Shown here piece by piece: positions 1-64,000 of a DNA stretch of 64,000 bases (positions within the stretch are counted from its first letter, which is position 1; each line of letters starts with the position of its first letter). The stretch covers positions 248,001-312,000 of the forward strand of contig NZ_BATP01000030.1 in assembly GCF_000739615.1 (NCBI RefSeq). Direction: 5' to 3'. The notes beneath the pieces are model-generated. The model ran no database searches, was not told the DNA's origin, and saw nothing but the letters and a program-made list of their open reading frames with translations. The position numbers and the translations under genes are program-made. Source of the DNA: Haloferula sp. BvORR071. GTDB taxonomy: Bacteria; Verrucomicrobiota; Verrucomicrobiia; Verrucomicrobiales; Akkermansiaceae.

Positions 1-444
1 CAGCTTCTTGCGCTGCTCGCGGCGTGGATTTTCCTGCGAAGGATCACCCGCGGGCGGCTCGCTCGTGCGGCGATAGACGAGGATGTCCGGCTTGGCCTTG
101 GCGGGATCCTTCTTGGCGCGTTCCTCGAAGGCATCGGTGGCCTCTTCCAGCTCCCACTCGGTGCCGGAGTCGAAGCGGGTGCCGTCCTTGCGGTTGAACT
201 GGGAGGGCAGCGGCGAGCCGAGGCGCGACCAGAGGATGCAGACGAAGAGATCGCAGTCCGAGGGGCGGATCAGCTCCTCATTGAAATGCGCGGTGGCGCG
301 GAGCGGCTCCTTTTCCCAGAGCACGGGCTCCAGGCGGATGAAGTTCCAGTAGCGGGCCTGCAGCCGCTCCACGATCCTCCCGACGGCCTGCCGTTCATCG
401 CGAACGTCGCCGGGGGAGCTGACAAAGAGGGTAAGGACCTGCAT
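1..444 (-). CDS. DUF4062-type N-terminal domain protein, partial (cut by window edge)
   Basis: The ATG at 444 opens a minus-strand frame that stays open to the window edge, so only the first 148 residues are visible. They contain FVSSPGDVRDER near residue 7, then RATAHFNEELIRPSDCD and CILWSRLGSPLP, and later SGTEWELEEA and DILVYRR. This arrangement matches the DUF4062 module, usually the N-terminal part of large multidomain proteins that continue into a STAND-type NTPase and WD40 or TPR repeats. The role of such proteins is poorly known; a signalling or conflict-system effector role is inference. The C-terminal architecture lies outside the window, so neither NTPase nor repeats can be confirmed. 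The gene is divergent from the SGNH lipoprotein gene that starts at 544. Confidence 0.72.
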   Translation of the reverse strand, partial: MQVLTLFVSSPGDVRDERQAVGRIVERLQARYWNFIRLEPVLWEKEPLRATAHFNEELIRPSDCDLFVCILWSRLGSPLPSQFNRKDGTRFDSGTEWELEEATDAFEERAKKDPAKAKPDILVYRRTSEPPAGDPSQENPRREQRKKL

Positions 445-543
445 CCGTCCGCGGAGTAAAAGCCGCCGGGGGCCGGAATGCTAAGTGGGAATCGCGGAAT
501 TTTCATTCGCCCGCCTGAAAAGCCCCGCCATCATCCCCGGCGT

Positions 544-1302
544 ATGGCTCCCACGGCTTCCCGGCTCCTGATCCCCTTCATGTTTCTGGCCGCCCTCGCC
601 TCGTGCAAGGAGGAGCCGAAGGAGAACAACGCGGTCATCCCGGTCCCGAAGCTGGAAAATGATTGCTACGATTGGTGGCAGCGCCACGAGGCGGTCTTGG
701 CGGCAAAAGGGAAAATCGATCCGGAGATCGTACTGATCGGGGACTCGATCACGCATTATTGGGGCGGCGAGCCCCAATCGCCGGGCGCGCCGCGTCGCGG
801 ACCGAAGTCATGGGAGGATGTCTTCGGAGGAAAAAAGGTGCTCAATCTCGGCTTCGGCTGGGATCGCACCCAGAACGTCCTATGGCGTCTGGGCAACGGC
901 GAGATCGACGGCCTGGAGCCGAAGTGGATCGTCCTCAACATCGGGACCAACAACTCCACCGGCACCCAGAACGCCCGGGAAAATACTCCGGCCGAGACCG
1001 CTGCGGGCGTGGAGGCGATCCTGACCCTGCTGAAGGAGAAGACCCCTGATTCCAAAGTGATCCTGATGGGCGTCTTTCCCCGGGGCACGAAAGCAAACGA
1101 CCCGGCGCGCGCCTTCATTTCCGAACTCAACAGCCTGCTCGCGAAGATCGCGCAAGCCCACCAGCTTACCTTCATCGATCTCCGGGAAAAATTTCTCGAT
1201 GGTGACGGGAAGCTCCGTTCCGAGTTGATGGCAGACGTCGTCCACCCCGCCGAGAGCGGTTATGCGGTTTGGGCGGAGGCCCTGAAGGCCGAAATCAAGT
1301 GA
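544..1302 (+). CDS. SGNH/GDSL-family hydrolase, lipoprotein
   Basis: Predicted esterase/lipase of the SGNH superfamily (252 aa), likely tethered on the periplasmic side of a membrane. The ATG at 544 is preferred over an in-frame ATG at 478 because it starts directly with a lipoprotein signal whose lipobox LASC ends at Cys21. Block I is LIGDSITHYW with the nucleophilic Ser. The block III Asn lies in LNIGTNN, and block V is DVVHPAESGY with the Asp/His pair. The layout resembles PAF-acetylhydrolase-like or carbohydrate acetylesterases. The substrate cannot be read from sequence; deacetylation of a glycan is plausible given the other secreted carbohydrate enzymes nearby. Confidence 0.8.
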   Translation: MAPTASRLLIPFMFLAALASCKEEPKENNAVIPVPKLENDCYDWWQRHEAVLAAKGKIDPEIVLIGDSITHYWGGEPQSPGAPRRGPKSWEDVFGGKKVLNLGFGWDRTQNVLWRLGNGEIDGLEPKWIVLNIGTNNSTGTQNARENTPAETAAGVEAILTLLKEKTPDSKVILMGVFPRGTKANDPARAFISELNSLLAKIAQAHQLTFIDLREKFLDGDGKLRSELMADVVHPAESGYAVWAEALKAEIK

Positions 1303-1411
1303 GGCGGGGCTGGGGATTCCCGATTTGACACCCTTCCGGGATAGGGCAGCTTCCCGGGCGTCTCCATGAAGCCGTTCCGCACTCCCGCAGCACTCGTCGA
1401 CATTGTCGGCG

Positions 1412-1495
1412 CACGCGGGGGCATGGCGTAACGAATCGGAATTGCGATCGATTGCCGCTTGTCCCCGCCCGCCTGGTAGCCCCGGCGGGCTTTTT
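1412..1495 (+). promoter_or_regulatory. Structured leader with alternative stem and intrinsic terminator upstream of MATE gene
   Basis: GCGGGG at about 1416-1421 can pair with CCCCGC at 1463-1468, enclosing a smaller AATCG/CGATT stem. The next hairpin, GCCCGCC (1467-1473) with GGCGGGC (1484-1490), is followed by TTTTT, an intrinsic-terminator layout only 40 nt before the MATE start at 1535. The two stems share bases 1467-1468, so they compete at their edge. It could be a plain terminator of the preceding gene or an attenuator/riboswitch controlling the exporter. It fits no riboswitch consensus I can recall. Confidence 0.45.
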
Positions 1496-1534
1496 GTCGC
1501 CCCGAATGTCCACCGTCTCGCTTTCCGATTTCCC

Positions 1535-2920
1535 ATGTCTCTTTCCGTTTCCTCAATTCTGGATCAAAGCCGGACCACCATCCGGCTGGCGATCCCGCTG
1601 ATCATCGGCCAGCTCGGCCAAATGCTGATCAGCCTATCCGACACCCTGATGCTCGGCCGGCTGGGGGTCACGCCGCTCGCGGCCTGTTCCTTCGCCAATA
1701 CCCTGATCTACCTGCCGATGATGTTCGGGATCGGGATGTCGATGGCGGTCTCGATCCGGGTCTCCCAAGCGCGTGGGGCGAATGACCCGGCAGCCGCCCG
1801 GGCGGCCCTGCGCCACGGTCTGTATGTCACGCTCACACTCGGGGTGCTGACCGTGCTGGCGGCGCTGGCGATCCGGCCCTTCATGGGGATTTTCCAGCAG
1901 GATCCGCAAGTGATTGCGATTGTGCCGAACTTCCTGCTGATCCTGGCCGCTTCGATGATCCCGGCGATGGGCTCGATGGCAGTGAAGAATCACTCCGACG
2001 CCATGAACCGCCCTTGGCCGGTCTTCTGGATCTCCATCGGGGCGGTGGCCCTGAACCTCCTGCTGAACTGGATGCTGATCTTCGGCAAGCTGGGTGCGCC
2101 GCGGATGGGCTTCGAGGGCTCGGCGGTGGCGACCCTGATCGCCCGCACGGCCTCACTGGTGGGCATGATCTGGTGGTGCCGTCAGGATGCGGCTCTGAAG
2201 GAATGGGTGCCGATCCGCTGGCTGCGCGCGCCGGATTGGGCCGCGATGCGGGATCTGCTGCGGACCGGCTTTCCGGCCAGCATGCAGCTTCTCGCGGAGG
2301 TTAGCGCCTTTGTGGCGGCCACTTTCATCATCGGCCACATGGGCAAGGAGCAACTGGCCTCCCACCAGGTAGCGATTCAGTGCGCGGCGACGATCTTCAT
2401 GATCCCGCTGGGCATCTCGATGGCGCTGACCGTGCGCATCGGCGAGGCCTTCGGGGCAAAGAACCACGCCGTGATGCGGCCGATCCTGGCCAGCGGCTGG
2501 GCGATGGGCGTGTCCTTCACTTTGATAAGCGCTACAGCTTTCATCTGCTTCAACCACCAGCTCGCACGGCTTTTCATCGATGATCCACAGGTCTTGGAAA
2601 TGGCCGCCTCGCTGCTGATCGTGGCCGCGGCCTTCCAGTTCTGCGATGCGCTGCAGATCATCTCCGCGGGGGGATTGCGCGGGCTGGATGATGTCCACAC
2701 CCCGGCATGGATCGCCTTCTGGGCCTACTGGGTACTCTCGATCCCGCTCGGCTGGGTGCTGGCGGTGAAACTGCACTGGGGTGTGACCGGCATGTGGTGG
2801 GGCATCACCGCGGGACTGACGATGACGGCGATCTTGTTAGGGCGGCGGATTTGGAAGAAGACCGCGCTGGAGAATATTGCAGAGATTCCCGAGAGAGCAG
2901 GTATTCTTGAAGAGTCATGA
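1535..2920 (+). CDS. MATE-family multidrug efflux transporter
   Basis: Inner-membrane multidrug/toxin exporter of the MATE (NorM-like) family, 461 aa, using a Na+ or H+ gradient. The start at 1535 (MSLSVSSILDQ) is chosen because the upstream in-frame extension to 1403 runs through the leader hairpins and looks non-coding. About twelve hydrophobic segments are visible in two halves. The N-terminal half has AIPLIIGQLGQMLISLSDT, typical of the first MATE helix with its conserved P and the D-T on helix 2. The second half begins near FPASMQLLAEV. The substrate is unknown. Expression may be controlled by the terminator-bearing leader just upstream. Confidence 0.88.
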   Translation: MSLSVSSILDQSRTTIRLAIPLIIGQLGQMLISLSDTLMLGRLGVTPLAACSFANTLIYLPMMFGIGMSMAVSIRVSQARGANDPAAARAALRHGLYVTLTLGVLTVLAALAIRPFMGIFQQDPQVIAIVPNFLLILAASMIPAMGSMAVKNHSDAMNRPWPVFWISIGAVALNLLLNWMLIFGKLGAPRMGFEGSAVATLIARTASLVGMIWWCRQDAALKEWVPIRWLRAPDWAAMRDLLRTGFPASMQLLAEVSAFVAATFIIGHMGKEQLASHQVAIQCAATIFMIPLGISMALTVRIGEAFGAKNHAVMRPILASGWAMGVSFTLISATAFICFNHQLARLFIDDPQVLEMAASLLIVAAAFQFCDALQIISAGGLRGLDDVHTPAWIAFWAYWVLSIPLGWVLAVKLHWGVTGMWWGITAGLTMTAILLGRRIWKKTALENIAEIPERAGILEES

Positions 2921-2949
2921 ATCCCGAAGAGAGGGAGCCCTTGCCTGAG

Positions 2950-2986
2950 AAGGCCTCGACGATTCGAGCGATTCGATTGAGGCCTT
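2950..2986. other. Intergenic hairpin after MATE gene
   Basis: AAGGCCTC (2950-2957) and GAGGCCTT (2979-2986) form a perfect 8-bp inverted repeat about 30 bp after the MATE stop. There is no long T-tract, so it is a terminator or processing hairpin only by position. The rest of 2987-3170 holds a CGCCGTC/GACGACGGCG hairpin and no gene I can support. Confidence 0.35.
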
Positions 2987-3170
2987 GCTCAACCGACTAC
3001 CCCACCGCCGTCAAGACGACGGCGGATGCGATGGGCCTGACCGGGCCGGCCGCATCAAAGTCGAAGCCAATCGAGCGTGTGCTCTGGCTGACAAATTCGG
3101 ATCAGGCCGGATTCCTAACCAAAAAACTGCCGGATTGACCGCAAACCCGCGCCCCCTATGGTCGCGGGCC

Positions 3171-3311
3171 ATGAAACCCTGCCGCATCGCGACTTACGCT
3201 GCCTTTGCCTTGGTGGCTTCGCTCCTGTCATCCTGCAGCGCGCTGAATGGCGCGAATGGCTATGCCTCGCGGATGATGGAGACGGTGCAGCGGACGATCG
3301 GGACCCGCTGA
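3171..3311 (+). CDS. Small putative lipoprotein (46 aa)
   Basis: A 46-residue ORF starting at ATG 3171. A basic N-terminus (MKPCR) is followed by a hydrophobic stretch and a lipobox ending LLSSC with Cys22, leaving a mature peptide of only about 25 residues (CSALNGANGYAS...). That size and layout are those of entericidin-like small lipoproteins. It is comparable to the 56-aa gene at 54188-54358, though sequence similarity beyond the signal is slight. Function unknown; envelope stress or toxin/antidote roles known for entericidins cannot be assumed. It is convergent with tsaE, 9 bp from that stop codon. Confidence 0.55.
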   Translation: MKPCRIATYAAFALVASLLSSCSALNGANGYASRMMETVQRTIGTR

Positions 3312-3320
3312 GACTAATAA

Positions 3321-3731
3321 TTAGTCGGTGCGGACACGCCGACCGCCCTCCGGCAGCACCTCGAAGTGCAGCCAGCGGGTGCCGGGCGGCAGGAGATCCG
3401 GGAAGAGGTCGGCCCATTCAGCGACCACCACGCCGGGCTCATCGAAAAATTCATCCCAGCCGATCCCAAGCAATTCCTGATCATCTTTCAGGCGATATAG
3501 GTCGAAGTGGAAGAGCGGGAGGCGCCCACCCCGGTACTCATGGACCAGGGAAAAAGTCGGGCTGGTGACCTCCCCCGGGAAGCCCAAGGCACGAGCCAAG
3601 CCTTTGACAAAGCGGGTCTTGCCAGCCCCGAGGCCACCGACCAAGGCGAGCACAGCACCAGGAGCCAGCCCGGCCGCGATTTCCGCGCCGAAGGCTTCCA
3701 TTTCCGACTCATCCCGGACGACCCGCTCCAT
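3321..3731 (-). CDS. tsaE: tRNA threonylcarbamoyladenosine biosynthesis ATPase TsaE
   Basis: Small P-loop ATPase (136 aa, usual for the family) that works with TsaB and TsaD to make t6A37 in ANN-decoding tRNAs. The start at 3731 (MERVVRDESE) is chosen; an upstream ATG at 3773 adds 14 residues and is less typical. Walker A is GGLGAGKT. It is followed by the family signatures TSPTFSLVHEY, FHFDLYRL and VVAEWADLF, which carries the conserved E-W pair. The gene is divergent from rplU, with 125 bp between the starts. TsaB and TsaD are not in the window. Confidence 0.93.
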   Translation of the reverse strand: MERVVRDESEMEAFGAEIAAGLAPGAVLALVGGLGAGKTRFVKGLARALGFPGEVTSPTFSLVHEYRGGRLPLFHFDLYRLKDDQELLGIGWDEFFDEPGVVVAEWADLFPDLLPPGTRWLHFEVLPEGGRRVRTD

Positions 3732-3856
3732 GGCCTCGCAAAAACCCAATCCACCGGAGAAGGTCGATTTCAAAAAATTCCCTTGCCCGATTGCCGGACC
3801 CGTGGTGATCTCCCCGCCCGCCCGACTCCCGGACGGAACCGAACCTTTTTACGGCC

Positions 3857-4168
3857 ATGGCCTACGCAGTGATCAAAACCGGCGGCAAGCAGTACCGCGT
3901 GCAACAGGGCGACAAGATCGACGTTGAGAAGCTCGACGTCGAAGTGAATGCCGAGCTTACCTTTGACGTCCTGATGGTCGGCGAAGGCGACAGCATCAAG
4001 CTCGGTGCCCCGCTCGTGAGCGGCGCCAGCGTGACCGCCAAGGTCGTCCAACAGCATCGCGGACCCAAGGGCGTGGCCTTCAAGTTCAAGCGCCGCAAGG
4101 GTTTCCACAAGACCAAGGGCTTCCGCCGCCACCTCACCCAGCTGGAGATCACCTCCATCGCGGGTTAA
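3857..4168 (+). CDS. rplU: 50S ribosomal protein L21
   Basis: Ribosomal protein L21 (103 aa), binds 23S rRNA domain I in the large subunit. It starts MAYAVIKTGGKQYRVQQGD, the diagnostic L21 N-terminus with the GGKQYRV motif. It ends with the basic FKFKRRKGFHKTKGFRR segment and a TQLEITSI tail. It is followed after 24 bp by rpmA, the conserved rplU-rpmA pair, so the two are almost certainly cotranscribed. The usual third partner, obg, does not follow here. Confidence 0.98.
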   Translation: MAYAVIKTGGKQYRVQQGDKIDVEKLDVEVNAELTFDVLMVGEGDSIKLGAPLVSGASVTAKVVQQHRGPKGVAFKFKRRKGFHKTKGFRRHLTQLEITSIAG

Positions 4169-4192
4169 TCACTCTTTTACCACTCTCCAGTC

Positions 4193-4450
4193 ATGGCTCA
4201 CAAGAAAGGTCAAGGTTCGGTCAAAAACGGTCGCGATTCCCGCTCCAAGCGCCTCGGCGTGAAGAAGTTCGGTGGTCAGGCAGTGATCCCGGGCAACATC
4301 ATCATCCGCCAGCGTGGCACCAAGTGGCACCCCGGCCGCGGCGTCGATATCGGCCGTGACCACACCATCTTCGCCATCATCGAAGGCCGCGTGTTCTTCG
4401 ACAAGGAAGGCCGCCGCGTGAACGTGGGTGCAGAAGCTTCCGCGAACTAA
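4193..4450 (+). CDS. rpmA: 50S ribosomal protein L27
   Basis: Ribosomal protein L27 (85 aa), whose N-terminal tail reaches the peptidyl-transferase centre. It begins [16 protein letters not shown], so there is no cleavable N-terminal extension of the Firmicutes type. The hallmark [20 protein letters not shown] follows mid-protein. It lies 24 bp after rplU and is followed by a strong intrinsic terminator at 4470-4503, so rplU-rpmA is a self-contained operon. Confidence 0.98.
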
Positions 4451-4469
4451 GTTCGGATTCAGATTTTCC

Positions 4470-4503
4470 AAAGCCGCCGCCCGTGAGGGTTGGCGGCTTT
4501 TTT
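4470..4503 (+). terminator. Intrinsic terminator of rplU-rpmA
   Basis: AAAGCCGCC (4470-4478) pairs with GGCGGCTTT (about 4492-4500), followed by further T residues. The hairpin is 20 bp after the rpmA stop. The A-tract on the 5' side makes it usable for the convergent membrane-protein gene as well. Confidence 0.85.
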
Positions 4504-4512
4504 GTAGCCCGA

Positions 4513-4884
4513 TCACTGGCCGGAGAAGCGCCTGCGCTGCCATATCGCCCAGAGCCAGCGGGCAAACCGGGTGGCCAGGGGAATCGCAAAAATGATGATC
4601 GCGAAGCCTCCGATTCCTTGCAGCGCGAAACCAAGCAGTCCAATGCCCGGTGATCGGGGTGAGGGAAGGTGACTTCCAATATCGGTGCCTGCCACCCAAA
4701 CGCCGAGCAGGTTCAGAAGGACGCCCGTGACCACGACGATCAGGGCCTTGCTGAACAAGCGCCAGGCATCCGACTCCGCGATCACCAATTGCTGGAGGCG
4801 AATCTGGACCATCCGCTGCCTCAGATCAGCGCTGGGGCCTTCATTTGCTGGTCTCTCGTCCGGCTTCCTTTGATCTGCTCGCAT
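4513..4884 (-). CDS. Small hypothetical membrane protein
   Basis: About 123 aa from the ATG at 4884 (MRADQRKPDERP). An in-frame start at 4929 is possible but overlaps the preceding ORF more. A charged N-terminal third precedes two hydrophobic segments, LIVVVTGVLLNLLGVWVAG and a Gly-rich GLLGFALQGIGGFAIII. The C-terminus is basic with an aromatic WLWAIWQRRR. No family recognised. It is probably the last gene of a short minus-strand group of membrane proteins (with 5050-5382) that ends at the rpmA terminator. Confidence 0.5.
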   Translation of the reverse strand: MRADQRKPDERPANEGPSADLRQRMVQIRLQQLVIAESDAWRLFSKALIVVVTGVLLNLLGVWVAGTDIGSHLPSPRSPGIGLLGFALQGIGGFAIIIFAIPLATRFARWLWAIWQRRRFSGQ

Positions 4885-5053
4885 TTCCTCTAGCGGTTTT
4901 GAGCGGAAACCCGTTTTCCAGCGCCTCACGGCGACCGCTCACGCTCCGAATCCCTTCCGGGATGATCCCGACAATCACGGCGGGCACCGCGAGCAGGCAA
5001 GTGCCACCGCCGCGGAAATGGAGGCGATCTTGAACTGCCGCCGGAGCGCTCAC
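4841..5053 (-). CDS. Possible small ORF coupled to upstream membrane-protein gene
   Basis: A 70-codon frame starting at GTG (5051-5053) whose start overlaps the TGA of the preceding gene (GTGA), a layout typical of translational coupling. It has one weak hydrophobic stretch (CLLAVPAVIVGIIPEGI) and a basic, low-complexity C-terminus that overlaps the next gene by about 44 bp. No family recognised. It may be spurious; the coupling overlap and the otherwise unexplained 165-bp gap are the only support. Confidence 0.25.
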   Translation of the reverse strand: MSAPAAVQDRLHFRGGGTCLLAVPAVIVGIIPEGIRSVSGRREALENGFPLKTARGNASRSKEAGRETSK

Positions 5054-5382
5054 ACCTTCCTGCCGGTGCGAAGGCGGGTCTTCGTCGTGCGGAACCAGAG
5101 CCCCGTACAGATGAGGAAGCCAGCGCAGCAGATCGTCAGCAGGGCCCAGCCGATCTGGTTACCGAGCTCGACTTGGCGCATGAAGGCGGTGGCAGAGTCA
5201 CTGAGTTGCGGGTTCGCCTTGGCAGCGACCACGCGCTTCCCGAGTTCCTCCATGCCCCAGCCCATGAACGCCATCCGGCCGTAGAAGACCAAAAAGGCGG
5301 CTACGGAGAAGGCGAGCACGCCAGTGAACCAACGTTTCTCGATCGGTCCGGCGGCGGAATGGTCCGGTAGCTTGAATCCCAT
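5050..5382 (-). CDS. Small hypothetical membrane protein
   Basis: About 110 aa from ATG 5382 (MGFKLPDHSAAGP); an upstream in-frame TTG at 5427 is less likely. Two membrane segments are visible: FTGVLAFSVAAFLVFYGRMAF and, near the C-terminus, WALLTICCAGFLICTGLW. Between them is a 30-residue loop (ELGKRVVAAKANPQLSDSA). The tail is basic (TTKTRLRTGRKV), suggesting a cytoplasmic C-terminus. No domain recognised. Divergent from pyrE with 99 bp between the starts. Confidence 0.55.
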   Translation of the reverse strand: MGFKLPDHSAAGPIEKRWFTGVLAFSVAAFLVFYGRMAFMGWGMEELGKRVVAAKANPQLSDSATAFMRQVELGNQIGWALLTICCAGFLICTGLWFRTTKTRLRTGRKV

Positions 5383-5481
5383 GTGCGCCGCGAGCTTGGC
5401 CCGGCGGACGGGCGGGGTCGAATCCAAATCCCGGCCTACTTGGTCTGGACTCTTGGCTCCGGCCTTTGGACTCTCGCGCCC

Positions 5482-6048
5482 ATGTCCGACCCCGCCGCCG
5501 CGCTGAAAGCCATCCTTTTGGAAAAGTCCGTCCGCACCGGAACCTTCACCTTGGCCTCCGGGGCACAGAGTGACCTCTACATCGACTGCCGGGTGACGGC
5601 GCTGGACCCCTTCGGTGCCAACCTGATCGGGAAGCAGGGCTGGGAAGCGGTGCGCGCGAAGATTCAGGCCGAGGGCCTGAAAATCGACTCGATCGGCGGG
5701 ATGACCCTCGGCGCGGACCCGATTTCACTGGCGGTGGGCATGACCAGCGCCGTGCAGCACCCGGGCGAGGCCCTGCAGGTCTTCACAGTCCGCAAGGAGC
5801 CGAAGGGCCACGGCCGGGGCAAGCAGATCGAGGGCAATTTCGCCGCGGGCCAGACGGTGATCGTGGTGGACGACGTGATCACCACCGGCGGCTCGACCCT
5901 CAAGGCGATCGACGTGATCGAGCGCGAGGGCGGCAAGGTCGCCTTCGCCTTGGTGCTGGTGGACCGCGAGGAAGGCGGCCGCCAGGCGATCGAGGCGCGG
6001 GGCATCCCGGTGCTGGCGCTCTACTCGCGCAGCACGCTCCTAGGATAA
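5482..6048 (+). CDS. pyrE: Orotate phosphoribosyltransferase
   Basis: Converts orotate and PRPP to OMP in de novo pyrimidine synthesis (188 aa, the shorter PyrE class). The start at 5482 (MSDPAAALKAILLEKS) is preferred to the in-frame upstream ATG at 5383, which would add 33 unconserved residues. Visible signatures are TGTFTLASGAQSDLYIDCR, the catalytic-loop region VRKEPKGHGRGKQIEG, and the PRPP-binding motif VIVVDDVITTGGST, where the Asp-Asp and TTGGS bind the ribose phosphate. No other pyr genes are adjacent, so it is a stand-alone locus here. Confidence 0.95.
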   Translation: MSDPAAALKAILLEKSVRTGTFTLASGAQSDLYIDCRVTALDPFGANLIGKQGWEAVRAKIQAEGLKIDSIGGMTLGADPISLAVGMTSAVQHPGEALQVFTVRKEPKGHGRGKQIEGNFAAGQTVIVVDDVITTGGSTLKAIDVIEREGGKVAFALVLVDREEGGRQAIEARGIPVLALYSRSTLLG

Positions 6049-6132
6049 CGAGGGGGATGACAAGGCGGGGTGAAACCCGCTAGGAAAGATTCGCGTATCG
6101 ATTCCTAACGCGACCTACCGTCAACCCAAGTC

Positions 6133-6822
6133 ATGAAACTCCAGCTTCTCGCCATCTCCGCCCTCTGCGCCTCCGCCAGCTTGCACGCGGAGGAAAAGAA
6201 AATCTTCAACGGCAAGGACCTCACCGGCTGGGAGGGCAACACCAAGCTCTGGTCGGTGCAGGACGGCGCGATCACCGGCAAGACCAGTGACAGCGGCGAA
6301 ACCAAGATCGACCACAATACCTTCCTGGTCTGGAAGGCCGGCAAGGTCAGCGATTTCGAGCTGAGCTTCAAATACCGGATCGAGAAGGGCAACAGCGGCG
6401 TTCAGTACCGTTCGAAGCTGCTGGACCCGGGCAAGTTCGGCCCGATCGTGGCCGGCTACCAGGCGGACTTCGAGGCGGGCAAGACCTACAGCGGCATCCT
6501 CTATGAGGAGCGCGAGCGCGGCATCCTGGCCCAGCGCGGCCAAAAGACCGAGATCGGCGATGAGGGCAAGCCGAAGGTCACCGGCAGCGTGGGCGACAGC
6601 GCAGAGATCCAAGCCACCATCAAGGAAGAGGACTGGAACGACTACAAGATCATCGCCAAGGGCAACCACGTGCAGCACTTCATCAACGGCAAGCAGACCG
6701 TGGACGTGACCGACAACGACGCGGCCCACGCGCCGAAGGAAGGCATCCTGGCGCTGCAGATCCACGCCGGCCCCGCGATGGTGGTGCAGTTCAAGGACCT
6801 GGTCCTCAAGACGGACAAATGA
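6133..6822 (+). CDS. DUF1080 (3-keto-disaccharide hydrolase-like) secreted protein
   Basis: 229 aa with a cleavable signal (MKLQLLAISALCASASLHAEE). The DUF1080 core starts at IFNGKDLTGWEGN, with WSVQDGAITG, FLVWKAGKVSDFELSFKYR and GNSGVQYRS following. These are the recognisable strands of this concanavalin-like family, renamed 3-keto-disaccharide hydrolase. DUF1080 proteins are greatly expanded in Verrucomicrobia and Planctomycetes, where they are linked to oxidative glycan breakdown. Catalytic activity for this member is inference. No sugar oxidoreductase partner lies next to it. Confidence 0.9.
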   Translation: MKLQLLAISALCASASLHAEEKKIFNGKDLTGWEGNTKLWSVQDGAITGKTSDSGETKIDHNTFLVWKAGKVSDFELSFKYRIEKGNSGVQYRSKLLDPGKFGPIVAGYQADFEAGKTYSGILYEERERGILAQRGQKTEIGDEGKPKVTGSVGDSAEIQATIKEEDWNDYKIIAKGNHVQHFINGKQTVDVTDNDAAHAPKEGILALQIHAGPAMVVQFKDLVLKTDK

Positions 6823-6857
6823 TGCGGTGACATTTCATCGCGCGAGGCGGGGCGCTC

Positions 6858-7889
6858 GTGCATGCTCGCGGCGTGATCTCCCGTCGCAAGATCAAGTACG
6901 ACGTCTCGCCGCTGCTGCGGCAGTATCTCTATCACTTCGACCGGCTGCGGGACATTCCGCTCGTCTATGAGGACCTGACCCGCTTCGCGGGCTCGATGCC
7001 ATACGAGGATCCGCGCGGCAAGGAGACGCTGTGGCTGACGGTCTACTACCCGCAGGAGCTGATGCTCGAGCTGCGGCCGAAGCTGACCAAGATCTACGCG
7101 GAGCTGAAGATCGGCGGGGAGACCGACCTGCACGAGCACTTGACGGTGGACCGCATCGACTTCGGCGAATTCGGCAACTCGCGGCCCTTCCGGATCCGGA
7201 TCACGAACCTCTACAACGACAACTCCGATTACTTCTACGTGAAGCAGGCGGATGCCTCGCGGATCTACGGGCTGGAGCTGGAGCACATCCTCTCGCCGAA
7301 CCGGATCAACTACCTGGTCAACGGCAACACGCTGATCGAGGAACACATCGCCGGCGTGCCGGGGGATGTCTTCCTCAAGGACCACCTGCCGCGGCCGGAG
7401 CTGAACAAGGTCCGCATCGCGAAGGAGTTCACCAAGTTCAACGAGCGCTGCTTCATCCGCCTGCTGGGCGACATGCGCAGCGTGAACTACGTGGTGGATA
7501 TCACCCCGGACTTCGAGGAGATCCAGTACCGCGTGCGGCCGATCGACTTCGACCAGCAGAGCTACGAGCGCCGCGGGCGGATCTACCTCTCCTACCGCTT
7601 CGACTCTAACAAGAGCATCACCAAGCTCGCCTTCGACGTCCTGAACCGGAAGACGATCGACCAGTACGTGGCGGAAGAACATGCCCAGATGACCCGCCGC
7701 GCGAAGGTGGAGGGCGGGCGCCTCAAGGCGCTGCTAGGAATCATGCGCCGGGAGGAACTGGCCCCGCGCGAGCACGTGGCCTCGCTCGCCGCGGATCTGG
7801 CGAAATACCACCACACGGACATCTTCCGCGACTGCAAGACGATGGGCGAGCTGACGGCGACGCACATTGCGCACCAGCTAGAGCTGTAG
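6858..7889 (+). CDS. Conserved-looking protein of unknown function (343 aa)
   Basis: No ATG opens this frame. GTG at 6858 is 5-6 nt after a GAGGCGGGG stretch that could be a ribosome site; GTG at 6873 (ISRRKIKYDVSPLL) is an alternative. The protein is soluble, charged and free of signal or membrane segments. Features are an N-terminal RQYLYHFDRLRDIP, a central FRIRITNLYNDNSDYFYVKQ, EHILSPNRINYLVNGNTLIEEH and a C-terminal half rich in R/K/E. The codon use and composition are those of a real gene. I recognise no family. It sits 12 bp before the next membrane-protein gene, so the two may be cotranscribed. Confidence 0.75.
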   Translation: MHARGVISRRKIKYDVSPLLRQYLYHFDRLRDIPLVYEDLTRFAGSMPYEDPRGKETLWLTVYYPQELMLELRPKLTKIYAELKIGGETDLHEHLTVDRIDFGEFGNSRPFRIRITNLYNDNSDYFYVKQADASRIYGLELEHILSPNRINYLVNGNTLIEEHIAGVPGDVFLKDHLPRPELNKVRIAKEFTKFNERCFIRLLGDMRSVNYVVDITPDFEEIQYRVRPIDFDQQSYERRGRIYLSYRFDSNKSITKLAFDVLNRKTIDQYVAEEHAQMTRRAKVEGGRLKALLGIMRREELAPREHVASLAADLAKYHHTDIFRDCKTMGELTATHIAHQLEL

Positions 7890-7900
7890 CCCACCTTACC

Positions 7901-8560
7901 ATGCCCGCGCTCTATCAACGACCGCCGCTCAATGCGAACCAGAAGGCGCTGCTCGCCATCGCGGTGCTGTTTTGGCTGCTCGCTGCGACGGTTTTCACGC
8001 TCGTCATCACCTCACCCGACGGCCACCTCTCCAACGCCTTGGCTGGTGCCGTGTGCCCGGGCATCTTTGCAGCGATATTCTCCATCATCGTCCAGCGCCA
8101 GCTGCGGCCTCGCGGGCACAAGACGATGCCAAACCTAGTACGCTCCACCGGCCGGGCGAGCGGCAAAAATTACGGCGACGTCGAGATCCGCGCGGGGCAG
8201 GCACTTCCCAAAATCTGCATTCGCTGCGGCGAACCAACCCGCCGGACTTCACCGTTTCGCTTCAAGGGCGCGCACACGGATGCCAATCCCTACGATTGGA
8301 GCAGGGTCAATCCAGTGATGTTCTTTTTTCTCGCCTGGCGCTTCGCCTTCCAACTCCTGGTCGTGAAGCTGTACCAGTCCATCGAGCGCCGGATCAAACG
8401 CCGCCAGGCAGAGGCCGATGGAGTGGAATTCAAGATTCCACACTGCCGTAGTTGCGCCAAAAATTCCCCGGTGGTGCAACGCCACTTCGACTTCCATGGG
8501 CGCAAGATGGTCCTCGAAGCCCATTCCCAGTTCCGGGAAGCTCTGAAGGGGGTCACTTGA
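7901..8560 (+). CDS. Membrane protein with zinc-ribbon-like cysteine pairs
   Basis: 219 aa. Two N-terminal membrane segments (ALLAIAVLFWLLAATVFTLV and AGAVCPGIFAAIFSIIV) are followed by a soluble part. A CIRCGEP motif comes near residue 105 and a HCRSCAK motif near residue 185, which could form a split zinc ribbon. A further hydrophobic stretch (VMFFFLAWRFAFQLLVVKLY) lies between them. No known family; function unknown. It follows the 343-aa unknown gene at 12 bp. Confidence 0.6.
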   Translation: MPALYQRPPLNANQKALLAIAVLFWLLAATVFTLVITSPDGHLSNALAGAVCPGIFAAIFSIIVQRQLRPRGHKTMPNLVRSTGRASGKNYGDVEIRAGQALPKICIRCGEPTRRTSPFRFKGAHTDANPYDWSRVNPVMFFFLAWRFAFQLLVVKLYQSIERRIKRRQAEADGVEFKIPHCRSCAKNSPVVQRHFDFHGRKMVLEAHSQFREALKGVT

Positions 8561-8603
8561 ATCGCTTCCGGCAGCTTCTGGCTGCAGGAGCGGGGCACCG
8601 GTC

Positions 8604-9245
8604 CTACTCATACATGGCAAAGTCGCCGATACGCGTTCCCACATCGGTGCACGAAGCACCTAGGAATTTGCCATCCCTGTCGTACCTGAATTCGTTCTTC
8701 CGGACGATGCCTGCGATCTCCTGATAGGTATAGAACACGATCGAACCCCCCGGCGTTTTCAACTGAGGACGGATCTCTGCGGCGATCGCCTCGGGCAAGG
8801 GCTTATTCGCGTGGCCCGGAATATCTGCGGCGGAGTCCAAGCGTTCCTGCCGCTCATGGAAGCGGACCAGCAGAAAGTGATCGATGAAGTCCTTGTGCTC
8901 CGGGTCGGCTCCAAAAGGAAAGCGGTCGGCGCTCATCACCGCGCTTAGCGATTCGTCGCTCATCGGTGACACCTTCCCCTTGGGGTCGACCAGATAGACG
9001 TCGTACGCCGAAGGTTGGATGTTTTTCCACCACGCAGTGACAAGCCAGGAGGCTTCACCGAAGCGCTTTGCGTCAAAGGCACGTTCCTCCGGATCGCCAC
9101 GATAGTCTGCCAGCACCAGGCGCCGGACTTTCCATTCCGCTCCCCATTTCGAAGCCGCTACAAAGGGAAGGGCGACCGCAATCAGCCCGGCAAGAAGGAT
9201 CAGAGTCGTGAGAATTGCCCAACGGATCTTGCGCTTCATGGCCAT
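8604..9245 (-). CDS. Hypothetical membrane-anchored protein
   Basis: 213 aa from ATG 9245 (or ATG 9239). A short basic N-terminus (MAMKRKIR) is followed by one hydrophobic helix (WAILTTLILLAGLIAVALPFV), so it is probably anchored with a periplasmic body. The body has aromatic-rich ASWLVTAWWKNIQPSAYDVYLVD and ends with GASCTDVGTRIGDFAMYE. No recognised domain. It is convergent with the zinc-ribbon membrane-protein gene. Confidence 0.6.
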   Translation of the reverse strand: MAMKRKIRWAILTTLILLAGLIAVALPFVAASKWGAEWKVRRLVLADYRGDPEERAFDAKRFGEASWLVTAWWKNIQPSAYDVYLVDPKGKVSPMSDESLSAVMSADRFPFGADPEHKDFIDHFLLVRFHERQERLDSAADIPGHANKPLPEAIAAEIRPQLKTPGGSIVFYTYQEIAGIVRKNEFRYDRDGKFLGASCTDVGTRIGDFAMYE

Positions 9246-9392
9246 GCTAACCCCTCAGATGGCAGATTGATGCGCTCGGCAGAAGGCCGGAATACCCGCT
9301 CCTTGCTGTCCATGGGTCTTTCGGTGAAGCGGGAATTCTTGAGTTCTTGATCGATTCAAGGTTTTGATAGGGCGCATTCACCCGTCACCCTT

Positions 9393-11888
9393 ATGCAAAA
9401 GGACCTCCTCTTCCGTCCGATTGCCGCCGCCCTGCTTGGGCTGGCCGCAGCAGGATTGCTCCTCTCCGATTCCCGCAAGCGAACGGAATGCGAAAGCAGC
9501 GCCGCGATTATTCCCGGTTCCACGACGGCAAGGGCAGACGCCGAAGCTGCTAGGCCGGCGGACAACATCGGCCAAGGCAACCTTGAATCGGTCATCTCGG
9601 AAGCACGCCGTTCGGTTCGTGGCCTCAGCGCCTTGGAAAGCATGCTCAGCGGAAACAACGGGTCCCTGTTCTTCGCCGCGCAACCAGGCCAAGGCTTCTC
9701 CACCCGCTTCCAACAAGACGGGATCGTAATCCGTTCCGAAGGCAAGACCGAGGACCTGCAAATCGCGCGCGGGGATACTGGAACGGCCAAGATCACCGCC
9801 AGTGGCACCCGCGTGCAATACGAGCGGGCGGACGGATCGGTGGAATGGTTCAACAATGCCGAAGCTGGACTGGAGCATGGCATGACCTTGCCCGCCCGGC
9901 CTGCATCGGAAACCGGCTGGCTTCACGTGGGCTTCAAGGTGAAGGGCTACGAAGCTCAGCCCGACCCGGCTTCCGAAGAGGATCTGCTGTTGATCGACTC
10001 CAGTGGCAAGCCCGCCTATGGCTACAAGGATCTCAAGGCATGGGACGCCACGGGTCGCGAACTCGAGACCAAGCTCTCGGCCAACGCGGAGGGCATCGAG
10101 TGGCAGGTGAAGGACGACGGTGCGCTCTATCCGATCTCGGTCGATCCCCTGATCGTGGGTCTGGAGAATCTCCCGGTACCGGCGGATCGAAAGAACTTCG
10201 GCTCCTATGTCGCCATCGATGGCGATACCGCACTGGTGAGCGACGCCATGGAGACCACGGCGCTCGGCACGAGTGTCGGTGCGGCCTATGTCTTTCGCCG
10301 CGTCGCAGGATCGTGGACCTTGGAAAAGCGCCTGGAGTCATTCGATCCGGCGCAGAACGAGCAGTTCGGCCGCGGGGTCTCCCTGGATGGGGATACCGCC
10401 GCCATCGCCACTTGGAACGACAACAGTCCGCAAGTCGGCGGCAGCATCCAGATCTTCCAGCGCTTCGGCAGCACCTGGACCTTCATGGGCCGGATCCTGC
10501 CAGCCACGCCAACCTTCGGCTTCGGCGACATCATGGCGATGAATTCCGGCACCTTGCTCGTCGGCCGCCCGGGCGAGACGGGCCTCAATGGCCTGGGCGG
10601 CGAAGGCGCGGTGCTGGCGTATAATGTGAGCTTCGGATCGATCTCGGGTCCACAGACGCTCTATGCCGGATTCGGCAGCGCTGCGCAGGATCAATTCGGC
10701 TCGTCGGTCTCGGTGAGGGACGGGCGCATCGCCATCGGAGCGCCCGGTGTCGATGTCAGCGGCAAGGAAGCAGTGGGAGCGGTCTATGTGTTTGGTGGCA
10801 GCCCGAACTTCTGGAATCAACAAGCGAAGCTGATGGCTCCCAACCCCTACGCAGGGGAGTTCATGGGCAAGTGCGTGTCGATCGATGGCGACCGGATCGT
10901 GACTGGTGCGCCCTACCAGAGTCGGGCGGGCATGCAGGATGGTGCCGCTTATGTCTTCGCCTTCTCCGCCGGTACCTGGGGACTGGAAGGCAGCTTCGCC
11001 TTGCCCACGCAGACGAACTTCCACTACGGCTTCGGCAATGCGGTCGCGCTCAACGGCAACCGCATGGCGATCTCCACCACCTACTTCACGGCCAACGGCG
11101 GCCGGGTGCAGGTCTATGAGCGGGTGGGCAAGACTTGGCTCCGGCGCACGGCGGTTGGCGGGAATCTAGCGGGCGACACCCGCTTCCCGACACTCGCGAT
11201 GGATCAGAACGACCTGCTGGCGGGTTATCCGATCTTCAACGACAGCGGCACCGCGCAAGTCTATCCCTTCTCGAACCCCGCGCTTGCGCAGGAGATCTCT
11301 GTCTTCACCGGACCAGACAACGCGCTGACTGAAACCCTCACCGGAGTGACGGTAAGCCTCGGCAACGTGCCCGCAGAAACGAACGGGTCTTGGGATGTGA
11401 CGATCTACAATGACGGCGCTTCGCCCCTGCAGGTGAGCTCCGCCACTCTTCTCGCCGGTTCAGACATCAATCTCAGCGTGGATCCCCTGCCCGGGCTCAA
11501 TGGCTTTCTCGTGATCGATCCGGGCGCAACCGCAAAGGTCACGCTGCGCGGCCAGTTCACCCAGACCGGCACGAAGACTGGCACGCTCCGCATCGCCAGC
11601 AACGATGCCAACGAAGCGAACTTCGACGTCCCCTTCACGATCACCGTGGTCCGCAAGGTTGCGCCGCCCGGCCTGACGATCAGCCGCGAGAATGGCCAAG
11701 TGGTATTGCGCTATCCGCAAAATCAGTTCGGCAGCTACCGTGTCGAACGCTCCACCGATATGCAGCAATGGTTCACACTCGGATTCATGCAGCAGGAATT
11801 CGACCTGAGTTCAGGGACCACGGTGCAGACCTACCGCGATTTCAATCCACCGCTCGGCAAGGCGTTCTACCGGGTAGTGGTGCCGTGA
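9393..11888 (+). CDS. Secreted FG-GAP beta-propeller protein with choice-of-anchor-D-like domain
   Basis: 831 aa with an N-terminal hydrophobic signal (FRPIAAALLGLAAAGLLLSD). From about residue 265, at least six FG-GAP-type blades are visible: FGSYVAIDGDTALVSD, FGRGVSLDGDTAAIAT, FGFGDIMAMNSGTLLVG, FGSSVSVRDGRIAIGAPG, MGKCVSIDGDRIVTGAP and YGFGNAVALNGNRMAIS. These build an integrin-alpha-like propeller. A choice-of-anchor-D-like beta sandwich follows (VDPLPGLNGFLVIDPGAT, TLRIASNDANEANFDVPF). The extreme C-terminus, YRVERSTDMQQW ... KAFYRVVVP, is a module also seen in the genes at 24638 and 45650. Likely an extracellular binding or structural protein. Confidence 0.85.
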   Translation: MQKDLLFRPIAAALLGLAAAGLLLSDSRKRTECESSAAIIPGSTTARADAEAARPADNIGQGNLESVISEARRSVRGLSALESMLSGNNGSLFFAAQPGQGFSTRFQQDGIVIRSEGKTEDLQIARGDTGTAKITASGTRVQYERADGSVEWFNNAEAGLEHGMTLPARPASETGWLHVGFKVKGYEAQPDPASEEDLLLIDSSGKPAYGYKDLKAWDATGRELETKLSANAEGIEWQVKDDGALYPISVDPLIVGLENLPVPADRKNFGSYVAIDGDTALVSDAMETTALGTSVGAAYVFRRVAGSWTLEKRLESFDPAQNEQFGRGVSLDGDTAAIATWNDNSPQVGGSIQIFQRFGSTWTFMGRILPATPTFGFGDIMAMNSGTLLVGRPGETGLNGLGGEGAVLAYNVSFGSISGPQTLYAGFGSAAQDQFGSSVSVRDGRIAIGAPGVDVSGKEAVGAVYVFGGSPNFWNQQAKLMAPNPYAGEFMGKCVSIDGDRIVTGAPYQSRAGMQDGAAYVFAFSAGTWGLEGSFALPTQTNFHYGFGNAVALNGNRMAISTTYFTANGGRVQVYERVGKTWLRRTAVGGNLAGDTRFPTLAMDQNDLLAGYPIFNDSGTAQVYPFSNPALAQEISVFTGPDNALTETLTGVTVSLGNVPAETNGSWDVTIYNDGASPLQVSSATLLAGSDINLSVDPLPGLNGFLVIDPGATAKVTLRGQFTQTGTKTGTLRIASNDANEANFDVPFTITVVRKVAPPGLTISRENGQVVLRYPQNQFGSYRVERSTDMQQWFTLGFMQQEFDLSSGTTVQTYRDFNPPLGKAFYRVVVP

Positions 11889-12045
11889 GACAAATGAAGC
11901 TGTGCACGCATCACGAGCCCGGGGTGATACATGCGGTTCCCGTGAAAATGGCGCGCACGCCGGATGAATAATCGCGCGTGATCCGTCTATCGCGTTTTGT
12001 CTCCTAGCTTTGCCGTCTGTTATCTGCGAACACCACCCCGTCTCC

Positions 12046-13197
12046 ATGAGCGAGGCTGCGGAAGTGATCATCGTAGGTGCAGGGATCGCCGGATTGGCGA
12101 TGGCCATCGCATTGCGGCAGCGCGGCTTGAATCCTGTGGTGCTGGAGCAGGCACCAGAGCTGCGGGAGATCGGTGCGGGCCTGTTGTTAGCACCGAATGC
12201 CTGTGCGGTCCTGGAGCGCTTGGGAGCCTTGGATTTCCTGAAGCAAGGTCACTCGGTCGAGGTGCCGCGCTGGGAATTGCGCAACTGGCGCGGCAAGCTC
12301 CTGTCCACCCTGTCCATCCCACGCGCCGGACAGGACGCCCTGAGCACGCGCCGCAGCGATCTCCAAAAGGCGCTGTTAGGCTGCCTCCCGGCAGACTGTG
12401 TGCAACTCGCCTCGCAAGTGAGCAGCGCGAGATTGTCGGCAGGCGGTGTCTCCCTCTCGCTCGCGGATGGCCGCGAACTCCGTGGCAAGCGGGTGATCGT
12501 GGCGGATGGCTCGCATTCGCAAGCGCGTGCCTCGCTATGGCCTGAAAGCGAGCCGCTCTACTGTGGCTACGTGGGATGGCGAGGGATCGTGGATCATGTC
12601 CCCGCGGGGTGGGAGCGCGGACGGGTCAGCGAAAGCTGGGGCCAAGGGCGGCGCTTCGGCATAGCCCCGGTGGGTGGTGGGAAGACCTATTGGTATGCCA
12701 CCGCCACGGTGCCTGAAGCGCGCAGCAGGGAACGGGTGGGCATCGCGGAATTGCGTCGCGATTTTGCAGGCTGGCATGCGCCGATCGACGAAGTGTTAGA
12801 AACGACTCCGAACGACAAGCTGTTGCAGCATCCCATCAGTGACCGGAGGCCCGAGAGGGATTGGCAACGCGATGAGAAACTGGTCCTGATCGGCGATGCG
12901 GCCCATCCGCTGACGCCGAATCTGGGTCAAGGTGCCTCAATGGCTCTGGAAGACGCGTGGGAACTCGCGAACCTGTGGGGAAGAACAGACGCGATGCTGA
13001 GCTACGTGAAGCGCCGTAGGTGGCGCGTGATGCGGTTGTGGGCAATGTCCCGCTCCCTGGGCAAACTGATCCAGTGGCACAATCCCTTGGCTTGCGGCAT
13101 CCGTGATCTTCAAATGCAGATGACACCAGACGGCCTCTCCACCGCAATGATGCGAAGCGTTCTCCGCTACGATCCCGCCACGGCGGGCCTGCCATGA
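12046..13197 (+). CDS. FAD-dependent monooxygenase (UbiH/salicylate-hydroxylase-like)
   Basis: Class A flavoprotein hydroxylase, 383 aa. The start at ATG 12046 (MSEAAEVIIVGAGIAG) puts the dinucleotide-binding GAGIAG at the N-terminus; an upstream TTG at 12010 is unlikely. The DG motif is VIVADGSHSQAR, and the second FAD motif is LIGDAAHPLTPNLGQGASM. The substrate is unknown: an aromatic ring, a quinone or a polyene are all possible. Its stop overlaps the next gene's start (ATGA at 13194-13197). The desaturase and a membrane protein follow in the same coupled manner, so they probably act on one lipophilic molecule. Confidence 0.88.
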   Translation: MSEAAEVIIVGAGIAGLAMAIALRQRGLNPVVLEQAPELREIGAGLLLAPNACAVLERLGALDFLKQGHSVEVPRWELRNWRGKLLSTLSIPRAGQDALSTRRSDLQKALLGCLPADCVQLASQVSSARLSAGGVSLSLADGRELRGKRVIVADGSHSQARASLWPESEPLYCGYVGWRGIVDHVPAGWERGRVSESWGQGRRFGIAPVGGGKTYWYATATVPEARSRERVGIAELRRDFAGWHAPIDEVLETTPNDKLLQHPISDRRPERDWQRDEKLVLIGDAAHPLTPNLGQGASMALEDAWELANLWGRTDAMLSYVKRRRWRVMRLWAMSRSLGKLIQWHNPLACGIRDLQMQMTPDGLSTAMMRSVLRYDPATAGLP

Positions 13198-13979
13198 AAA
13201 AGCCGTCGCTGGAATCGCTGGGCCTCGATCTGCTGGAAACCACGCCCGGCGAACGATGGCGTTGCCTGCTGCTGCCTTTTGCGACCTGCGCGGGTTTCTT
13301 CGCCGCGGCTCGGGAGGGCTGGTGGTGGCTGGCGCTCATCTGTGCCGCATTGCAGAGCTTCTTCACCTACGCCTCGGTTTCGCACGATCTGGTGCACCGC
13401 ACCCTGAAGCTACCAGCCTGGCTGAATGAGTCCCTGCTCTCCCTGATCGAAGGCTTGTCCTTCCGCTCTGGCCATGCGTTCCGGGCAAGCCACCTGAATC
13501 ACCACCAGAAATTCCCGCACGATGACGACCTGGAGGGTGCGGCGGCGAAGATGAGCTGGTGGCGCGCCTTGTTAGACGGGGTGACCGCCCAAGCCCGGAT
13601 GTGGTGCTGGGCGCTGCGGCGCGCGAAAGGCGCAGGCCGGTGGTGGCTGCTCGGTGAAGCAGCCGGGATCGCCCTATGGGCCGGCTGGTGCTGCACTTCG
13701 CCCGTCGGAATCGCTTACCTCGCGATCACGGTAGCAGGCAGTTGGGTTTACCCGTTCATGACCAGCTTCATGCCGCATATCGCGGGTGGCGAGGATCCAC
13801 TGCACCAGACGCGGCTTTTTCGCGGCAAGGTGGTGGCCTGGCTGAGCCTGGAGCATCTCTATCACCTCGAGCACCATCTCTATCCGCAGGTACCACACCA
13901 GCGCTGGCCGGAGCTGGCGCGGAGGCTCGATCCCTTCTTCGCGGAGCAAAGAATCCAACCCGTGATCTTGTGGCGATGA
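13194..13979 (+). CDS. Fatty-acid-desaturase-family membrane di-iron protein
   Basis: 261 aa integral membrane enzyme with the three histidine boxes of the desaturase/ketolase superfamily: SHDLVH near residue 64, HLNHH near residue 101 and HLYHLEHH near residue 226. The compact length and the HxxxH / HxxHH / HxxHH pattern would also suit a carotenoid ketolase/hydroxylase of the CrtW type. Sequence alone does not decide between lipid and carotenoid substrates. It is coupled by ATGA overlaps to the FAD monooxygenase upstream and the duplicated membrane protein downstream. Confidence 0.85.
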   Translation: MKKPSLESLGLDLLETTPGERWRCLLLPFATCAGFFAAAREGWWWLALICAALQSFFTYASVSHDLVHRTLKLPAWLNESLLSLIEGLSFRSGHAFRASHLNHHQKFPHDDDLEGAAAKMSWWRALLDGVTAQARMWCWALRRAKGAGRWWLLGEAAGIALWAGWCCTSPVGIAYLAITVAGSWVYPFMTSFMPHIAGGEDPLHQTRLFRGKVVAWLSLEHLYHLEHHLYPQVPHQRWPELARRLDPFFAEQRIQPVILWR

Positions 13980-14923
13980 ATTCGCAGCAATCTCCATCCT
14001 TTGTCGGCGCACTGATCGGCGATGGCCGTCCGCTCATCATCTTCACCGCGCTGGCGCTCGTGTTCTCCGGCATTGGCGCGATCTTCCTCTCGGTGACGGG
14101 CCACTTCCTCCCGCACGACGTTGAATTTCTGGGCATGCAGCCGGCGGCGCTGTGCGAGCTGAACCAGTGCCGGATCGTCCATTTCATGATCCACGACCGC
14201 ATGTCCTTCGGTGGGGTCTTGCTCGCGATCGCGGCACTCTACCTGTGGTTGGCGATGTTCCCATTGAAGGAAGGCGAGAGCTGGGCCTGGTGGACACTGG
14301 CACTGACCAACGCGAGCGGCTTCGGCAGCTTCCTTGCCTACATTGGCTACGGCTATCTCGACCACTGGCATGCCTGTGCGACAGGAGGCCTCTTGCCGGT
14401 CGCCCTGTGGGGCCTGTGGAAAACGCGCAAGCTCTGCACCCGCCCGCTTGACCTTCGTCCCGCATGGGCGGCCGCCGTTTGGCGCGAGCCTGCGGCATGG
14501 TGCCGCCTGCCATGGTTCGGCTGGGCCTTCGGCATGATCGCTGCCGGTGCGACGATTCTGATCGTCGGCATGACCCATGTCTTCGTGCCCAGCGATCTGA
14601 GCTTTATCGGCTACACGCGCGATCAACTGAATGCAATCAACCCGCGGCTGATTCCCTTGATCGCACACGATCGGGCAGGCTTCGGCGGTGGCGTCCTAAC
14701 AACCGGCTTGCTGGTCTTGGCCATCGTGTGGAAGGCACCGCTATCAAAGCATCTCTGGCAAGCCCTCGTCATCGCCGGGCTCGCCGGCTTCGGCTGCGCC
14801 ATAGGCGTGCACTACCCGATTCAATACTTGGACCCGTGGCACTTGGCTCCGGCTTGGGCCGGAGCGGCGGTGTTTGCGGTAGGGGCTTGGTGGACCTGGG
14901 GGCGATGGAAAGCGTCCCCATGA
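13976..14923 (+). CDS. Internally duplicated polytopic membrane protein of unknown function
   Basis: 315 aa starting at ATG 13976, overlapping the desaturase stop as ATGA. Residues 1-153 and 157-310 are two copies of one unit. HFLPHDVEFLG ... HDRMSFGG ... GFG ... YLDHWH in the first half corresponds to VFVPSDLSFIG ... HDRAGFGG ... GFG ... YLDPWH in the second. Each half has about four hydrophobic segments. The repeated HDR and LDxWH motifs look like ligand or catalytic positions. No family recognised. The operon context suggests a role with the monooxygenase and desaturase, for example in substrate handling in the membrane. Confidence 0.8.
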   Translation: MNSQQSPSFVGALIGDGRPLIIFTALALVFSGIGAIFLSVTGHFLPHDVEFLGMQPAALCELNQCRIVHFMIHDRMSFGGVLLAIAALYLWLAMFPLKEGESWAWWTLALTNASGFGSFLAYIGYGYLDHWHACATGGLLPVALWGLWKTRKLCTRPLDLRPAWAAAVWREPAAWCRLPWFGWAFGMIAAGATILIVGMTHVFVPSDLSFIGYTRDQLNAINPRLIPLIAHDRAGFGGGVLTTGLLVLAIVWKAPLSKHLWQALVIAGLAGFGCAIGVHYPIQYLDPWHLAPAWAGAAVFAVGAWWTWGRWKASP

Positions 14924-15056
14924 TAGTCTCATTTGACACGATCACGCGTACGTTCTTGGAGCGTTCCGACCCAAGGACCCCCAGCTCCTGAGACCCATTT
15001 GAGGAGCCCTCCGAAATGAAACGAAGCCCGCTGCACCCCTCCTCGGGGTCGAATGC

Positions 15057-15109
15057 CTCCTAACAAATAACCCAGGGGAGGCCTTCAGCCAACCCTGGGC
15101 TTTAGGAGG
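15057..15109. terminator. Nested hairpin between convergent genes
   Basis: CCTCCTAA (15057-15064) pairs with TTAGGAGG (15102-15109). Inside it CCCAGGG (15071-15077) pairs with CCCTGGG (15093-15099). The structure is symmetric and lies between the convergent membrane-protein gene (+) and the sugar-binding-protein gene (-). There is no clear T-tract. The rest of 14924-15134 shows no gene. Confidence 0.5.
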
Positions 15110-15134
15110 GAACGGCGTTGCCGTTCACAGATTG

Positions 15135-16139
15135 TTAGAAGTCGAACTGGTCGATGTTCTCCTTGGTGAAGGCGAAGGGCGTGCCGAGGAGAATGTTGTC
15201 ACCTTCAACCTTCAGCTTGCCGAGCTTGCCGGCGTCGAACTCGGTGGCACCGGGCTTGAGCGAACCGTCGGCGAGGGCCGCACCCGCCTTGATGGCGAGG
15301 TAGCCGAGGTCTTCGACCTTCCAGAGGATCACGGACTGGGTCACGCCTTCCTTCACGTAGGCCTTGTTCTCGCTGGGCAGGCCGAGGCCGACGACCTTAA
15401 CGGCGCCGGTCTTGCCCGCCTGCTTCACGGCTTCCGCAGCACCGGGAACGCCGGGCGAGCAGACGGAGATGACGGCCTTCAGGTTCGGGTGCGCGCCGAG
15501 CAGGTTGGTGGTCTCCTGCTGGGCCTTGTCCTTGAGGTCATCGCAGGGCTTGATGTCCACCAGCTTCAGCTTGGGATACTTTTCAGCCTGCCGCGTTTCG
15601 ATCGCCTTGATCCAGGCGTTCTGGTTCGCAGCGGTGAGGTTGGCGGTAATGATCGCGAACTCGCCTTCCTCGCCGATCAGCTTCGCGGCGTTGTCGAGCA
15701 GCGCGTCGCCGATGCCTTTCTCGGTGGCTTGGTTGACAAAGAAGCTACGGGCGTCCGGCAGGGCATCCGCATCGTAGGTCACCACCTTGATGCCGGCCTT
15801 CTGGGCATTGCGCAGTGCGGTGGAGAGGCCTTCCTTGTTTTCACAAGCGGCAGCGATCACGTCGACACCGCTGGAGATCCAGCCTTCGACGATCTCGTTC
15901 TGCTTTGCCGGATCCGAGTTGGTCGGGCCGTCGAAGAGCAGCTCGGCGCCGAGCTCCTTGGCGGCGGCGCGGGCACCCCGCTCGCAGGTCACGAAGTACT
16001 GGTTGCCCTTGCTCTTGGGCAGGAAGGCGATGGTCAGCTTGCCATCCTTGGCACCACCGGTTTCGGTTTTCTTGCAGGCACCGATGAAGGGGACGGCGCA
16101 AAGGACGGCCAGGGAGCAGAGGAAGCTGGAGCGTTTCAC
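15135..16139 (-). CDS. rhaS: ABC transporter substrate-binding lipoprotein, rhamnose-type
   Basis: 334 aa periplasmic-binding protein of the ribose/rhamnose class. The signal ends in a lipobox FIGAC at Cys22. The type-I SBP fold is recognisable from LTIAFLPKSKGNQYFVTC, GVDVIAAACENKEGL, VVTYDADALPDARSFFVNQ and VVGLGLPSENKAYVKEG. It captures the sugar for the two permeases and the ATPase encoded upstream on the same strand. It is last in the operon, 25 bp after the permease gene. Rhamnose specificity is inferred from the isomerase gene in the same operon; rhizobial RhaS is the closest match I know of. Confidence 0.82.
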   Translation of the reverse strand: MKRSSFLCSLAVLCAVPFIGACKKTETGGAKDGKLTIAFLPKSKGNQYFVTCERGARAAAKELGAELLFDGPTNSDPAKQNEIVEGWISSGVDVIAAACENKEGLSTALRNAQKAGIKVVTYDADALPDARSFFVNQATEKGIGDALLDNAAKLIGEEGEFAIITANLTAANQNAWIKAIETRQAEKYPKLKLVDIKPCDDLKDKAQQETTNLLGAHPNLKAVISVCSPGVPGAAEAVKQAGKTGAVKVVGLGLPSENKAYVKEGVTQSVILWKVEDLGYLAIKAGAALADGSLKPGATEFDAGKLGKLKVEGDNILLGTPFAFTKENIDQFDF

Positions 16140-16164
16140 GGGATTCTTGGGTTGAAGGCTTGGG

Positions 16165-17193
16165 TCAATGCTGGCTGCGGGAGCGCCGCGTGGCGAGAAT
16201 TCTCAGCAAGGGCGTGATGGCCAGCGCGACGATCAGCAGCAGGCCGGTGAGCAGTCCGGAGAGTTCGCTCGCCATGTCGGAAATCTTTCGGTCGAGAAGC
16301 TCGTAATCCATGATCCGCTTCAGGCCGTTGTTCAGCACCGCCACGGCGAGGTAACCAAGCAGGGTTCCGCAGACGGTGCCGGAGCCGCCGAAGATGCTGG
16401 TGCCGCCCAACACCACCGCAGTGATCGCCAGCAGCTCGTAGCCGATGCCGGCATTGGCACGGGCCTCGCCAATGCGGGCGACGAAGATCACGGCAGCCAA
16501 ACCAGCCACCGCACCAGCGAGGATATAGGCGAGGCTGATATTCCGCCCGACCGCGAGGCCGGCATAGCGCGAGCCTTCCGGCGAATAGCCGATCGCGCGG
16601 AAGGAGCGGCCGAAGGTGGTGTGATGGACCAGCAGGTAAACCCCAAGCGCCACGGCGATGAAGATCCAGAGCTGGGCAGGCAGGCCCGCGACCTCCGAGT
16701 TGCCGAGCGCGAGGAAAGAATCAGAGAAGCCGGAGTAGGACTTCGAACCCTTGGTGAGCGCTTCCGCCAGACCGCGGAACAAGGAGAAGGTGCCTAGCGT
16801 GACGATCAGTGGAGGGAGCTTTAGGCGTGCGATCAGGAAGGCATTCAGGCCGCCGCCGGTGGCACCGATGGCCACGGAGCAGAGGGCCGCCAGCAGCGGT
16901 GAGAACTGCGCTTCCTTCACCAGGATGCCGAAGCAGACGGCGCACAGGCCCATCATTGAGCCGACCGAGAGATCGATGCCGCCGGTGAGAATGACAGGCG
17001 TCATGACCAAGGCCAGCATCCCGATCTCGACCGAGTGGCGGAAGATGTTCGAGACATTCGCTTCACCGAGGAAATTCCGGCCGAGCAGGGAGAAGATCAG
17101 CACCTCCAGCGCTACGACCAAGAGCAGCACGACCTCATGCCGGGCAAAGATGCCTTTCAGGGATTTGGATGGCGCGCTGCTCATCTCATGCAT
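16165..17193 (-). CDS. rhaQ: Sugar ABC transporter permease, rhamnose-type
   Basis: 342 aa inner-membrane permease of the RbsC/branched-chain type (BPD_transp_2), about eight to ten helices. The motifs GMLALVMTPVILTGGIDLSVGSMMGL (in part) and LGGTSIFGGSGTVCGTLLG are the usual signatures of this family. The ATG at 17193 overlaps the preceding permease gene's end (17186) by 8 bp, so the two are coupled and likely form a heterodimeric channel. Assignment as Q rather than P is arbitrary. Confidence 0.85.
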   Translation of the reverse strand: MHEMSSAPSKSLKGIFARHEVVLLLVVALEVLIFSLLGRNFLGEANVSNIFRHSVEIGMLALVMTPVILTGGIDLSVGSMMGLCAVCFGILVKEAQFSPLLAALCSVAIGATGGGLNAFLIARLKLPPLIVTLGTFSLFRGLAEALTKGSKSYSGFSDSFLALGNSEVAGLPAQLWIFIAVALGVYLLVHHTTFGRSFRAIGYSPEGSRYAGLAVGRNISLAYILAGAVAGLAAVIFVARIGEARANAGIGYELLAITAVVLGGTSIFGGSGTVCGTLLGYLAVAVLNNGLKRIMDYELLDRKISDMASELSGLLTGLLLIVALAITPLLRILATRRSRSQH

Positions 17194-18124
17194 GCTTCAC
17201 TTTTTTACCGCGCTGCAGGCCATCCGCGACCACGGCGAGGAGGATCACGAGGCCTTGGATCGCGCGCTCCCAGTAGGGCGGCTGGTGGAAGTAGGTCAGC
17301 GCGGGGTTCACATTCACCAGCAGGAGCAAGCCTAAGAGGACACCCCAGAGATTGCCACGACCCCCGGTAATGGCCACGCCACCGACGACTGCGGCGGCGA
17401 TGACTTTCAACTCAAGGCCGTCACCGGCATTCGGCTGGACCTGCGGGGACTGGACCATGTTCAGCACGGCAGCGAGGCCTGCAAGCGCACCGGTAAGGAC
17501 GAAAACGCCGAAGGTCATCCAGCGTGGATTGATGCCGGCGAGACGTGCGGCTTCCGCATCGGTGCCGGTCGCATAGACGTAACGGCCAAGAGCAAGATTT
17601 CGCATACCCCAAGCAAAAGCGATGAGCAGCACGACCGAGAGACCGATCACGATCCCCTGCCCCGCCGATTGGCTGAGCCCGAACCATTGGATCCCAGCGG
17701 GCAAATTCATGAGGCGACCCTGCTGCCACAGCCGCAGCGCTTCATTCCATGTGACCATGGTCGCAAGGGTGACCACGATACTCGGCAGGCCAAGCCATGC
17801 CACGAGCAGACCATTGAAGGCACCCATGACGGCTCCAGTGAGCACGGCGGCAAGGACGGCGACCGGCAAGGGCATGCCCGCTGCTGCTGCAACCCCCGCC
17901 ACGACTGCGCACATGCTGAACTGCGCACCAATAGAAATATCAATCTGCCGGATGATGATCACCAGGGTGATGCCGATGGCAGCCACGAGTGCCGGTGCCT
18001 GCGAGGTGAAGCGCGAGAGCAGCGGCTGCGGATCGAAGTAGGCGGGTGCATAGGCCGCGAGGGCCAGCATCAATAGGATCAGCGCGATCGCCACGATGAT
18101 CTCCCGGGAGTATTTCCGCATCAT
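17186..18124 (-). CDS. rhaP: Sugar ABC transporter permease, rhamnose-type
   Basis: 312 aa permease, paralogous to the adjacent one. It carries ALVAAIGITLVIIIRQIDIS and AVVGGVAITGGRGNLWGVLLG, the equivalents of the family's channel and EAA-like cytoplasmic motifs. The start at 18124 overlaps the ATPase stop at 18121 (ATGA). The DIDLS-type motif found in ribose permeases appears here as IDISIGAQ. It forms the transmembrane pathway with the permease encoded at 16165-17193. Confidence 0.85.
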   Translation of the reverse strand: MMRKYSREIIVAIALILLMLALAAYAPAYFDPQPLLSRFTSQAPALVAAIGITLVIIIRQIDISIGAQFSMCAVVAGVAAAAGMPLPVAVLAAVLTGAVMGAFNGLLVAWLGLPSIVVTLATMVTWNEALRLWQQGRLMNLPAGIQWFGLSQSAGQGIVIGLSVVLLIAFAWGMRNLALGRYVYATGTDAEAARLAGINPRWMTFGVFVLTGALAGLAAVLNMVQSPQVQPNAGDGLELKVIAAAVVGGVAITGGRGNLWGVLLGLLLLVNVNPALTYFHQPPYWERAIQGLVILLAVVADGLQRGKKVKHA

Positions 18125-19623
18125 GCGACCTCCCTTCCACTTTGGCCGAGCGCGGCGGCCATCACATCGTGGGCATCGGCACCGCCCGGAAGTACGGCGG
18201 TGATCGTACCACCGCGCATGACCGCGATGCGGTCGCTCATGCCCAGCACTTCGGGCAGGTCACTGGAGATCATGAGCACCGCGAGACCTTCCTTGGCGAG
18301 GCCGCGGATGATGCGGTGGATCTCGCTCTTCGCGCCGACGTCCACGCCTTGGGTGGGTTCATCGAGGATCAGCAGCTTCGGCTTGGTGGCCAGCCAGCGC
18401 GAGACGCTGACCTTCTGCTGGTTGCCGCCGCTCAGGCTCCCACCGGGCGCTTCCGGGCCGTAGGTCTTGATGCCGAGGTCACGGATGAAATCCTCCGCCA
18501 GCGAAGTCTCGCTCTTCTTGCGCAACCAAGTGCCAGGAAAGAGCCGCGGATGCACCGCCATGGTGATGTTGTGCGCGATCGGCATTTCGAGGATCACGCC
18601 ATGGCGGCGGCGGTCCTCCGGGACGTAGGCGATTCCCTGCGCGATCGCTTCGCGCGGCGAGTGCATCTTCACCGCCTTGCCACCGAGAAGGATCTCACCC
18701 GAATCCGCCGGCGTGATGCCGAAGAGGATCCGCGCCAGCTCAGTGCGGCCAGCACCCACCAAGCCCGCCATGCCGACAATCTCACCGGCGCGGACTTCGA
18801 GGTTGATGCCTTGCACGCCGCCCTCCGCGCAGGAGAGGCCCTTCAGCGAAAGCACGGTTTCGCCCGGCTCACCCTCCGCGGGCGGATAGAGCGTGGCGAC
18901 CTCGCGGCCGACCATCAGCTTGATCATCGCTGACTCTGTTAGGTCCTTCACCGCGTGGGTGCCAACGCTTTCGCCGTCGCGCAAGACGGTCACACGGTCG
19001 GCCAAGGCAAAGATCTCCTCCAAGCGGTGCGAGATGTAAACCACCCCCACCCCGCTGGCGCGCAGGTCCTTCACCACGCCAAAGAGCAAGTGCTGCTCCT
19101 TCTGCGTGAGCGAGGCCGTGGGCTCGTCCATGATCACAATCTTCGCGCCGGAACCGAGGGCGCAGGCGATCTCGACGAGCTGCTGCTCGGGCATCGAAAG
19201 CTCGCGCACTTCCGCATCCGGCGAAATCTCCGCTCCCACGCGCTTCAAGAGATCGATCGCCATCTGACGCTGCGAACCGCGCTTCACCACACTGAAGGGC
19301 TTCGGCTTCTTCAGCCGCAGGCCAATGTTCTCCGCCACCGTGAGATCCGGAAAGAGCGCGGGCTGCTGATAGATGCAGGCAATGCCCAAGGCCCGGGCAT
19401 GGGCGGGAGTGAGCGAACGCAGGGTTTCATCGCCGACCTTCAGCGTGCCCTCGTCCGGCGAGTGGGCACCGGTGATCACCTTGATCAGCGTGGACTTGCC
19501 CGCCCCATTCTCGCCTAACAGCGCGTGGACCTCCCCCGCCGCCAGATCAAACGACACCCCCTTCAAGGCGCGCACGGCACCGAAGGATTTCCGGACCTCG
19601 GAAAGCTGTAGAAGGGTTTTCAA
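18121..19623 (-). CDS. rhaT: Sugar ABC transporter ATP-binding protein, two nucleotide-binding domains
   Basis: 500 aa, RbsA/MglA-type fusion of two ABC ATPase domains. The first half has Walker A GENGAGKST and a degenerate signature LSMPEQQLVEIA, then Walker B IVIMDEPTAS. The second half has the degenerate Walker A GLVGAGRTELA, the canonical signature LSGGNQQKV and Walker B LLILDEPTQGVD. This asymmetry is standard for ribose-type importers. The gene follows the isomerase gene by 36 bp and overlaps the permease gene by 4 bp. The symbol follows the rhizobial rhamnose system, not the E. coli RhaT symporter. Confidence 0.9.
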   Translation of the reverse strand: MKTLLQLSEVRKSFGAVRALKGVSFDLAAGEVHALLGENGAGKSTLIKVITGAHSPDEGTLKVGDETLRSLTPAHARALGIACIYQQPALFPDLTVAENIGLRLKKPKPFSVVKRGSQRQMAIDLLKRVGAEISPDAEVRELSMPEQQLVEIACALGSGAKIVIMDEPTASLTQKEQHLLFGVVKDLRASGVGVVYISHRLEEIFALADRVTVLRDGESVGTHAVKDLTESAMIKLMVGREVATLYPPAEGEPGETVLSLKGLSCAEGGVQGINLEVRAGEIVGMAGLVGAGRTELARILFGITPADSGEILLGGKAVKMHSPREAIAQGIAYVPEDRRRHGVILEMPIAHNITMAVHPRLFPGTWLRKKSETSLAEDFIRDLGIKTYGPEAPGGSLSGGNQQKVSVSRWLATKPKLLILDEPTQGVDVGAKSEIHRIIRGLAKEGLAVLMISSDLPEVLGMSDRIAVMRGGTITAVLPGGADAHDVMAAALGQSGREVA

Positions 19624-19659
19624 GGCGCTGGGCTAACAGCCGTTCTCTAGTTGATGCCA

Positions 19660-20859
19660 TCAGGCATAACTATGCTCGGTCGCGATGCCAAGCTCCTGAC
19701 GCCGCTTCGAGCGCTCCGCGGCGGCCTTCTCGGCGTAGGCGGAGGCGCGATGGGCGGCCAGCGGGTCGCCGTCGAGCCCCTTGCTCTTGCGCCACTCCGC
19801 GAGAGCGGCGCTCACATCGGTGTTGAATGCCTTCTTCAGGCACATCTCGGCATCCACAATGTTGCCCTTCTTCTGGGCCTGCAGCAAGGCGGCGTGATCC
19901 ACCAGTGCGGCCTTGGCGTAGAGTTCCTGGGCGGTGCAGACCGTCTGGATCATCGCCTCGATCTTCGGCTTCAGGTTGTGCGACTGGTCGATCATGTACT
20001 CGATCGCCGGGTACTTGCCGCCGCGCTCTTGGGCGAAGAGGTGGATCTCGTGGAAGATGCGGAAGATCTGGTAGGGATCGATCGAGCCGAGCGTCAGGTC
20101 GTCATCGGCGTAGCGGCGGTCGTTGAAGTGGAAGCCGCCGAGCATGTCCTCGTCCAAGAGCCAGGCGACGATCTGCTCGATGTTCTGCGAGAGGTAGTGG
20201 TGGCCGGTATCCACGAGGACCTTGGCCTGCGGCCCGGCCTTTTTCGCCATCAGGAGGGCCATGCCCCAGTCGGCGAGGTCGGTCTGATAGAAGGCCGGCT
20301 CGAAGGGCTTGTATTCGACCAGCAGGATCTGCTCCTTCGAAAGGTGGCCGTGGGCCTCCTTCAGCGCGGCCTCGAAACGGTGCTTGCGGGCCCGGATGTT
20401 GTCCTGCCCGGGGTAGTTCGTGCCATCGGCAAACCACAGGGAGACTGCCTTGCTGCCAGTGACCTGCCCGAGCTTGATGCAGTCGATAATGTGGGCCAGC
20501 GCTTGGTCGCGAGCCGTTTCGAAGGGGCTGCCGACCGAGCCGAGCTTGTAGATCTGGTCTTGGAAGAGGTTCGGATTGATCGAGCCGATCGCAATTCCCA
20601 GCACACCCGCCTTCGACGCCACGGTCGCGGCATCCGTGCCCGGCGCGAAGTCCCACAGGACGTGTGTGGCCACCGTCGGGCAGCATGCGGTCAGGCGATG
20701 AACATGCGCCGCGTCCGCCAATTTGTCATCGAGATCGATCGCGGCGGCGGGCTGGTGGAACTTCCCGAAGCGGGTTCCCGTATCCGCATAGCCCCACGAG
20801 GGGGTCTCGATACGGAAGGAATCGAGCGCTTCGAAAACGGCATTCGAGGACGTGGGCAT
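19660..20859 (-). CDS. rhaI: L-rhamnose isomerase, TIM-barrel (RhaI) type
   Basis: 399 aa xylose-isomerase-like TIM-barrel enzyme converting L-rhamnose to L-rhamnulose. The metal-binding pattern of this subtype is visible: LLVEYKPFEPAFYQ (Glu), VLVDTGHHYLSQN (Asp/His), GGFHFNDRRYADDDLT (His/Asp) and the SIDPYQIFRIFHE segment. It resembles the broad-specificity Pseudomonas stutzeri-type isomerase, not E. coli RhaA. It is first in the operon and is followed by the ABC importer. No rhamnulokinase, aldolase or regulator gene is in the window, so the downstream steps must be encoded elsewhere. Confidence 0.85.
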   Translation of the reverse strand: MPTSSNAVFEALDSFRIETPSWGYADTGTRFGKFHQPAAAIDLDDKLADAAHVHRLTACCPTVATHVLWDFAPGTDAATVASKAGVLGIAIGSINPNLFQDQIYKLGSVGSPFETARDQALAHIIDCIKLGQVTGSKAVSLWFADGTNYPGQDNIRARKHRFEAALKEAHGHLSKEQILLVEYKPFEPAFYQTDLADWGMALLMAKKAGPQAKVLVDTGHHYLSQNIEQIVAWLLDEDMLGGFHFNDRRYADDDLTLGSIDPYQIFRIFHEIHLFAQERGGKYPAIEYMIDQSHNLKPKIEAMIQTVCTAQELYAKAALVDHAALLQAQKKGNIVDAEMCLKKAFNTDVSAALAEWRKSKGLDGDPLAAHRASAYAEKAAAERSKRRQELGIATEHSYA

Positions 20860-20895
20860 AGCGGGCTTCGACCGCTGGGTCAGGCGGCTGATTTA

Positions 20896-20935
20896 AAGAA
20901 AAGCATCGTTTCTTATGAAAGCGCAAGCATTTTCC
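20896..20935. promoter_or_regulatory. Candidate operator upstream of the rhamnose operon
   Basis: AAGAAA-N7-TTTCTT (20896-20914) is a perfect inverted repeat 37 bp upstream of the isomerase start. Next to it, TGAAAGCGCAAGCATTTTC (20916-20934) resembles a degenerate LacI-family operator (ideal TGAAAGCGCTTTCA). The regulator is not encoded nearby. This is pattern-based inference. Confidence 0.35.
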
Positions 20936-20955
20936 CAGACCCTAACCCGGACGGA

Positions 20956-21576
20956 TTATTTGAGCTTTGCTGGCAAACCATAGCCAAGGAAGACGCCCCT
21001 CGATCCGGCGCGGGGAAGTTGGAAATCGAAGACCCCATAGCCAGAGCGTTTCGTGCCTCGATAGGTCCGCCCGTCGCTGGACCCCGCCATCACAGGCTTG
21101 CCGGTCGATTTCTCGTGGCCGAGGTAGATCTGGACGTGGGATACCGCGACCTCACGGCCGTCCTTCGGCTCATAGGTGCCTGACCAGAAAAGCAGGTCAC
21201 CGGGCTGGAGTTTGTCGAAGACGTCGGCGTCCAAGGAGGAGGTGCCTGAAGGGACCTCGGTAAAAGAGCCTGCATCTTTGACCCACATATACTGGGTCGC
21301 AGAGCTGCGAGTCGGCTCGATGCCAGCTTGTTGGAAAACGTAATACACCGAGCCCGAGCAATCGAGCCCGCCCGTGTCCGGATCGGCACTCCCGAACTGG
21401 TACTTCAGCCAAGTGTCCTTGGCCGCGAGATCGAGGGCTTCATCAATGATGCGCTTCCGTGCACCACTGAGGGTCGCGTATTCCTTCAGGTCCTCTTTCG
21501 CGATCACCCCAGGACGCACCTCTTCCGCAGCTACTGCCAGAGGCAGCAGCAAAAGGGCGAGGAGACGGGTAGTCAT
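20956..21576 (-). CDS. Secreted NlpC/P60-family cysteine peptidase
   Basis: 206 aa with a signal peptide (MTTRLLALLLLPLAVAAEE). The NlpC/P60 catalytic Cys lies in LDCSGSVYYVF (Cys73) and the His in VSHVQIYLG (His147). LQPGDLLFW between them is the typical family strand. Such enzymes cleave peptidoglycan stem peptides (D-Glu-gamma-mDAP) or related amides in the periplasm. No SH3b or LysM cell-wall-binding domain is present, so targeting is undetermined. It is on the same strand as the rhamnose operon but upstream of its operator region, so it is probably unrelated. Confidence 0.88.
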   Translation of the reverse strand: MTTRLLALLLLPLAVAAEEVRPGVIAKEDLKEYATLSGARKRIIDEALDLAAKDTWLKYQFGSADPDTGGLDCSGSVYYVFQQAGIEPTRSSATQYMWVKDAGSFTEVPSGTSSLDADVFDKLQPGDLLFWSGTYEPKDGREVAVSHVQIYLGHEKSTGKPVMAGSSDGRTYRGTKRSGYGVFDFQLPRAGSRGVFLGYGLPAKLK

Positions 21577-21616
21577 CCTTCACCCTAACACGATCCGGAA
21601 GGATCGCCAGAAATGT

Positions 21617-22111
21617 CTAGCCCGCGGGTTTTCGCTCCAGAGCCGGAATTTTGCGCAAGGCAAAGAGCAAGAATGGGATGCAGATCACCCCGAATGAGCA
21701 ATCGATCAGCCGCCAGTAAAACGGAATACCCCGGATCGGCCCGCAGATGAAGGCCAACGGAATCACCAGCAATGATGCAGCAATGCCAATCTTCAGCACG
21801 CCCTCATAGCGCTGCGGATCGCGGTAGGGCAGGATGAAGAACAGCGCGATCATCAGATGCCCGAAGGCCAGCCAATCCGTGCCGTAGGCGATGAAGGGAT
21901 AGTCACGATAGGTGTGCTCCAGCCCCTCTCGCACCTTGAGAACCCAGTGAACCAAGCCACCGTACGCCGCAGGATCGCGCGAGTCACCGGCGAGGATCTG
22001 TGAGAGCAGGTTCAGCTCATGCAGCAGCGGGAAAGCGGTCAGCCCGCTGAGCACGAGACCGAAGATAACGATGAGGATGGCGAGGCGGATCTGCTTCAGC
22101 GCTGGCATCAC
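21617..22111 (-). CDS. Hypothetical four-helix membrane protein
   Basis: 164 aa with four hydrophobic segments: LAILIVIFGLVLSGLTAFPL, LAFGHLMIALFFILPY, GIAASLLVIPLAFICG and CSFGVICIPFLLFAL. An HWVLKVREGLEHTYRDYPFIAYGTDW-type loop (quoted in part) lies between helices 1 and 2. The layout resembles a small conserved membrane family seen in several phyla, but I cannot name it. Function unknown. Confidence 0.65.
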   Translation of the reverse strand: MMPALKQIRLAILIVIFGLVLSGLTAFPLLHELNLLSQILAGDSRDPAAYGGLVHWVLKVREGLEHTYRDYPFIAYGTDWLAFGHLMIALFFILPYRDPQRYEGVLKIGIAASLLVIPLAFICGPIRGIPFYWRLIDCSFGVICIPFLLFALRKIPALERKPAG

Positions 22112-22207
22112 ATGAATTCACAGCCGCCGCCGGAGAAGCCGCGATGCCGCCGCGGTGAAAACCCGGCGAAGAAGCAGTGGCCATGCGGTTCTCGCAACTC
22201 CCCTCCC

Positions 22208-23008
22208 TTACTTCCTCCGCCGACGGCCCAACAGCGGCAGCGCGGCCAGTGCCAGCAAAGCAGAGCCCGGTTCCGGCAGTGGGGTCGAGGGAGAGATCTC
22301 GAGGGTCCCTTGGAAGATCGAGACACGGTGGGCGTTGTCGCGATCCGAGAAGGCGTAGATGCTGAAGGACGAGATCGGCGTGTTGCCGAAGTCGATGTAG
22401 GTCCGGTAGGCCGGAGCGTTGTTCGGGTTCCCCGCAGGACCCGAGATCGCATAGGGGATCGATTGGCCGTTACCGGTGCCAATCACCCCGCCGCTCAGGG
22501 CAGTGCCGGGCGTGAAGACGAAGATCGCGTCGAGGCCGCTGCCGATAAGGCCTGGCAGTTGCGATGCGAAGGCTTCCGCCGCCATCGCATCGCGGAAACC
22601 GTGGGTGCCGGAGATGTCGGCTTGGTCGGAGTCCACGTCATCCAGACCCAGCGTCGTCAGCGTCACCGGCGAGGAGAAGGAGAAGTCCCAGCGCTGGTAG
22701 TTCAGCAGGGTGCCGTTCAGGTCATTGGCGTCATCCTGGGTACCGAGGATGAAACCGCGCGGGTTGCCGGTGGTATCCAAGGTCAGGTTACGCGTGGACG
22801 GGTCCGCCGTGCCCACGATGGAACTCTGGAAGCTCAGGGTAATCCCGTCCTTGGTCAGGGTTCCGGAAGTGGCGCCGTTCTTGAAGCCGACTTGGGTGGT
22901 CGCACCGTTCGTCCAAGTGTCGGTGATGAACGAGAAGGTCGTGGTGGCACGCGCCGACGACAGGCCGGCGCAGGTGGCCAAGGCCACCAGCAGGGTTGTG
23001 ATTTTCAT
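22208..23008 (-). CDS. PEP-CTERM sorting-domain protein
   Basis: 266 aa exported protein. An N-terminal signal (MKITTLLVALATCAGLSSARA) and a C-terminal PEP-CTERM tripartite tail are visible: LPEPGSALLALAALPLL then RRRRK. The middle is a beta-rich, Thr/Ser/Asp/Gly-rich domain (FSFITDTWTNGATTQVGF, DDVDSDQADISGTHGF) with no recognised enzyme motif. PEP-CTERM proteins are processed by an exosortase and are common in Verrucomicrobia that make exopolysaccharide. No exosortase gene is in the window. It is probably a surface or matrix protein. Confidence 0.88.
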   Translation of the reverse strand: MKITTLLVALATCAGLSSARATTTFSFITDTWTNGATTQVGFKNGATSGTLTKDGITLSFQSSIVGTADPSTRNLTLDTTGNPRGFILGTQDDANDLNGTLLNYQRWDFSFSSPVTLTTLGLDDVDSDQADISGTHGFRDAMAAEAFASQLPGLIGSGLDAIFVFTPGTALSGGVIGTGNGQSIPYAISGPAGNPNNAPAYRTYIDFGNTPISSFSIYAFSDRDNAHRVSIFQGTLEISPSTPLPEPGSALLALAALPLLGRRRRK

Positions 23009-23164
23009 AGGGCTGGGGAGAGAACGAGAGAGAGGCGCGGAGCCTGATTATTAAACAAAGCTAATCAAGCGCATGTTCCCAAAATCGGCCATTCCGTGAT
23101 CGTGTAGGATCGCCGTAAACCCCCGACCATTATTTCTCCCGGCCCTGAAAGCCGCTTCTCCAGC

Positions 23165-24106
23165 TCAATTTGCCAGCTCCCAAGCGGTCATCCACTCGGT
23201 GCCGCCCAAGGTCCAGCCTTGCTCGGTGAGGCGCTTCACCATGTCCGGGAAATGCGCGGCACCGTAGAAAATGCCGAGCTTGGTCTTCCCTGCCTTCACC
23301 TCGCGGTCCAGCACCTCCAGGCACTTCGCATTGCGGTCGCTGATGATCACGCTTTCACCCGCCAAGGCGGCGACCTGGTCATCGCCCGCGCCCAAGGTAT
23401 GGACCAGCTGACGCTTGATCCCGGTCTTGTCGCCACGGATCAGCGAGGCCAGCAGCTTGAAGGAGTTCGGCTCCTTGCCGGCATTGGTCTTCTCCGCCTG
23501 CAAACCGGCCTTGAGCATGAAGCTGAAGAGCGATTCCCCGCGCTGATCCTGCAAGCTGCCGAATTCCTCCATGGAGAGGTCGGCGTGGACGAAATTCGCC
23601 TTCGAGTAGTCGATCTCCTTCATCTGGTAGGCCAGATCCAAGTACTTCGCGGCCGTCTCGTAGGCTTGGTGGAGGCCGTTCAGCCTGCCCTCCTTTTTCT
23701 TTGCCTCCCCGGCGTCGGCGACGCCTTCCTCCTCGCCGGTCTTGGCCGCAGCCTCCTTCGCCGCGGCTGCTTGTTTTGCAGCGGCATCGCTGCCTCCGAT
23801 GCCCTCCCAGAGCAGGGCCTGGTAGCCTTCGAAGCGTTTGCCGAGCGCTTGATAGTACTTCTTGTCGGCGATGTGGATCGCGCCGACCAACTCGACCGTG
23901 GCCTTGCCCTTGGTCAGGCGGACCACTGCGGTCTGCAGTGCCGTGGCCTTGCCATCGGTTTCCTGCACCCGGATGTACTCCTCCTTTTTCTCCTCTTCCT
24001 TTGCGGCAGGCTTCTCGACTGCCGGGGCGGGAGCAGGTGCCACCGGCTCCGCACGCAGGGCGAGCGGCAGGAACAAGGCACTGAGCAGGAAAAGGCGATG
24101 TTTCAT
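23165..24106 (-). CDS. TraB/GumN-like family protein with signal peptide
   Basis: 313 aa from ATG 24106 (MKHRLFLLSALFLPLALRAEP); a longer frame to 24430 has no signal and runs into the divergent gene, so it is rejected. After a Pro/Ala/Lys-rich linker come the TraB-family landmarks: VELVGAIHIADKKYY, LLWEGIGG and, near the C-terminus, LGIFYGAAHFPDMV. These are the paired G-x-x-H motifs of TraB/PrgY/GumN proteins, which are putative metalloproteases. An Ala/Lys/Glu-rich low-complexity insert (AAAAKEAAAKTGEEEG) sits mid-protein. Likely periplasmic. Function not established. Confidence 0.72.
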   Translation of the reverse strand: MKHRLFLLSALFLPLALRAEPVAPAPAPAVEKPAAKEEEKKEEYIRVQETDGKATALQTAVVRLTKGKATVELVGAIHIADKKYYQALGKRFEGYQALLWEGIGGSDAAAKQAAAAKEAAAKTGEEEGVADAGEAKKKEGRLNGLHQAYETAAKYLDLAYQMKEIDYSKANFVHADLSMEEFGSLQDQRGESLFSFMLKAGLQAEKTNAGKEPNSFKLLASLIRGDKTGIKRQLVHTLGAGDDQVAALAGESVIISDRNAKCLEVLDREVKAGKTKLGIFYGAAHFPDMVKRLTEQGWTLGGTEWMTAWELAN

Positions 24107-24199
24107 CGGTGGGACGAGCTTACGCGAAATAGCGCCGCACGGAAGGGGGATCGTGCAGGGAAAATCCAAGCAATCGCCGCCCCGGGTGTCTGAAGCTTC

Positions 24200-24631
24200 A
24201 TGAAGACGACACTCCGCAAGGCGCTTCTGATGACCACCCTCCTGCTGGGCGCGGTGAGTTCCCCCTGCTTCGGGCTGATTTCGATCCACGAGGTCACAGC
24301 CGAAGAGGCCAAGGAGTGGAAGGTGGAAGTCCGCGCCCTCCCGGCCGGCCCCGAGGACGTCCGGGTGGAGATTGAATTCAGCAGCGAGGGGCAATTCCAC
24401 GACTTCCGCCGCGTGGATTTCCGGATGCATGGCGACGATGGCAAGATGCTGGCCGTGCTACAGCTGAAGGAAGAGCGGACCAAGGAGGGGCGGGTCCTAG
24501 TCAGCTTCGCCACCAGCCGCGAGAATCTCGGCAAGATCGCCGTCTGGGTGGTAAGCGGCGGCGGAGCGCGAGTAGGCGGAGCCTACGAAATCCGGCCGAA
24601 AGACTTCGTGGACCTCAGCAAGCTGAAGTAG
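24200..24631 (+). CDS. Hypothetical secreted protein
   Basis: 143 aa with an N-terminal signal (KALLMTTLLLGAVSSPCFGL). The mature part is a short beta-rich domain (WKVEVRALPAGPEDVRVEIE, DFRRVDFRMHGDDGK, GKIAVWVVSGGGARVGGAY) that ends in a charged tail. No family recognised. Divergent from the TraB-like gene (93 bp) and convergent with the DUF4394 gene (6 bp between stops). Confidence 0.6.
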   Translation: MKTTLRKALLMTTLLLGAVSSPCFGLISIHEVTAEEAKEWKVEVRALPAGPEDVRVEIEFSSEGQFHDFRRVDFRMHGDDGKMLAVLQLKEERTKEGRVLVSFATSRENLGKIAVWVVSGGGARVGGAYEIRPKDFVDLSKLK

Positions 24632-24637
24632 CCCCTC

Positions 24638-26557
24638 TCAGGGCACCGCCCGCCAGAACCTGCGGAATTCACCCTCATACCACGGCACTGGCACGGTGGT
24701 TGTGGTGCCGGTGGTGGTGACCCGGCCGTAGGGCTGCCAGTTCTGAAGATCCGTGCTGGTCTCGATCCGGTAGGGTGTGCCGCTGGTGGAGTCCCAAGAG
24801 AAGGGCGCGTAGCCCAGACCTGCCTCGCCCGCCACGGCCAGGCCGACCATCACGGTGGCCCCGGCACCGATGTTGCCGGCCGCGGTGGCCTCCCCGGTGC
24901 GCAGGTTGATCCGGTAGAGCTTGGTCAAACCACCGACCGTGAGCACGGCCCAGCCATCCCCCGGGGATGCCACGGCGGACACCAAGTTCGTTGCGCCTTC
25001 TTGGGTGATATCAAAGCCGGAGGCGGCGGTGAAATCCAAGGTCGCCCCATTCAAGCTCACCGGCTTAGGCGAAGTCAGGGTGCCGGCGTTCGGCGGGTTC
25101 ACGATGCAGAGCGAGTCCGTGGCCGGATCCAGGGCGTAGAGGGTAGTGGTACCACCGCTGAGAGACTGGCCAAAGGAATTCGTGTAGGCGCAGGCGGTCG
25201 CGCCAGTGCCGGCGCCGTTGATTGCGACATCGGGATTGGCGGTCGCCCCCAAACCGGTGTTCGGATTCACCCGGAAATTGATCCCTGCTCCGCCGGCATT
25301 GCCACAGGTGACACGCAGCCGGTCCACCGTTGGATTGAAATCCATCCCGTAGCCATCGGTGGCGGGCGGCATGAGGACATCCGCTCCGGTCCCATCGACG
25401 AACTTGATCATGCCTTGGGTGCCTGCGACCGCCAAACTAACGGCGCCCGATCCCGGTTCGATCAGGTAGAGGCTGGCACTGTTGTTCGTCGAGTTGACCG
25501 CCAAGCCGTAGAGCTGGCCCGTGGCAGGCCGGTAATCGATGCCGACCAAGGTCTCGTTCGCTGCCAAGGCGGCAAGGTTGAGCGCCTGGGTGGTGGTCGT
25601 GGTGGGGCTGTTCCGGCGGAAGCGGACGAGATTCGCGGTGGCAGTCAAGCCGATCGCCGTCGGCACCTGCGTGGCCACCGCCATGCTGCGGATGGTGATT
25701 CCCGCGGGAATCGAAAGCTGCGTCGCCTCCCCAGTACCGAGATTGATCCGGTAGAGGCGGCGGGTTCCGCTCTCCAGCACGGCGTAGCCGGAGCCGGTCG
25801 CGGGAAGGTTGGGACTTGCTGCATTCACCCCCACCGGAATGTCGAAACCGCAGGCGGCGGTGAAATTCAAGGGGATACCGCCCACCTTGATGCCCACTGC
25901 CGAGGTCTGGAATCCGTTGTTCGGCGGGTTCTGGATGTAGAGCGAGTCCGTGGAGGGATCGATCGTGTAAAGGGTCGTGATATTGCCGTTCTCCGGGACG
26001 TTGTTGGTATAGGCTGCCTCGCCCACCGAGGTGGTCAGGCCAGCGATCGGACCGTCCGGATTGATGCCATTGGTACCCGCATCGGAATCCACACAGGCTC
26101 CGGTATTCGGGTTGACCCGGAAATTCACGCCGGAGCTGTTAACCACCCGCAGGCGGTCGGAGGCCGGGTTGAAGTCGATGCCATAGCGGGTGGCATCGAG
26201 CTGGATCTTGACCGCAGCGCCGTCGACCATGCCATTCGCCGCACCCACCGGGGTGGCAAAGCCGTTGAGGGCGGAGATGCAGTAGAGCTGGATGGTGTCG
26301 TTGGTGGTATTCACCCCCAGGCCGTAGAGCTGCTGGTTGATGGGCCGGACGTCGATCGCGACCAAGGTGTCGTTCGCATTGATGCCGCTAATCGCCACCG
26401 GCGGGGAGCTCAGAGTGGGGGCGCTGTCGGTCAAGCTGACCAGTTGATTGGCCTCCGTCAGCAGGATGAGGCCGGTGCCCGGGGAGCCCAGGCTCAGGTT
26501 GGCAAGGGCGGTGGCGGGGAGGGCGGCAAGGCCGAGCAGCAGGGAGGAAGCTCTCAC
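24638..26557 (-). CDS. Secreted protein with two DUF4394 domains
   Basis: The start is ambiguous. ATG 26641 gives 667 aa but places 28 unconserved residues before the signal and leaves only 17 bp to divergent ispG. GTG 26557 starts directly at RASSLLLGLAALPATALANL, a good signal peptide, and is preferred (639 aa). Two tandem DUF4394 units follow, each with VAIDVRPINQQLYGLGVN or VGIDYRPATGQLYGLAVN, then YGIDFNPASDRLRVV or YGMDFNPTVDRLRVT, and INFRVNPNTG. The C-terminus is YRIETSTDLQNW ... FRRFWRAVP, the module shared with the genes at 9393 and 45650. Probably a surface protein. Confidence 0.82.
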   Translation of the reverse strand: MRASSLLLGLAALPATALANLSLGSPGTGLILLTEANQLVSLTDSAPTLSSPPVAISGINANDTLVAIDVRPINQQLYGLGVNTTNDTIQLYCISALNGFATPVGAANGMVDGAAVKIQLDATRYGIDFNPASDRLRVVNSSGVNFRVNPNTGACVDSDAGTNGINPDGPIAGLTTSVGEAAYTNNVPENGNITTLYTIDPSTDSLYIQNPPNNGFQTSAVGIKVGGIPLNFTAACGFDIPVGVNAASPNLPATGSGYAVLESGTRRLYRINLGTGEATQLSIPAGITIRSMAVATQVPTAIGLTATANLVRFRRNSPTTTTTQALNLAALAANETLVGIDYRPATGQLYGLAVNSTNNSASLYLIEPGSGAVSLAVAGTQGMIKFVDGTGADVLMPPATDGYGMDFNPTVDRLRVTCGNAGGAGINFRVNPNTGLGATANPDVAINGAGTGATACAYTNSFGQSLSGGTTTLYALDPATDSLCIVNPPNAGTLTSPKPVSLNGATLDFTAASGFDITQEGATNLVSAVASPGDGWAVLTVGGLTKLYRINLRTGEATAAGNIGAGATVMVGLAVAGEAGLGYAPFSWDSTSGTPYRIETSTDLQNWQPYGRVTTTGTTTTVPVPWYEGEFRRFWRAVP

Positions 26558-26658
26558 GGCGCCGTTTGATATCGTGTTTTTCCTTATAATCAAGTCGGCT
26601 GACAACCTGTGCTGCACCGCCGTTGCCGATTTGCGGAACATCGTGTATCTCCCGGCGA

Positions 26659-28449
26659 ATGAGCGACCACGCGCTGCTGCGATACTGCCCCGACCTGCTG
26701 GCCTACCAACGCCGCCTGACCCGTGAGGTGATGGTGGGGAACGTCGGCATCGGCGGCGGCCACCCGATCCGCGTGCAGTCCATGATCACCTCGGACACCC
26801 GCGACACCCCGGCCTGCGTGGCGGAGGTGCTACAACTGGCCGAGGCCGGCTGCGAGATCGTCCGGATCACCGCCCAGACCAAGGTCTACGCCGCGAATCT
26901 GGAGAACATCGCCCGCGAAGTCCGCGCCGCCGGCTGCCAGGTGCCGCTGGTGGCGGACATCCATTTCAAGCCGGACGCCGCGCTGGAAGCCGCCAAATGG
27001 GTCGAGAAGGTCCGCGTGAACCCCGGCAACTACGCCGACAAGAAGAAGTTCGAGGTCCGCGAGTACAGCGATGACCAGTACTCCGAGGAGCTGGAGCGGA
27101 TCCGCGAGGAATTCGCCCCGCTCGTCGATCTCTGCAAGTCGCTCGGCCGGGCCATGCGGATCGGCACCAACCACGGCTCACTCTCCGACCGGATCATGAA
27201 CCGCTACGGCGACTCGCCGCTGGGCATGGTGGAGAGCGCGCTGGAGTTCGCCCGCATCGCGCGGGAAATGGACTACCACAATTTCGTCTTCTCGATGAAG
27301 GCCTCCAACCCGAAGGTGATGATCGAGGCTTACCGCCTGCTGGTCGCCCGCCTGGAGAAGGAAGGCTCCGACTGGAATTACCCGATCCACCTCGGCGTGA
27401 CCGAGGCCGGCGATGGCGAGGACGGCCGGATCAAGAGCGCAATCGGCATCGGCTCGCTGCTGGCAGATGGCATCGGTGATACGATCCGTGTCTCGCTCAC
27501 GGAAGATCCCGTCTTCGAAGTGCCGGTCGCCCAAGCGCTCGCCGCACCTTTCCAGAACAAACCCACGTGGATCGAGCCCCACAACCTGGTGCCGTCCTAC
27601 GACCCCTTCTCCTACGAGCGCCGCAAGACCAACGTGATGGAGATCATGGGCCACGAGCTCGGCGGCGATAAGACCGTACGGGTCTTCACCAGCCAAGAGA
27701 AGTGGAACGCGGTGGCTCACAAGATCGCCAAGATGGGCGACTTCAAGCCGGAGATCATCGTGGAGAAGTCCGGCGTGGTGGCGATCGACCCTCGTGATGA
27801 GGCCTCACTTTCCGCGCTGAATCACGGCAGCGAGATCAAGCTGGTCACCGTGGCGGATGGCATCGATCTCGAAGTCATCCCGGCATTCCGCATGCTGGCC
27901 TTCCGCCTCGATGCACGGCACCCGATCCTGCTCAAGGACACGCTTCAGCCTGCCACGGGTGAGAGCGGCGATTTCGTGGAGACCCTGCTGGTCGGCGCGC
28001 GCCACATCGGCTCGCTGCTCTGCGATGGCATCGGCGATGCGGTGCTGGTGCAGGGTGAGCCCGCCCCCGGTCAATCGCTGCGGCTTTCCTACAACATCCT
28101 ACAGGCTGCCGGTACGCGGATCTTCAAGACCGATTACGTGGCCTGCCCGAGCTGCGGGCGCACGCTCTTCAACCTCCAGAGCACGACCCAGAAGATCCGC
28201 GCCTCGACCGGTCACCTCAAAGGCGTGCGCATCGCCGTAATGGGGTGTATTGTAAACGGACCCGGCGAGATGGCGGATGCCGATTTCGGCTACGTCGGTG
28301 GTGCACCGGGCAAGATCAACCTTTACGTGGGCAAGCAAGCCGTGAAGTTCAATATCCCCGAAGGCGAAGCCGTCGAGCGCTTGATCGACCTGATCCGCGA
28401 GCACGGCAAGTGGATCGACGCGCCCGCTGGCGAACCCGTGGAAGTCTAA
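26659..28449 (+). CDS. ispG: 4-hydroxy-3-methylbut-2-enyl diphosphate synthase, long form
   Basis: Penultimate enzyme of the MEP isoprenoid pathway, a [4Fe-4S] reductase converting MEcPP to HMBPP. 596 aa from ATG 26659 (MSDHALLRYCPD). This is the long three-domain type seen in plants, Chlamydia and Bacteroidetes, not the roughly 370-aa E. coli type. The N-terminal TIM barrel has VGIGGGHPIRVQSM, VADIHFKPDAAL and VRVNPGNYADKKK. The C-terminal cluster domain has CPSCGRTLFNLQ and MGCIVNGPGEM, supplying the Fe-S ligands. The insert domain lies between. Followed by clpS after 9 bp. Confidence 0.96.
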   Translation: MSDHALLRYCPDLLAYQRRLTREVMVGNVGIGGGHPIRVQSMITSDTRDTPACVAEVLQLAEAGCEIVRITAQTKVYAANLENIAREVRAAGCQVPLVADIHFKPDAALEAAKWVEKVRVNPGNYADKKKFEVREYSDDQYSEELERIREEFAPLVDLCKSLGRAMRIGTNHGSLSDRIMNRYGDSPLGMVESALEFARIAREMDYHNFVFSMKASNPKVMIEAYRLLVARLEKEGSDWNYPIHLGVTEAGDGEDGRIKSAIGIGSLLADGIGDTIRVSLTEDPVFEVPVAQALAAPFQNKPTWIEPHNLVPSYDPFSYERRKTNVMEIMGHELGGDKTVRVFTSQEKWNAVAHKIAKMGDFKPEIIVEKSGVVAIDPRDEASLSALNHGSEIKLVTVADGIDLEVIPAFRMLAFRLDARHPILLKDTLQPATGESGDFVETLLVGARHIGSLLCDGIGDAVLVQGEPAPGQSLRLSYNILQAAGTRIFKTDYVACPSCGRTLFNLQSTTQKIRASTGHLKGVRIAVMGCIVNGPGEMADADFGYVGGAPGKINLYVGKQAVKFNIPEGEAVERLIDLIREHGKWIDAPAGEPVEV

Positions 28450-28458
28450 TCCCCCATC

Positions 28459-28734
28459 ATGTCCGACACGCTCACCGTCACCCGCGAAGACGTCTCCCTG
28501 GACGTGCCGTGGAATGTCATCGTCCACGATGACCCGGTGAACTTGATGAGCTACGTGACGCTCGTGCTGATGCGGATCTTCGGCTACCCGGAGAACCGTG
28601 CGACGGTGATGATGCTGGAGGTCCACAAGCGCGGCCGTTCCGTGGTGTGGACCGGCGAGCGGGAGAAGGCGGAGTTCTACACCCAGCAGCTCCAGGCGCA
28701 CCAGTTGAAGACTTCAATGGAGAAGACCGAATGA
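28459..28734 (+). CDS. clpS: ATP-dependent Clp protease adaptor ClpS
   Basis: 91 aa N-recognin adaptor that delivers N-degron substrates to ClpAP/ClpCP. The conserved core PWNVIVHDDPVNLMSYV contains the N-degron-pocket Asn-Asp region, and VMMLEVHKRGRSVVWTGERE supplies the hydrophobic helix and the His. It lies 9 bp after ispG and overlaps the DUF2017 gene by ATGA. ClpA/ClpC genes are not in the window. Confidence 0.93.
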   Translation: MSDTLTVTREDVSLDVPWNVIVHDDPVNLMSYVTLVLMRIFGYPENRATVMMLEVHKRGRSVVWTGEREKAEFYTQQLQAHQLKTSMEKTE

Positions 28735-29189
28735 AAGTCGGCCCTACGTTGCAAGGCGGCCTGCGCATCGACGTGGAGACACCGCTCGACTGGATGGTGC
28801 TGCGCTGCATTTCCTATGATTCCCGCGGCGGCGGCATTGACCTGGCCGATCGCGTGTCCGCTCCCATGGGCAGCGACGAGGGCATGGAAGACTGGCGGGA
28901 GTATGTGCTGCCGGAGTTGCGGGATAGCTTCAACGGTCAGCTCGATACCATCGAGGGTGCCCTGGCCCTGGCCGGGGATGGCGAGAGCCCGGCGGAGATC
29001 CACATTTCACGCGAGGATGCCGATCTCTGGTACGGCGGGCTCAACCAAGCGCGGCTGGCGCTGGAGGAACGGTATGGATTTTCCGCTGAAAACCCGGAGG
29101 AGATGACACCGGGCAGGCGCTCGGCGTGGTTCCGCTCGCAGTTCTATCTGCAGGTGCAGAGCGTACTGCTGGATCATGTGATGCGGTGA
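28731..29189 (+). CDS. DUF2017 family protein
   Basis: 152 aa from ATG 28731, translationally coupled to clpS (ATGA). The C-terminal half, LWYGGLNQARLALEERYGF ... RSAWFRSQFYLQVQSVLLDHV, matches the helical end of DUF2017 proteins. These are best known from Actinobacteria, where the gene also follows clpS directly. The conserved neighbourhood argues for a role in Clp-dependent proteolysis, but no function is established. The N-terminal half (LDWMVLRCISYDSRGG) is less conserved. Confidence 0.72.
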   Translation: MKVGPTLQGGLRIDVETPLDWMVLRCISYDSRGGGIDLADRVSAPMGSDEGMEDWREYVLPELRDSFNGQLDTIEGALALAGDGESPAEIHISREDADLWYGGLNQARLALEERYGFSAENPEEMTPGRRSAWFRSQFYLQVQSVLLDHVMR

Positions 29190-29202
29190 GGTGAGTGTTT
29201 GG

Positions 29203-29230
29203 AAAGGTGGTCCGCACAGCCCCTGTGCGG
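29203..29230. repeat. REP hairpin, left flank of RAYT
   Basis: AAAGGTGGT followed by the palindrome CCGCACAGCCCCTGTGCGG. It is the near-perfect inverse of the copy at 30075-30104, and the two bracket the RAYT gene. Confidence 0.8.
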
Positions 29231-29284
29231 TTGAGGGAGTTCTCGTGGCTGTCGGAGATCAAGTGTCCTCGGGAGCGCTCCGAT

Positions 29285-29941
29285 TCATCCTTCTTCAGGC
29301 CTTTTCCAATAAAGGTACTCCCCGGACCTCAATTTCGCCTTCAGCGGATTCTCAGCGATATACCGTCGATACCGTTCAAAAGCCGCACGATCCCTTACCA
29401 GGTGATCGAAGCTCTCGTCCTGCCAAAGCCGCCCTTTGCGATCCAGCACGCGGTTGATCTGAAGCGCCGACCATTTCTTCCAACAGGTGACTTGGTGCAG
29501 CATCTTGTCCCGCGGCATCGCGCCGACGAGGAGATGGACGTGGTTCGGCATGACCACGAAGTCACCCAACAAGTAGCTCACGCCGTCCGGCTGCTGGAGG
29601 GTATCCGCGACGATCTTCGCGCAAGCGGGATTGCGGAGCGGACAAGTGCCATGGCAGGAGTCGATCTCGCTTTCGAGATCTTTGGCGAAGCGTCGGAAGT
29701 CCCTGCGCTGAGCTTCGGGTAGTTCTTCGAGGTGCTTTCGCCAATTGGGGACAGAGGGATCGATCCCGTGGATTTGGAGCCATTGAAGGCGGAGTTGCCG
29801 CCAGCGGTTCCATGTGGCCAAGGGGATAGAATCGGCGGTGCGCCAGGTGATGAAGTAGGTGGCGCCTTCTTGATCCCAATGGGGCAGGTGACCGTGTGTG
29901 ACGGTGGTGGAGCCATCGGGGTTGTAGAAGCGGAAGGGCAT
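29285..29941 (-). CDS. REP-associated tyrosine transposase (RAYT, IS200/Y1 superfamily)
   Basis: 218 aa single-strand DNA transposase of the HUH class. The metal-binding HUH motif is MPNHVHLLVG. The catalytic-Tyr end is RYRRYIAENPLKAKLRSG, preceded by the family's WQDESFDHLVRD. The ATG at 29941 starts MPFRFYNPDGS. RAYTs are single-copy domesticated transposases thought to mobilise REP sequences, not themselves. Matching REP hairpins lie on both sides (29203, 30075, 30137) in inverted orientation. No terminal repeats of an autonomous IS were seen. Confidence 0.9.
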   Translation of the reverse strand: MPFRFYNPDGSTTVTHGHLPHWDQEGATYFITWRTADSIPLATWNRWRQLRLQWLQIHGIDPSVPNWRKHLEELPEAQRRDFRRFAKDLESEIDSCHGTCPLRNPACAKIVADTLQQPDGVSYLLGDFVVMPNHVHLLVGAMPRDKMLHQVTCWKKWSALQINRVLDRKGRLWQDESFDHLVRDRAAFERYRRYIAENPLKAKLRSGEYLYWKRPEEG

Positions 29942-30074
29942 GGGGACGCCGAGGCTGTGTCGGTGCTTCTAGCGGATTGGAGTTGTGGAGGCGATGATTT
30001 CTGGAGGAGGGATGAGGATGATGAGGACATTTTCCCGGGGGCACCCGGTGTGGTCAGCCGCCATAACTGCTTCG

Positions 30075-30104
30075 GCCGCACAGAGGGCTGTGCGGACCAC
30101 CTTT
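30075..30104. repeat. REP hairpin, right flank of RAYT
   Basis: CCGCACAGAGGGCTGTGCGG followed by ACCACCTT, the reverse complement of the left REP apart from a small loop change. It lies about 130 bp upstream of the RAYT start. Confidence 0.8.
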
Positions 30105-30136
30105 TGTTGGCCTCCGGCTACCGCCAGAACGGCTTC

Positions 30137-30164
30137 GTCCGCACACGGCGTGTGCGGACCACCT
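30137..30164. repeat. Second right-flank REP hairpin touching a stop codon
   Basis: GTCCGCACACGGCGTGTGCGGACCACCT, same orientation as the 30075 copy and 62 bp from it. Its last base is the first of the TCA complementing the stop of the glycosyltransferase gene, so it forms that gene's immediate 3' end. Confidence 0.78.
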
Positions 30165-31111
30165 CAAGCCTCGCCCGCTTCCAGCACGCGCAAGACTTCT
30201 TCCACCTCCAGCTCCTTCTGGCAGCGCAGATCCATCACGCACTTCGGCGCGTGGCAGGGGGAGCACTCGACCTTGCGGCGGGCGATGAGATGCTGGCGGC
30301 CCAGAGGGCGCATCCACTCGGGCTCACCGGGGCCGAATAGTACGAGACATCTCGTACCGACGTGCGCCGCGAGGTGCGGCACGCTGCCATCCGCGGCGAT
30401 GCAGAGGCCGTGTGCTGCCAGCTCTTCCAGAGCGGGAGGTTCGAGTGAAACCGTGTCTGCCTCGGGAACCGCCTTCGACAAAGCAGCGCCCATCGCTCCG
30501 GAGGCCGCAATCCGCAGACTGCGGCCCCGCTCCAACAAAAGCTTGGCCAGTTCTTCCCAGCGCTCCCGCGGCCACTGGTAGTGCGTGCCGAAATCCGAAT
30601 CCGGCACCAGCAGGATGCGGCCCGGATCCCGCGGGACATCCAGCAGCAGCGGCGCGAAGTTCTCCGCCACCATCGCCTGCGCGCCGAGCTTCTCCACGAT
30701 CTTCAGATAGAATTGCACCCGGTGCCGAACCGGCCCGGGCTCCTCGATCACGGTGATCTTCTCGGTGAGGCGCTTCTCCAAGCCCTTGGCCGGTGGACCC
30801 AGGCGGCGCGGGATGCCGGCCTTGGCAAAGGCATCTGCCGCCTCGCCGGCTTCCCACGCGAGGGAGATGCCAGGCTTCTCTAACAAAGCAGCGATCTGCC
30901 GTGCGGAAGCCTTGTCCGGATAGCCCTTAACCTCCGCGAAACCACTGGTCTGCCAAAGAGTCACCTGGCTCTGTGGACAGAGCACGCGCGGCAGGACGCC
31001 CATCCTCAGCAAGGCCCGCATCGCGGGCATCGACAGGCACGCTTCCCGCAAGCCCAGGGGCGCGGCAATCCACAGGGAATCACCGGCTTGGAGCAGAGGG
31101 GCATCGGGCAT
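30164..31111 (-). CDS. Glycosyltransferase family 9 (heptosyltransferase-like)
   Basis: 315 aa from ATG 31111 (MPDAPLLQAGDSLW); the longer frame to 31174 lacks support. The GT-B fold of ADP-heptose:LPS heptosyltransferases is indicated by LLVPDSDFGTHYQWPRERW, the C-terminal donor site ADGSVPHLAAHVGTRC then LVLFGPGEPEWMRPLG, and a Cys-rich KVECSPCHAPKCVMDLRC that is common in GT9 enzymes. It probably adds a sugar to LPS or another envelope glycan. Donor and acceptor cannot be inferred. Its stop codon is abutted by a REP hairpin. Confidence 0.82.
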   Translation of the reverse strand: MPDAPLLQAGDSLWIAAPLGLREACLSMPAMRALLRMGVLPRVLCPQSQVTLWQTSGFAEVKGYPDKASARQIAALLEKPGISLAWEAGEAADAFAKAGIPRRLGPPAKGLEKRLTEKITVIEEPGPVRHRVQFYLKIVEKLGAQAMVAENFAPLLLDVPRDPGRILLVPDSDFGTHYQWPRERWEELAKLLLERGRSLRIAASGAMGAALSKAVPEADTVSLEPPALEELAAHGLCIAADGSVPHLAAHVGTRCLVLFGPGEPEWMRPLGRQHLIARRKVECSPCHAPKCVMDLRCQKELEVEEVLRVLEAGEA

Positions 31112-31175
31112 GCGCGGAGCGTAGGAGCAGCCGCTTGCTGCGGGCAAGCATTGCCGGGAGCCATGCCGTCCCAAG

Positions 31176-32321
31176 TCACTTCTCTTCCGACGGCGGCTTG
31201 GTCCCCGGCAACGAGTCTGGATCGCACAAGAGAAACAGCTTGAATTGAGCCGGGTGCAGCTTGGTCAGGACTTCGTTCGGTTTCTCCCCCAGAGAGATAA
31301 TATCCCCATCATGCGGAAAGTCCTGCTGTGCCGTGAAAGGAAGAATACCTGCAATCAGCTGCAAAGAATATGGAAGCTGGAGCCTGTCGCCCTCCGCGCT
31401 TTCGATTTCCGGAGCAATCCGCCATCCGCCCTCCGCATTCTCACCATGTTGGGCGCTGAAGTAGTCATGGTTCGTCAGCGCAAGCTGATCGGGCGATAGC
31501 TGACAGAGGTTCCACGGCGCATAGGCCTCGGAATCCAGCCACATCTGGGGAAGCGCAGCAGAAAAATACAACGTATGGAGGACAAAAGGCTCTCCCCCTA
31601 GGAGTCCTGGGAACAGCTCTCCTAGTTCCGCGAGCTCCTGTTCGGGGGGCCCATCGTTGGGCTGCCGCTGCTCCATCCGAAGAAAAATGCCATCCGCTCG
31701 CTCGAGCTTTTCCGCATCCGCGGCCAGGGCGGCGGCGAGTTTCTGCTTCAACTCTGCCTTTTGCTCACCATTCAGCATCAGGCCATCCGCGAGGGCGGCG
31801 GCATACCACTCGCGTTCGCGCGAAGCGGTTTTCAAGATGGCTTTTTTGAGGAGTTCGCGCTCAGCCGGGGTGGCCGGTTCAGGGCTGCTGCTGAGCACCT
31901 TGGAAATGAGATCCTTCTGCAATTCAAGCTCCGCAAAGAGACCGAGTTTCTCGAAGTCCTCCAAGACCCACCGAATCTCATCCTCGCTCATCCCTTTGGC
32001 GCAGCGCTCGCGGAAGACCGCTTGAACGTCCACGTCCACCGCCGGCCGGGGCGCCCGCTCACTGACCTTCGCCGACTTGGGTGCGCCCTGATGACGAGTG
32101 ATCAGCTCCCCGAAGGCCTGCACCCCGACCACCGCCAGCCAGCAGCCGCCCACGACCACGATCAGGCCAAGGACCAGCCACATCGGGTTGAAGCCCGGCC
32201 GCAGCGGCTCCTCGTCATCGCGGAATAGCTCGAGCATCTCGTCCAGCTCGAGCGGCTGTTTCTCGATCTGCCCTTCGAGCTCCTCTTGGATCTCTTCGTC
32301 GTCTTCCTCCTCCGGCACCAT
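31176..32321 (-). CDS. Membrane-anchored protein of unknown function, paralog A
   Basis: 381 aa. An acidic cytoplasmic N-terminus (EEEDDEEIQEELEGQIEKQ) precedes one membrane helix (WLVLGLIVVVGGCWLAVVG), followed by a large, probably periplasmic region. It is clearly homologous to the next gene upstream (32586-33686): NPMWLV...GCWLA, FRERCAKGMSEDEIRWVLEDFEKLGL, APWNLCQLSPDQLAL and HPAQFKLFLL all have counterparts at the same relative positions. No Pfam-like domain recognised. The start at 32321 is about 50 nt after the terminator of structured element copy 1. Confidence 0.7.
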   Translation of the reverse strand: MVPEEEDDEEIQEELEGQIEKQPLELDEMLELFRDDEEPLRPGFNPMWLVLGLIVVVGGCWLAVVGVQAFGELITRHQGAPKSAKVSERAPRPAVDVDVQAVFRERCAKGMSEDEIRWVLEDFEKLGLFAELELQKDLISKVLSSSPEPATPAERELLKKAILKTASREREWYAAALADGLMLNGEQKAELKQKLAAALAADAEKLERADGIFLRMEQRQPNDGPPEQELAELGELFPGLLGGEPFVLHTLYFSAALPQMWLDSEAYAPWNLCQLSPDQLALTNHDYFSAQHGENAEGGWRIAPEIESAEGDRLQLPYSLQLIAGILPFTAQQDFPHDGDIISLGEKPNEVLTKLHPAQFKLFLLCDPDSLPGTKPPSEEK

Positions 32322-32361
32322 CCCAGCTTAAACGCCGCCGGGGGGCCGCCAAGCTTGTCCC

Positions 32362-32575
32362 GGCAAAAGAAAAACCCGCTAGCGGCGTTGGGGGGAACGA
32401 AGGCAGCGGGTTTTCCCTTGGGGGGAAGGGTTCTTCCGTCCGGGGGGAGACGGGTCTGTGATTTGGGGGGATTGGTTTCGCAAGTTCGGCCGGCGGGGGG
32501 GAGCGGCGTCGCTTACGGGGACCATCATGTCCGATTTTGCTCCCGCCACTATCACGCAATCGCGTGGCGGGCATC
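32362..32575 (-). ncRNA. Structured C-rich-loop RNA element, copy 1
   Basis: Minus-strand element that starts 11 nt after the stop of paralog B and ends 40 nt before paralog A. In 5'-3' order: stem CCCGCCA/TGGCGGG (32565-32571 with 32542-32548); CGTAAG/CTTGCG (32512-32517 with 32479-32484); hairpin CCGTC-TCCCCCCG-GACGG (32436-32453); hairpin CCCTT-CCCCCC-AAGGG (32415-32430); and a terminator stem AAAACCCGCT/AGCGGGTTTT (32405-32414 with 32371-32380) whose tip is CGTT-CCCCCC-AACG, followed by TCTTTT. Five C6-C7 tracts are present. It is about 75-80 percent identical by eye to copy 2. It may be a standalone sRNA, a 3'UTR-derived RNA or an attenuator. Confidence 0.68.
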
Positions 32576-32585
32576 TACGCAGGCA

Positions 32586-33686
32586 TCATTCCCCGCTGGC
32601 CTCCAGCTCCGCCGCCAAGCGGTCCGCGAGCTCCGGCTTCAACAGCAGGAGAGTCTTCAGCTGGGCGGGATGACAGGCCAGCGCCTCATTCTCCAAAACG
32701 CTGGCATTCGGCTCGGTGCGGCGGGAGAAATCCTGGCCGGGGACAAAGGGAAACAAGGCCCCTGCGCCCTCGATCTCCCGTGGCGACGCGCCATTCGGAA
32801 AGTCAGTCGAGTCCGGATGGAGGGGGTTCGCCAAGTTCACCACCGTCATGGTCGCGGGGTCGAACCACGAGATTCCGTGATCCTCTCCGCCCGCTTCCTT
32901 GGCCACTGCCTCAGCGCGATCCTGCCAAGTGATCCGCGACTGCTCCGGGGTGAGTTCCACCAGCTTCCACGGCGCCATCTCATCATCCTCCAGCCAGTAG
33001 CTGGCATTCACCAAAGCCTCGTAGGGCGGTATCTCAGCCACCGGATGAAGTCCGGCCTCATCCTGCGCGTCCTCGCGCTGCTTCATGAAATCGACCTCAG
33101 TCTCCAAGAGACGCACCGCGCAGCGCTCCTTGGCCTGGCGCCGTTGCCACACGTCCAGCGACAGGCCGTCAGCCAAGGCGTCGAGATACCAAGCCCGCTG
33201 ATGCCAGCCGATCTCCAGCGCCTGATCCTTGGCCATCGCAGGCACGTCCGGATTCATCCAGCCCGGCCCCCTCTCCGAGTTCGCGGTCTCCTTGAAATCG
33301 CTGACCAGCTGCCAGACCGTATCGACCTTCACCTCATCGAGGTCGGCCTTCTGGAAATCCTCCACGATCCAGCGCACCTGCTGCGGGGTCATCCCCTTGC
33401 GGCAGCGCTCGACATAGGTCTCCACCGAAAACTTCGGGCTGTTGCGTGCCAGCGCGCGGTCCGCGACCTTGGCGGGCTTCTTCAGCTTCGCCTGGCTGTC
33501 ACTGAGGATCGCGATGGTCCCAGTGGTCGCCTTCATGGCCAGCCAACAGCCGGCCACCGAGGCGATGAGTGCAGCGACCAGCCAGAGCGGGTTGCTTTTC
33601 TTGCGCGGTTGCTCGGGCTCGCGGAATTGCTCGAGTAGGGCCTCGAGCTTCGCAGCCTTGTCCTCCTCATCGTCAACTTCTTCCAC
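32586..33686 (-). CDS. Membrane-anchored protein of unknown function, paralog B
   Basis: 366 aa, paralog of the 31176-32321 product. An acidic N-terminus (EEVDDEEDKAAKLEALLEQ) is followed by one helix (WLVAALIASVAGCWLAMKA) and a long soluble part. Shared blocks are YVERCRKGMTPQQVRWIVED, APWKLVELTPEQSRITW and CHPAQLKTLLLLKPE near the C-terminus. Divergence between the two is high outside these blocks, so the duplication is old, whereas the adjacent structured elements are much more alike. Function unknown. It lies between the two structured RNA elements. Confidence 0.7.
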   Translation of the reverse strand: MEEVDDEEDKAAKLEALLEQFREPEQPRKKSNPLWLVAALIASVAGCWLAMKATTGTIAILSDSQAKLKKPAKVADRALARNSPKFSVETYVERCRKGMTPQQVRWIVEDFQKADLDEVKVDTVWQLVSDFKETANSERGPGWMNPDVPAMAKDQALEIGWHQRAWYLDALADGLSLDVWQRRQAKERCAVRLLETEVDFMKQREDAQDEAGLHPVAEIPPYEALVNASYWLEDDEMAPWKLVELTPEQSRITWQDRAEAVAKEAGGEDHGISWFDPATMTVVNLANPLHPDSTDFPNGASPREIEGAGALFPFVPGQDFSRRTEPNASVLENEALACHPAQLKTLLLLKPELADRLAAELEASGE

Positions 33687-33861
33687 CCTTACACCATAAA
33701 CCGAAGCCTAGCGGCACTGCAAGAGGCAAGTGGCTGCTCTGGAATGGGGCGGATTCCGAAGAGGAAGGCGAGCGGGGAATTCTCTCCGGGGACTCCATGG
33801 CCTTCAAGGGAGGATCCGCCCTGCCGGAACGGCGCAGCCGTCCCGCTACGGGGAGGAGTAC

Positions 33862-34070
33862 AAGAAAAACCCGCTGGCGCCGTTGGGGGGAACGAAGGCA
33901 GCGGGTTTTCCCATGGGGGGTGTCATCCGTCCTCGGGGGGAAGGCCGGGTCTGTGATCTGGGGGGATCTGCTTTCGTAAGTTCGGCCGGCGGGGGGATCG
34001 GCGTTGCTTACGGGGACCATCATGTCCGATTTTGCTCCCGTCGCTATAACGTCATCGCGTGACGGGGATG
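33862..34070 (-). ncRNA. Structured C-rich-loop RNA element, copy 2
   Basis: Minus-strand counterpart of copy 1, starting directly after the stop at 34071. Stem CCCGTC/GACGGG (34061-34066 with 34037-34042) replaces a C-G pair of copy 1 by T-A. CGTAAG/CTTACG (34007-34012 with 33975-33980) is fully paired where copy 1 has a G-T wobble. C6 tracts lie at 33991-33996, 33960-33965, 33935-33940, 33915-33920 and 33885-33890. The last is the loop of CGTT-CCCCCC-AACG at the tip of terminator stem AAAACCCGCTG/CAGCGGGTTTT (33899-33909 with 33866-33876). The remaining 175 bp to paralog B hold no recognised gene. Confidence 0.68.
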
Positions 34071-34682
34071 TCACGTGGATGGCGATGGAGTTGAATCTAG
34101 CAGATGAATTTTTGAAAATTTGTTAGGCCGGTGGAAATCCGGTTCGCCGCCACCGAGATCGACGGCTGTCAGGAAGCGCTGTTCCGGCGACCCGAGGATG
34201 AAGGTCACATTCAGGGTGGTCTCCGGCCCTAGATCCAAGCGGGCTTCCAACAGATCGCGGGGGATCGACATGGCCGCAACCCAGCCGCCGTCGGGTGACA
34301 GCTCGGCGAAGGTGGCGACCTCTGGAAAGGCGATCTCGCCCTCCTCCGCGCGGACCCGAGGGGCGATAAACTCACAACTCCACCATGCTCCATTTGGAGC
34401 AAGATTGAACTCGAAGTAGCGTCCGCTTGTCGGATGATGGAGAAACAGTTCAGCCACGTCGTGCTTCCACAGCTCCGGCGTGAACCGCCCCGGCCGCGCT
34501 GCCGGATGAAGCTTGGCGGGCTGGGCATGGGACGCGATGAGCCAGACGCTGCGGGTATCTACGGCAACGCAAAACGCGGCTTGCGGACTCACCGGAGTTC
34601 CATACCAATCCTTACCAAGCCCAAAGAGAGGGACGTCCATTTCGCCCCAGACCAAGGGCTTCGCGCTGCGGATCACCGTCAT
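34071..34682 (-). CDS. DOMON/CBM9-like beta-sandwich protein
   Basis: 203 aa without a signal peptide. The central part, WKHDVAELFLHHPTSGRYFEF, then LAPNGAWWSCEFIAPR, is the strand pattern of CBM9-like/DOMON-type sandwich domains, as are MSIPRDLLEARLDLGPETTL and FILGSPEQRFLTAVDLGGGEPDFHRP near the end. Such domains bind sugars or heme; which applies here is unknown, and the absence of a signal suggests a cytoplasmic role. The stop at 34071 is immediately followed by structured RNA element copy 2 on the same strand. Confidence 0.6.
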   Translation of the reverse strand: MTVIRSAKPLVWGEMDVPLFGLGKDWYGTPVSPQAAFCVAVDTRSVWLIASHAQPAKLHPAARPGRFTPELWKHDVAELFLHHPTSGRYFEFNLAPNGAWWSCEFIAPRVRAEEGEIAFPEVATFAELSPDGGWVAAMSIPRDLLEARLDLGPETTLNVTFILGSPEQRFLTAVDLGGGEPDFHRPNKFSKIHLLDSTPSPST

Positions 34683-34808
34683 CGCGGAACACCCTGAAAC
34701 CCAAGCCCTATTCGGTCGAGAGTAGGATTCTTAGAAAAAATTGCTGCGGGCCGGCGAAAAATGTCGCATTCCCATCGCGGTTTTGATTTACTTTTCTTAA
34801 CTAGAACC

Positions 34809-35609
34809 ATGGCTAAGCGTCCCAACAGCCATCACCTTGGCACCATCGAATACATCGGCCCCCGTCCGCAGGCAAAGAAGCCGCAACGAAGACCGAATTT
34901 CCTCGGTGGATGGGTCGTTTTGTTGATCGCGGCCGGTGCCGCGTGGTTCTTCGGGAAGCCTTTGTTGCCCCTGTTGCGGGCCCAGCAGACCGTAGCCTCC
35001 GAGCAGACCGCGAATCAGTTGATTCTCGAGCTTTCGCCGTCTTCGGACTTCGGTGAGCGCCTTGCTGCCCAAGCCCTTCAGCGCACCAATACTGCCAGCA
35101 TTTACGACACGGCCTATTACCAGATCACGTACCCCGGCGGTGACATCCCCAAGGGCGGGCCGAATGGCGATACCTGGAAGGGCAAGGCGGAGGATGTGCT
35201 GGTCCGCAGCTACCGCAGCATGGGCATTGATCTTCAAGTCCTGGTGCATGAGGACATGACCCGGAACTTCGCCTCCTATCCCCAACTCTGGGGCTCCGGC
35301 GCGCCGGATTCGAACATCGACCACCGCCGGGTGGAGAACCTGCAGCGCTACTTCAAGCACGCGGGTGCCGAACTGCCGGTGACCCGCGACAAGAAGGACT
35401 ACAAGCCGGGTGACGTGGTGGTCTGGATGCTGGCCCAAGGCGAGATCCATTGCGGCATCGTGGTCCCCGGCCCCGGCAACCGCAGCGATGAAGCCTGGGT
35501 GGTGCACGACAATGGCAGCGGCCCGAAGTGGGAGAACGTGCTGATGGAAAACCAGATCCACGGTCACTACCGCTTCACCGGCCAAGCGCTGGAAGTCGCG
35601 AAGCGCTAA
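34809..35609 (+). CDS. DUF1287 family protein
   Basis: 266 aa from ATG 34809 (MAKRPNSHHLG). One N-terminal membrane helix (GGWVVLLIAAGAAWFFG) precedes a periplasmic DUF1287 domain. It is recognised by TAYYQITYPGGDIPKGGPNG, DVLVRSYRSMGIDLQVLVHED, NIDHRRVENLQRYF and YKPGDVVVWML then HCGIVVPG. The order and spacing of conserved H, D and R residues resemble NlpC/P60-like amidase folds. Usual DUF1287 proteins have Cys before the D-V-x-x-R motif; here that position reads KGKAED, so activity may differ. Function unknown. Confidence 0.82.
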   Translation: MAKRPNSHHLGTIEYIGPRPQAKKPQRRPNFLGGWVVLLIAAGAAWFFGKPLLPLLRAQQTVASEQTANQLILELSPSSDFGERLAAQALQRTNTASIYDTAYYQITYPGGDIPKGGPNGDTWKGKAEDVLVRSYRSMGIDLQVLVHEDMTRNFASYPQLWGSGAPDSNIDHRRVENLQRYFKHAGAELPVTRDKKDYKPGDVVVWMLAQGEIHCGIVVPGPGNRSDEAWVVHDNGSGPKWENVLMENQIHGHYRFTGQALEVAKR

Positions 35610-35637
35610 GCTCTGCCGCTCAAGATCCTGATGAAAT

Positions 35638-35666
35638 AAGGCTGCCCTTGTGGCGGCCTTTTTCTT
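35638..35666 (+). terminator. Intrinsic terminator after DUF1287 gene
   Basis: AAGGCTGCC and GGCGGCCTT form an imperfect stem around CTTGT, followed by TTTCTTT. It lies about 30 nt after the DUF1287 stop and just before the SASA-family start. Confidence 0.65.
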
Positions 35667-35678
35667 TGCCCCCGCCCC

Positions 35679-36500
35679 ATGTTCGGAGCCCGCTTCGCCT
35701 TCCACGCCCTCAAGGGTCCTTGGGCGCTCCCGCCCGATCCGGCGCGGCTGCGGGTCTTCCTGCTGATGGGCCAGTCGAACATGGCGGGCTTCGGCTGTGT
35801 GCGGGCGGATGATCCATGGCAGCCGGGCGACCGCGAGCCGGTGCCGGGGGTGCTGGCGCTCGGGGGGCAGTGCACGCTCAAGTCCGGCATTCCCCGTGGC
35901 TGGAGCCGCTGGCGGCCGGCGGCGCACCCGCTGCACCTGAATCAGCGGAGCGCTGGCTTCGGGCTGGCGCTGCCTTTCGCGATGCGACTGCTGGAGAGTG
36001 AGCCGGACGCGATGATCGGGCTGATTCCGTGTGCCTGGGGGGGCGCGGGGATTGACCGCCTAGGGCCCGGGTCGCCGCTGTTTGCGAATGCGGTCCGCCG
36101 GGCGCGGATCGCGGCGAGATCGGGAACCCTTGCCGGTGTGCTCTGGCACCAGGGCGAGACGGATGCCGAAAGCCCCGAGCTCGCGCGCTCCCATGCCAAC
36201 AAGCTGCTCACGCTGATCACCAGCCTCCAGAACCAGCATCTCAATGCCTACGGGCTGCCTTTCCTGATCGGGGATCTCGGCGACTTCGGGGATGAAAAGC
36301 GCAAGCCGGAGTTCGTCGCCCGCCGCAACACTGTCCGCGCGGGGCTGCGCCGGATCGCTGAAAATTATCCCGGGGCCGCCTTCGTGGAAAGCAAGGGCCT
36401 GGCTGGCGTGGACGCGGTGCACTTCGGGCGGGAGGCCTTGGTCGAGTTCGGGCGGCGTTATGCGGAGGCCTTCATGGCCCTCAAGGCCGACAGCGTCTAA
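35679..36500 (+). CDS. Sialate O-acetylesterase-family (SASA) SGNH hydrolase
   Basis: 273 aa carbohydrate esterase-like protein. The SASA/DUF303 fold is shown by the nucleophile motif LLMGQSNMAGFG near residue 30, the conserved GVLWHQGETDAE, and the Asp/His pair in VDAVHFGREAL near the C-terminus. No N-terminal signal peptide is evident, which is unusual for a family that mostly acts on exported glycans, so it may be cytoplasmic. Likely removes acetyl groups from a sugar, perhaps acetylated xylan or sialic acid. The substrate is not determinable. Confidence 0.85.
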   Translation: MFGARFAFHALKGPWALPPDPARLRVFLLMGQSNMAGFGCVRADDPWQPGDREPVPGVLALGGQCTLKSGIPRGWSRWRPAAHPLHLNQRSAGFGLALPFAMRLLESEPDAMIGLIPCAWGGAGIDRLGPGSPLFANAVRRARIAARSGTLAGVLWHQGETDAESPELARSHANKLLTLITSLQNQHLNAYGLPFLIGDLGDFGDEKRKPEFVARRNTVRAGLRRIAENYPGAAFVESKGLAGVDAVHFGREALVEFGRRYAEAFMALKADSV

Positions 36501-36976
36501 CAGGCAAGTTGGAAGCCGTAGAGGCCGGTGAAGGGCGGCCACACGAATTCGTCCGCGCGGATGGCGACCAGCAGCCGAACGCCTGAGTCGAGGCGCAGGG
36601 CGATCGTGTTGCTGTCAGGCAGGGCTGGGGTCTCCTCTTGGAAACGGAGGCCAGCTTGGGTGAGCTCTTCCTTCACCGCTTCCATGGTTGGATGGCCTGC
36701 GAAGAACCATCGGTCCAAGGAAGCGGATTCACCGAGGGTGAGGCTCTGATAGCCGTCGCAGAAGATCTGATGGATCGTGTGGAAGTCCTCGTTGAGGTGG
36801 AATTCCACGTCGCCGTATTTCCAGATGCTATAGCAGCCGCGCTTCCTGCGACCGCCCTCATCGGAAGGCTCGCCCCAGAGTTCGCGGAGCCTCTCCACCG
36901 GGTCGCCGGGCCGCACCGGGCCGAGGGCGCCACTTTCCAGGAAGGCGCGCATTGAAACCTTCAGGACGGAATTCAT
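36497..36976 (-). CDS. Hypothetical protein coupled to phosphatase gene
   Basis: 159 aa from ATG 36976, which overlaps the phosphatase gene's stop (ATGA). There are no membrane segments. It has PVRPGDPVERLRELWGEPSD, WKYGDVEFHLNEDFHTIHQI and PTMEAVKEELTQAGLRF, an alternating alpha/beta pattern similar to small immunity-like or SMI1-unrelated hypothetical proteins. No firm family. Its coupling suggests it is made with the phosphatase. Confidence 0.6.
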   Translation of the reverse strand: MNSVLKVSMRAFLESGALGPVRPGDPVERLRELWGEPSDEGGRRKRGCYSIWKYGDVEFHLNEDFHTIHQIFCDGYQSLTLGESASLDRWFFAGHPTMEAVKEELTQAGLRFQEETPALPDSNTIALRLDSGVRLLVAIRADEFVWPPFTGLYGFQLAC

Positions 36977-37302
36977 TTCAAGTACGCCGTGCATCGTAGT
37001 TTGAGCAACTCGACGAGATCCGGGTTCATGTAGTCGTAATCATCCGGGATCCCGAGCAGGATCACCTTCTTGTCCGCAAGCAGCTTGCCGAAGGTCCTTT
37101 GCAGGCGCTGGCGATGTACCGCTTCCATCACGAAGATCAGGTCCGCCCATTCCACTTGCTCCGCAGAGAGCCTGAGCTCCGCATCGGGACTCAGGCCGGC
37201 GGAGTCCGTTTCCACGCCAGGGTAATCGCGGAAGACTGCCTCTGCGGTGGGGCTGCGCAGGCGGTTGCGGGAGCAGAGAAAGAGCAAACGCTTAGCAGCC
37301 AT
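36973..37302 (-). CDS. Low-molecular-weight protein tyrosine phosphatase-like protein
   Basis: 109 aa. The N-terminal LLFLCSRNRLRSPTAE is a variant of the LMW-PTPase P-loop C-x5-R-S/T, with Cys10 as nucleophile. The general-acid region near the C-terminus reads GIPDDYDYMNPDLVE. It is shorter than classical LMW-PTPs (about 150 aa) and belongs to the compact bacterial subgroup. It may dephosphorylate protein tyrosines or arginines. Downstream it is coupled to an unknown 159-aa gene. Confidence 0.78.
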   Translation of the reverse strand: MAAKRLLFLCSRNRLRSPTAEAVFRDYPGVETDSAGLSPDAELRLSAEQVEWADLIFVMEAVHRQRLQRTFGKLLADKKVILLGIPDDYDYMNPDLVELLKLRCTAYLK

Positions 37303-37397
37303 GGGGATGAAGCAGCGACGCGATCCTAGGCCGGTAGGCCGCTCGCGAAAGGGAATTGATTGGCATGGCTGCTAACGCAGACGTTATGTGGAGGGCT

Positions 37398-37892
37398 TCA
37401 TGAAGCGGGGGCATCTTCCTGCTCCGGATCCTCCCACAAGCTGATATCACCGGGCCCGTGGCAGTGGAAGGAGAGATCGGTGGCACAAGCAGGGCAACGG
37501 AAGACGAGACCTTCTGCACCGGGGAAGTCGACGAAGGCCCCCTCGCCTGCTCTCGAGACGAATTGGCGGCACTCGCGGGCGTGCTCGGCGAATGCCTGCG
37601 CCGCGGCTTCCCGACCGATCACGACAGAGCAGGCGGGACAAGGAGAGGCGGCGAGCTTCTTCCGCCATCTCCGGTAGAGGAAGTAGCCGCTGCCAGTCAC
37701 GATGAAGGCCAAGGAGGCAATCAGGACTCCGATAAGGAAGAAGGGATGCGCGAGCCAAGAGGCCAAGATGGCTCCTCCAACAAAGAGTCCCCAGAACAGA
37801 GTGGAACAGCCCGGACGCTGCCCACCCCTCACCCGCGACGATGCGGCAATGTGGATGAACTCCTTGATGAAGTGGGGACGGTCGTCGGCCAT
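37398..37892 (-). CDS. Membrane protein with C-terminal cysteine-rich (zinc-ribbon-like) region
   Basis: 164 aa from ATG 37892 (MADDRPHFIKEF). Two adjacent helices (LFWGLFVGGAILASWLAHPF and LIGVLIASLAFIVTGSGYFL) are followed by CPACSVVIG, HARECRQF, RCPACATDL and FHCHG, which could bind one or two zinc ions. An acidic tail (WEDPEQEDAPAS) ends the protein. No family known. It follows the LysR gene on the same strand. Confidence 0.6.
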   Translation of the reverse strand: MADDRPHFIKEFIHIAASSRVRGGQRPGCSTLFWGLFVGGAILASWLAHPFFLIGVLIASLAFIVTGSGYFLYRRWRKKLAASPCPACSVVIGREAAAQAFAEHARECRQFVSRAGEGAFVDFPGAEGLVFRCPACATDLSFHCHGPGDISLWEDPEQEDAPAS

Positions 37893-37939
37893 CAGGTTTC
37901 GCGGAGAACTCGCACAGTAGGGCGGCTTTGCAAACTGCC

Positions 37940-38842
37940 TCAACGAAACAAAATCCCGGCGATGAACTCGCGGACATGCTCCGGGGTGGTACCGCGCTGT
38001 GGCGCGATGATCGCCAGTTCGCGCTTCAGCGGGCGTGCCAGCTTGATGCGCCGGATCTGGCGCTTGCGGGGGAAGGAACTCAACGTCCGGCGCGGGACGA
38101 AGGCGACGCCCATGCCGAGCGCGACCAGTTGGACCGTCATGTCGAAGCTATCCAGCTCCATCGCGACCGGCGGGGCGGGCTTCGCCTTCTGCCACCATTG
38201 GTCGATGCAGGCGCGCGAGCGGGTGCCGGCAGGCGGCATGATCCACGATTGCGCGGCGGCCCAAGCACGCAATGGCTCCTCATCCTCGATCGCGGGAACC
38301 ACCATGTCGGCAGGAACGATCAGGACAAAGACGTCTTCGATGCGATGAGTGATCGCTACGCTACCGGGCAGCTTCGGTGGAGGACAGAGCACCGCAAGGT
38401 CCAGCTTGCAGGCCGCCACCGCTTCCACCAAGGCGCTGCCCGTGAGATGGGAGACGCTGACCCGCACTTCCGGATGGTGCCGCAGATGCCCGTGAAAAAG
38501 TCCCGGGAGGTGCGCAAGCGACACGCTGCGTGAGATGCCGATCGCGATCTCGCGCTGCTCGCTGAGAAAGTCCTCGCGCAGACGCCGCAGCGCGCCATCG
38601 AGCAGGCCCGGGAGCACTTCGGTTTCCCGCAGGAGCACTGCACCGGCCGGCGTGAGGCTGAGCTTGCGCGTGGTGCGCTCGAACAGGCGCAGGCCGAGCC
38701 GACCCTCGATCCCCTGCAACTGCCGGGTCAGCGCGCTCTGCGACAGGCCAGCCGCCTTCGCCGCCGCCGTGATCCCACGGTGGGCCGCGACCTGCCGCAC
38801 CAGGTGCAGTTCCTGAAGGTCGATCGCGGGCTTCTCATTCAT
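37940..38842 (-). CDS. LysR-family transcriptional regulator
   Basis: 300 aa from ATG 38842 (MNEKPAIDLQELHLV). The N-terminal winged helix-turn-helix is clear: GITAAAKAAGLSQSALTRQ, then LEGRLG-type GIEGRLGLRLFERTTRKLSLT. A periplasmic-binding-protein-like effector domain follows (ISRSVSLAHLPGLF, LDLAVLCPPPKLPGS, LGMGVAFVPRRTLSS). It is divergent from a ferredoxin gene with 70 bp between the starts, so that ferredoxin is the likely target. The effector is unknown. Confidence 0.92.
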   Translation of the reverse strand: MNEKPAIDLQELHLVRQVAAHRGITAAAKAAGLSQSALTRQLQGIEGRLGLRLFERTTRKLSLTPAGAVLLRETEVLPGLLDGALRRLREDFLSEQREIAIGISRSVSLAHLPGLFHGHLRHHPEVRVSVSHLTGSALVEAVAACKLDLAVLCPPPKLPGSVAITHRIEDVFVLIVPADMVVPAIEDEEPLRAWAAAQSWIMPPAGTRSRACIDQWWQKAKPAPPVAMELDSFDMTVQLVALGMGVAFVPRRTLSSFPRKRQIRRIKLARPLKRELAIIAPQRGTTPEHVREFIAGILFR

Positions 38843-38912
38843 GCGCTTTTCGCATGAATCCATACCATCTATCGATTTCACGCAATGTCAGGTTTACCCC
38901 ATTCTGGCCGGC

Positions 38913-39143
38913 ATGGCTGACCGCACCGACAAACATCCGCTCAACGCACCCGGCACCTACTACAACGACAACAGCTGCATCGACTGCGATGTCTGCCGCG
39001 AGATGGCACCCGCAATCTTCCGCCGGGACGACGAGTCCGGTGCCAGCTACGTGTGGCGCCAGCCGCAGAGCCTCGCCGAGCTCGCCCTCGCCCGAGAGGC
39101 GATGGAGAACTGCCCGACGGAAACGATCGGCTGCGATGGCTGA
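38913..39143 (+). CDS. Small [4Fe-4S] ferredoxin
   Basis: 76 aa from ATG 38913 (MADRTDKHPLNAPG). A single cluster-binding set is visible: SCIDCDVCREMAP (C-x2-C-x2-C) plus ENCPTETIG near the C-terminus, typical of one-cluster 3Fe-4S/4Fe-4S ferredoxins. The spacer contains an acidic FRRDDESGASYVW segment. It supplies electrons to an unidentified partner, for example a monooxygenase or IspG. Probably controlled by the divergent LysR gene. Confidence 0.88.
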   Translation: MADRTDKHPLNAPGTYYNDNSCIDCDVCREMAPAIFRRDDESGASYVWRQPQSLAELALAREAMENCPTETIGCDG

Positions 39144-39151
39144 GCCCCCGT

Positions 39152-39559
39152 CTACTTCCCGATCTTCTTGAAGCGGTAGGCGGGCTTCCCGGAGGGCTTG
39201 AGCATTTTGGTCTCCCCGGAGTTCACGAAGGGATTCCAAGTCATCTCTCCCTCCTTCAACTCGATCATCAGGGTCATGAAGCTGGGGCCACCATCTTGGA
39301 GCAGGAGCAAGGCTTTGCCGTCTTCCATCTTCGCGAAGACCCAAGAGCCCGGCTCCTTCTGGCCCGACAGAGTCGCGGTGCCATCCGCCCGAAGCTCGAG
39401 CTGGATCTCGCCCAAGTCTTTGCCCTCCATTCCAGAAACGAAAGTGGCCTGCCACTTCCCCACCAAGTCGGCTTTCTTGAGCTCCTCCGCGGACCACGCG
39501 GTGTCCACCATCACCGGCAAGGCCGCGACTGCCCATCCGATCGCTGCGGTCATTCTCAT
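39152..39559 (-). CDS. Hypothetical secreted protein
   Basis: 135 aa from ATG 39559, beginning with a signal peptide (MTAAIGWAVAALPVMVDTAWSA, in part). The mature part is lipocalin-like in pattern: LVGKWQATFVSGMEGKDLGE, IQLELRADGTATLSG, SWVFAKMEDGKALLLLQDGG and a terminal AYRFKKIGK. Such small beta-barrel domains are common in secreted proteins of unknown role. Convergent with the ferredoxin gene. Confidence 0.6.
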   Translation of the reverse strand: MRMTAAIGWAVAALPVMVDTAWSAEELKKADLVGKWQATFVSGMEGKDLGEIQLELRADGTATLSGQKEPGSWVFAKMEDGKALLLLQDGGPSFMTLMIELKEGEMTWNPFVNSGETKMLKPSGKPAYRFKKIGK

Positions 39560-39667
39560 GGCTTCATGATTCCCGCTCCTCCACTGCTGGCGAGCCCTGA
39601 GTTTTGAAGATGGCAATCCGGCGCGATCCCTCTAGGGTCCGCCGCTGATTCCTCCATCCGCTCCCTC

Positions 39668-40618
39668 ATGAGACTGCCGTTCCGTCCCGCCGGGCTGCTC
39701 GCCCTCGCCCTACTCGTGCCCGCCTGCGGGAAGAAGTCCGCGCCGCCTCTCTCCGCCGCGACTCCGGAGGAAGCGCCTGCGGCACCCGCTCCGGCCGCTG
39801 CAAATACGCCGCCGGCATCCGCCGGCTACGTGCTGGTGAAGAAGGGACTGCTGCCCGCTCCCGGCACGGTGCGAACGGACAAGCTCAACTACGAGCAGCC
39901 GGAATCGGCCCTCGCGGTGAAGCGCGACTTCAAGACCATGAAGGGCAGCTCCACCCGCAAGACCGCGTCTACGGAAGTGATCGAAGGTCTCGCCCCCGGC
40001 AAGGCCCGCCGCACGCTCACCAGCATGACCAATGAGGAGCGCACTACCTACAACGGCCAGGAGGACATCAAGCCGGACAAAGGCGATCCGCTGCAGGGCG
40101 TGCCCGTGATCCTGGAATACAAGGACGGCACTTGGACTGCCGAACTCGAAAGCGGCACTCCCGACTCCGGCCAGCAGGTCGCGCTGAAGGAACTTCTCGA
40201 TGGCTACAAGTCGGAGACCGATCTCGTGATCTTCGGCGAGACGCCGCGCAAGCCGGGCGAGAAGTGGGTCGTGGATGCCTCCAAGGTCGAACGCTTCTGC
40301 GGTGCCACCGGACTGGAAGGTCCCTTCTCCGTCGAGTTCCTGAAGGTGGCCGATGTCAACGGCGTGCCCTGCGCGGTCCTCAAGACCACCTTCAACATCA
40401 GCGGCAAGCCGGTCGGCACGGGCGATGAGGCGAAGTCGTGGAAGCTGTCCTTCAAGGGCAACTCGCTGATCCATCGCTCACTGACGGACCTCACCGATTT
40501 CGAGAGCAAGATCGATTGCAACTACACCATGGACGGCTCGCCGGGAGGACGGGGAGTGACCATGAGCATCGACGGTCCGCTGACCATTCAGACCCTCTCC
40601 ACACTAAGCCAAAAGTAG
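39668..40618 (+). CDS. Lipoprotein of unknown function, tandem paralog 1
   Basis: 316 aa with a lipobox VPAC (Cys20) followed by a Pro/Ala-rich linker, so the body is held off the membrane. The body is homologous to the next gene. Shared blocks are GYVLVKKGLLPAPGTVRT, VIEGLAPGKARRTLTS, DKGDPLQGVPVILEYKDGTW and, later, KPGEKWVVD and VAVLKTTF-type CAVLKTTFNISGK. No domain recognised. It lies 47 bp before its paralog, so the two are probably cotranscribed. Confidence 0.68.
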   Translation: MRLPFRPAGLLALALLVPACGKKSAPPLSAATPEEAPAAPAPAAANTPPASAGYVLVKKGLLPAPGTVRTDKLNYEQPESALAVKRDFKTMKGSSTRKTASTEVIEGLAPGKARRTLTSMTNEERTTYNGQEDIKPDKGDPLQGVPVILEYKDGTWTAELESGTPDSGQQVALKELLDGYKSETDLVIFGETPRKPGEKWVVDASKVERFCGATGLEGPFSVEFLKVADVNGVPCAVLKTTFNISGKPVGTGDEAKSWKLSFKGNSLIHRSLTDLTDFESKIDCNYTMDGSPGGRGVTMSIDGPLTIQTLSTLSQK

Positions 40619-40665
40619 CGGCCGGCCCTTGTCTCCATCGTCGCACTCACTCACCTGTCCATCCC

Positions 40666-41532
40666 ATGAAGCTCCGCCTGCCCGCCCGCTTTTCTCTAAC
40701 AGCCGCACTGCTGCTGGCGCCCGCCATCGCCTCCGCCGAGGAAGGCTATGTCCTCGCCAAGAAAGGCAATGTCCCTGAAGCAGGCATCGTCCGCACCGAG
40801 AAGATAATTTCCGATCTCTCCGATTCCACCATTGAGCTCAAGAGGGACGACCAACACGCCAAGGGCATCTATACCTACAAGGTTAGTGCCAGCGTCGTAA
40901 TAGAAGGCTTGGCCGCGGGGAAAGCCCGCCGGACCCTGACCAGCAAGACCACCGAAGAGCGGGCGATGCTTGGCGGCCGCGAACAACTCACACCGGATAA
41001 GGGCGATTCGCTGCAAGGCGTGCCGGTCCTCGTGGAATATAAGGACGGCTCCTGGGTAGCGAAGCTGGAAGCAGGCGAAGCGGACGCGGATCAAAAAACC
41101 TCGCTGGAGATGGTGGTCACCGAACTGGAGGCCGACAGCGACCCAGCGATCTACGGCGAGGCCCCGCACAGGCCGGGCGATCACTGGGACGTGGACCTGA
41201 AAGCCCTGGATTTCTATGCGGGTATCAAATCGCCAAGCGGCAGCTTCAAAGTCGAGTTCGTGGAGGTAAAGGAGATCGACGGCATCAAGTGTGCGGTAAT
41301 CAAGACCAGCTTCGACCTGCAGGGCGAATACGTCGTGGACCCGGGCATCAAGAGGAAGATCAAGGGCGAGGCAGAGATCGAACGCTCCTTGGCCGACCTC
41401 GCAGACATGAAAATGAACTTCACCAGCAAGGTCACCCACGAAGGCGAGCCAAGCCACATGAAAGGCACGACGATGAAGATGGAGGGCCCGTTCAAAGGGG
41501 GACTCAGCGCCACGCGCGAGAAGAAGCCCTGA
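40666..41532 (+). CDS. Secreted protein of unknown function, tandem paralog 2
   Basis: 288 aa from ATG 40666. It starts with a cleavable Sec signal (MKLRLPARFSLTAALLLAPA) ending ASAEE, where paralog 1 has a lipobox. The matching blocks are GYVLAKKGNVPEAGIVRTEK, VVIEGLAAGKARRTLTSKT, DKGDSLQGVPVLVEYKDGSW and IKCAVIKTSFDLQGEY. One copy is membrane-tethered and one soluble, suggesting a pair acting on the same target in the periplasm. Function unknown. Confidence 0.68.
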   Translation: MKLRLPARFSLTAALLLAPAIASAEEGYVLAKKGNVPEAGIVRTEKIISDLSDSTIELKRDDQHAKGIYTYKVSASVVIEGLAAGKARRTLTSKTTEERAMLGGREQLTPDKGDSLQGVPVLVEYKDGSWVAKLEAGEADADQKTSLEMVVTELEADSDPAIYGEAPHRPGDHWDVDLKALDFYAGIKSPSGSFKVEFVEVKEIDGIKCAVIKTSFDLQGEYVVDPGIKRKIKGEAEIERSLADLADMKMNFTSKVTHEGEPSHMKGTTMKMEGPFKGGLSATREKKP

Positions 41533-41586
41533 GAATCAATCCGCGCCGGGCTTGCAAGTCGCCGCGGATCTCACCCACAAGACCTC

Positions 41587-42660
41587 GTGTCCGATCCCGC
41601 CCTTACCGCCACATCCTGGCTCCTCCGCATTCCGGAAGTCTTCGCCCCGCAGGCGGATGAGATCCTCGCCGGGCTTGGCGCGGTGCCGCAGAAGAAGCTC
41701 GGCGCGGACTACCACCTGGTCCGCCTCGAGGAGCCGGAGCGGTTGAAGGATTCGGAGTGGGCGAAGTTCATCTCCTGGCGCTTGCCGGTCCATCACGCCT
41801 GGCCCTGCAATCCGCAGAAGATGGAGGGCTTCGTCGAGAAAGCCGCGCAGGGGATCTTCAAGAAGTTCGGCCAGCACGCGCCGCAGACCCTGCTGGCGGG
41901 GCCCTTGCAGACCGCTGCGGGTGCCCATCCCTTTTACAAGCATCTGGCGACAAACCTACGCGGGCGGACGCTCCAGCTCTTCCCGCCGCTGCCCGCCGCG
42001 GCGGAGGTCGAGTCGCAGGATCCGGAGCTGCCGACGCTGTTCTGCCTGGTCGGCAAGGAAGGTTTGTTCTGCGGCCTGGTGAGCCCGCGTGAAGCGAATG
42101 GCTTCTACCCCGGCGGCACGAAGTTCATCAGCCAGAGCAGCGGCATCAGCCGCGCCGGCGCAAAGATCGCCGAGGCCCTGCACTACCTGAAACTCCACCG
42201 CGAGATCCCCGCCGAGGGTGCCCGCTGGCTGGAGCTGGGGGCCAGCCCCGGCGGCATGAGCTCTGAGCTGCTCGCGCGCGGCTACCGCGTGACTGCCGTG
42301 GACAAGGCGGATCTCGATCCGAAGCTCAAGGGCGCGGCTGGCCTGGAGTTCATCCGCATGGATGTGGATGCGTTCCGGCTAGCGGAGAACACGCGTTTTG
42401 AAGCGCTGCTGAGCGACATGAACGGCGACCCGCGCGGTGCCCTGCGACAGGTGGTGCGGCTCTCCAACAATCTCGTATCGGGAGGCCTGATCGTTTTCAC
42501 CATCAAGTCCGCGGGCGCGGAGACGCCGCGGGAGATGATCGAGCTTTCCCGCGCAGCACTGGCCTACGCGCGGGCTTCCGGACTTGAGCCGATCGCGGAG
42601 ACGCACCTGACCTACAACCGGCAGGAGTTCACGATGTTCTTTGAGAGGCCGCGTGACTAA
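41587..42660 (+). CDS. RlmM-like 23S rRNA 2'-O-ribose methyltransferase
   Basis: 357 aa, GTG start at 41587 (VSDPALTATSWLLRIP). The C-terminal half is an FtsJ/RrmJ-fold SAM methyltransferase: motif I LELGASPGGMSSELLARGY, catalytic-type Asp in ALLSDMNGDP, Lys in IVFTIKSAGAE and Glu in YNRQEFTMFF, giving the K-D-K-E tetrad. The N-terminal half would hold the THUMP-like region of RlmM, which modifies C2498 of E. coli 23S rRNA. The family assignment is moderate. A cytoplasmic RNA-modifying role is likely. Confidence 0.78.
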   Translation: MSDPALTATSWLLRIPEVFAPQADEILAGLGAVPQKKLGADYHLVRLEEPERLKDSEWAKFISWRLPVHHAWPCNPQKMEGFVEKAAQGIFKKFGQHAPQTLLAGPLQTAAGAHPFYKHLATNLRGRTLQLFPPLPAAAEVESQDPELPTLFCLVGKEGLFCGLVSPREANGFYPGGTKFISQSSGISRAGAKIAEALHYLKLHREIPAEGARWLELGASPGGMSSELLARGYRVTAVDKADLDPKLKGAAGLEFIRMDVDAFRLAENTRFEALLSDMNGDPRGALRQVVRLSNNLVSGGLIVFTIKSAGAETPREMIELSRAALAYARASGLEPIAETHLTYNRQEFTMFFERPRD

Positions 42661-42844
42661 TGCTCCTCTCAGGGCGAGAGGTGGGACGGGAAGTTGGCGG
42701 GCGGTGGTGCAAGGCGGGAACCCCGGACCGCGTCGCAAGAAGCCAACCCGATTCTCTTGGTCCCGGCAAAATCGGCGGACTCTCCGGCAGGAAATCGGAT
42801 AGCTGAGTGTGGGCAAGGCCGCTTCCCGATGCCCCGTATTCCGT

Positions 42845-42875
42845 TTGACAGGCGGAACCCGTTTCACGGCATACT
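42845..42875 (+). promoter_or_regulatory. Candidate promoter for the glutaminase-like gene
   Basis: TTGACA (42845-42850) and CATACT (42870-42875), with 19 bp between them, lie 95 bp before the start at 42971. The -35 box is perfect and the -10 is one base off TATACT. The 310-bp gap 42661-42970 otherwise shows no gene. Confidence 0.4.
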
Positions 42876-42970
42876 CAGCTGCCGCGGGAGCCGTCTTTCC
42901 CGGCGACACCAAGCTCCTTGCGGTGCAAGGTGCCCGACGCTCTCAAATCGCAACCCATTTGAATCCCAAG

Positions 42971-45571
42971 ATGAAACTCTATCCCGCTCTGGCCGCGCTG
43001 ACGCTCGGCACGACCTTGGCCCACGGCCAAGCCCGCACCTCGCCCCCCGGCGATGGCCTGATCCCGGCGTCCACCCCGCTGGTGGCCTGCGATCCCTACT
43101 TCAGCATCTGGTCACCCGGCGACAAGCTGACCGACGTGGAGACCGCCCACTGGACCGGCAAGCGCCAGCCGATGACCGGCCTGGTGAAGATCGATGGCAA
43201 GGCCTTCCGCGTGATGGGTGCGAGCCCTTCCGCCACCCCGGCGATGGAGCAGAAGGAGCTGAGCGTCCTGCCGACCCGCACGATCTACAAGTTCGAGGCT
43301 GGCGGCGTCGCGCTGCAGCTCACCTTCATGACGCCCGCGCTGCCAGAGGACATCGACATGCTCTCCCGCCCGGTGACCTACCTCACCTACGATTGCTCCG
43401 CGACCGATGGGAAGTATCATGAGGTGTCCGTCTTCTTCGGCGCTTCCGGTGAGCTCACCGTGAACACGCCGGATCAGGACGTGACTTGGAACGACGCCAG
43501 CGAAGGCTCGCTCGCCGTGGTCCGGATGGGCTCGAAGGACCAGCAGATCCTGGCGAAGAAGGGCGACGACCAGCGCATCGACTGGGGCTACGTCTATCTC
43601 GCCGCTCCGGCGGACGCGACTTCCAGCTACGGCTTCGGCAAGACCCAGGATCTCGCCACCGCCTTCGCCGAGAAGGGCCTGAGCAGCGGCAAGGGAGCCA
43701 CGGGTGAAGCCGATCGTGCGGACAATGCCGGTGCCGGTCTCGAGCTGAAGTCCTTCCAGGTCGGCGCGCAGCCGGTCTCGAAGTGGGTGATGATCGCCTA
43801 TGACGACATCTACGCGATCCAGTACAATCACAAGAACCTGCGCGCCTTCTGGCGTCGCAACGGTTGGGAAGCAAAGGATCTGTTAGAAGCTTCCGCCAAG
43901 CAGTACGCCGCCATCAAGGAGCACTGCGAGAAGTTCGACGACGAGCTGATGGGCGACCTCCGCAAGATCGGCGGTGAGAAGTACGCCAAGTTCTCCGCAC
44001 TGGCCTACCGTCATTGCTTTGCGGCCGGCAAGTTCGTGGCGGACGAAAAGGGGCAGCCGCTGCAGTTCTCCAAGGAGAACCACTCGAACGGCTGTATCGC
44101 CACCTCGGACGTCTTCTATCCGATGGCGCCGCAGTTCCTGCTCTTCGGGCCGAGCGTCGGCAAGTCCTTCCTCGCACCCTTCATGGAGTATGCGAAGAGC
44201 GACCGCTGGAAGTTCCCCTTCGCGCCGCATGACTTGGGCACCTATCCGCAAGCCAATGGCCAAGTCTACGGCGGTGGCGAGCGCACCGAAGACGACCAGA
44301 TGCCGGTCGAGGAGAGCGGCAACATCCTTTGCCTGATGGGCGCGATCGCCCAGATGGAAGGCAATGCCGACTACGCCGGGCTCTACTGGGATCGGCTCGA
44401 GCAGTGGGCGCAGTACCTGAAGAAGGAAGGCTTCGACCCCGCCAACCAGCTCTGCACCGATGACTTCGCCGGCCACATGGCGCACAACGTGAACCTCAGC
44501 GCGAAGGCGATCTGCGGTCTGGGTGCCTTCGGCAAGCTCTGCGACATGCGCGGGGACAAGGCCAAGGGCGCGGAATACTCCAAGCTGGCGAAGGAATTCG
44601 CCGAGCGCTGGGTGAAGGAAGCCAAGGACGGCGACCACTACCGCCTCGCCTTCGACAAGCCGGGTACCTGGAGCCAGAAGTACAACTTGGTGTGGGACAA
44701 GATCCTCGGCCTTGGCCTCTTCCCGGACGAAGTCCTGCGCACCGAGATGGACTACTACAAGACGATGCAGAAGGCCTACGGTCTGCCGCTCGATAACCGC
44801 CGGACCTATACCAAGCTCGACTGGATCGTCTGGACCGCCTCGCTCACGCAGAACCGCGATGACTTCGAAGCTCTGACCGCGCCGATCTTCAAGTACATCA
44901 ACGAGACTCCGAACCGCGCGCCGATGGGCGACTGGTACGAAACCACCAACGCCCGGAAGGAAGGCTTCACCGCCCGCCCGGTGGTGGGTGGCGTATTCCT
45001 CCCCGCGCTTTACCACAAGGACCTTTGGGCGAAGTACGCCGGTCGCGACAAGACCAAGGCCAAGGGCTGGGCCCCGATGCCTGACTACGTGGCACCGGTG
45101 CTCACCAGCATCGTCGAGAACGGTGGCGAGAGCGACAAGGTGGAGTGGCACTACACCACCGAGAAGCCTTCGGACAACTGGTTTGCCGCGAGCTTCGACG
45201 ACTCCGCCTGGAAGACCGGCAAGGCTGGCTTCGGTGCTGGCAATCCGCCGAACTCCAAGACCCGCACCGACTGGCGCACCTCCGACATCTGGCTGCGCCG
45301 CGAAGTCACCCTGCCTGCGAGCATTCCTGCCACCGTGGCAATCAGCGCCTATCACGATGAAGACCTGCAGGTCTACATCAACGGCGTCTCCGCCGCGAGC
45401 GCCGGTGGCTTCGTGACCGAGCAGACGATGATCCCGCTCTCGCCGCAGGGCAAAGCCGCGCTGAAACCCGGCAAGAACATCATCGCCGTGCACTGCCACC
45501 AGACCGGTGGCGGGCAGTATGTCGATGTGGGCATCGTGGATGTGAAGCCGGGGACGAAGAAGAGCAAGTGA
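42971..45571 (+). CDS. Secreted glutaminase-like (DUF4964/DUF5127/DUF4965/DUF1793) protein with C-terminal jelly-roll domain
   Basis: 866 aa from ATG 42971 with a signal peptide (MKLYPALAALTLGTTLAHGQ); the upstream frame to 42809 is not coding-like. The order of domains matches glutaminase-A-like proteins: an N-terminal DUF4964/DUF5127 part (LVACDPYFSIWSPGDKLTD, TYDCSATDGKYHEVSVFF) and a helical DUF4965/DUF1793 part (SNGCIATSDVFYPMAPQFLL, FPFAPHDLGTYPQANGQVYG, FDPANQLCTDDFAGHMAHN). A C-terminal 150-residue beta-galactosidase-like sandwich (WFAASFDDSAWKTGKAGFG, LRREVTLPASI) is an added binding module. Substrate unknown; glutaminase activity is only the family name. Confidence 0.85.
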   Translation: MKLYPALAALTLGTTLAHGQARTSPPGDGLIPASTPLVACDPYFSIWSPGDKLTDVETAHWTGKRQPMTGLVKIDGKAFRVMGASPSATPAMEQKELSVLPTRTIYKFEAGGVALQLTFMTPALPEDIDMLSRPVTYLTYDCSATDGKYHEVSVFFGASGELTVNTPDQDVTWNDASEGSLAVVRMGSKDQQILAKKGDDQRIDWGYVYLAAPADATSSYGFGKTQDLATAFAEKGLSSGKGATGEADRADNAGAGLELKSFQVGAQPVSKWVMIAYDDIYAIQYNHKNLRAFWRRNGWEAKDLLEASAKQYAAIKEHCEKFDDELMGDLRKIGGEKYAKFSALAYRHCFAAGKFVADEKGQPLQFSKENHSNGCIATSDVFYPMAPQFLLFGPSVGKSFLAPFMEYAKSDRWKFPFAPHDLGTYPQANGQVYGGGERTEDDQMPVEESGNILCLMGAIAQMEGNADYAGLYWDRLEQWAQYLKKEGFDPANQLCTDDFAGHMAHNVNLSAKAICGLGAFGKLCDMRGDKAKGAEYSKLAKEFAERWVKEAKDGDHYRLAFDKPGTWSQKYNLVWDKILGLGLFPDEVLRTEMDYYKTMQKAYGLPLDNRRTYTKLDWIVWTASLTQNRDDFEALTAPIFKYINETPNRAPMGDWYETTNARKEGFTARPVVGGVFLPALYHKDLWAKYAGRDKTKAKGWAPMPDYVAPVLTSIVENGGESDKVEWHYTTEKPSDNWFAASFDDSAWKTGKAGFGAGNPPNSKTRTDWRTSDIWLRREVTLPASIPATVAISAYHDEDLQVYINGVSAASAGGFVTEQTMIPLSPQGKAALKPGKNIIAVHCHQTGGGQYVDVGIVDVKPGTKKSK

Positions 45572-45596
45572 GCTTCTAACAAGGCATAGATACTTC

Positions 45597-45628
45597 AAAG
45601 GGGCGCGGTGAAAACCGCGCCCCTTTTT
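45597..45628 (+). terminator. Strong intrinsic terminator
   Basis: AAAGGGGCGCGGT (45597-45609) pairs with ACCGCGCCCCTTT (45614-45626) around a GAAA-type loop, and the T-run continues. It serves the glutaminase-like gene, and the A-tract on the other strand could serve the convergent CotH gene. Confidence 0.9.
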
Positions 45629-45649
45629 GTTTGCCCGGTTCCCCGGGGT

Positions 45650-48600
45650 TTATTCCGCCAGCTCCACGTGAAGGCGCGTGAAGATCTCCGGATCTGCATC
45701 GGGACCTTCACCGAGGTGAAGCGGCACCGCAATGGATAGCCAGCCATTCACCACGGGCGGCACCGGGCTCGAGGTGGAATTGAAAAGTTCCCGCGGCCAG
45801 TCCCTCAAATTGTTAGACGCCAGCACTCGCCACCTCAGATCGCTCAGCGCGGGATCGTAGCGGAAGCGGAAACGCCGCGTGCCATCCCCGGAGACCAAGG
45901 CCGGCATCAGGTGGGCTACCGGATCCCGCGGGCCGACCCCGAAGGCATAGCGCAGGATGTTTTGGACGCTATCGCCAGAGGGATTCGCCGCCGGGCCGGA
46001 GATGGCATTGTTCACACGCTCGCTGGGATTCGGGAAGGCCTGCGCGCGCCAGTGAGCGAATGTGCCTGGCGGCGAAATCGCGGTCCCTTCCATGGTCATG
46101 TTATCGAAGCGGTGGGTGGCGTTGAGAGCACTGCTGTTTACCTGCTGGTTGGAGATCCGGATGCCGAAGAGCGGGTTGTCGTTCGCTCCCTCGCAAGCCC
46201 GGAAATCGAGATGGAGGAGGATCGGGGCGGCATCCGGGATCGGCAGGGTCGCGAAAGTGATGTAGTTGATACGGTCCGTGGTGTAGCTCACGACTTGGTT
46301 TGTCGGTCCCTGGGTGGTACGGCGGCTCTCGTACTTGACCACAATGTCCCGGTAGCCGGTGGTGGGCATCGCAAAGGTCATAACGCCACCCTCCGGGTTG
46401 ATCAGCCGAAGGTGGGATCCGGTGCCGTCGCCAGCGCGCGCGTTCGAGGCCGTGAATCCCTGGTCCTGCGCGTTGTTCTGGGTCATGCCGGTCCCTCCGC
46501 TCGTTCTTGTCAGGCTGATGCTCGCACCGCCAATGCTTTGATTCGGGACCAGATATGCCGCTTCATTGAAATTCCAGTAATGAACCAACTGGCTTGGCTC
46601 AGGGCTGCCAGCGATGAATTGCAAAGGGGCCGACCAATGGCTCCAACGGCCGGTGGTATTCTGGTGGCGGACGCGCACGCGATAAGTTCTCCCGGCCTCC
46701 ACGACTTCCTTGGGGATGGCCACGGTTCCCGGACTATCGATGGACTCCAAGTCCCAAATACCAGTGATCTCGTACTTCCTCGGCATCCCACCCACGTAGC
46801 CCGGTGCTCCGGGACCGGAAATTTCCGCCAAGCGCCACTGGGTCCGGGCGTAAGTTCCACCGCTCGCCGGCGAGGAGAACGCGGAGGAACTGAAGCGCAA
46901 ATCGCCCACTGGATAGTTGGGATCTCCTGCCCGCGTCACCAAAGGTCTTGCGGGTATAGCGCTGTCGGAACATTCCCGAAGAAGATACTGGTAGCCATAG
47001 CCGAGTTGATCGCCATTGCCCACCGACCAACTGCTTCCGGTCCAGGCGTTGGTGGCATAGTTGCGGAGGAAAGCCACAAAGTCCTCGTGCTCCATCGTGC
47101 CGAAAGAGGCAGGACTGCGTAGCCAGCGGGTCCAGTTGCCGCCGATCCGGGAGTCATCGTAGCGGGTACAGTAGAAGTTTCCCTTGTGGTTGCTCTGGCC
47201 GCTGGCATAGCCATCGATGCCCTTGGTTCGGGGATGCAGATTCCACATCGCCGCGTCCGCATCCGCCCAGGTCACCGACTGACCCGCGGGATTCACGATC
47301 TGGGTGAACTCGTCAACCAACTGTCCAAACTGCCCGCCTCCCGGTGAACCATCCGAAGCCAGTAGGTCCAGAATCTCACGGGCACGATTGCGGTACTCCA
47401 AGCCCAACTGACTGTAGAAAGTTGCCCGGTGAGCAAGGATGACACCGGGCACCTCGCTAGAACCAAAAGTGCTGTATTGATGAGTTTGGGCAATGAACAT
47501 CATGTCGAGGTCCCATGGCATGGGCACCCAACGGTTGTCCGAGGACCGATGGTAGAAGCAATGGTTGTAGCCGGCGCGGAGATCCACGTTGCCGATCAGA
47601 CGGTTGATCGCGTGGAAATTATTGTAGGCATCCAGATCCATGTTCTCGCGCCACCAGGCCTCCGTCGGGCTGGCACTGAAATGGGCATCGCGGAAGCTGT
47701 TCCAGTCGGATGAATCGGTGGGCTGCCCCCGGCCCTGGTGCTTCTTGTCGCCGGCATAACCCTCCATCTTGTAAACATTGCCGTCAGGCAGGCCGCGTTC
47801 GTCGAGGAAGGAACCATCGGGCGACTCGACCGCGAGATACAGGCCCCAGAAATCGCCGCAGTACTGGCCGAAGGTATTACCGATCGGATCGTTGATGGTA
47901 GCAGCCGGTGCCGGCGTCTCCGTGGCCCCCCGTACCACCCGGAAGTGATAGTAGTGGGTGTTCGGGGAGGGCAGGCCGGCCAACTGGAAAGCCTTGTAGG
48001 ATAGCGCTTCCTCGATGCCCGCCATCCCGCGGTTCACCGCCGCCCAAGGACTAGCACAAGCATTACCTGAAAGCGAGCCCCAGCGCTCCTTGTATTCCTC
48101 ACCCCGGTTGTTCAGGGCAACCAAGTCGCGCGCGCGGTTGAAGAAGAAGCGCCACTTGTTCTTGCCGGAAACATAGGTGGAGACCTCGCCGCGGTTCTTG
48201 AATTCGATGTGATCATAAACCTCGCCGCCATAGACGAAGGTTCCGCGGAAGCGCACATTGTCCGATCCAGCCGCATACTGCGAGTTGATCACATCCGTGC
48301 CGTTCGCGATCAGCGTGTAAACCGGCAAGTCGTCCTGCACGGAGGCCGGGAAGGTCTGGAGCGGCGTGCTTCCCGGACGGAAGGCGCCCTCCCAATCCGG
48401 TAAGCCACTATACACGTAGTATGCAAAATTCGGCTGCTCGTCGTCGGCGTACGGCACGGTCGCGCTGTTGCCCATTGCGTCGGCGAAGCTGATCCTGTAG
48501 CGGACCAGCCGGCGGTTGGTTTGCAGCGCGGCGGGTAGTACTGCAGTGAAATAGGCGTCGTCCGCCACAGTATCGCCGTGGGTTCCGTCGTCGTACATCG

Positions 48601-49339
48601 GCACTGTATTCCAGTTCGCGAGGTATGCCGCATCCGTGAGCCGAATGTAGGACCCCGGATCCACGGTCTGATAAGCCAAGGTCACGGGGCCCATGTCATC
48701 CGGATCAGTGAGGCGGGCAGTGATGGTGACCACTTCGCCGGGTACAGGCGTAAGCGGATCGTGGGTGACCTGACGGATCTGGGGCGGAATCGTTTCCGCC
48801 GCGGAATAAACCGAATTGGTCGCGCCGGGAGTGGGGGCCTCCGAGGACCTCCATGAGCCGCCCAGGGAATTGTCCAGGTCCGGGTGGATCAACTCCACGG
48901 ACGAGCCTCCACCATCCGCCCGGGTGGGCCAAGGAAACCCGACACCGTAGTTCACCCGGTCCTGCCGTACCCCGCCGGCATTCCACAGCTCGATATCGTC
49001 GCCGCCGGAACTCAGCTTGCCAGTCCAAGGACCCAAGGCACTCTTGCCATATTTGGCGAGGATCACCGCGGGATTCTCCGCTACCACCAGATAGCCGCCC
49101 GGTGCCACGGTCGTGTCATTCGGAAAGGTGTACTCTACCGCATCCGCAAGCTTCCAGCCCGAGAGGTTGAGCGCGTTATCGGTGGAGGGGTTATGGATCT
49201 CGATGAACTCTTCGAGGCTGGTTCCATCCTCCGGCTTGAAATGAAACTCATTGATCACCGCCTTCGCAGGCGCGGAGAATGCCTGGGGCACCGCGGTCAA
49301 AGCGCAGGCCCAAGGCAGGAGGAATTTGGAGGAAATCAT
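45650..49339 (-). CDS. Large secreted CotH-kinase-family protein with lamin-tail domain
   Basis: 1229 aa from ATG 49339 (MISSKFLLPWACALTAVPQAF, signal in part); a GTG at 49375 is less likely. Residues 30-150 are a lamin-tail domain (VINEFHFKPEDGTSLEEFIE, LNLSGWKLADAVEYTF). A beta-sandwich follows, then the CotH kinase-like domain: VRFRGTFVYGG, FKNRGE, WGLYLAVE and MPWDLDMMF, where the D-x-D is the CotH active-site pattern. The C-terminal third is a beta-rich binding region ending in the shared module ASNNLRDWPREL ... FTRLHVEL. CotH proteins phosphorylate proteins or glycans in spores or outside the cell; the target here is unknown. Confidence 0.88.
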   Translation of the reverse strand: MISSKFLLPWACALTAVPQAFSAPAKAVINEFHFKPEDGTSLEEFIEIHNPSTDNALNLSGWKLADAVEYTFPNDTTVAPGGYLVVAENPAVILAKYGKSALGPWTGKLSSGGDDIELWNAGGVRQDRVNYGVGFPWPTRADGGGSSVELIHPDLDNSLGGSWRSSEAPTPGATNSVYSAAETIPPQIRQVTHDPLTPVPGEVVTITARLTDPDDMGPVTLAYQTVDPGSYIRLTDAAYLANWNTVPMYDDGTHGDTVADDAYFTAVLPAALQTNRRLVRYRISFADAMGNSATVPYADDEQPNFAYYVYSGLPDWEGAFRPGSTPLQTFPASVQDDLPVYTLIANGTDVINSQYAAGSDNVRFRGTFVYGGEVYDHIEFKNRGEVSTYVSGKNKWRFFFNRARDLVALNNRGEEYKERWGSLSGNACASPWAAVNRGMAGIEEALSYKAFQLAGLPSPNTHYYHFRVVRGATETPAPAATINDPIGNTFGQYCGDFWGLYLAVESPDGSFLDERGLPDGNVYKMEGYAGDKKHQGRGQPTDSSDWNSFRDAHFSASPTEAWWRENMDLDAYNNFHAINRLIGNVDLRAGYNHCFYHRSSDNRWVPMPWDLDMMFIAQTHQYSTFGSSEVPGVILAHRATFYSQLGLEYRNRAREILDLLASDGSPGGGQFGQLVDEFTQIVNPAGQSVTWADADAAMWNLHPRTKGIDGYASGQSNHKGNFYCTRYDDSRIGGNWTRWLRSPASFGTMEHEDFVAFLRNYATNAWTGSSWSVGNGDQLGYGYQYLLRECSDSAIPARPLVTRAGDPNYPVGDLRFSSSAFSSPASGGTYARTQWRLAEISGPGAPGYVGGMPRKYEITGIWDLESIDSPGTVAIPKEVVEAGRTYRVRVRHQNTTGRWSHWSAPLQFIAGSPEPSQLVHYWNFNEAAYLVPNQSIGGASISLTRTSGGTGMTQNNAQDQGFTASNARAGDGTGSHLRLINPEGGVMTFAMPTTGYRDIVVKYESRRTTQGPTNQVVSYTTDRINYITFATLPIPDAAPILLHLDFRACEGANDNPLFGIRISNQQVNSSALNATHRFDNMTMEGTAISPPGTFAHWRAQAFPNPSERVNNAISGPAANPSGDSVQNILRYAFGVGPRDPVAHLMPALVSGDGTRRFRFRYDPALSDLRWRVLASNNLRDWPRELFNSTSSPVPPVVNGWLSIAVPLHLGEGPDADPEIFTRLHVELAE

Positions 49340-49468
49340 TGCCAAGACGGAAGAAAGCCGGCGTCGGCAATCCACTTTGGGGGCGTTTGCCGCGCGCCGA
49401 AGTTATCGTCTATCTTGGCCTGCTCCTGCTGTCGATTGCTCGAACAGAGACTTTTTGAAGAGGGCCAG

Positions 49469-51658
49469 CTACTTCGGTCCACCGAGGTGCTGCTTGAAGA
49501 AGTCCACTCTTCTCCGCTGGCCGTAACGTTCTTCTCCGCTGCCGTGGTTCTTTCCGGTCATCGGCAGGAACTCGAAGTCCTTGTCCGCGGCGATCAGAGC
49601 ATTGATCACCTGGTAGGTGGAGGAAGGGTCGACGTTGGTGTCCACCTCGCCGACTGTTAGGAGAAGCGCTCCTTGCAGGTTCTTCGCGTGGGTGACATTC
49701 GAGTTGTCCGCGTACTCCGGTCCGACCGGCCAGTCCATCCACTGCTCGTTCCACCACATCTTGTCCATGCGGTTGTCGTGGCAGCCGCAGTCGGCCACGG
49801 CAGCCTTGTAGAAGTCGCCGTGGAAAAGCATCGCGCCGAGCGCGTTCTGACCGCCCGCCGAGCCGCCGAAAATACCGACGCGCTCCAAGTCCATCTGCGG
49901 ATATTTCGCGGCCGCCGCCTTCATCCACGCGATCCGATCCGGGAAGCCGGCGTCCTTGAGGTTCTTGTAGCAGTAGTCGTGGAAGGCCTTCGAGCGGTTG
50001 GACGTGCCGCGGCCATCGATCTGCACCACGATGAAGCCATTCACGGCCACCTCGTGCTTGGGCACCATCCACGGGTTCCAGGCCTTCGGCACAAAGGAAT
50101 CCTGCGGGCCGGCGTAGATGTGCTCGATCACCGCGTACTTCTTCGCCGGATCGAAGTCCGGCGGGCGGCAGATGATTCCATAGATGTCGTACTTCCCTTC
50201 GCGGTCCTTTGAGACAAATGGCTCGGGCAGGGGCCAACCGGTCGCGCGCAGCTTCGAGTCATCCGCGGCCGCGAGTTGGGCCACCAGCCCGCCATCCCCC
50301 CAACGCCGCAACTCGGTGACCGGTGCATGGTCGACCCGCGACCAACGGCAGGTGTAGTACTTGCCATCCGGCGAACGCTCGAAGCGGTCGTGGGTACCAT
50401 CCGATTGCGTGAGCAGCACCATCGCGCCGGTATCGATCGAGACCCGCGCGTAGTGGAAGTAATAGGGGTCCTGGCCCTGGTAATAGCCGGAGATCCGCAG
50501 CAAGACCTCGCGCTTCTTCTCATCCACATCGACGACATCGCGGACAATCCACTCACCCTTGGTGAGCTGGCGCCGGGTCGAGCCGTCCTTGCCATCGAGC
50601 AGATAGAGGTGCTTCCAGCCATCGCGCTCGGACATCCACAAGATCTCATCGCCATCGTTCAGGTCGCGGCGGTAGCAATTCCCGCTGACGAAGACGAAGG
50701 TCTCGCTCTCTTCCCGCACCAGCACCCGCTGCTGGCGCGTGGCGCTATCGATCTCGATCACGTTGTGCTTCCCGAAACCGCGCTCGGTGTACTCGAAGGT
50801 CAGCCGCTTGGAGTCGCCACGCCATTCAAGGCGGTCGGTCTCGTACGGATTCGCAATCAGCCCGGCATCCGCCGCGATCGGATCACCGCTCTCCGTGAAA
50901 AATACCCAGGGTGCCCGCGTGTCCATCTCATCGCCGGGCTTCGGATAGGGCCGGGTGAAGTGCTTCGGCTGGAGCTGGTCCTTCGGCGAAGACTCGATGT
51001 AATGGACGACGCGTTCCTCGACGTCCTTCTCCTTCCACATCGCGAAGCGCGAGGAGTCCGGTGCCCACACCGGCTGGCCGCGGAATTCGCCCGCAGCGTC
51101 GCCACGTGCCAGTTCGCGTTCCCGGCCTTCCTTGCTGTCCTTGAGGATTACCTTGCCCTCGCTGATGGCCACCTCCCAGCGCCCGTCCGGCGATTGCCAG
51201 GAGACATGCTGGCGGCTGCCCCCCTCCGGCGGCCGCTCGCGCCGCTGGCCGTTGCCATCGCGTCGGCGCGGTTCATCCGGCGGCTCGGCCGGAACCAAGG
51301 TGCTACCCTCCACCTTCCGCCAGCCCTCCTGATTGCGCAGGAAGATGTTCCCTCCCTGGCCGACCCGGAAGTCGCGGAAGGATGGATTGCCCTCAAGGGC
51401 CGGCTCCACTGCCCCGCTTGCAGGGTTCACCCGCAGCAGCTTCCGGCTGTCGCCTTGATCGAGGGCGAAGAGCAGCGCCGAGCTGTCCGGGGCCCAAGAC
51501 AGATCGACCGTTTCATTCGGCACTGGGGTCTTCGCCACCCCGAACCAGCGGCCGGTGAGTTGATTGAAGGACTCCAGGTTGCCGTGGTCGGCCCGGGCGA
51601 CCGGGACCATGAGCGGAACCAAGAGAGCAAGGAGGAATGGACAGCCTTTCATCGTCAT
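49469..51658 (-). CDS. Secreted S9-family (dipeptidyl-peptidase-IV-like) serine peptidase
   Basis: 729 aa from ATG 51658 (or 51652), with a signal peptide (FLLALLVPLMVPVARA). An N-terminal beta-propeller (DPPIV_N-like; LSWAPDSSALLFALDQGD, SRKLLRV, LYLLDGKDGSTRRQLTKGEW) is followed by an alpha/beta hydrolase domain. The Ser is in VGIFGGSAGGQNALG, the Asp in LLTVGEVDTNVDPSST and the His in TGKNHGSGEERYGQRR. It probably removes dipeptides from peptides in the periplasm or outside the cell. It is divergent from a small lipoprotein gene, with only 17 bp between the starts. Confidence 0.9.
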   Translation of the reverse strand: MTMKGCPFLLALLVPLMVPVARADHGNLESFNQLTGRWFGVAKTPVPNETVDLSWAPDSSALLFALDQGDSRKLLRVNPASGAVEPALEGNPSFRDFRVGQGGNIFLRNQEGWRKVEGSTLVPAEPPDEPRRRDGNGQRRERPPEGGSRQHVSWQSPDGRWEVAISEGKVILKDSKEGRERELARGDAAGEFRGQPVWAPDSSRFAMWKEKDVEERVVHYIESSPKDQLQPKHFTRPYPKPGDEMDTRAPWVFFTESGDPIAADAGLIANPYETDRLEWRGDSKRLTFEYTERGFGKHNVIEIDSATRQQRVLVREESETFVFVSGNCYRRDLNDGDEILWMSERDGWKHLYLLDGKDGSTRRQLTKGEWIVRDVVDVDEKKREVLLRISGYYQGQDPYYFHYARVSIDTGAMVLLTQSDGTHDRFERSPDGKYYTCRWSRVDHAPVTELRRWGDGGLVAQLAAADDSKLRATGWPLPEPFVSKDREGKYDIYGIICRPPDFDPAKKYAVIEHIYAGPQDSFVPKAWNPWMVPKHEVAVNGFIVVQIDGRGTSNRSKAFHDYCYKNLKDAGFPDRIAWMKAAAAKYPQMDLERVGIFGGSAGGQNALGAMLFHGDFYKAAVADCGCHDNRMDKMWWNEQWMDWPVGPEYADNSNVTHAKNLQGALLLTVGEVDTNVDPSSTYQVINALIAADKDFEFLPMTGKNHGSGEERYGQRRRVDFFKQHLGGPK

Positions 51659-51675
51659 TCTAGGTCTAGGGAACG

Positions 51676-52224
51676 ATGACACTGTGGCTTCCCCTTCAGC
51701 CCGGCGAGCGATTGAGCGGTCAGCGGCGGAATCTCCAGCGCCAGCTCGCGAAATGGCCGATCCCACTGGCTCTCGCGCTCGCCTTCTCCGCCTGCGTCCA
51801 AACCGCGCCAGCCCCTCCCGGCGGCGGCCGCCCGGCACCGGGCCACCAGGACTGGGATGGCCGCGAGTCCAAGGCCTACCGCAGCGGCCACGCGGATGGC
51901 AGCGGGGACAAGCGCAAGCAGCTCAGCTATCAGCCTCGCGGCTCGCACTTCCCGCCGGATCTGCGCGACGACTACCTGCGCGGCTACAAGGACGGCTACC
52001 GGAATGCCAACGACAACCCCTGGAGCCAACGTCGCGCTTACGAGCTTGGCCAGAGCTACGGCCGCCGCGACCGGATCGCCGGCCAAGCGATGGATCCTCG
52101 CCGCCACGCCGCCGAGGTCCCGCGGGCGGTCCGAGGTGACTTTGCGGACGGCTATCGCGAGGGCTGGAACTCCGCGCGACCCGGCACCGGGGTGCGGCCA
52201 CCGCTCCACCCCGTTCCTTATTGA
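51676..52224 (+). CDS. Putative lipoprotein with repeated aromatic-Gly-Asp motifs
   Basis: 182 aa from ATG 51676. After about 30 residues comes a hydrophobic stretch ending in a lipobox FSAC (WPIPLALALAFSAC). The mature part repeats a Y/F-x2-GY-x-D/E-G motif (DYLRGYKDGYRNA, YELGQSYGRRD, DFADGYREGWNSA) with many R, D and N residues, resembling small repeat proteins that bind metals or nucleic acid. No family known. An internal start nearer the signal peptide is possible. Confidence 0.5.
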   Translation: MTLWLPLQPGERLSGQRRNLQRQLAKWPIPLALALAFSACVQTAPAPPGGGRPAPGHQDWDGRESKAYRSGHADGSGDKRKQLSYQPRGSHFPPDLRDDYLRGYKDGYRNANDNPWSQRRAYELGQSYGRRDRIAGQAMDPRRHAAEVPRAVRGDFADGYREGWNSARPGTGVRPPLHPVPY

Positions 52225-52316
52225 GTATTATACGCGATTTTACGTCCCATTTAAGCGCCTGCATGCCAACTTATAAGTTGCCGAGCCAAGAGCCTACCGC
52301 TAGGAAGCGCCAGTAA

Positions 52317-53516
52317 ATGAAATCCACCGTCCTTGCCGGCGCGCTTGCCGCCACCTCCCTTGTATCCACCCTGCACGCGGAAGTCTTCATTCTCGGCGCT
52401 AGCTGGCGCGAGCGCTCCCTGATCGCTCCTGAAGGCACGATCCAGCGCAACACGCGCAGCAATGTAGCCACCCGCGGCTACTTCGTCATGGAGCGCGGCG
52501 CCCCGCCGGCCCTGAAAGGTGCCTTCATCCAGTACAGCAACAACAAGCAGGACGGCAAGACCTACACGATCACCACCGGTTTCACCAATTTCACCGCCGA
52601 TGTCGTTTCGGACGAGCCGGGCACCTCGTCCCGCATCTTCGGCCACGCTTTCACCCCGGTCGCCAACGTCCCGGTGACGAACCCGACGATGAGCTTCTCG
52701 GGCAGCACCTTCGGCGGCACCAAGCCGAACCGCGTGAGCTTCGACCGCCAGGTCTTCCAAGCTGGCACCAGCACCACGACCGCCGGCCCGAATATTGTGA
52801 CCCCCGGGACCATGTTCCGCTCGATCCTTGCTGGCTCGGGCACGAATGTCGCCACGGACACGCAGACTCTGGCCCAAGCCATCAGCGAACTTACCCTGCG
52901 CTTGGATAACCAAGGCTACAAGCGCGCCGCGACGGCACCGATCATCGTCACCGATCCAGTGGCGACGTTGGCCCGCGATGGCTTCGACGCCACTAAGACC
53001 CTGAGCGTCACCCTGAACCCCGACGTTTACCCCACCCCCACCTACCAGTGGCTGAAGGGTGCGGCGGCACCGTTCACGGTGGTTGGCACTGGCGCGACCT
53101 ACCTCCTGCCCGGCGGGACGGCCGGTGACGGCACTTATCACGTGGTAGTGACCACTGCCGCTGGCAGTGACACCAGCACCAACTCGGTGGTGACCACGAC
53201 TCCGGCTGCCATGGTCTTCTCCCCCGCCCTTCCGGCAAGCGTTTCCGTGAAGGCCAATGCCTTCGCCCCGCTAACCGCTACGGTAAATGCCAACGCCTTC
53301 CCACAGGTGACCGGCTACCAGTGGACCAAATCCGCCACCGCTAACGGCATCTACGCGAACGTGCCAACCGCGAACGGCGGCAACCTGCAGACCCTGCAGG
53401 TGACCGGTGACATCAACAACCCCGCGGGTGCCGGCTTCTACAAGGTGATCGTTTCGAATGGCACCCTGCCCAACCTCACCAACGCTACCCCGGTGCAGGT
53501 GATCGCGATTCCCTGA
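52317..53516 (+). CDS. Secreted immunoglobulin-like repeat protein
   Basis: 399 aa with a signal peptide (LAGALAATSLVSTLHAEV). A 180-residue N-terminal beta-rich part is followed by two immunoglobulin-like units: YPTPTYQWLKGAAAP ... GDGTYHVVVTTAAGSDTSTN and FPQVTGYQWTKSATANG ... GAGFYKVIVSNG. Such Ig-like repeats occur in many secreted verrucomicrobial proteins and usually mediate adhesion or spacing. No catalytic motif. A strong intrinsic terminator follows at 53545. Confidence 0.72.
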   Translation: MKSTVLAGALAATSLVSTLHAEVFILGASWRERSLIAPEGTIQRNTRSNVATRGYFVMERGAPPALKGAFIQYSNNKQDGKTYTITTGFTNFTADVVSDEPGTSSRIFGHAFTPVANVPVTNPTMSFSGSTFGGTKPNRVSFDRQVFQAGTSTTTAGPNIVTPGTMFRSILAGSGTNVATDTQTLAQAISELTLRLDNQGYKRAATAPIIVTDPVATLARDGFDATKTLSVTLNPDVYPTPTYQWLKGAAAPFTVVGTGATYLLPGGTAGDGTYHVVVTTAAGSDTSTNSVVTTTPAAMVFSPALPASVSVKANAFAPLTATVNANAFPQVTGYQWTKSATANGIYANVPTANGGNLQTLQVTGDINNPAGAGFYKVIVSNGTLPNLTNATPVQVIAIP

Positions 53517-53544
53517 TCGGAGCCTTTAGTTCCTAAACTTCGAA

Positions 53545-53580
53545 GTTCCCGCCCGGCGCAAGCTTGGCGGGAACTTTTTT
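53545..53580 (+). terminator. Intrinsic terminator after Ig-like gene
   Basis: GTTCCCGCC (53545-53553) pairs with GGCGGGAAC (about 53566-53574), followed by TTTTTT. It lies about 30 nt after the stop at 53516. Confidence 0.9.
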
Positions 53581-53586
53581 CCCACC

Positions 53587-54165
53587 ATGAAGACCCCTTG
53601 GATTGCCGCCGCTGGTGCCCTGCTGGCCATCGCTTTGGCGGCATTTTTCCTTACCCGCCCGGACGCTCCGGCGCAGGCCAGCAAGCCCGGCACCAGCAGC
53701 AGCGGCAAGGGCAAGCCTGGGGCCGCCAGCGCCCAGTCCCCGGATGGCCGCCGGCTCCGCAAGCAGGCGAAGGAAACCAGCGAGGCGGACAAGAAGGCCG
53801 CCGCCGATCTGGAGCTGCTCTGGGCCCACGGCGACCAAAAGGAGACCTTGGATGCCCTCGACAAGATCGGTGACTACAAGGATCCCGATCCTTGGCGGGC
53901 GGTCGCCGGGGTGCTGATCGAGAAGGCCCGGACTGAGAGCCGCCAGGAGATCGTGGACTATCTGCTGGCCACCGGGGATGCCGCACCGATGGACATCCGT
54001 ATGGAGATGTATGCCGCCGCCCTCGACAACAAGACCAAGGGCGTGGACGACTCGGCCCGGCTGGAGCTTCAGAATCTGACCGGCGAGGTATTCAAGACCA
54101 GCGACGAGGCGCGGTCCTGGATCAAGAGCCATCCTCCGGAGCCGGAGGAAGAGCCTGCCGAATAG
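53587..54165 (+). CDS. Hypothetical membrane-anchored protein
   Basis: 192 aa. An N-terminal membrane helix (WIAAAGALLAIALAAFFLT) is followed by a Ser/Gly/Lys/Pro-rich linker and a charged helical domain (KKAAADLELLWAHGDQKETL, QEIVDYLLATGDAAPMDIRM, EVFKTSDEARSWIKSH) that ends in an acidic tail. No domain recognised; repeat-like helices could be TPR-related. Its start follows the Ig-like gene's terminator, so it is a separate unit. Confidence 0.6.
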   Translation: MKTPWIAAAGALLAIALAAFFLTRPDAPAQASKPGTSSSGKGKPGAASAQSPDGRRLRKQAKETSEADKKAAADLELLWAHGDQKETLDALDKIGDYKDPDPWRAVAGVLIEKARTESRQEIVDYLLATGDAAPMDIRMEMYAAALDNKTKGVDDSARLELQNLTGEVFKTSDEARSWIKSHPPEPEEEPAE

Positions 54166-54187
54166 AATAAGCCGGGCGAAGTCCCGG

Positions 54188-54358
54188 TCAGTAGGTCGGC
54201 AGGTTGTCCTGCTCGCCACCGTTTGCCGGACGGCCGTGGGCCTTGTTCTCCATCATGATCCCGAGCTGCCGGAAATCGCGCCCCATGCCGATGGCTGTAT
54301 TGCAGGAAGTAAGAGCGGTAACGGAGACCACCGCCAGCAGCGCGAGCAGCATTTTCAT
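54188..54358 (-). CDS. Entericidin-like small lipoprotein (56 aa)
   Basis: Short minus-strand gene, ATG 54358. Sequence: MKMLLALLAVVSVTALTSC with lipobox LTSC (Cys19), then NTAIGMGRDFRQLG. The Cys-Asn-Thr after cleavage and the following G-x-G-[KR]-D pattern are those of the entericidin EcnA/EcnB family. Mature length is about 38 residues. Entericidins are small envelope lipoproteins, described in enterobacteria as an antidote/toxin pair; here only one such gene is at this locus. Convergent with the preceding plus-strand gene. Confidence 0.7.
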   Translation of the reverse strand: MKMLLALLAVVSVTALTSCNTAIGMGRDFRQLGIMMENKAHGRPANGGEQDNLPTY

Positions 54359-54398
54359 GTCGGAATTTGGTAATTCAGATTCCTAGCGATGCAAATGC

Positions 54399-55538
54399 TT
54401 AATTATTCTTAAGTTCCTTTCGGAGGTTCACGATTTCCTCTCGAATTTCAAAAATCGAATCGCGCAGCGCTTCCAAGGCCCGGAAGTGATCCGGATCGCC
54501 AGCGGCGGCATTCACCAGCTCGGAGCAAGCCGCCAGGGCATCGTTTTGCCAGCCGAGGCAGCGCTTGAGCATGGCCAGCACGTAGCCAGTCTCGCGCTCG
54601 TAGTCGCCGTTCAGGGCACCCGCCAGCTTGCCGGCGACCTGCATCAGCGCGCTGTTCAGAACCGCGGCAGCGGGGTGTTCATCGCCCGCGCGGGTCAGAT
54701 CGATCCCACGGATCACGACATCCTGGGCCTTGGCTTGGAGCGGGTGCTGGCGCATCTCGGCATCATCATCCCAGTCCTCCTCGTCGCCACTTGCCTCGGG
54801 GGTCCATGCAGCCGGTTCCGGGGATGGGGCCTCACTCTCCTCGGCCAAGGCCTCAAGGAGGCCGTCCCAGCCCATGGCGAAAGCTTCCTTCCGCTCGGCG
54901 TCCGGATCGTCCAGGTACTTCTCGAGCACCTCCTGGTAGGCATCGGCCAGCCGGTCGGACTCCTTGAGGCGCTCTTCCCATTGGAACTCGTCCTCCTCGC
55001 CGTCGTCGTCCACCTTGCGGTCGGCAGGCTCGATCCGGCGCACCAGATCGTTCATGAAGTCCCTCATCGCCTGCATGTTAGCCAGCTTCTGGGCCTCCTC
55101 GGCATCGTCATCCATCTCCCAGGTGTGGTCGGAGAGCTTGAGCTCGAAATCGCAGGTTTCGATCACCACCCGGCCGTTGCGCTCGCTGAACCACTCCAGA
55201 TAGAGGGTGTTCTTCCAGCAAAAGGGGATCTGCTGGCGGGCCGCATACATCGCCGCGAACTCCTCATCGGAGACCAGCGGGACCTTGTTTTTGCGGGATG
55301 CGGTCATGTCCCCCACCACCCCCTGCTGGACCGCAGCGAGGTCCATGCTGGCCTGTGGCTTGGGTGCCGGATTGCGGAAGGTCAAGCGGCTGCCCGCCAG
55401 ATCGCGCCAGCAATCGCCGGCCAGATCCAGCAACACGGGCTCCTCACGGCCAAGGATCCACAAGCGGCCGACGGTTTTCCCCTCGACCGTATTGTCGATC
55501 TCGCCGCGCTCGAGGGCCTCGTCGATTCGCCACGCCAC
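54399..55538 (-). CDS. Conserved-looking hypothetical protein, acidic
   Basis: 379 aa; the GTG at 55538 is the only in-frame start before an upstream stop. No signal or membrane segment. It is strongly acidic in the middle (KVDDDGEEDEFQWEERLKES, ASGDEEDWDDDAEMRQHPL), and the C-terminus is helical (IFEIREEIVNLRKELKNN). The N-terminal part, GKTVGRLWILGREEPVLLD and FCWKNTLYLEWFSERNGR, looks globular. No family recognised. Divergent from rseP with 113 bp between the starts. Confidence 0.65.
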   Translation of the reverse strand: MAWRIDEALERGEIDNTVEGKTVGRLWILGREEPVLLDLAGDCWRDLAGSRLTFRNPAPKPQASMDLAAVQQGVVGDMTASRKNKVPLVSDEEFAAMYAARQQIPFCWKNTLYLEWFSERNGRVVIETCDFELKLSDHTWEMDDDAEEAQKLANMQAMRDFMNDLVRRIEPADRKVDDDGEEDEFQWEERLKESDRLADAYQEVLEKYLDDPDAERKEAFAMGWDGLLEALAEESEAPSPEPAAWTPEASGDEEDWDDDAEMRQHPLQAKAQDVVIRGIDLTRAGDEHPAAAVLNSALMQVAGKLAGALNGDYERETGYVLAMLKRCLGWQNDALAACSELVNAAAGDPDHFRALEALRDSIFEIREEIVNLRKELKNN

Positions 55539-55651
55539 GGTCGGCAGCTTCTGAAGTCCGGGCGGGGGGCGTCAATAGTTGTTGGAGGACGCCTGGGTTT
55601 AACTTCTTGAAGCATTTAAAGTCGCGGCTACGCTATGCCTGCGTATCCCGG

Positions 55652-57085
55652 ATGGAAATACTTCTCAAATTCGCCCAAACCGCGCTGCTGATCCTGGTCG
55701 TCATCGCCGTTTTCAACCTGATCATCTTCGTCCACGAGCTCGGCCACTACTGGGCGGCCAAGTGGCGCGGCCTGAAGATCGACCGCTTCCAGATCTGGTT
55801 CGGCAAGCCGATCTGGAGCAAGACCATCAACGGCGTGCAATATGGCCTCGGCTGGATTCCAGCGGGTGGTTTCGTGGCGCTGCCGCAGATGGCGCCGATG
55901 GAAGCGATCGAAGGCGGCAACCTCGACCAAGCACCGCTGCCGCCGATCAAGCCGCTCGACAAGATCATCGTCGCCTTCGCGGGGCCGCTGTTCTCCTTCC
56001 TGCTCGCCATCACGGCCGCGCTCTGTGTGTGGCAATTCGGGAAGCCGGCGGACATGATCGAGACCACCACCGTCGGCTACGTCGAGAAGGGTAGCGCCGG
56101 CGAGGCCGCCGGTCTCAAGCCGGGCGACAAGATTCTCGCGATCAACGGCAGCCCGGTCAGCACCTGGGTGGGGAGCGTCGATTCTGTGGTGGTCCAAGTG
56201 GCGACCAGCCGCGGCAGCCAAATCCAATTCACCGTGGATCGCGGCGGTGAGGTCGAGAACATCTACTCCGGCTTCAAGATTCCGGAGACCAAGCCCTGGC
56301 AGCGCAAGGGCGTGCGCCAGGTGGGTCTCGACCCGGTAGGCAAGGGCTTGGTTTCGATCGCGGACTTCTCCGCCGCCAAGACCCCGGCCGAAAAGGCGGG
56401 CCTCAAGAAGGGCGACGCGATCGTCTCCTTGGACAACGTGCCGGTCACGACGATCCGCCAAGCCATGGATCTGATCGAAGCCGCCGGGACCAAGCCGATC
56501 CAGATCGCCTACCAGCGCGACGGCCAGCCCGGTAGCGCGACGGTTACGCCGACGGTACCCATCTCCGGCCTGGAGAAGGATGAGCTGCGGCCAATGATCG
56601 GTGTGGCCTTCACCCAGGAATCCTTCAGCCGCGACGGACTGGTGAATCCCACGGTCCCCGAGCAGCTCACCGAGACCGTGAAGACGATGTGGCTGACCAT
56701 CGTCAGCGTGGTCTCGAAGGACTCCAGCATCGGCCTGCAGCACCTCAGCGGCCCGATCGGGATCGGCAAGGTGCAGTACAATTTCCTGCTGATGGATCAC
56801 CCGGTGCTGCGGATCATCGCCTTCTTGGTGCTGATCAACATCAACCTGGCGATCCTCAACCTACTCCCCTTCCCCGTGCTGGACGGCGGGCACATCGTGC
56901 TCGCCGGCATGGAGTGGATCGCGAAGCGGCCGGTGCGGGTGAAGCTGCTGGAATACATCCAGCTCTGCTTCGTCTGCCTGCTTTTCGGCGTGATGATCTA
57001 CGTGAGCTCCAAGGATGTGTTCGATGACTTCGGGCGCGGCGGTGGCGGTGATGGGAAGCGCAAGGAACTGGTGTTCCCGGATTGA
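55652..57085 (+). CDS. rseP: Site-2 protease RseP (M50 zinc metalloprotease)
   Basis: 477 aa inner-membrane protease that cleaves anti-sigma factors and signal peptides within the bilayer. The start at 55652 (MEILLKFAQT) is preferred over in-frame upstream starts that lack conservation. The zinc site HELGH (His28-His32) lies in the first helix, and the second ligand Asp is in LLPFPVLDGGH near residue 410. Two PDZ domains lie between (GEAAGLKPGDKILAINGSP, AEKAGLKKGDAIVSLDNVP). A strong terminator follows at 57112. Confidence 0.93.
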   Translation: MEILLKFAQTALLILVVIAVFNLIIFVHELGHYWAAKWRGLKIDRFQIWFGKPIWSKTINGVQYGLGWIPAGGFVALPQMAPMEAIEGGNLDQAPLPPIKPLDKIIVAFAGPLFSFLLAITAALCVWQFGKPADMIETTTVGYVEKGSAGEAAGLKPGDKILAINGSPVSTWVGSVDSVVVQVATSRGSQIQFTVDRGGEVENIYSGFKIPETKPWQRKGVRQVGLDPVGKGLVSIADFSAAKTPAEKAGLKKGDAIVSLDNVPVTTIRQAMDLIEAAGTKPIQIAYQRDGQPGSATVTPTVPISGLEKDELRPMIGVAFTQESFSRDGLVNPTVPEQLTETVKTMWLTIVSVVSKDSSIGLQHLSGPIGIGKVQYNFLLMDHPVLRIIAFLVLININLAILNLLPFPVLDGGHIVLAGMEWIAKRPVRVKLLEYIQLCFVCLLFGVMIYVSSKDVFDDFGRGGGGDGKRKELVFPD

Positions 57086-57111
57086 GCTGACAGAAGCTTC
57101 AAGGATTTATC

Positions 57112-57155
57112 AAAGCGCCGCTGCTGGCCCGGGAACGGGTGGTAGCGGCGCTTTT
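57112..57155 (+). terminator. Intrinsic terminator after rseP
   Basis: AAAGCGCCGCT (57112-57122) and AGCGGCGCTTT (about 57144-57154) form an 11-bp stem, followed by TTGTTTT. Confidence 0.88.
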
Positions 57156-57192
57156 GTTTTGGGTATCCTTCTTACCTCACGATGGCCCCTTT

Positions 57193-57437
57193 CGCGACGC
57201 AGTCGCTTTTAGGTGGGCCGCGAGGATCGCCGCTTTTTGGGCGGGTGGTCGAGGCAGGACGCCGTTGGAGTTCTAGATGGGTTTGCCCTTAGGGTGTGGG
57301 CGTGTTCTTTCCTTGGGGATCACCCCTACTGTCTGGAGTGGGGGAAACGGGCCTAGAACTTGTGTGGCCTTGAATGGAGCGAGCGAGCACAGAAAGCGGC
57401 GATCCTCGCGCGCACTCCTAAAGCGGCCGCGCCGCAA
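57193..57437. repeat. Palindromic MITE-like element in the 57086-57472 gap
   Basis: Left arm 57193-57237 and right arm 57392-57437 are inverted copies: 17 bp (GCGAGGATCGCCGCTTT) are perfect and the outer 28 bp are about 80 percent alike. Inside, AGTTCTAG (57270-57277) and CTAGAACT (57353-57360) form a second inverted pair. The interior shows no ORF I can support. It could be a non-autonomous element or a long structured RNA. Confidence 0.55.
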
Positions 57438-57472
57438 AGCTTCAACGCGCAAGCTAACAAGCCACCCTGCCC

Positions 57473-58081
57473 TCACTGCCCCTTCCAGAACATCATCGCG
57501 CAAACGAGCACGGCGATGCCGTAGGCCAGACCGGCCACGCTCAGCGCCTGCCAGCGCTTGCTGTTAGCGGTGGCCCAGTTCACCGCATCGCGGAAGAGGT
57601 AGGGCATGCCGACCCAGTAGAGCGAGGCGATGATCATCGCGTAGGCAAAGATCGGCACCAGCAGGCGGCTCTGCGGATCCCTTTGGAAGGCGGCGTAAAG
57701 CAAGGGCGCGGCGGCCATCAGGCCGAGCAGGCCCAAGGCGCGCACGGCGAGGAATTCCTTCACCGCATACCCGACCGCCGGAATCGCGAAAAGGATCACA
57801 TAGCGGAGATAGCCCTTGAGCGGGTTGAATTCACCCAGATCCATGGCCAAGGAATGCAGGATGCCCTTCCCGGGCGGCTGCACCAGAAGCCAGAACCAGA
57901 TCATCCCGATGAAGAGGAAGACTTGGCCGATCGCCTTGTCGCGCGGCAGCTTCTTGAGGAAGTGCTGCACTGGCTCCGGCTTGGCGAGCATCAGCGCGTG
58001 GGTGGCTACCAGCCACACCCCCAGAACCAGCCCGGTGCCGTAGAGCGGCAGCGGTTCGTACAGGTGCATCGCGTTCTCCAT
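57473..58081 (-). CDS. Hypothetical polytopic membrane protein
   Basis: 202 aa from ATG 58081 (MENAMHLYEPLPL); ATG 58069 is an alternative. About six hydrophobic segments are visible, including YGTGLVLGVWLVATHALMLA, IGQVFLFIGMIWFWLLV, YVILFAIPAVGYAVKEF and GLAYGIAVLVCAMMF. There is a charged loop KLPRDKAIGQ after the first. No family recognised. It is on the opposite strand to rseP and ends near the palindromic element. Confidence 0.65.
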   Translation of the reverse strand: MENAMHLYEPLPLYGTGLVLGVWLVATHALMLAKPEPVQHFLKKLPRDKAIGQVFLFIGMIWFWLLVQPPGKGILHSLAMDLGEFNPLKGYLRYVILFAIPAVGYAVKEFLAVRALGLLGLMAAAPLLYAAFQRDPQSRLLVPIFAYAMIIASLYWVGMPYLFRDAVNWATANSKRWQALSVAGLAYGIAVLVCAMMFWKGQ

Positions 58082-58237
58082 GTGCGCACGGGGATTAGGG
58101 GAGCCTGCTGCCCGGGACAAGGCGGAAGTCGCCGCCCGGGATTCCAGTTCCGGGCCGGATTTCCACTCCGGACCCGGCCGGATCGCTCAAAATCGCGAAT
58201 TTCACGTCTATCAAGCGCCAGGGAGGCCGATCTTCAT

Positions 58238-60412
58238 TCATTCAAATTCGACGACGAGGGACCGCGGGCCGGAACTATTTTCAAAGCGCACGTAGAGTAG
58301 CCCCTCCCCGCCCAGATAGTCGTAGGACTCCACGTCCACGCCATCCAGCTTGACCGCAGCCGGGCGCTTGCCGCAGGCGATGAGGACCAGTGCCGGTGTC
58401 CCCGCCACGCCCTCCACGGTCCATTCCAGGCCCTTCTTGCGCTCTTTCGCCAGGGCCTTGCAGGCAGAGGCCAGCAGGCGGTCCCCCTTCCCTGCCTGGA
58501 GATCAAGCAGGAAGCAGCGGGCACCCGGCTTGAGTTCGACCTCGCGCTGCACCTTCAACCCGGGATCGAAGAGATTCACGAAGCGGCCCTTCAGGATCTT
58601 GGCCGGGCCTCCCACCGATTCATCGAGGCCCGCCGCCGCGAAGTACGGCCCGCGTCGTAGCACGAGGTGATTCGTCTCCTGCCAGGTGCCGCCGGTCTTT
58701 TCCAAGGATGCCTTCAGCGTTGCCACGTAGTCCGCTTCCTCCTCGGCCAAGTGCGTGAAGGTCACCGGACTAAGGCGTATCCAAACCACCTCGCCCTTGC
58801 CTACGGCCTTGCGTTGGCTGCCGCCTTCCGGGAAGTCCGTATCCTGGAGGCCCAGGGTGCGGAAGAGATCCTGGCGGGGATTGGCATGGGTCTTGCCGCC
58901 TTCATTCCACCACTCCTTCACGCCATTGTAGAGGTCACCATCCTCATCCGCCACGACGAGCACGCCGCCTTGCTTCACCCATTCCGCCAGTGGTGGATGG
59001 ACCTCGGGGCTCTGTGGCTTCTGGCCCTCGTAGCTCAAAACCAGCACCTTCAGGTCCTTCAGGAAGCCGGGCAGCACCACGTTCTCAAGCTGCACCGGAG
59101 TCACGGGGATGCCGCGCTTCAGCAGTGGCAGTGCCTGCCCGTAGAAGTGACTCATGTCACCATCGCTGGGCGCCGGGCCTTCCCGCTGGAACATCAGCGA
59201 ATCGCTGACCAGCACACCGATCCCGCGCGAGCCGCAGTCCCAGGCGTAGTCCGGCTGCTTCATGTCGTTGAGCGCGTTCATCACGACCTGCAGCTCGGTT
59301 GCATACTCCGGCGGGATGGTCTGCTGCTGCTCCGCCGGCACGTTGCGAGGGTACTTGCCGCCGAAGATCCGCTCCGGCCAGGGCGCGACCTCGAATTGCG
59401 AGACATCCGGCTGCAGCAGCGAGGCGACCATGGTGGATTCCCAATTAGTCCGGTAGTCCGTCCAGTCGTGGCGCGGGTTGTCCTCAATTGGATCGTTCAG
59501 ATACCAAACCGTGCGGCCGGTGGCCTTCACCAGGTTCTGCATGGCGCCGTATTCCAAGAAAGCAGTCTCGAAGGTCCGTTCCTTGCGCACGCCGCGATAG
59601 ACGTTCGGAGTGCGGGAAGTACCGGTCCAGACCTGCGCGATGTAGCCGTTGCAACCGTCCAGCTTGGCAAGGCTCGATTGCGGGCTCACGATCTTCCAGT
59701 GGGCGTAGTTGAGCAGACTGTGGGTCGGCACGTAGCAGCGGACCTGCTTGCCGGTGCGCTGGTTGAATTCCTTCACGTGGTCGAAGACCTGCTGCAAGGC
59801 CCTACGATAAAGATAGTACTTCAGCTTGGAGGCCTTCCACTGGCTGTCCACGCTCTCATGCGGGGCTTGCCAATCCTCCTTGTAGTAGTCCTTCCACTCG
59901 CGCTTGAAGCCTTCCGAGTAGCCGGCGCGGGCCCAGAATTCCGGCTCTTCCAAGTGGATCGCCTCGGCACCGGCATCCAGCGCGCGCTGTACGCCCACGC
60001 AGAGGAACTTCCCGTAGTTCTCCGCCGGGCACATGTAGTACACGTCGCCGCCGTGGCTGATGACCTTGCCATTGCGGTCGGTCTGGGCGTTGTCGACGTG
60101 GTTCACGCCGTCAAAGCGGCCGTAGAGGTAGTCCTGGTACTGGCCCCAGGAGACGCCGGTCATGACGTGCAGGCGGTAGCCACGGTCGCGCCAAGTCTGC
60201 ATGCGGGCGGGGAGGTCCTTGTCGATGCCGTAGACCAAGGCCACGTCGGAGCGGAGGTTGCCCTGGGGCGACCATGCCTTGCCGGTCTGGAAGCAGGTGC
60301 GTTCCATGGCTTGGTCCGGGTCGGCGGGGAAGGGTGGGGGAAGCTCAAGTTCCGCCCGGGCCGCGGCGGCGGTGAAGAGGGTGCAGGCGAGGATCGCGGG
60401 AGCGGGGCGCAT
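58238..60412 (-). CDS. Secreted TIM-barrel glycoside-hydrolase-like protein
   Basis: 724 aa with a signal peptide (MRPAPAILACTLFTAAAARA). The N-terminal half is a barrel-like alpha/beta region: VALVYGIDKDLPARMQTW, RDRGYRLHVMTGVSWGQYQD and, at the likely acid/base strand, AEAIHLEEPEFWARAGYSE, with YMCPAENYGKFLC. The following region, RGIPVTPVQLENVVLPGFLKD (in part) and LVLSYEGQKPQSPEVHPPL, resembles the GATase-like trimerisation domain of GH42-type beta-galactosidases. The C-terminus is a beta-sandwich. Family assignment is tentative; catalytic Glu residues cannot be fixed without alignment. Confidence 0.6.
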   Translation of the reverse strand: MRPAPAILACTLFTAAAARAELELPPPFPADPDQAMERTCFQTGKAWSPQGNLRSDVALVYGIDKDLPARMQTWRDRGYRLHVMTGVSWGQYQDYLYGRFDGVNHVDNAQTDRNGKVISHGGDVYYMCPAENYGKFLCVGVQRALDAGAEAIHLEEPEFWARAGYSEGFKREWKDYYKEDWQAPHESVDSQWKASKLKYYLYRRALQQVFDHVKEFNQRTGKQVRCYVPTHSLLNYAHWKIVSPQSSLAKLDGCNGYIAQVWTGTSRTPNVYRGVRKERTFETAFLEYGAMQNLVKATGRTVWYLNDPIEDNPRHDWTDYRTNWESTMVASLLQPDVSQFEVAPWPERIFGGKYPRNVPAEQQQTIPPEYATELQVVMNALNDMKQPDYAWDCGSRGIGVLVSDSLMFQREGPAPSDGDMSHFYGQALPLLKRGIPVTPVQLENVVLPGFLKDLKVLVLSYEGQKPQSPEVHPPLAEWVKQGGVLVVADEDGDLYNGVKEWWNEGGKTHANPRQDLFRTLGLQDTDFPEGGSQRKAVGKGEVVWIRLSPVTFTHLAEEEADYVATLKASLEKTGGTWQETNHLVLRRGPYFAAAGLDESVGGPAKILKGRFVNLFDPGLKVQREVELKPGARCFLLDLQAGKGDRLLASACKALAKERKKGLEWTVEGVAGTPALVLIACGKRPAAVKLDGVDVESYDYLGGEGLLYVRFENSSGPRSLVVEFE

Positions 60413-60506
60413 GCCGGAGGATACGTGGCCGCGGGCAGGGGTCTGCCGCTAAGTTCAGTCATCATCCCATTTGCGCGGGAGCGCTTTCGGAGTGCGTGCA
60501 CAAAAA

Positions 60507-60546
60507 CAAAAGCCCGCCACCGGAACTGATCCAGCGGCGGGCCTTC
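60507..60546 (-). terminator. Intrinsic terminator of the fasciclin gene
   Basis: On the minus strand, GGCCCGCCGC pairs with TGGCGGGCT and is followed by TTTGTTTTTG. It lies about 35 nt after the fasciclin-gene stop at 60579. The gap 60413-60578 otherwise shows nothing. Confidence 0.82.
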
Positions 60547-60578
60547 TGCATTCAGGCGATATTCACCGCCCGGCTTGT

Positions 60579-61154
60579 TTACTTCTCATCCAGCTTGGCG
60601 AAGCCATCCAGCGACTTGGGAACGATCACTTCGTCGACCGAGTGCATGATGCCATTCTTCACCGCCAAGTCGGCCTTGGCCACCTTGGCATGTTCGACTT
60701 GGACAGTGTGGGCCTTGATGTCGATCTCCACCTTCTCACCATTCGAGGTGGTGATCTTGCCATTCTTCAGCTCGGAAGAACTGAACTGCCCAGGGAGCAC
60801 GTGATACAGCAGCAGCGAGCGCAGCTTCTCCTTGTTCTCCGGCAAGAGGAGCCGGTCAAGGGTGCCCTTCTTCAACTTCATGAAGGCATCGTCCGTGGGA
60901 GCGAAGACCGTGAAGGAGCCCTTGGGATCGCCCAGCATTCCTTCGAGGTCGGCCGCCTTCAGTGCCTTCGCGAGGATCGAGAAGGTGGCGCTGTCGTTGA
61001 TGGTTGCGGCCAGTGTGCCGGGTTCCGGAGCCACCTTCACTTCGGTGACGATGGTCTTCTTGGTGGTCTCTTCCTTGGTGGTCTGTGCGATGGCAACCGG
61101 AGTGAGCGGTGCCAAGGCGAGTAGAAGAGCGATTCGGGTCAGGTTCGTTTTCAT
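60579..61154 (-). CDS. Secreted fasciclin (FAS1) domain protein
   Basis: 191 aa with a signal peptide (LTRIALLLALAPLTPVAIAQ). One FAS1 domain is visible: TINDSATFSILAKALKAADL, FTVFAPTDDAFMKL, the H-box LLLYHVLPGQFSSS and the C-terminal GIMHSVDEVIVPKSL. FAS1 domains mediate cell-cell or cell-matrix adhesion. A Thr/Lys/Glu-rich linker (TKEETTKKTIVTEVK) joins the signal and the domain. Its own terminator follows. Upstream, 61155-61426 holds no gene I can support. Confidence 0.93.
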   Translation of the reverse strand: MKTNLTRIALLLALAPLTPVAIAQTTKEETTKKTIVTEVKVAPEPGTLAATINDSATFSILAKALKAADLEGMLGDPKGSFTVFAPTDDAFMKLKKGTLDRLLLPENKEKLRSLLLYHVLPGQFSSSELKNGKITTSNGEKVEIDIKAHTVQVEHAKVAKADLAVKNGIMHSVDEVIVPKSLDGFAKLDEK

Positions 61155-61426
61155 GATTGTGGTGTCTAATTGTGATACTTCCCCGCGGCGTTTGGCCGGT
61201 ACGTGAGTCCGCTATCGCCGCGAGGTGATTCACCATCCCTCTCGCAAACGACGTGCCATCAGCCCGTCTGGCGAGGCAAGGGCTGCTGCTATGAGCTCAC
61301 TTTCAGACGCTTGCCGAGAGGGCAGGGGCTATGGCGCCGGAGGGCCAAGGCTCCATTCCGCATGCAAAAGCACCGGGAAAACGCGGAAAGGGTGGGCAGG
61401 ATGCACCCGCTGGCGGTTCCCCGGCT

Positions 61427-61699
61427 TTACGCGCCATCCTTGCCCTTGAGGGCCCACTTCATCGCATCCCAGAGACCCGCATAGGGGCGCTCGCGACCGG
61501 CGTAGGCCTGGAGCACGTGGAAGAGGAAGTAGTAGAAGCGGCAGAAGGCCCAGATGCAGATCGCGAGCAGCACCAGCCGCCGGATGCTGAAGTCTTCTAA
61601 CAGAATCAACGCGGCGGAGACGACGCCAAGCAGGAGGAAGAGCCAACCCTTCGAGCGCAAGGCGAGAGGGTTTTTCAGATCGCGGCCGAGATTCACCAC
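61427..61699 (-). CDS. Small two-helix membrane protein
   Basis: About 90 aa from a GTG at 61699 (VVNLGRDLKNPLALRSKG). The longer frame to 61945 overlaps the Bax-inhibitor-like gene and its terminator and is rejected. Two helices, GWLFLLLGVVSAALILLED and LVLLAICIWAFCRFYYFLFH, are followed by YAGRERPYAGLWDAMKWALK. No family recognised. It lies downstream of the 61734-61767 terminator, so it needs its own promoter or read-through. Confidence 0.5.
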   Translation of the reverse strand: MVNLGRDLKNPLALRSKGWLFLLLGVVSAALILLEDFSIRRLVLLAICIWAFCRFYYFLFHVLQAYAGRERPYAGLWDAMKWALKGKDGA

Positions 61700-61733
61700 A
61701 CTCTTATGCGCGAAGGCGGGATGAGCCGGAAAC

Positions 61734-61767
61734 AAAAACGGCCGGGATTGCTCCCGGCCGTTTTTGG
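61734..61767. terminator. Bidirectional intrinsic terminator
   Basis: AAAAACGGCCGGGA and TCCCGGCCGTTTTT form a perfect inverted repeat around a TTGC loop, so T-tracts exist on both strands. It lies 30 nt after the BI-1 gene stop on the minus strand. Confidence 0.92.
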
Positions 61768-61796
61768 AAATGAGGTGAATCTGGATCTGCTGGCGC

Positions 61797-62513
61797 TTAG
61801 TTGCGCGAAGAGAGGAAGATCCGCAGCACGTACCAGAACAGCAATGCCACGCTCGCGAAGAGGGACAGCGAAGCCGCCACATGCTGGCCCGGGGCGTAGT
61901 GATACATGATCTGGCTGGTGTTGTAGAGGATCGAGCAGGAGGCAATGGCCACCATCGCGATCGAGAACCAGATGCCCATCCCGGCCATCAGGCTTGGCAT
62001 GAACACACCCGCAACGATCAGGCCGAGGGCGATCAAGCAGGCGATCTTCAGGAAGCCGCCGAGGAAGCTGAAGTCCTTCTTGGTGGTGAAGGCGATCGCC
62101 GTGAGGCCGAGTACCATGAAGCCGGTGACCACGCCCGCCTTGCCGATCGCGGACGGGTCAACCCGCGTCGCAAGCATGATCAGGGGCAGGAAGATCACGG
62201 CCTCCGCACAGGTGTAGAGGATCAGGCCGGCATACTGCATGCCCTTCGAGGCACCATTGTAGGCCCAGCTATTTGCCAAGTAGGAGACACCCATGAAGGC
62301 ACCGAGGACCATCAGCCAAGAGTAGCGGCTGCCACCCAGAAGATTCACGAACATGGCGCCCAGGCCCATCTGGATCAGGAGCGTTTCCAGCAGCGCGAAA
62401 AGGCCGATGGCACCGGCGAGGTGGAGGTAGGTCTTCCGCACGAAATCGGTGCGGGTCTCGATGGAAGCCTCCGCCACCGAGGATACAGCGTAAGGATTGT
62501 AGGAAGAGTTCAT
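61797..62513 (-). CDS. Bax inhibitor-1/YccA family membrane protein
   Basis: 238 aa with seven hydrophobic segments, the BI-1 layout. The signature is the N-terminal NPYAVSSVAEASIETRTDFV before the first helix, then YLHLAGAIGLFALLETLLI, a central GASKGMQYAGLILYTCAEAV and the C-terminal FASVALLFWYVLRIFL. Bacterial members (YbhL, YccA, YetJ) are pH-sensitive Ca2+ leak channels or modulators of FtsH. The physiological role here is unknown. Its terminator follows directly. Confidence 0.9.
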   Translation of the reverse strand: MNSSYNPYAVSSVAEASIETRTDFVRKTYLHLAGAIGLFALLETLLIQMGLGAMFVNLLGGSRYSWLMVLGAFMGVSYLANSWAYNGASKGMQYAGLILYTCAEAVIFLPLIMLATRVDPSAIGKAGVVTGFMVLGLTAIAFTTKKDFSFLGGFLKIACLIALGLIVAGVFMPSLMAGMGIWFSIAMVAIASCSILYNTSQIMYHYAPGQHVAASLSLFASVALLFWYVLRIFLSSRN

Positions 62514-62657
62514 AGATTCGATGCAGTTATGGTATGATCGGCACCGGCCAACAAGGACATTCGGGCCAGCGATCGGCAGGCAAGCCGCTGTAAATCAAGA
62601 GCGCCGCCGGGCGCTTACAAAACCTTTCTAATTTTCCAATCACCCCAAGTGGCCGCT

Positions 62658-63869
62658 TCACACCGCGTAGGCGTCCCGGTGTCTCAGCACGGGATCCCCG
62701 GGAGCTGAGGGGTGGCAGAGGCGGGTGATGAGGTCCTCCCAAGCGTCGTGGCCCTTGAGGATCTCCACCTCGATGCGGAGGAAATAGATCGGCACGGTGA
62801 CACCCTTCGGTCGCGGGAAGCGGACGGCGTCCTTCTCGGTGGTGATGATCAGCTCCATGTCGCGCTGGATGCAGCGGTCCAGGAAGGCATCGATCTCCTT
62901 GCGCGAGAAGCGGTGGTGATCGGGGAAGTGGCGCTTGATCTCCAGGCGCGCGCCCAATTTTTCCACGCTGCGCTCGAAGCCCTCCGGCACGGCGATGCCG
63001 CTGATTGCGGCGGTCCACTTGTCCTTCAGGAACTCAAGCGGTTGGCGCTCGCCGGTGAAGACCTCCTCCAGGTAGCGCGGGCCGTGGCGGCACTCGATGA
63101 TCGGGGCCACGCGGTTGTATTTGCGCAGCCTTTCGATCAGGGCGTCATTCGGTGTGCCATCGCACTTCGTCAGCAGGATGTAGCTGGCGCGGCAGAGATT
63201 CCGCGGCGGCTCGCGAAGGGTGCCGCGCGGCAGCAGGGCACCGGTGCCGAAGGGCGCGCTGCGGTCCACCAGCACGATGTCCACGCCGTGGGAAAGGCTG
63301 AGGTATTGCAGGCCGTCATCCAGCACCAGGGTATCGGCGCCGAGCTGGCCTACGGCGAAGCGGCCGCCCTTCACGCGGTCCTTGTCGACCACCACGGCCA
63401 CGCCATCGAGGTTCTTGGCGAGCATGAAGGGCTCGTCGCCGGCATACTTGGAGTCGAGCAGGAGGGCCCGGCCGGTGGAGACCAGCTTGGGCATCTTCTC
63501 GGCGGGGAATTTCGAGCCATCCTGGTTTTTCCAGTTCTGGGGCTCCTTCAGGCGGCGGCTCTTGTAGCCGCGGCTGAGGATTGCCACGCGGCGGCCGCGG
63601 TCGCGCAGGGTCTTGGCCAGCAACTCGACCACCGGGGTCTTGCCGGTGCCGCCGACGGTCAGGTTCCCGACGGAGACGACCAAGGTGCCGAGATGGTGCT
63701 GCTGGCGCCAGCGCTTGCGGTAGATCCGCAGGCGGTTTTGGACGACGCCGCGGTAGACCCCCGAGAGGAGGCTCATGGCCAGGCGCATCATGCTGGCGCG
63801 GAAGCCCTTCGCGCGGCCGAAAATCACGTCGGCGCCCCAGCTTTCCAGTTCCGCCAGCGTTTCCTTCAT
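62658..63869 (-). CDS. lpxK: Tetraacyldisaccharide 4'-kinase
   Basis: 403 aa, inner-membrane kinase that phosphorylates the lipid A disaccharide at the 4' position. The start at ATG 63869 ([12 protein letters not shown]) fits the family; the frame extends to 63908 without conservation. Walker A is [18 protein letters not shown]; other LpxK signatures are [31 protein letters not shown] and [18 protein letters not shown]. It is longer than E. coli LpxK (328 aa), with extra residues in both halves. It shows the organism makes a diphosphorylated-type lipid A. The last 90 bases of the window (63909-64000) show no gene. Confidence 0.93.
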
Positions 63870-64000
63870 CCGCGAGGGCAGGGGAACCCGGAAGGGCGGG
63901 CAATCCAAGCAGGAAAAGGAGCCGGGAATCAGGGACTAGGGCCCAGGGTCGAAGGGCGGGGGATCTTCCCGTGAATCGGCGTGGGATTCTTGGGGCCGAT

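Follow-up and report, generated by a model that had tools for sequence, protein, structure and literature searches.

A multicopy family of predicted small RNAs with runs of six cytosines in hairpin loops in Luteolibacter and a sister genus

CsrB and RsmZ are decoy RNAs which titrate the protein CsrA through GGA motifs. RNAs with C-rich loops are found in the Rhizobiales, and these are presumably the ones named cuckoo RNA. In Xanthomonas, the small RNA sX13 was described to have three stems with loops of 4C, 4C and 5C; its repression requires these C motifs and G-rich motifs near the starts, and Hfq is dispensable (PMC3771888). HPnc5490 of Helicobacter, which is named in the same paper, has a UCCCCCU loop (PMC3771888). 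In Bacteroides, 12 to 15 paralogous FopS RNAs per genome, with the RRM protein RbpB as partner, were described to pair through a defined seed with the start regions of SusC-type mRNAs (PMC11697453). For the Planctomycetes-Verrucomicrobia-Chlamydiae group, a count of 8 sRNAs was given versus 345 for the Proteobacteria (PMC9029176), and little seems to be known of the sRNAs of this phylum. A literature search for Luteolibacter together with sRNA found no paper, and a wider search found none describing the family reported here, as judged by title and the start of the abstract.

The window, the whole stretch of 64,000 nucleotides that was analysed, comes from a host taken here as Luteolibacter (Verrucomicrobiota). 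A sequence-only reading had noted in it two copies of a structured element with C-rich loops, and its account of their positions, strand and order was confirmed. On the minus strand, a stop codon is followed by copy B (34070-33862), paralogue B (32586-33686, 366 amino acids), copy A (32575-32362) and paralogue A (31176-32321, 381 amino acids). Copies B and A share about 86% identity and start, respectively, 1 nt and 11 nt past the stop codons at 34071-34073 and 32586-32588, within the 12 nt that had been claimed. The intrinsic terminators proposed for them were seen as a terminator-like hairpin and T run at the 3' end of both copies. Each copy holds the expected five C6 or C7 tracts; the two strands of the window together have 21 tracts of six or more C, 10 of which fall inside the two copies. 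The alternating genes had been called paralogous, in agreement with the 30% identity of their proteins, each of which has one hydrophobic segment by eye and neither of which had a match in Pfam or NCBIfam. It had also been argued that indels break every reading frame; open frames of 119 and 133 amino acids do in fact traverse the copies, but there was no sign of coding. Compared with dinucleotide shuffles, the copies had better folds, with z values of -2.8 and -3.5, and 2/200 and 1/200 shuffles were equally good.

Each copy comprises a promoter-like block and a predicted small RNA, all on the minus strand. In copy B the block (ACGCGATNRCGTNAT, 12 or 13 nt, AAAATCGGACATNNT) spans 34010-34062 as aligned in A4, and is conserved in sequence with no pair predicted. 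The predicted RNA of about 151 nt (33862-34012) has its 5' end placed from the block and its 3' end from the terminator. The predicted fold has a 5' stem, P1 (CGUAAG/CUUACG), around a second stem, P2, with a C6 loop (33975-34012), and the terminator hairpin with the tip CGUU-CCCCCC-AACG is followed by the T run (33868-33908). In copy A the putative promoter lies at 32515-32567 (A4 row L001:1654-1706), and the predicted RNA of about 153 nt at 32365-32517, its ends estimated likewise. Its predicted P1 (CGUAAG/CUUGCG), with P2 and a C7 loop, covers 32479-32517, and the terminator hairpin with a C6 loop, then a T run, covers 32372-32413. The element of the earlier description therefore stands as a structured RNA for the greater part only, as its first ~50 nt, the promoter-like block, lie outside the structured RNA.

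The element is not limited to these two copies; as judged from sequence, they belong to a dispersed multicopy family with up to a dozen members per Luteolibacter genome and runs of six C in loops. More copies turned up on other contigs when the 7.8-Mb host genome was searched at the DNA level. A covariance model, R1, was then built from 40 aligned 5' halves; its calibration was short, so that the E values are rough, and its own 40 sequences match by construction, while classes II and IV and the sister genus (see below) were left out of it. In the host genome R1 gave 12 matches, namely, six class I units, three class II, one class IV, one inverted block beside a class I copy and one other, at contig C47, without a clear RNA. 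Genus counts refer to 18 Luteolibacter genomes (genomes are labelled G and loci L). At an E value of ≤0.01, 16 of these matched, with 1 to 12 matches each, and two did not. Four of the 16 (G011, G014, G015 and G016) had weak matches only (E 1e-4 to 9e-3); by eye, L082 and L085 are member-like, L084 has one C6 and L083 has none. Across the taxonomic family, 34/260 genomes matched at E≤0.001, comprising 15 of the 18 Luteolibacter genomes and 19 of one sister genus, with no match in the 14 other genera covered by these 260 genomes. The model search proposed in the sequence-only reading thus extended the element well beyond the window.

In an order-wide sample, 18/239 genomes matched at E≤0.01, 15 of them from these two genera; the matches outside the two genera (L107, L108 and L109) were set aside as they had no repeated C tracts, with one C5 in L109. 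A phylum-wide sample gave matches in 7/288 genomes at E≤0.001, six within the family and a single one outside it (G432, E 3.8e-4). When 84,980 species were scanned for an exact pattern, in a set that may omit records near the window's genome, one contig was returned, from Luteolibacter marinus. The block model, R2, matched 18/18 genus genomes at E≤0.1, with a tail of partial matches that is probably due in part to chance. The copies can also lie in tandem, and six were found in a row in G012 (contig C3). Rfam 15 gave no match at the gathering cut-off in the whole window and 20 further loci, in agreement with the earlier impression of an undescribed C-loop RNA; at E≤10 the scan of the locus gave six subthreshold matches only, the lowest E value being 0.16 for anti-hemB (19.3 of 49.5 bits).

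Throughout the family, a unit consists of the fixed ~50-bp promoter-like block followed by an RNA of 107-202 nt. The block consensus, ACGCGATNRCGTNAT, 12 or 13 nt, AAAATCGGNCATNNT, was nearly ungapped across 61 copies (alignment A4, which omits the five Luteolibacter blocks of L080, L085, L097, L114 and L116 and 13 sister-genus rows). RNAalifold predicted no pairing within it. The inner box was by eye replaced by its own reverse complement (RTGGCCGATTTTG) in 4 of the 13 sister-genus rows, a reversal that fits a site acting as DNA, not as RNA. Downstream of the palindrome ATNRCGTNAT, 21-22 nt from its end, comes a -10-like CATNNT. This motif retains the A and final T of the -10 box and, in rows measured by eye, is followed after 5-6 nt by CGTAAG. 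The palindrome is placed about where a class II activator would sit. These features suggest that the block is the promoter of each unit; sigma-54 and ECF promoter spacings were considered by eye only and dropped. Just upstream of the element at L003 (~1475-1492, minus strand), a second, inverted inner box (GGGGGTAAAATCGGACAT) was seen in the opposite orientation, as for a divergent promoter.

The RNA begins with P1 enclosing P2 and its C loop, continues with a variable number of stem-C-tract-stem modules and ends with the terminator. P1 is CGUAAG/CUUGCG, often GUCAGC/GCUGAC in the sister genus. The tracts were counted in a class I set of 39 RNAs, 36 with a script-recognised terminator and three (L030, L034 and L059) added by hand; another copy, at L056, and divergent ones, among them L079, L081 and L096, are outside this set. 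These RNAs are 107-202 nt long and have a median of five tracts of at least five C (C5+; range, 1-7), with only one such tract in 3/39. Tract length was exactly six in 111/169, and the context was a 5' U in 145/169 and a 3' purine in 164/169 (U-C6-R); one base is conserved on each side of the C run, with no longer seed. Hairpin loops contained 108 of the 169 tracts, compared with 41.2 (SD 4.9, maximum 53) in 60 shuffles of the between-tract segments, in support of the earlier claim that loops are kept while stems change. The last hairpin had a C5+ loop in 36/39 RNAs, versus 3/211 terminator-like hairpins in 0.83 Mb of the host genome, and all three of these are family members, two being the copies of this window. 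By eye, several sister-genus units and those of G001 and G005 have very different terminator stem sequences with the C tract still present. The copies diverge strongly within and between genomes and retain the block, the loop tracts and the terminator. The family thus has recurring hairpins that share a C-rich loop and differ in their stems, and the location of the tracts mostly in loops of freely changing stems points to the tracts as the functional element.

Covariation of the 5' stem was weak or absent within the genus. On the alignment of the 40 5' halves (A3), RNAalifold did not predict a single pair, an outcome that counts against the stem although we attribute it to misaligned short stems. 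With our own 5'-half structure, 78.0% of cells were paired, compared with 75.6% in shuffles, and the covariation was 0.146 compared with 0.111 (0/500 shuffles). For end-anchored P1 in the genus (39 distinct rows), 179/195 cells were paired, the shuffles averaging 174.1 with 179 as their highest value, and full stems numbered 23 against a mean of 22.1, giving no usable covariation signal. With another 15 rows added, most of them sister-genus, class IV or outlying Luteolibacter sequences, 251/270 cells were paired against a maximum of 237 in 2,000 shuffles, the 3' ends of the added rows having been chosen by eye for pairing. The covariation expected from the two copies is therefore clear when the sister genus is included, subject to this selection, and not within Luteolibacter.

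Counted by INDEPENDENCE and locus, the units numbered 73 (class I, 52; class II, 16; class III, 3; class IV, 2), at 63 distinct loci, with the ends of class II to IV and sister-genus units set by eye. The upstream gene was co-directional at 46 loci, divergent at 14 and not seen at 3, and the downstream gene was co-directional at 28, convergent at 33 and not seen at 2; in a single case (L100) the unit overlaps a gene called on the opposite strand. The convergent downstream and divergent upstream genes suggest that the units are stand-alone genes. They have their own terminator and an orientation independent of the neighbours, with a promoter predicted from the block. The tie to a paralogous gene pair that had been seen in the window did not extend to the family, as the copies adjoin many other genes, although this locus is itself conserved in synteny in several species. 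A homologue of the gene at 34071-34682, one or more elements and an A/B paralogue recur in G003, G007, G008, G009 and G012, with two elements in G008, and in G013 the element is followed by a glycosyltransferase gene. As judged by this gene order, the window locus is old, and the pair seen here is one local state of it. The product of 34071-34682 is weakly CBM9-like, below the cut-off. Divergent from this gene lies a gene for a DUF1287 protein (34761-35609, plus strand). Elsewhere in the window, 29285-29941 (minus strand) encodes a Y1/IS200-like transposase domain (PF01797), by eye of the REP-associated type.

The same block precedes other RNAs. Class II, found twice in host contig C16, in C61 and in relatives, has a different body of ~90 nt and a long terminator-like hairpin with a C6 loop. 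In three species, a class II RNA sits shortly before the gene for the same PAS/AraC-type regulator (L115:1366-2112, plus; L131:129-875, minus; L134:62-805, minus), the proteins being 89-98% identical. About 200 nt downstream of the class II unit at L054, a block-like stretch and another body ending in a C6-loop hairpin were seen by eye. Class III is a conserved RNA-like stretch of ~200 nt with CUCCUCCC and CCCUCCC motifs, located upstream of apt in G007, G012 and G009 (L138:~800-1025, minus; L139:~1070-1300, plus; L149:~920-1095, minus). The apt assignment is from NCBIfam for the G007 protein, and the other two proteins are 93-94% identical to it or to each other. This stretch has its own terminator-like hairpin and could be a separate small RNA or the apt leader; that of L138 had no Rfam match at E≤1. 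Class IV (host contig C10 and G003) has CCCUCCC-type loops by eye.

Protein-coding genes were also found behind the block. In G008 (by Pfam) and G006 (by near-identity), the block and C tracts near the start codon precede a MarR-family regulator gene (L137:470-931 and L148:501-962, both minus), with a leader ending in CATCCCCCCATG; this regulator could bind the palindrome of the block. A block and C-tract leader are likewise found before an ORF of 63-67 amino acids (G009 and G012), before the genes of choice-of-anchor K proteins in two genomes of the sister genus, one protein having PEP-CTERM over the cut-off, and before a 115-amino-acid ORF in a third. At L129 the block match precedes a 57-amino-acid ORF without a C6.

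Gene starts were surveyed in 1.63 Mb of the host genome, in which 1,300 genes were called by our own script and 258 of 689 starts were unambiguous. Shine-Dalgarno (SD) 4-mers were not enriched at -20 to -4, where they occurred in 74/689 genes compared with 58-105 in five other 16-nt bins; for the unambiguous starts alone, the values were 20/258 and 16-41. G5 was rarest at -20 to -4 (2/689 genes), and G4/G5 was depleted from -20 to +40 around starts, while G5 at -40 to -20 was found in 26/1,201 genes. Between about -40 and +40, the sequence around starts is rich in C and poor in G. Among the 31 C6 tracts in the 689 leaders of 100 nt, 22 end within the last 36 nt (binomial p 1e-4 to 3.5e-4, depending on the null chosen), a clustering that is based on rough gene calls and includes two tracts of one leader, and part of which the general C-rich, G-poor trend could account for. 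The models of Hfq and CsrA matched none of the 18 genus genomes, and RRM_1 proteins were found in all 18, with 3-6 each. In the literature, Akkermansia is listed as SD-scarce (PMC10783764), and A. muciniphila has 10% leaderless transcripts (PMC4782308).

Taken together, these data make it highly probable that the copies are small-RNA genes which act through their C tracts. How they might do so is less certain, and the reading that we favor, tentatively and at somewhat less than even chance, is that the RNAs are decoys whose C6 loops bind a C-tract-binding protein. Each unit would be transcribed from the promoter in its own block and stopped at its own terminator, to give an RNA that would display up to seven C5+ tracts, typically U-C6-R and mostly in hairpin loops. 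The C6 loops would bind this protein, the foremost candidate being one of the RRM type. The decoys would then titrate this protein off mRNA leaders with C tracts, as CsrB and RsmZ titrate CsrA. We prefer this reading since an SD signal, Hfq and CsrA were not found, whereas several RRM proteins are present and the block with C-tract leaders occurs on some protein genes. A fixed short motif in free stems, in changing number and with reuse in mRNA leaders, is moreover the design expected of a protein decoy. Points against it are the three class I RNAs with a single C5+ tract, the two genus genomes without a match and the four with weak matches, the P1 covariation that gave no usable signal in the genus, the caveats on the C6 clustering near starts, and the precedent of sX13 for C-rich loops with G-rich targets.

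Nearly as likely, though itself doubtful, is pairing of the C6 loops to G tracts close to the starts of selected mRNAs, which would change their translation, in the manner of sX13, whose C-rich loops act through G-rich target motifs as described in PMC3771888. That sX13 works without Hfq suits a genus with 0/18 Hfq matches, the CCUCCC-type motifs of classes III and IV are suggestive, and the 26/1,201 genes with G5 at -40 to -20 would be enough for a small regulon. However, G4/G5 is depleted at -20 to +40, where targets would be expected, the C run has no seed beyond one conserved base per side, and C tracts behind the same block occur in mRNA leaders too. The more specific proposal of the sequence-only reading, that the loops mask SD sequences, we consider improbable: C-rich loops, including the CCCUCCC loops of class IV seen by eye, have precedents in the CCUCCUCCC loops described for the Rhizobiales (PMC3927594), but C6 does not match AGGAGG, SD motifs are not enriched at the surveyed starts of the host, with few G5 there as well, and Akkermansia is listed as SD-scarce (PMC10783764).

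That reading's other proposal, an intercistronic attenuator, or else a mere terminator of the upstream operon, is about as improbable. It would explain why the elements of the window start right past a stop codon and end in a terminator, and why the upstream gene is co-directional at 46 of the 60 loci where it was seen. It cannot be the common function given the 14 loci with a divergent upstream gene and the convergent downstream gene at 33/61, and tandem arrays of the RNAs with no intervening gene, together with the conserved upstream block on each class I copy, also argue against it. Least probable of all is a dispersed DNA repeat of REP or MITE type, kept by mobility and not by function. 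The multicopy, dispersed distribution and the Y1_Tnp domain gene 2.4 kb from copy A would agree with this, but the copies diverge strongly yet keep the block, loop tracts and terminator, show no terminal inverted repeats by eye, and occupy one orthologous position in several species. Integron attC-like cassettes and riboswitches were considered by eye only and dropped.

A broader and more speculative extension of the decoy reading, which we regard as possible but rather unlikely, is a "C6 code" in Luteolibacter and the sister genus. In such a code, U-CCCCCC-R in RNA loops and mRNA leaders under one promoter class would be read by an RRM-type protein that controls SD-less initiation, tuned by up to a dozen RNAs with adjustable tract numbers. 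If true, it would be a global system like Csr with another motif and protein, in hosts for which the searches for Hfq, CsrA and an SD signal came out negative. The simple loop motif, the dedicated promoter-like block and the similarly built mRNA leaders offer a concrete entry to the question of C-tract-based control in SD-less bacteria.

The nearest systems in kind are CsrB, sX13, the Rhizobiales C-loop RNAs and FopS/RbpB, and searches against catalogued families gave no homologue. Like CsrB and RsmZ, the RNAs carry short protein-motif loops that vary in number and sit in stems free to change; unlike them, with their GGA motifs and CsrA, the loops here are C6 and CsrA was found in 0/18 genus genomes. 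With sX13, as described, they share the form of a stand-alone RNA with several stems and homopolymeric C loops, and the Hfq independence of sX13 is matched by 0/18 genomes with Hfq here. They differ from its 4C and 5C loops and G-rich targets near starts in that the motif is U-C6-R and G tracts are depleted at starts, and also in having as many as a dozen related units in one genome, a C loop in the terminator and the same block before mRNA leaders. SmelA075 and SmelA099 of the Rhizobiales are likewise built of three or four hairpins that share a C-rich loop motif and vary in their stems (PMC3927594), but they belong to another phylum and have CCUCCUCCC anti-SD loops, whereas the loop here is U-C6-R and SD motifs are not enriched. 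FopS has a defined seed, and the family described here has C6 loops, which the available text of PMC11697453 does not mention for FopS. As with FopS/RbpB, the RNAs are paralogous and occur in an SD-scarce bacterial group (PMC11697453; PMC10783764), and the RRM partner shown for FopS is a conjecture here, with RRM_1 proteins in 18/18 genus genomes.
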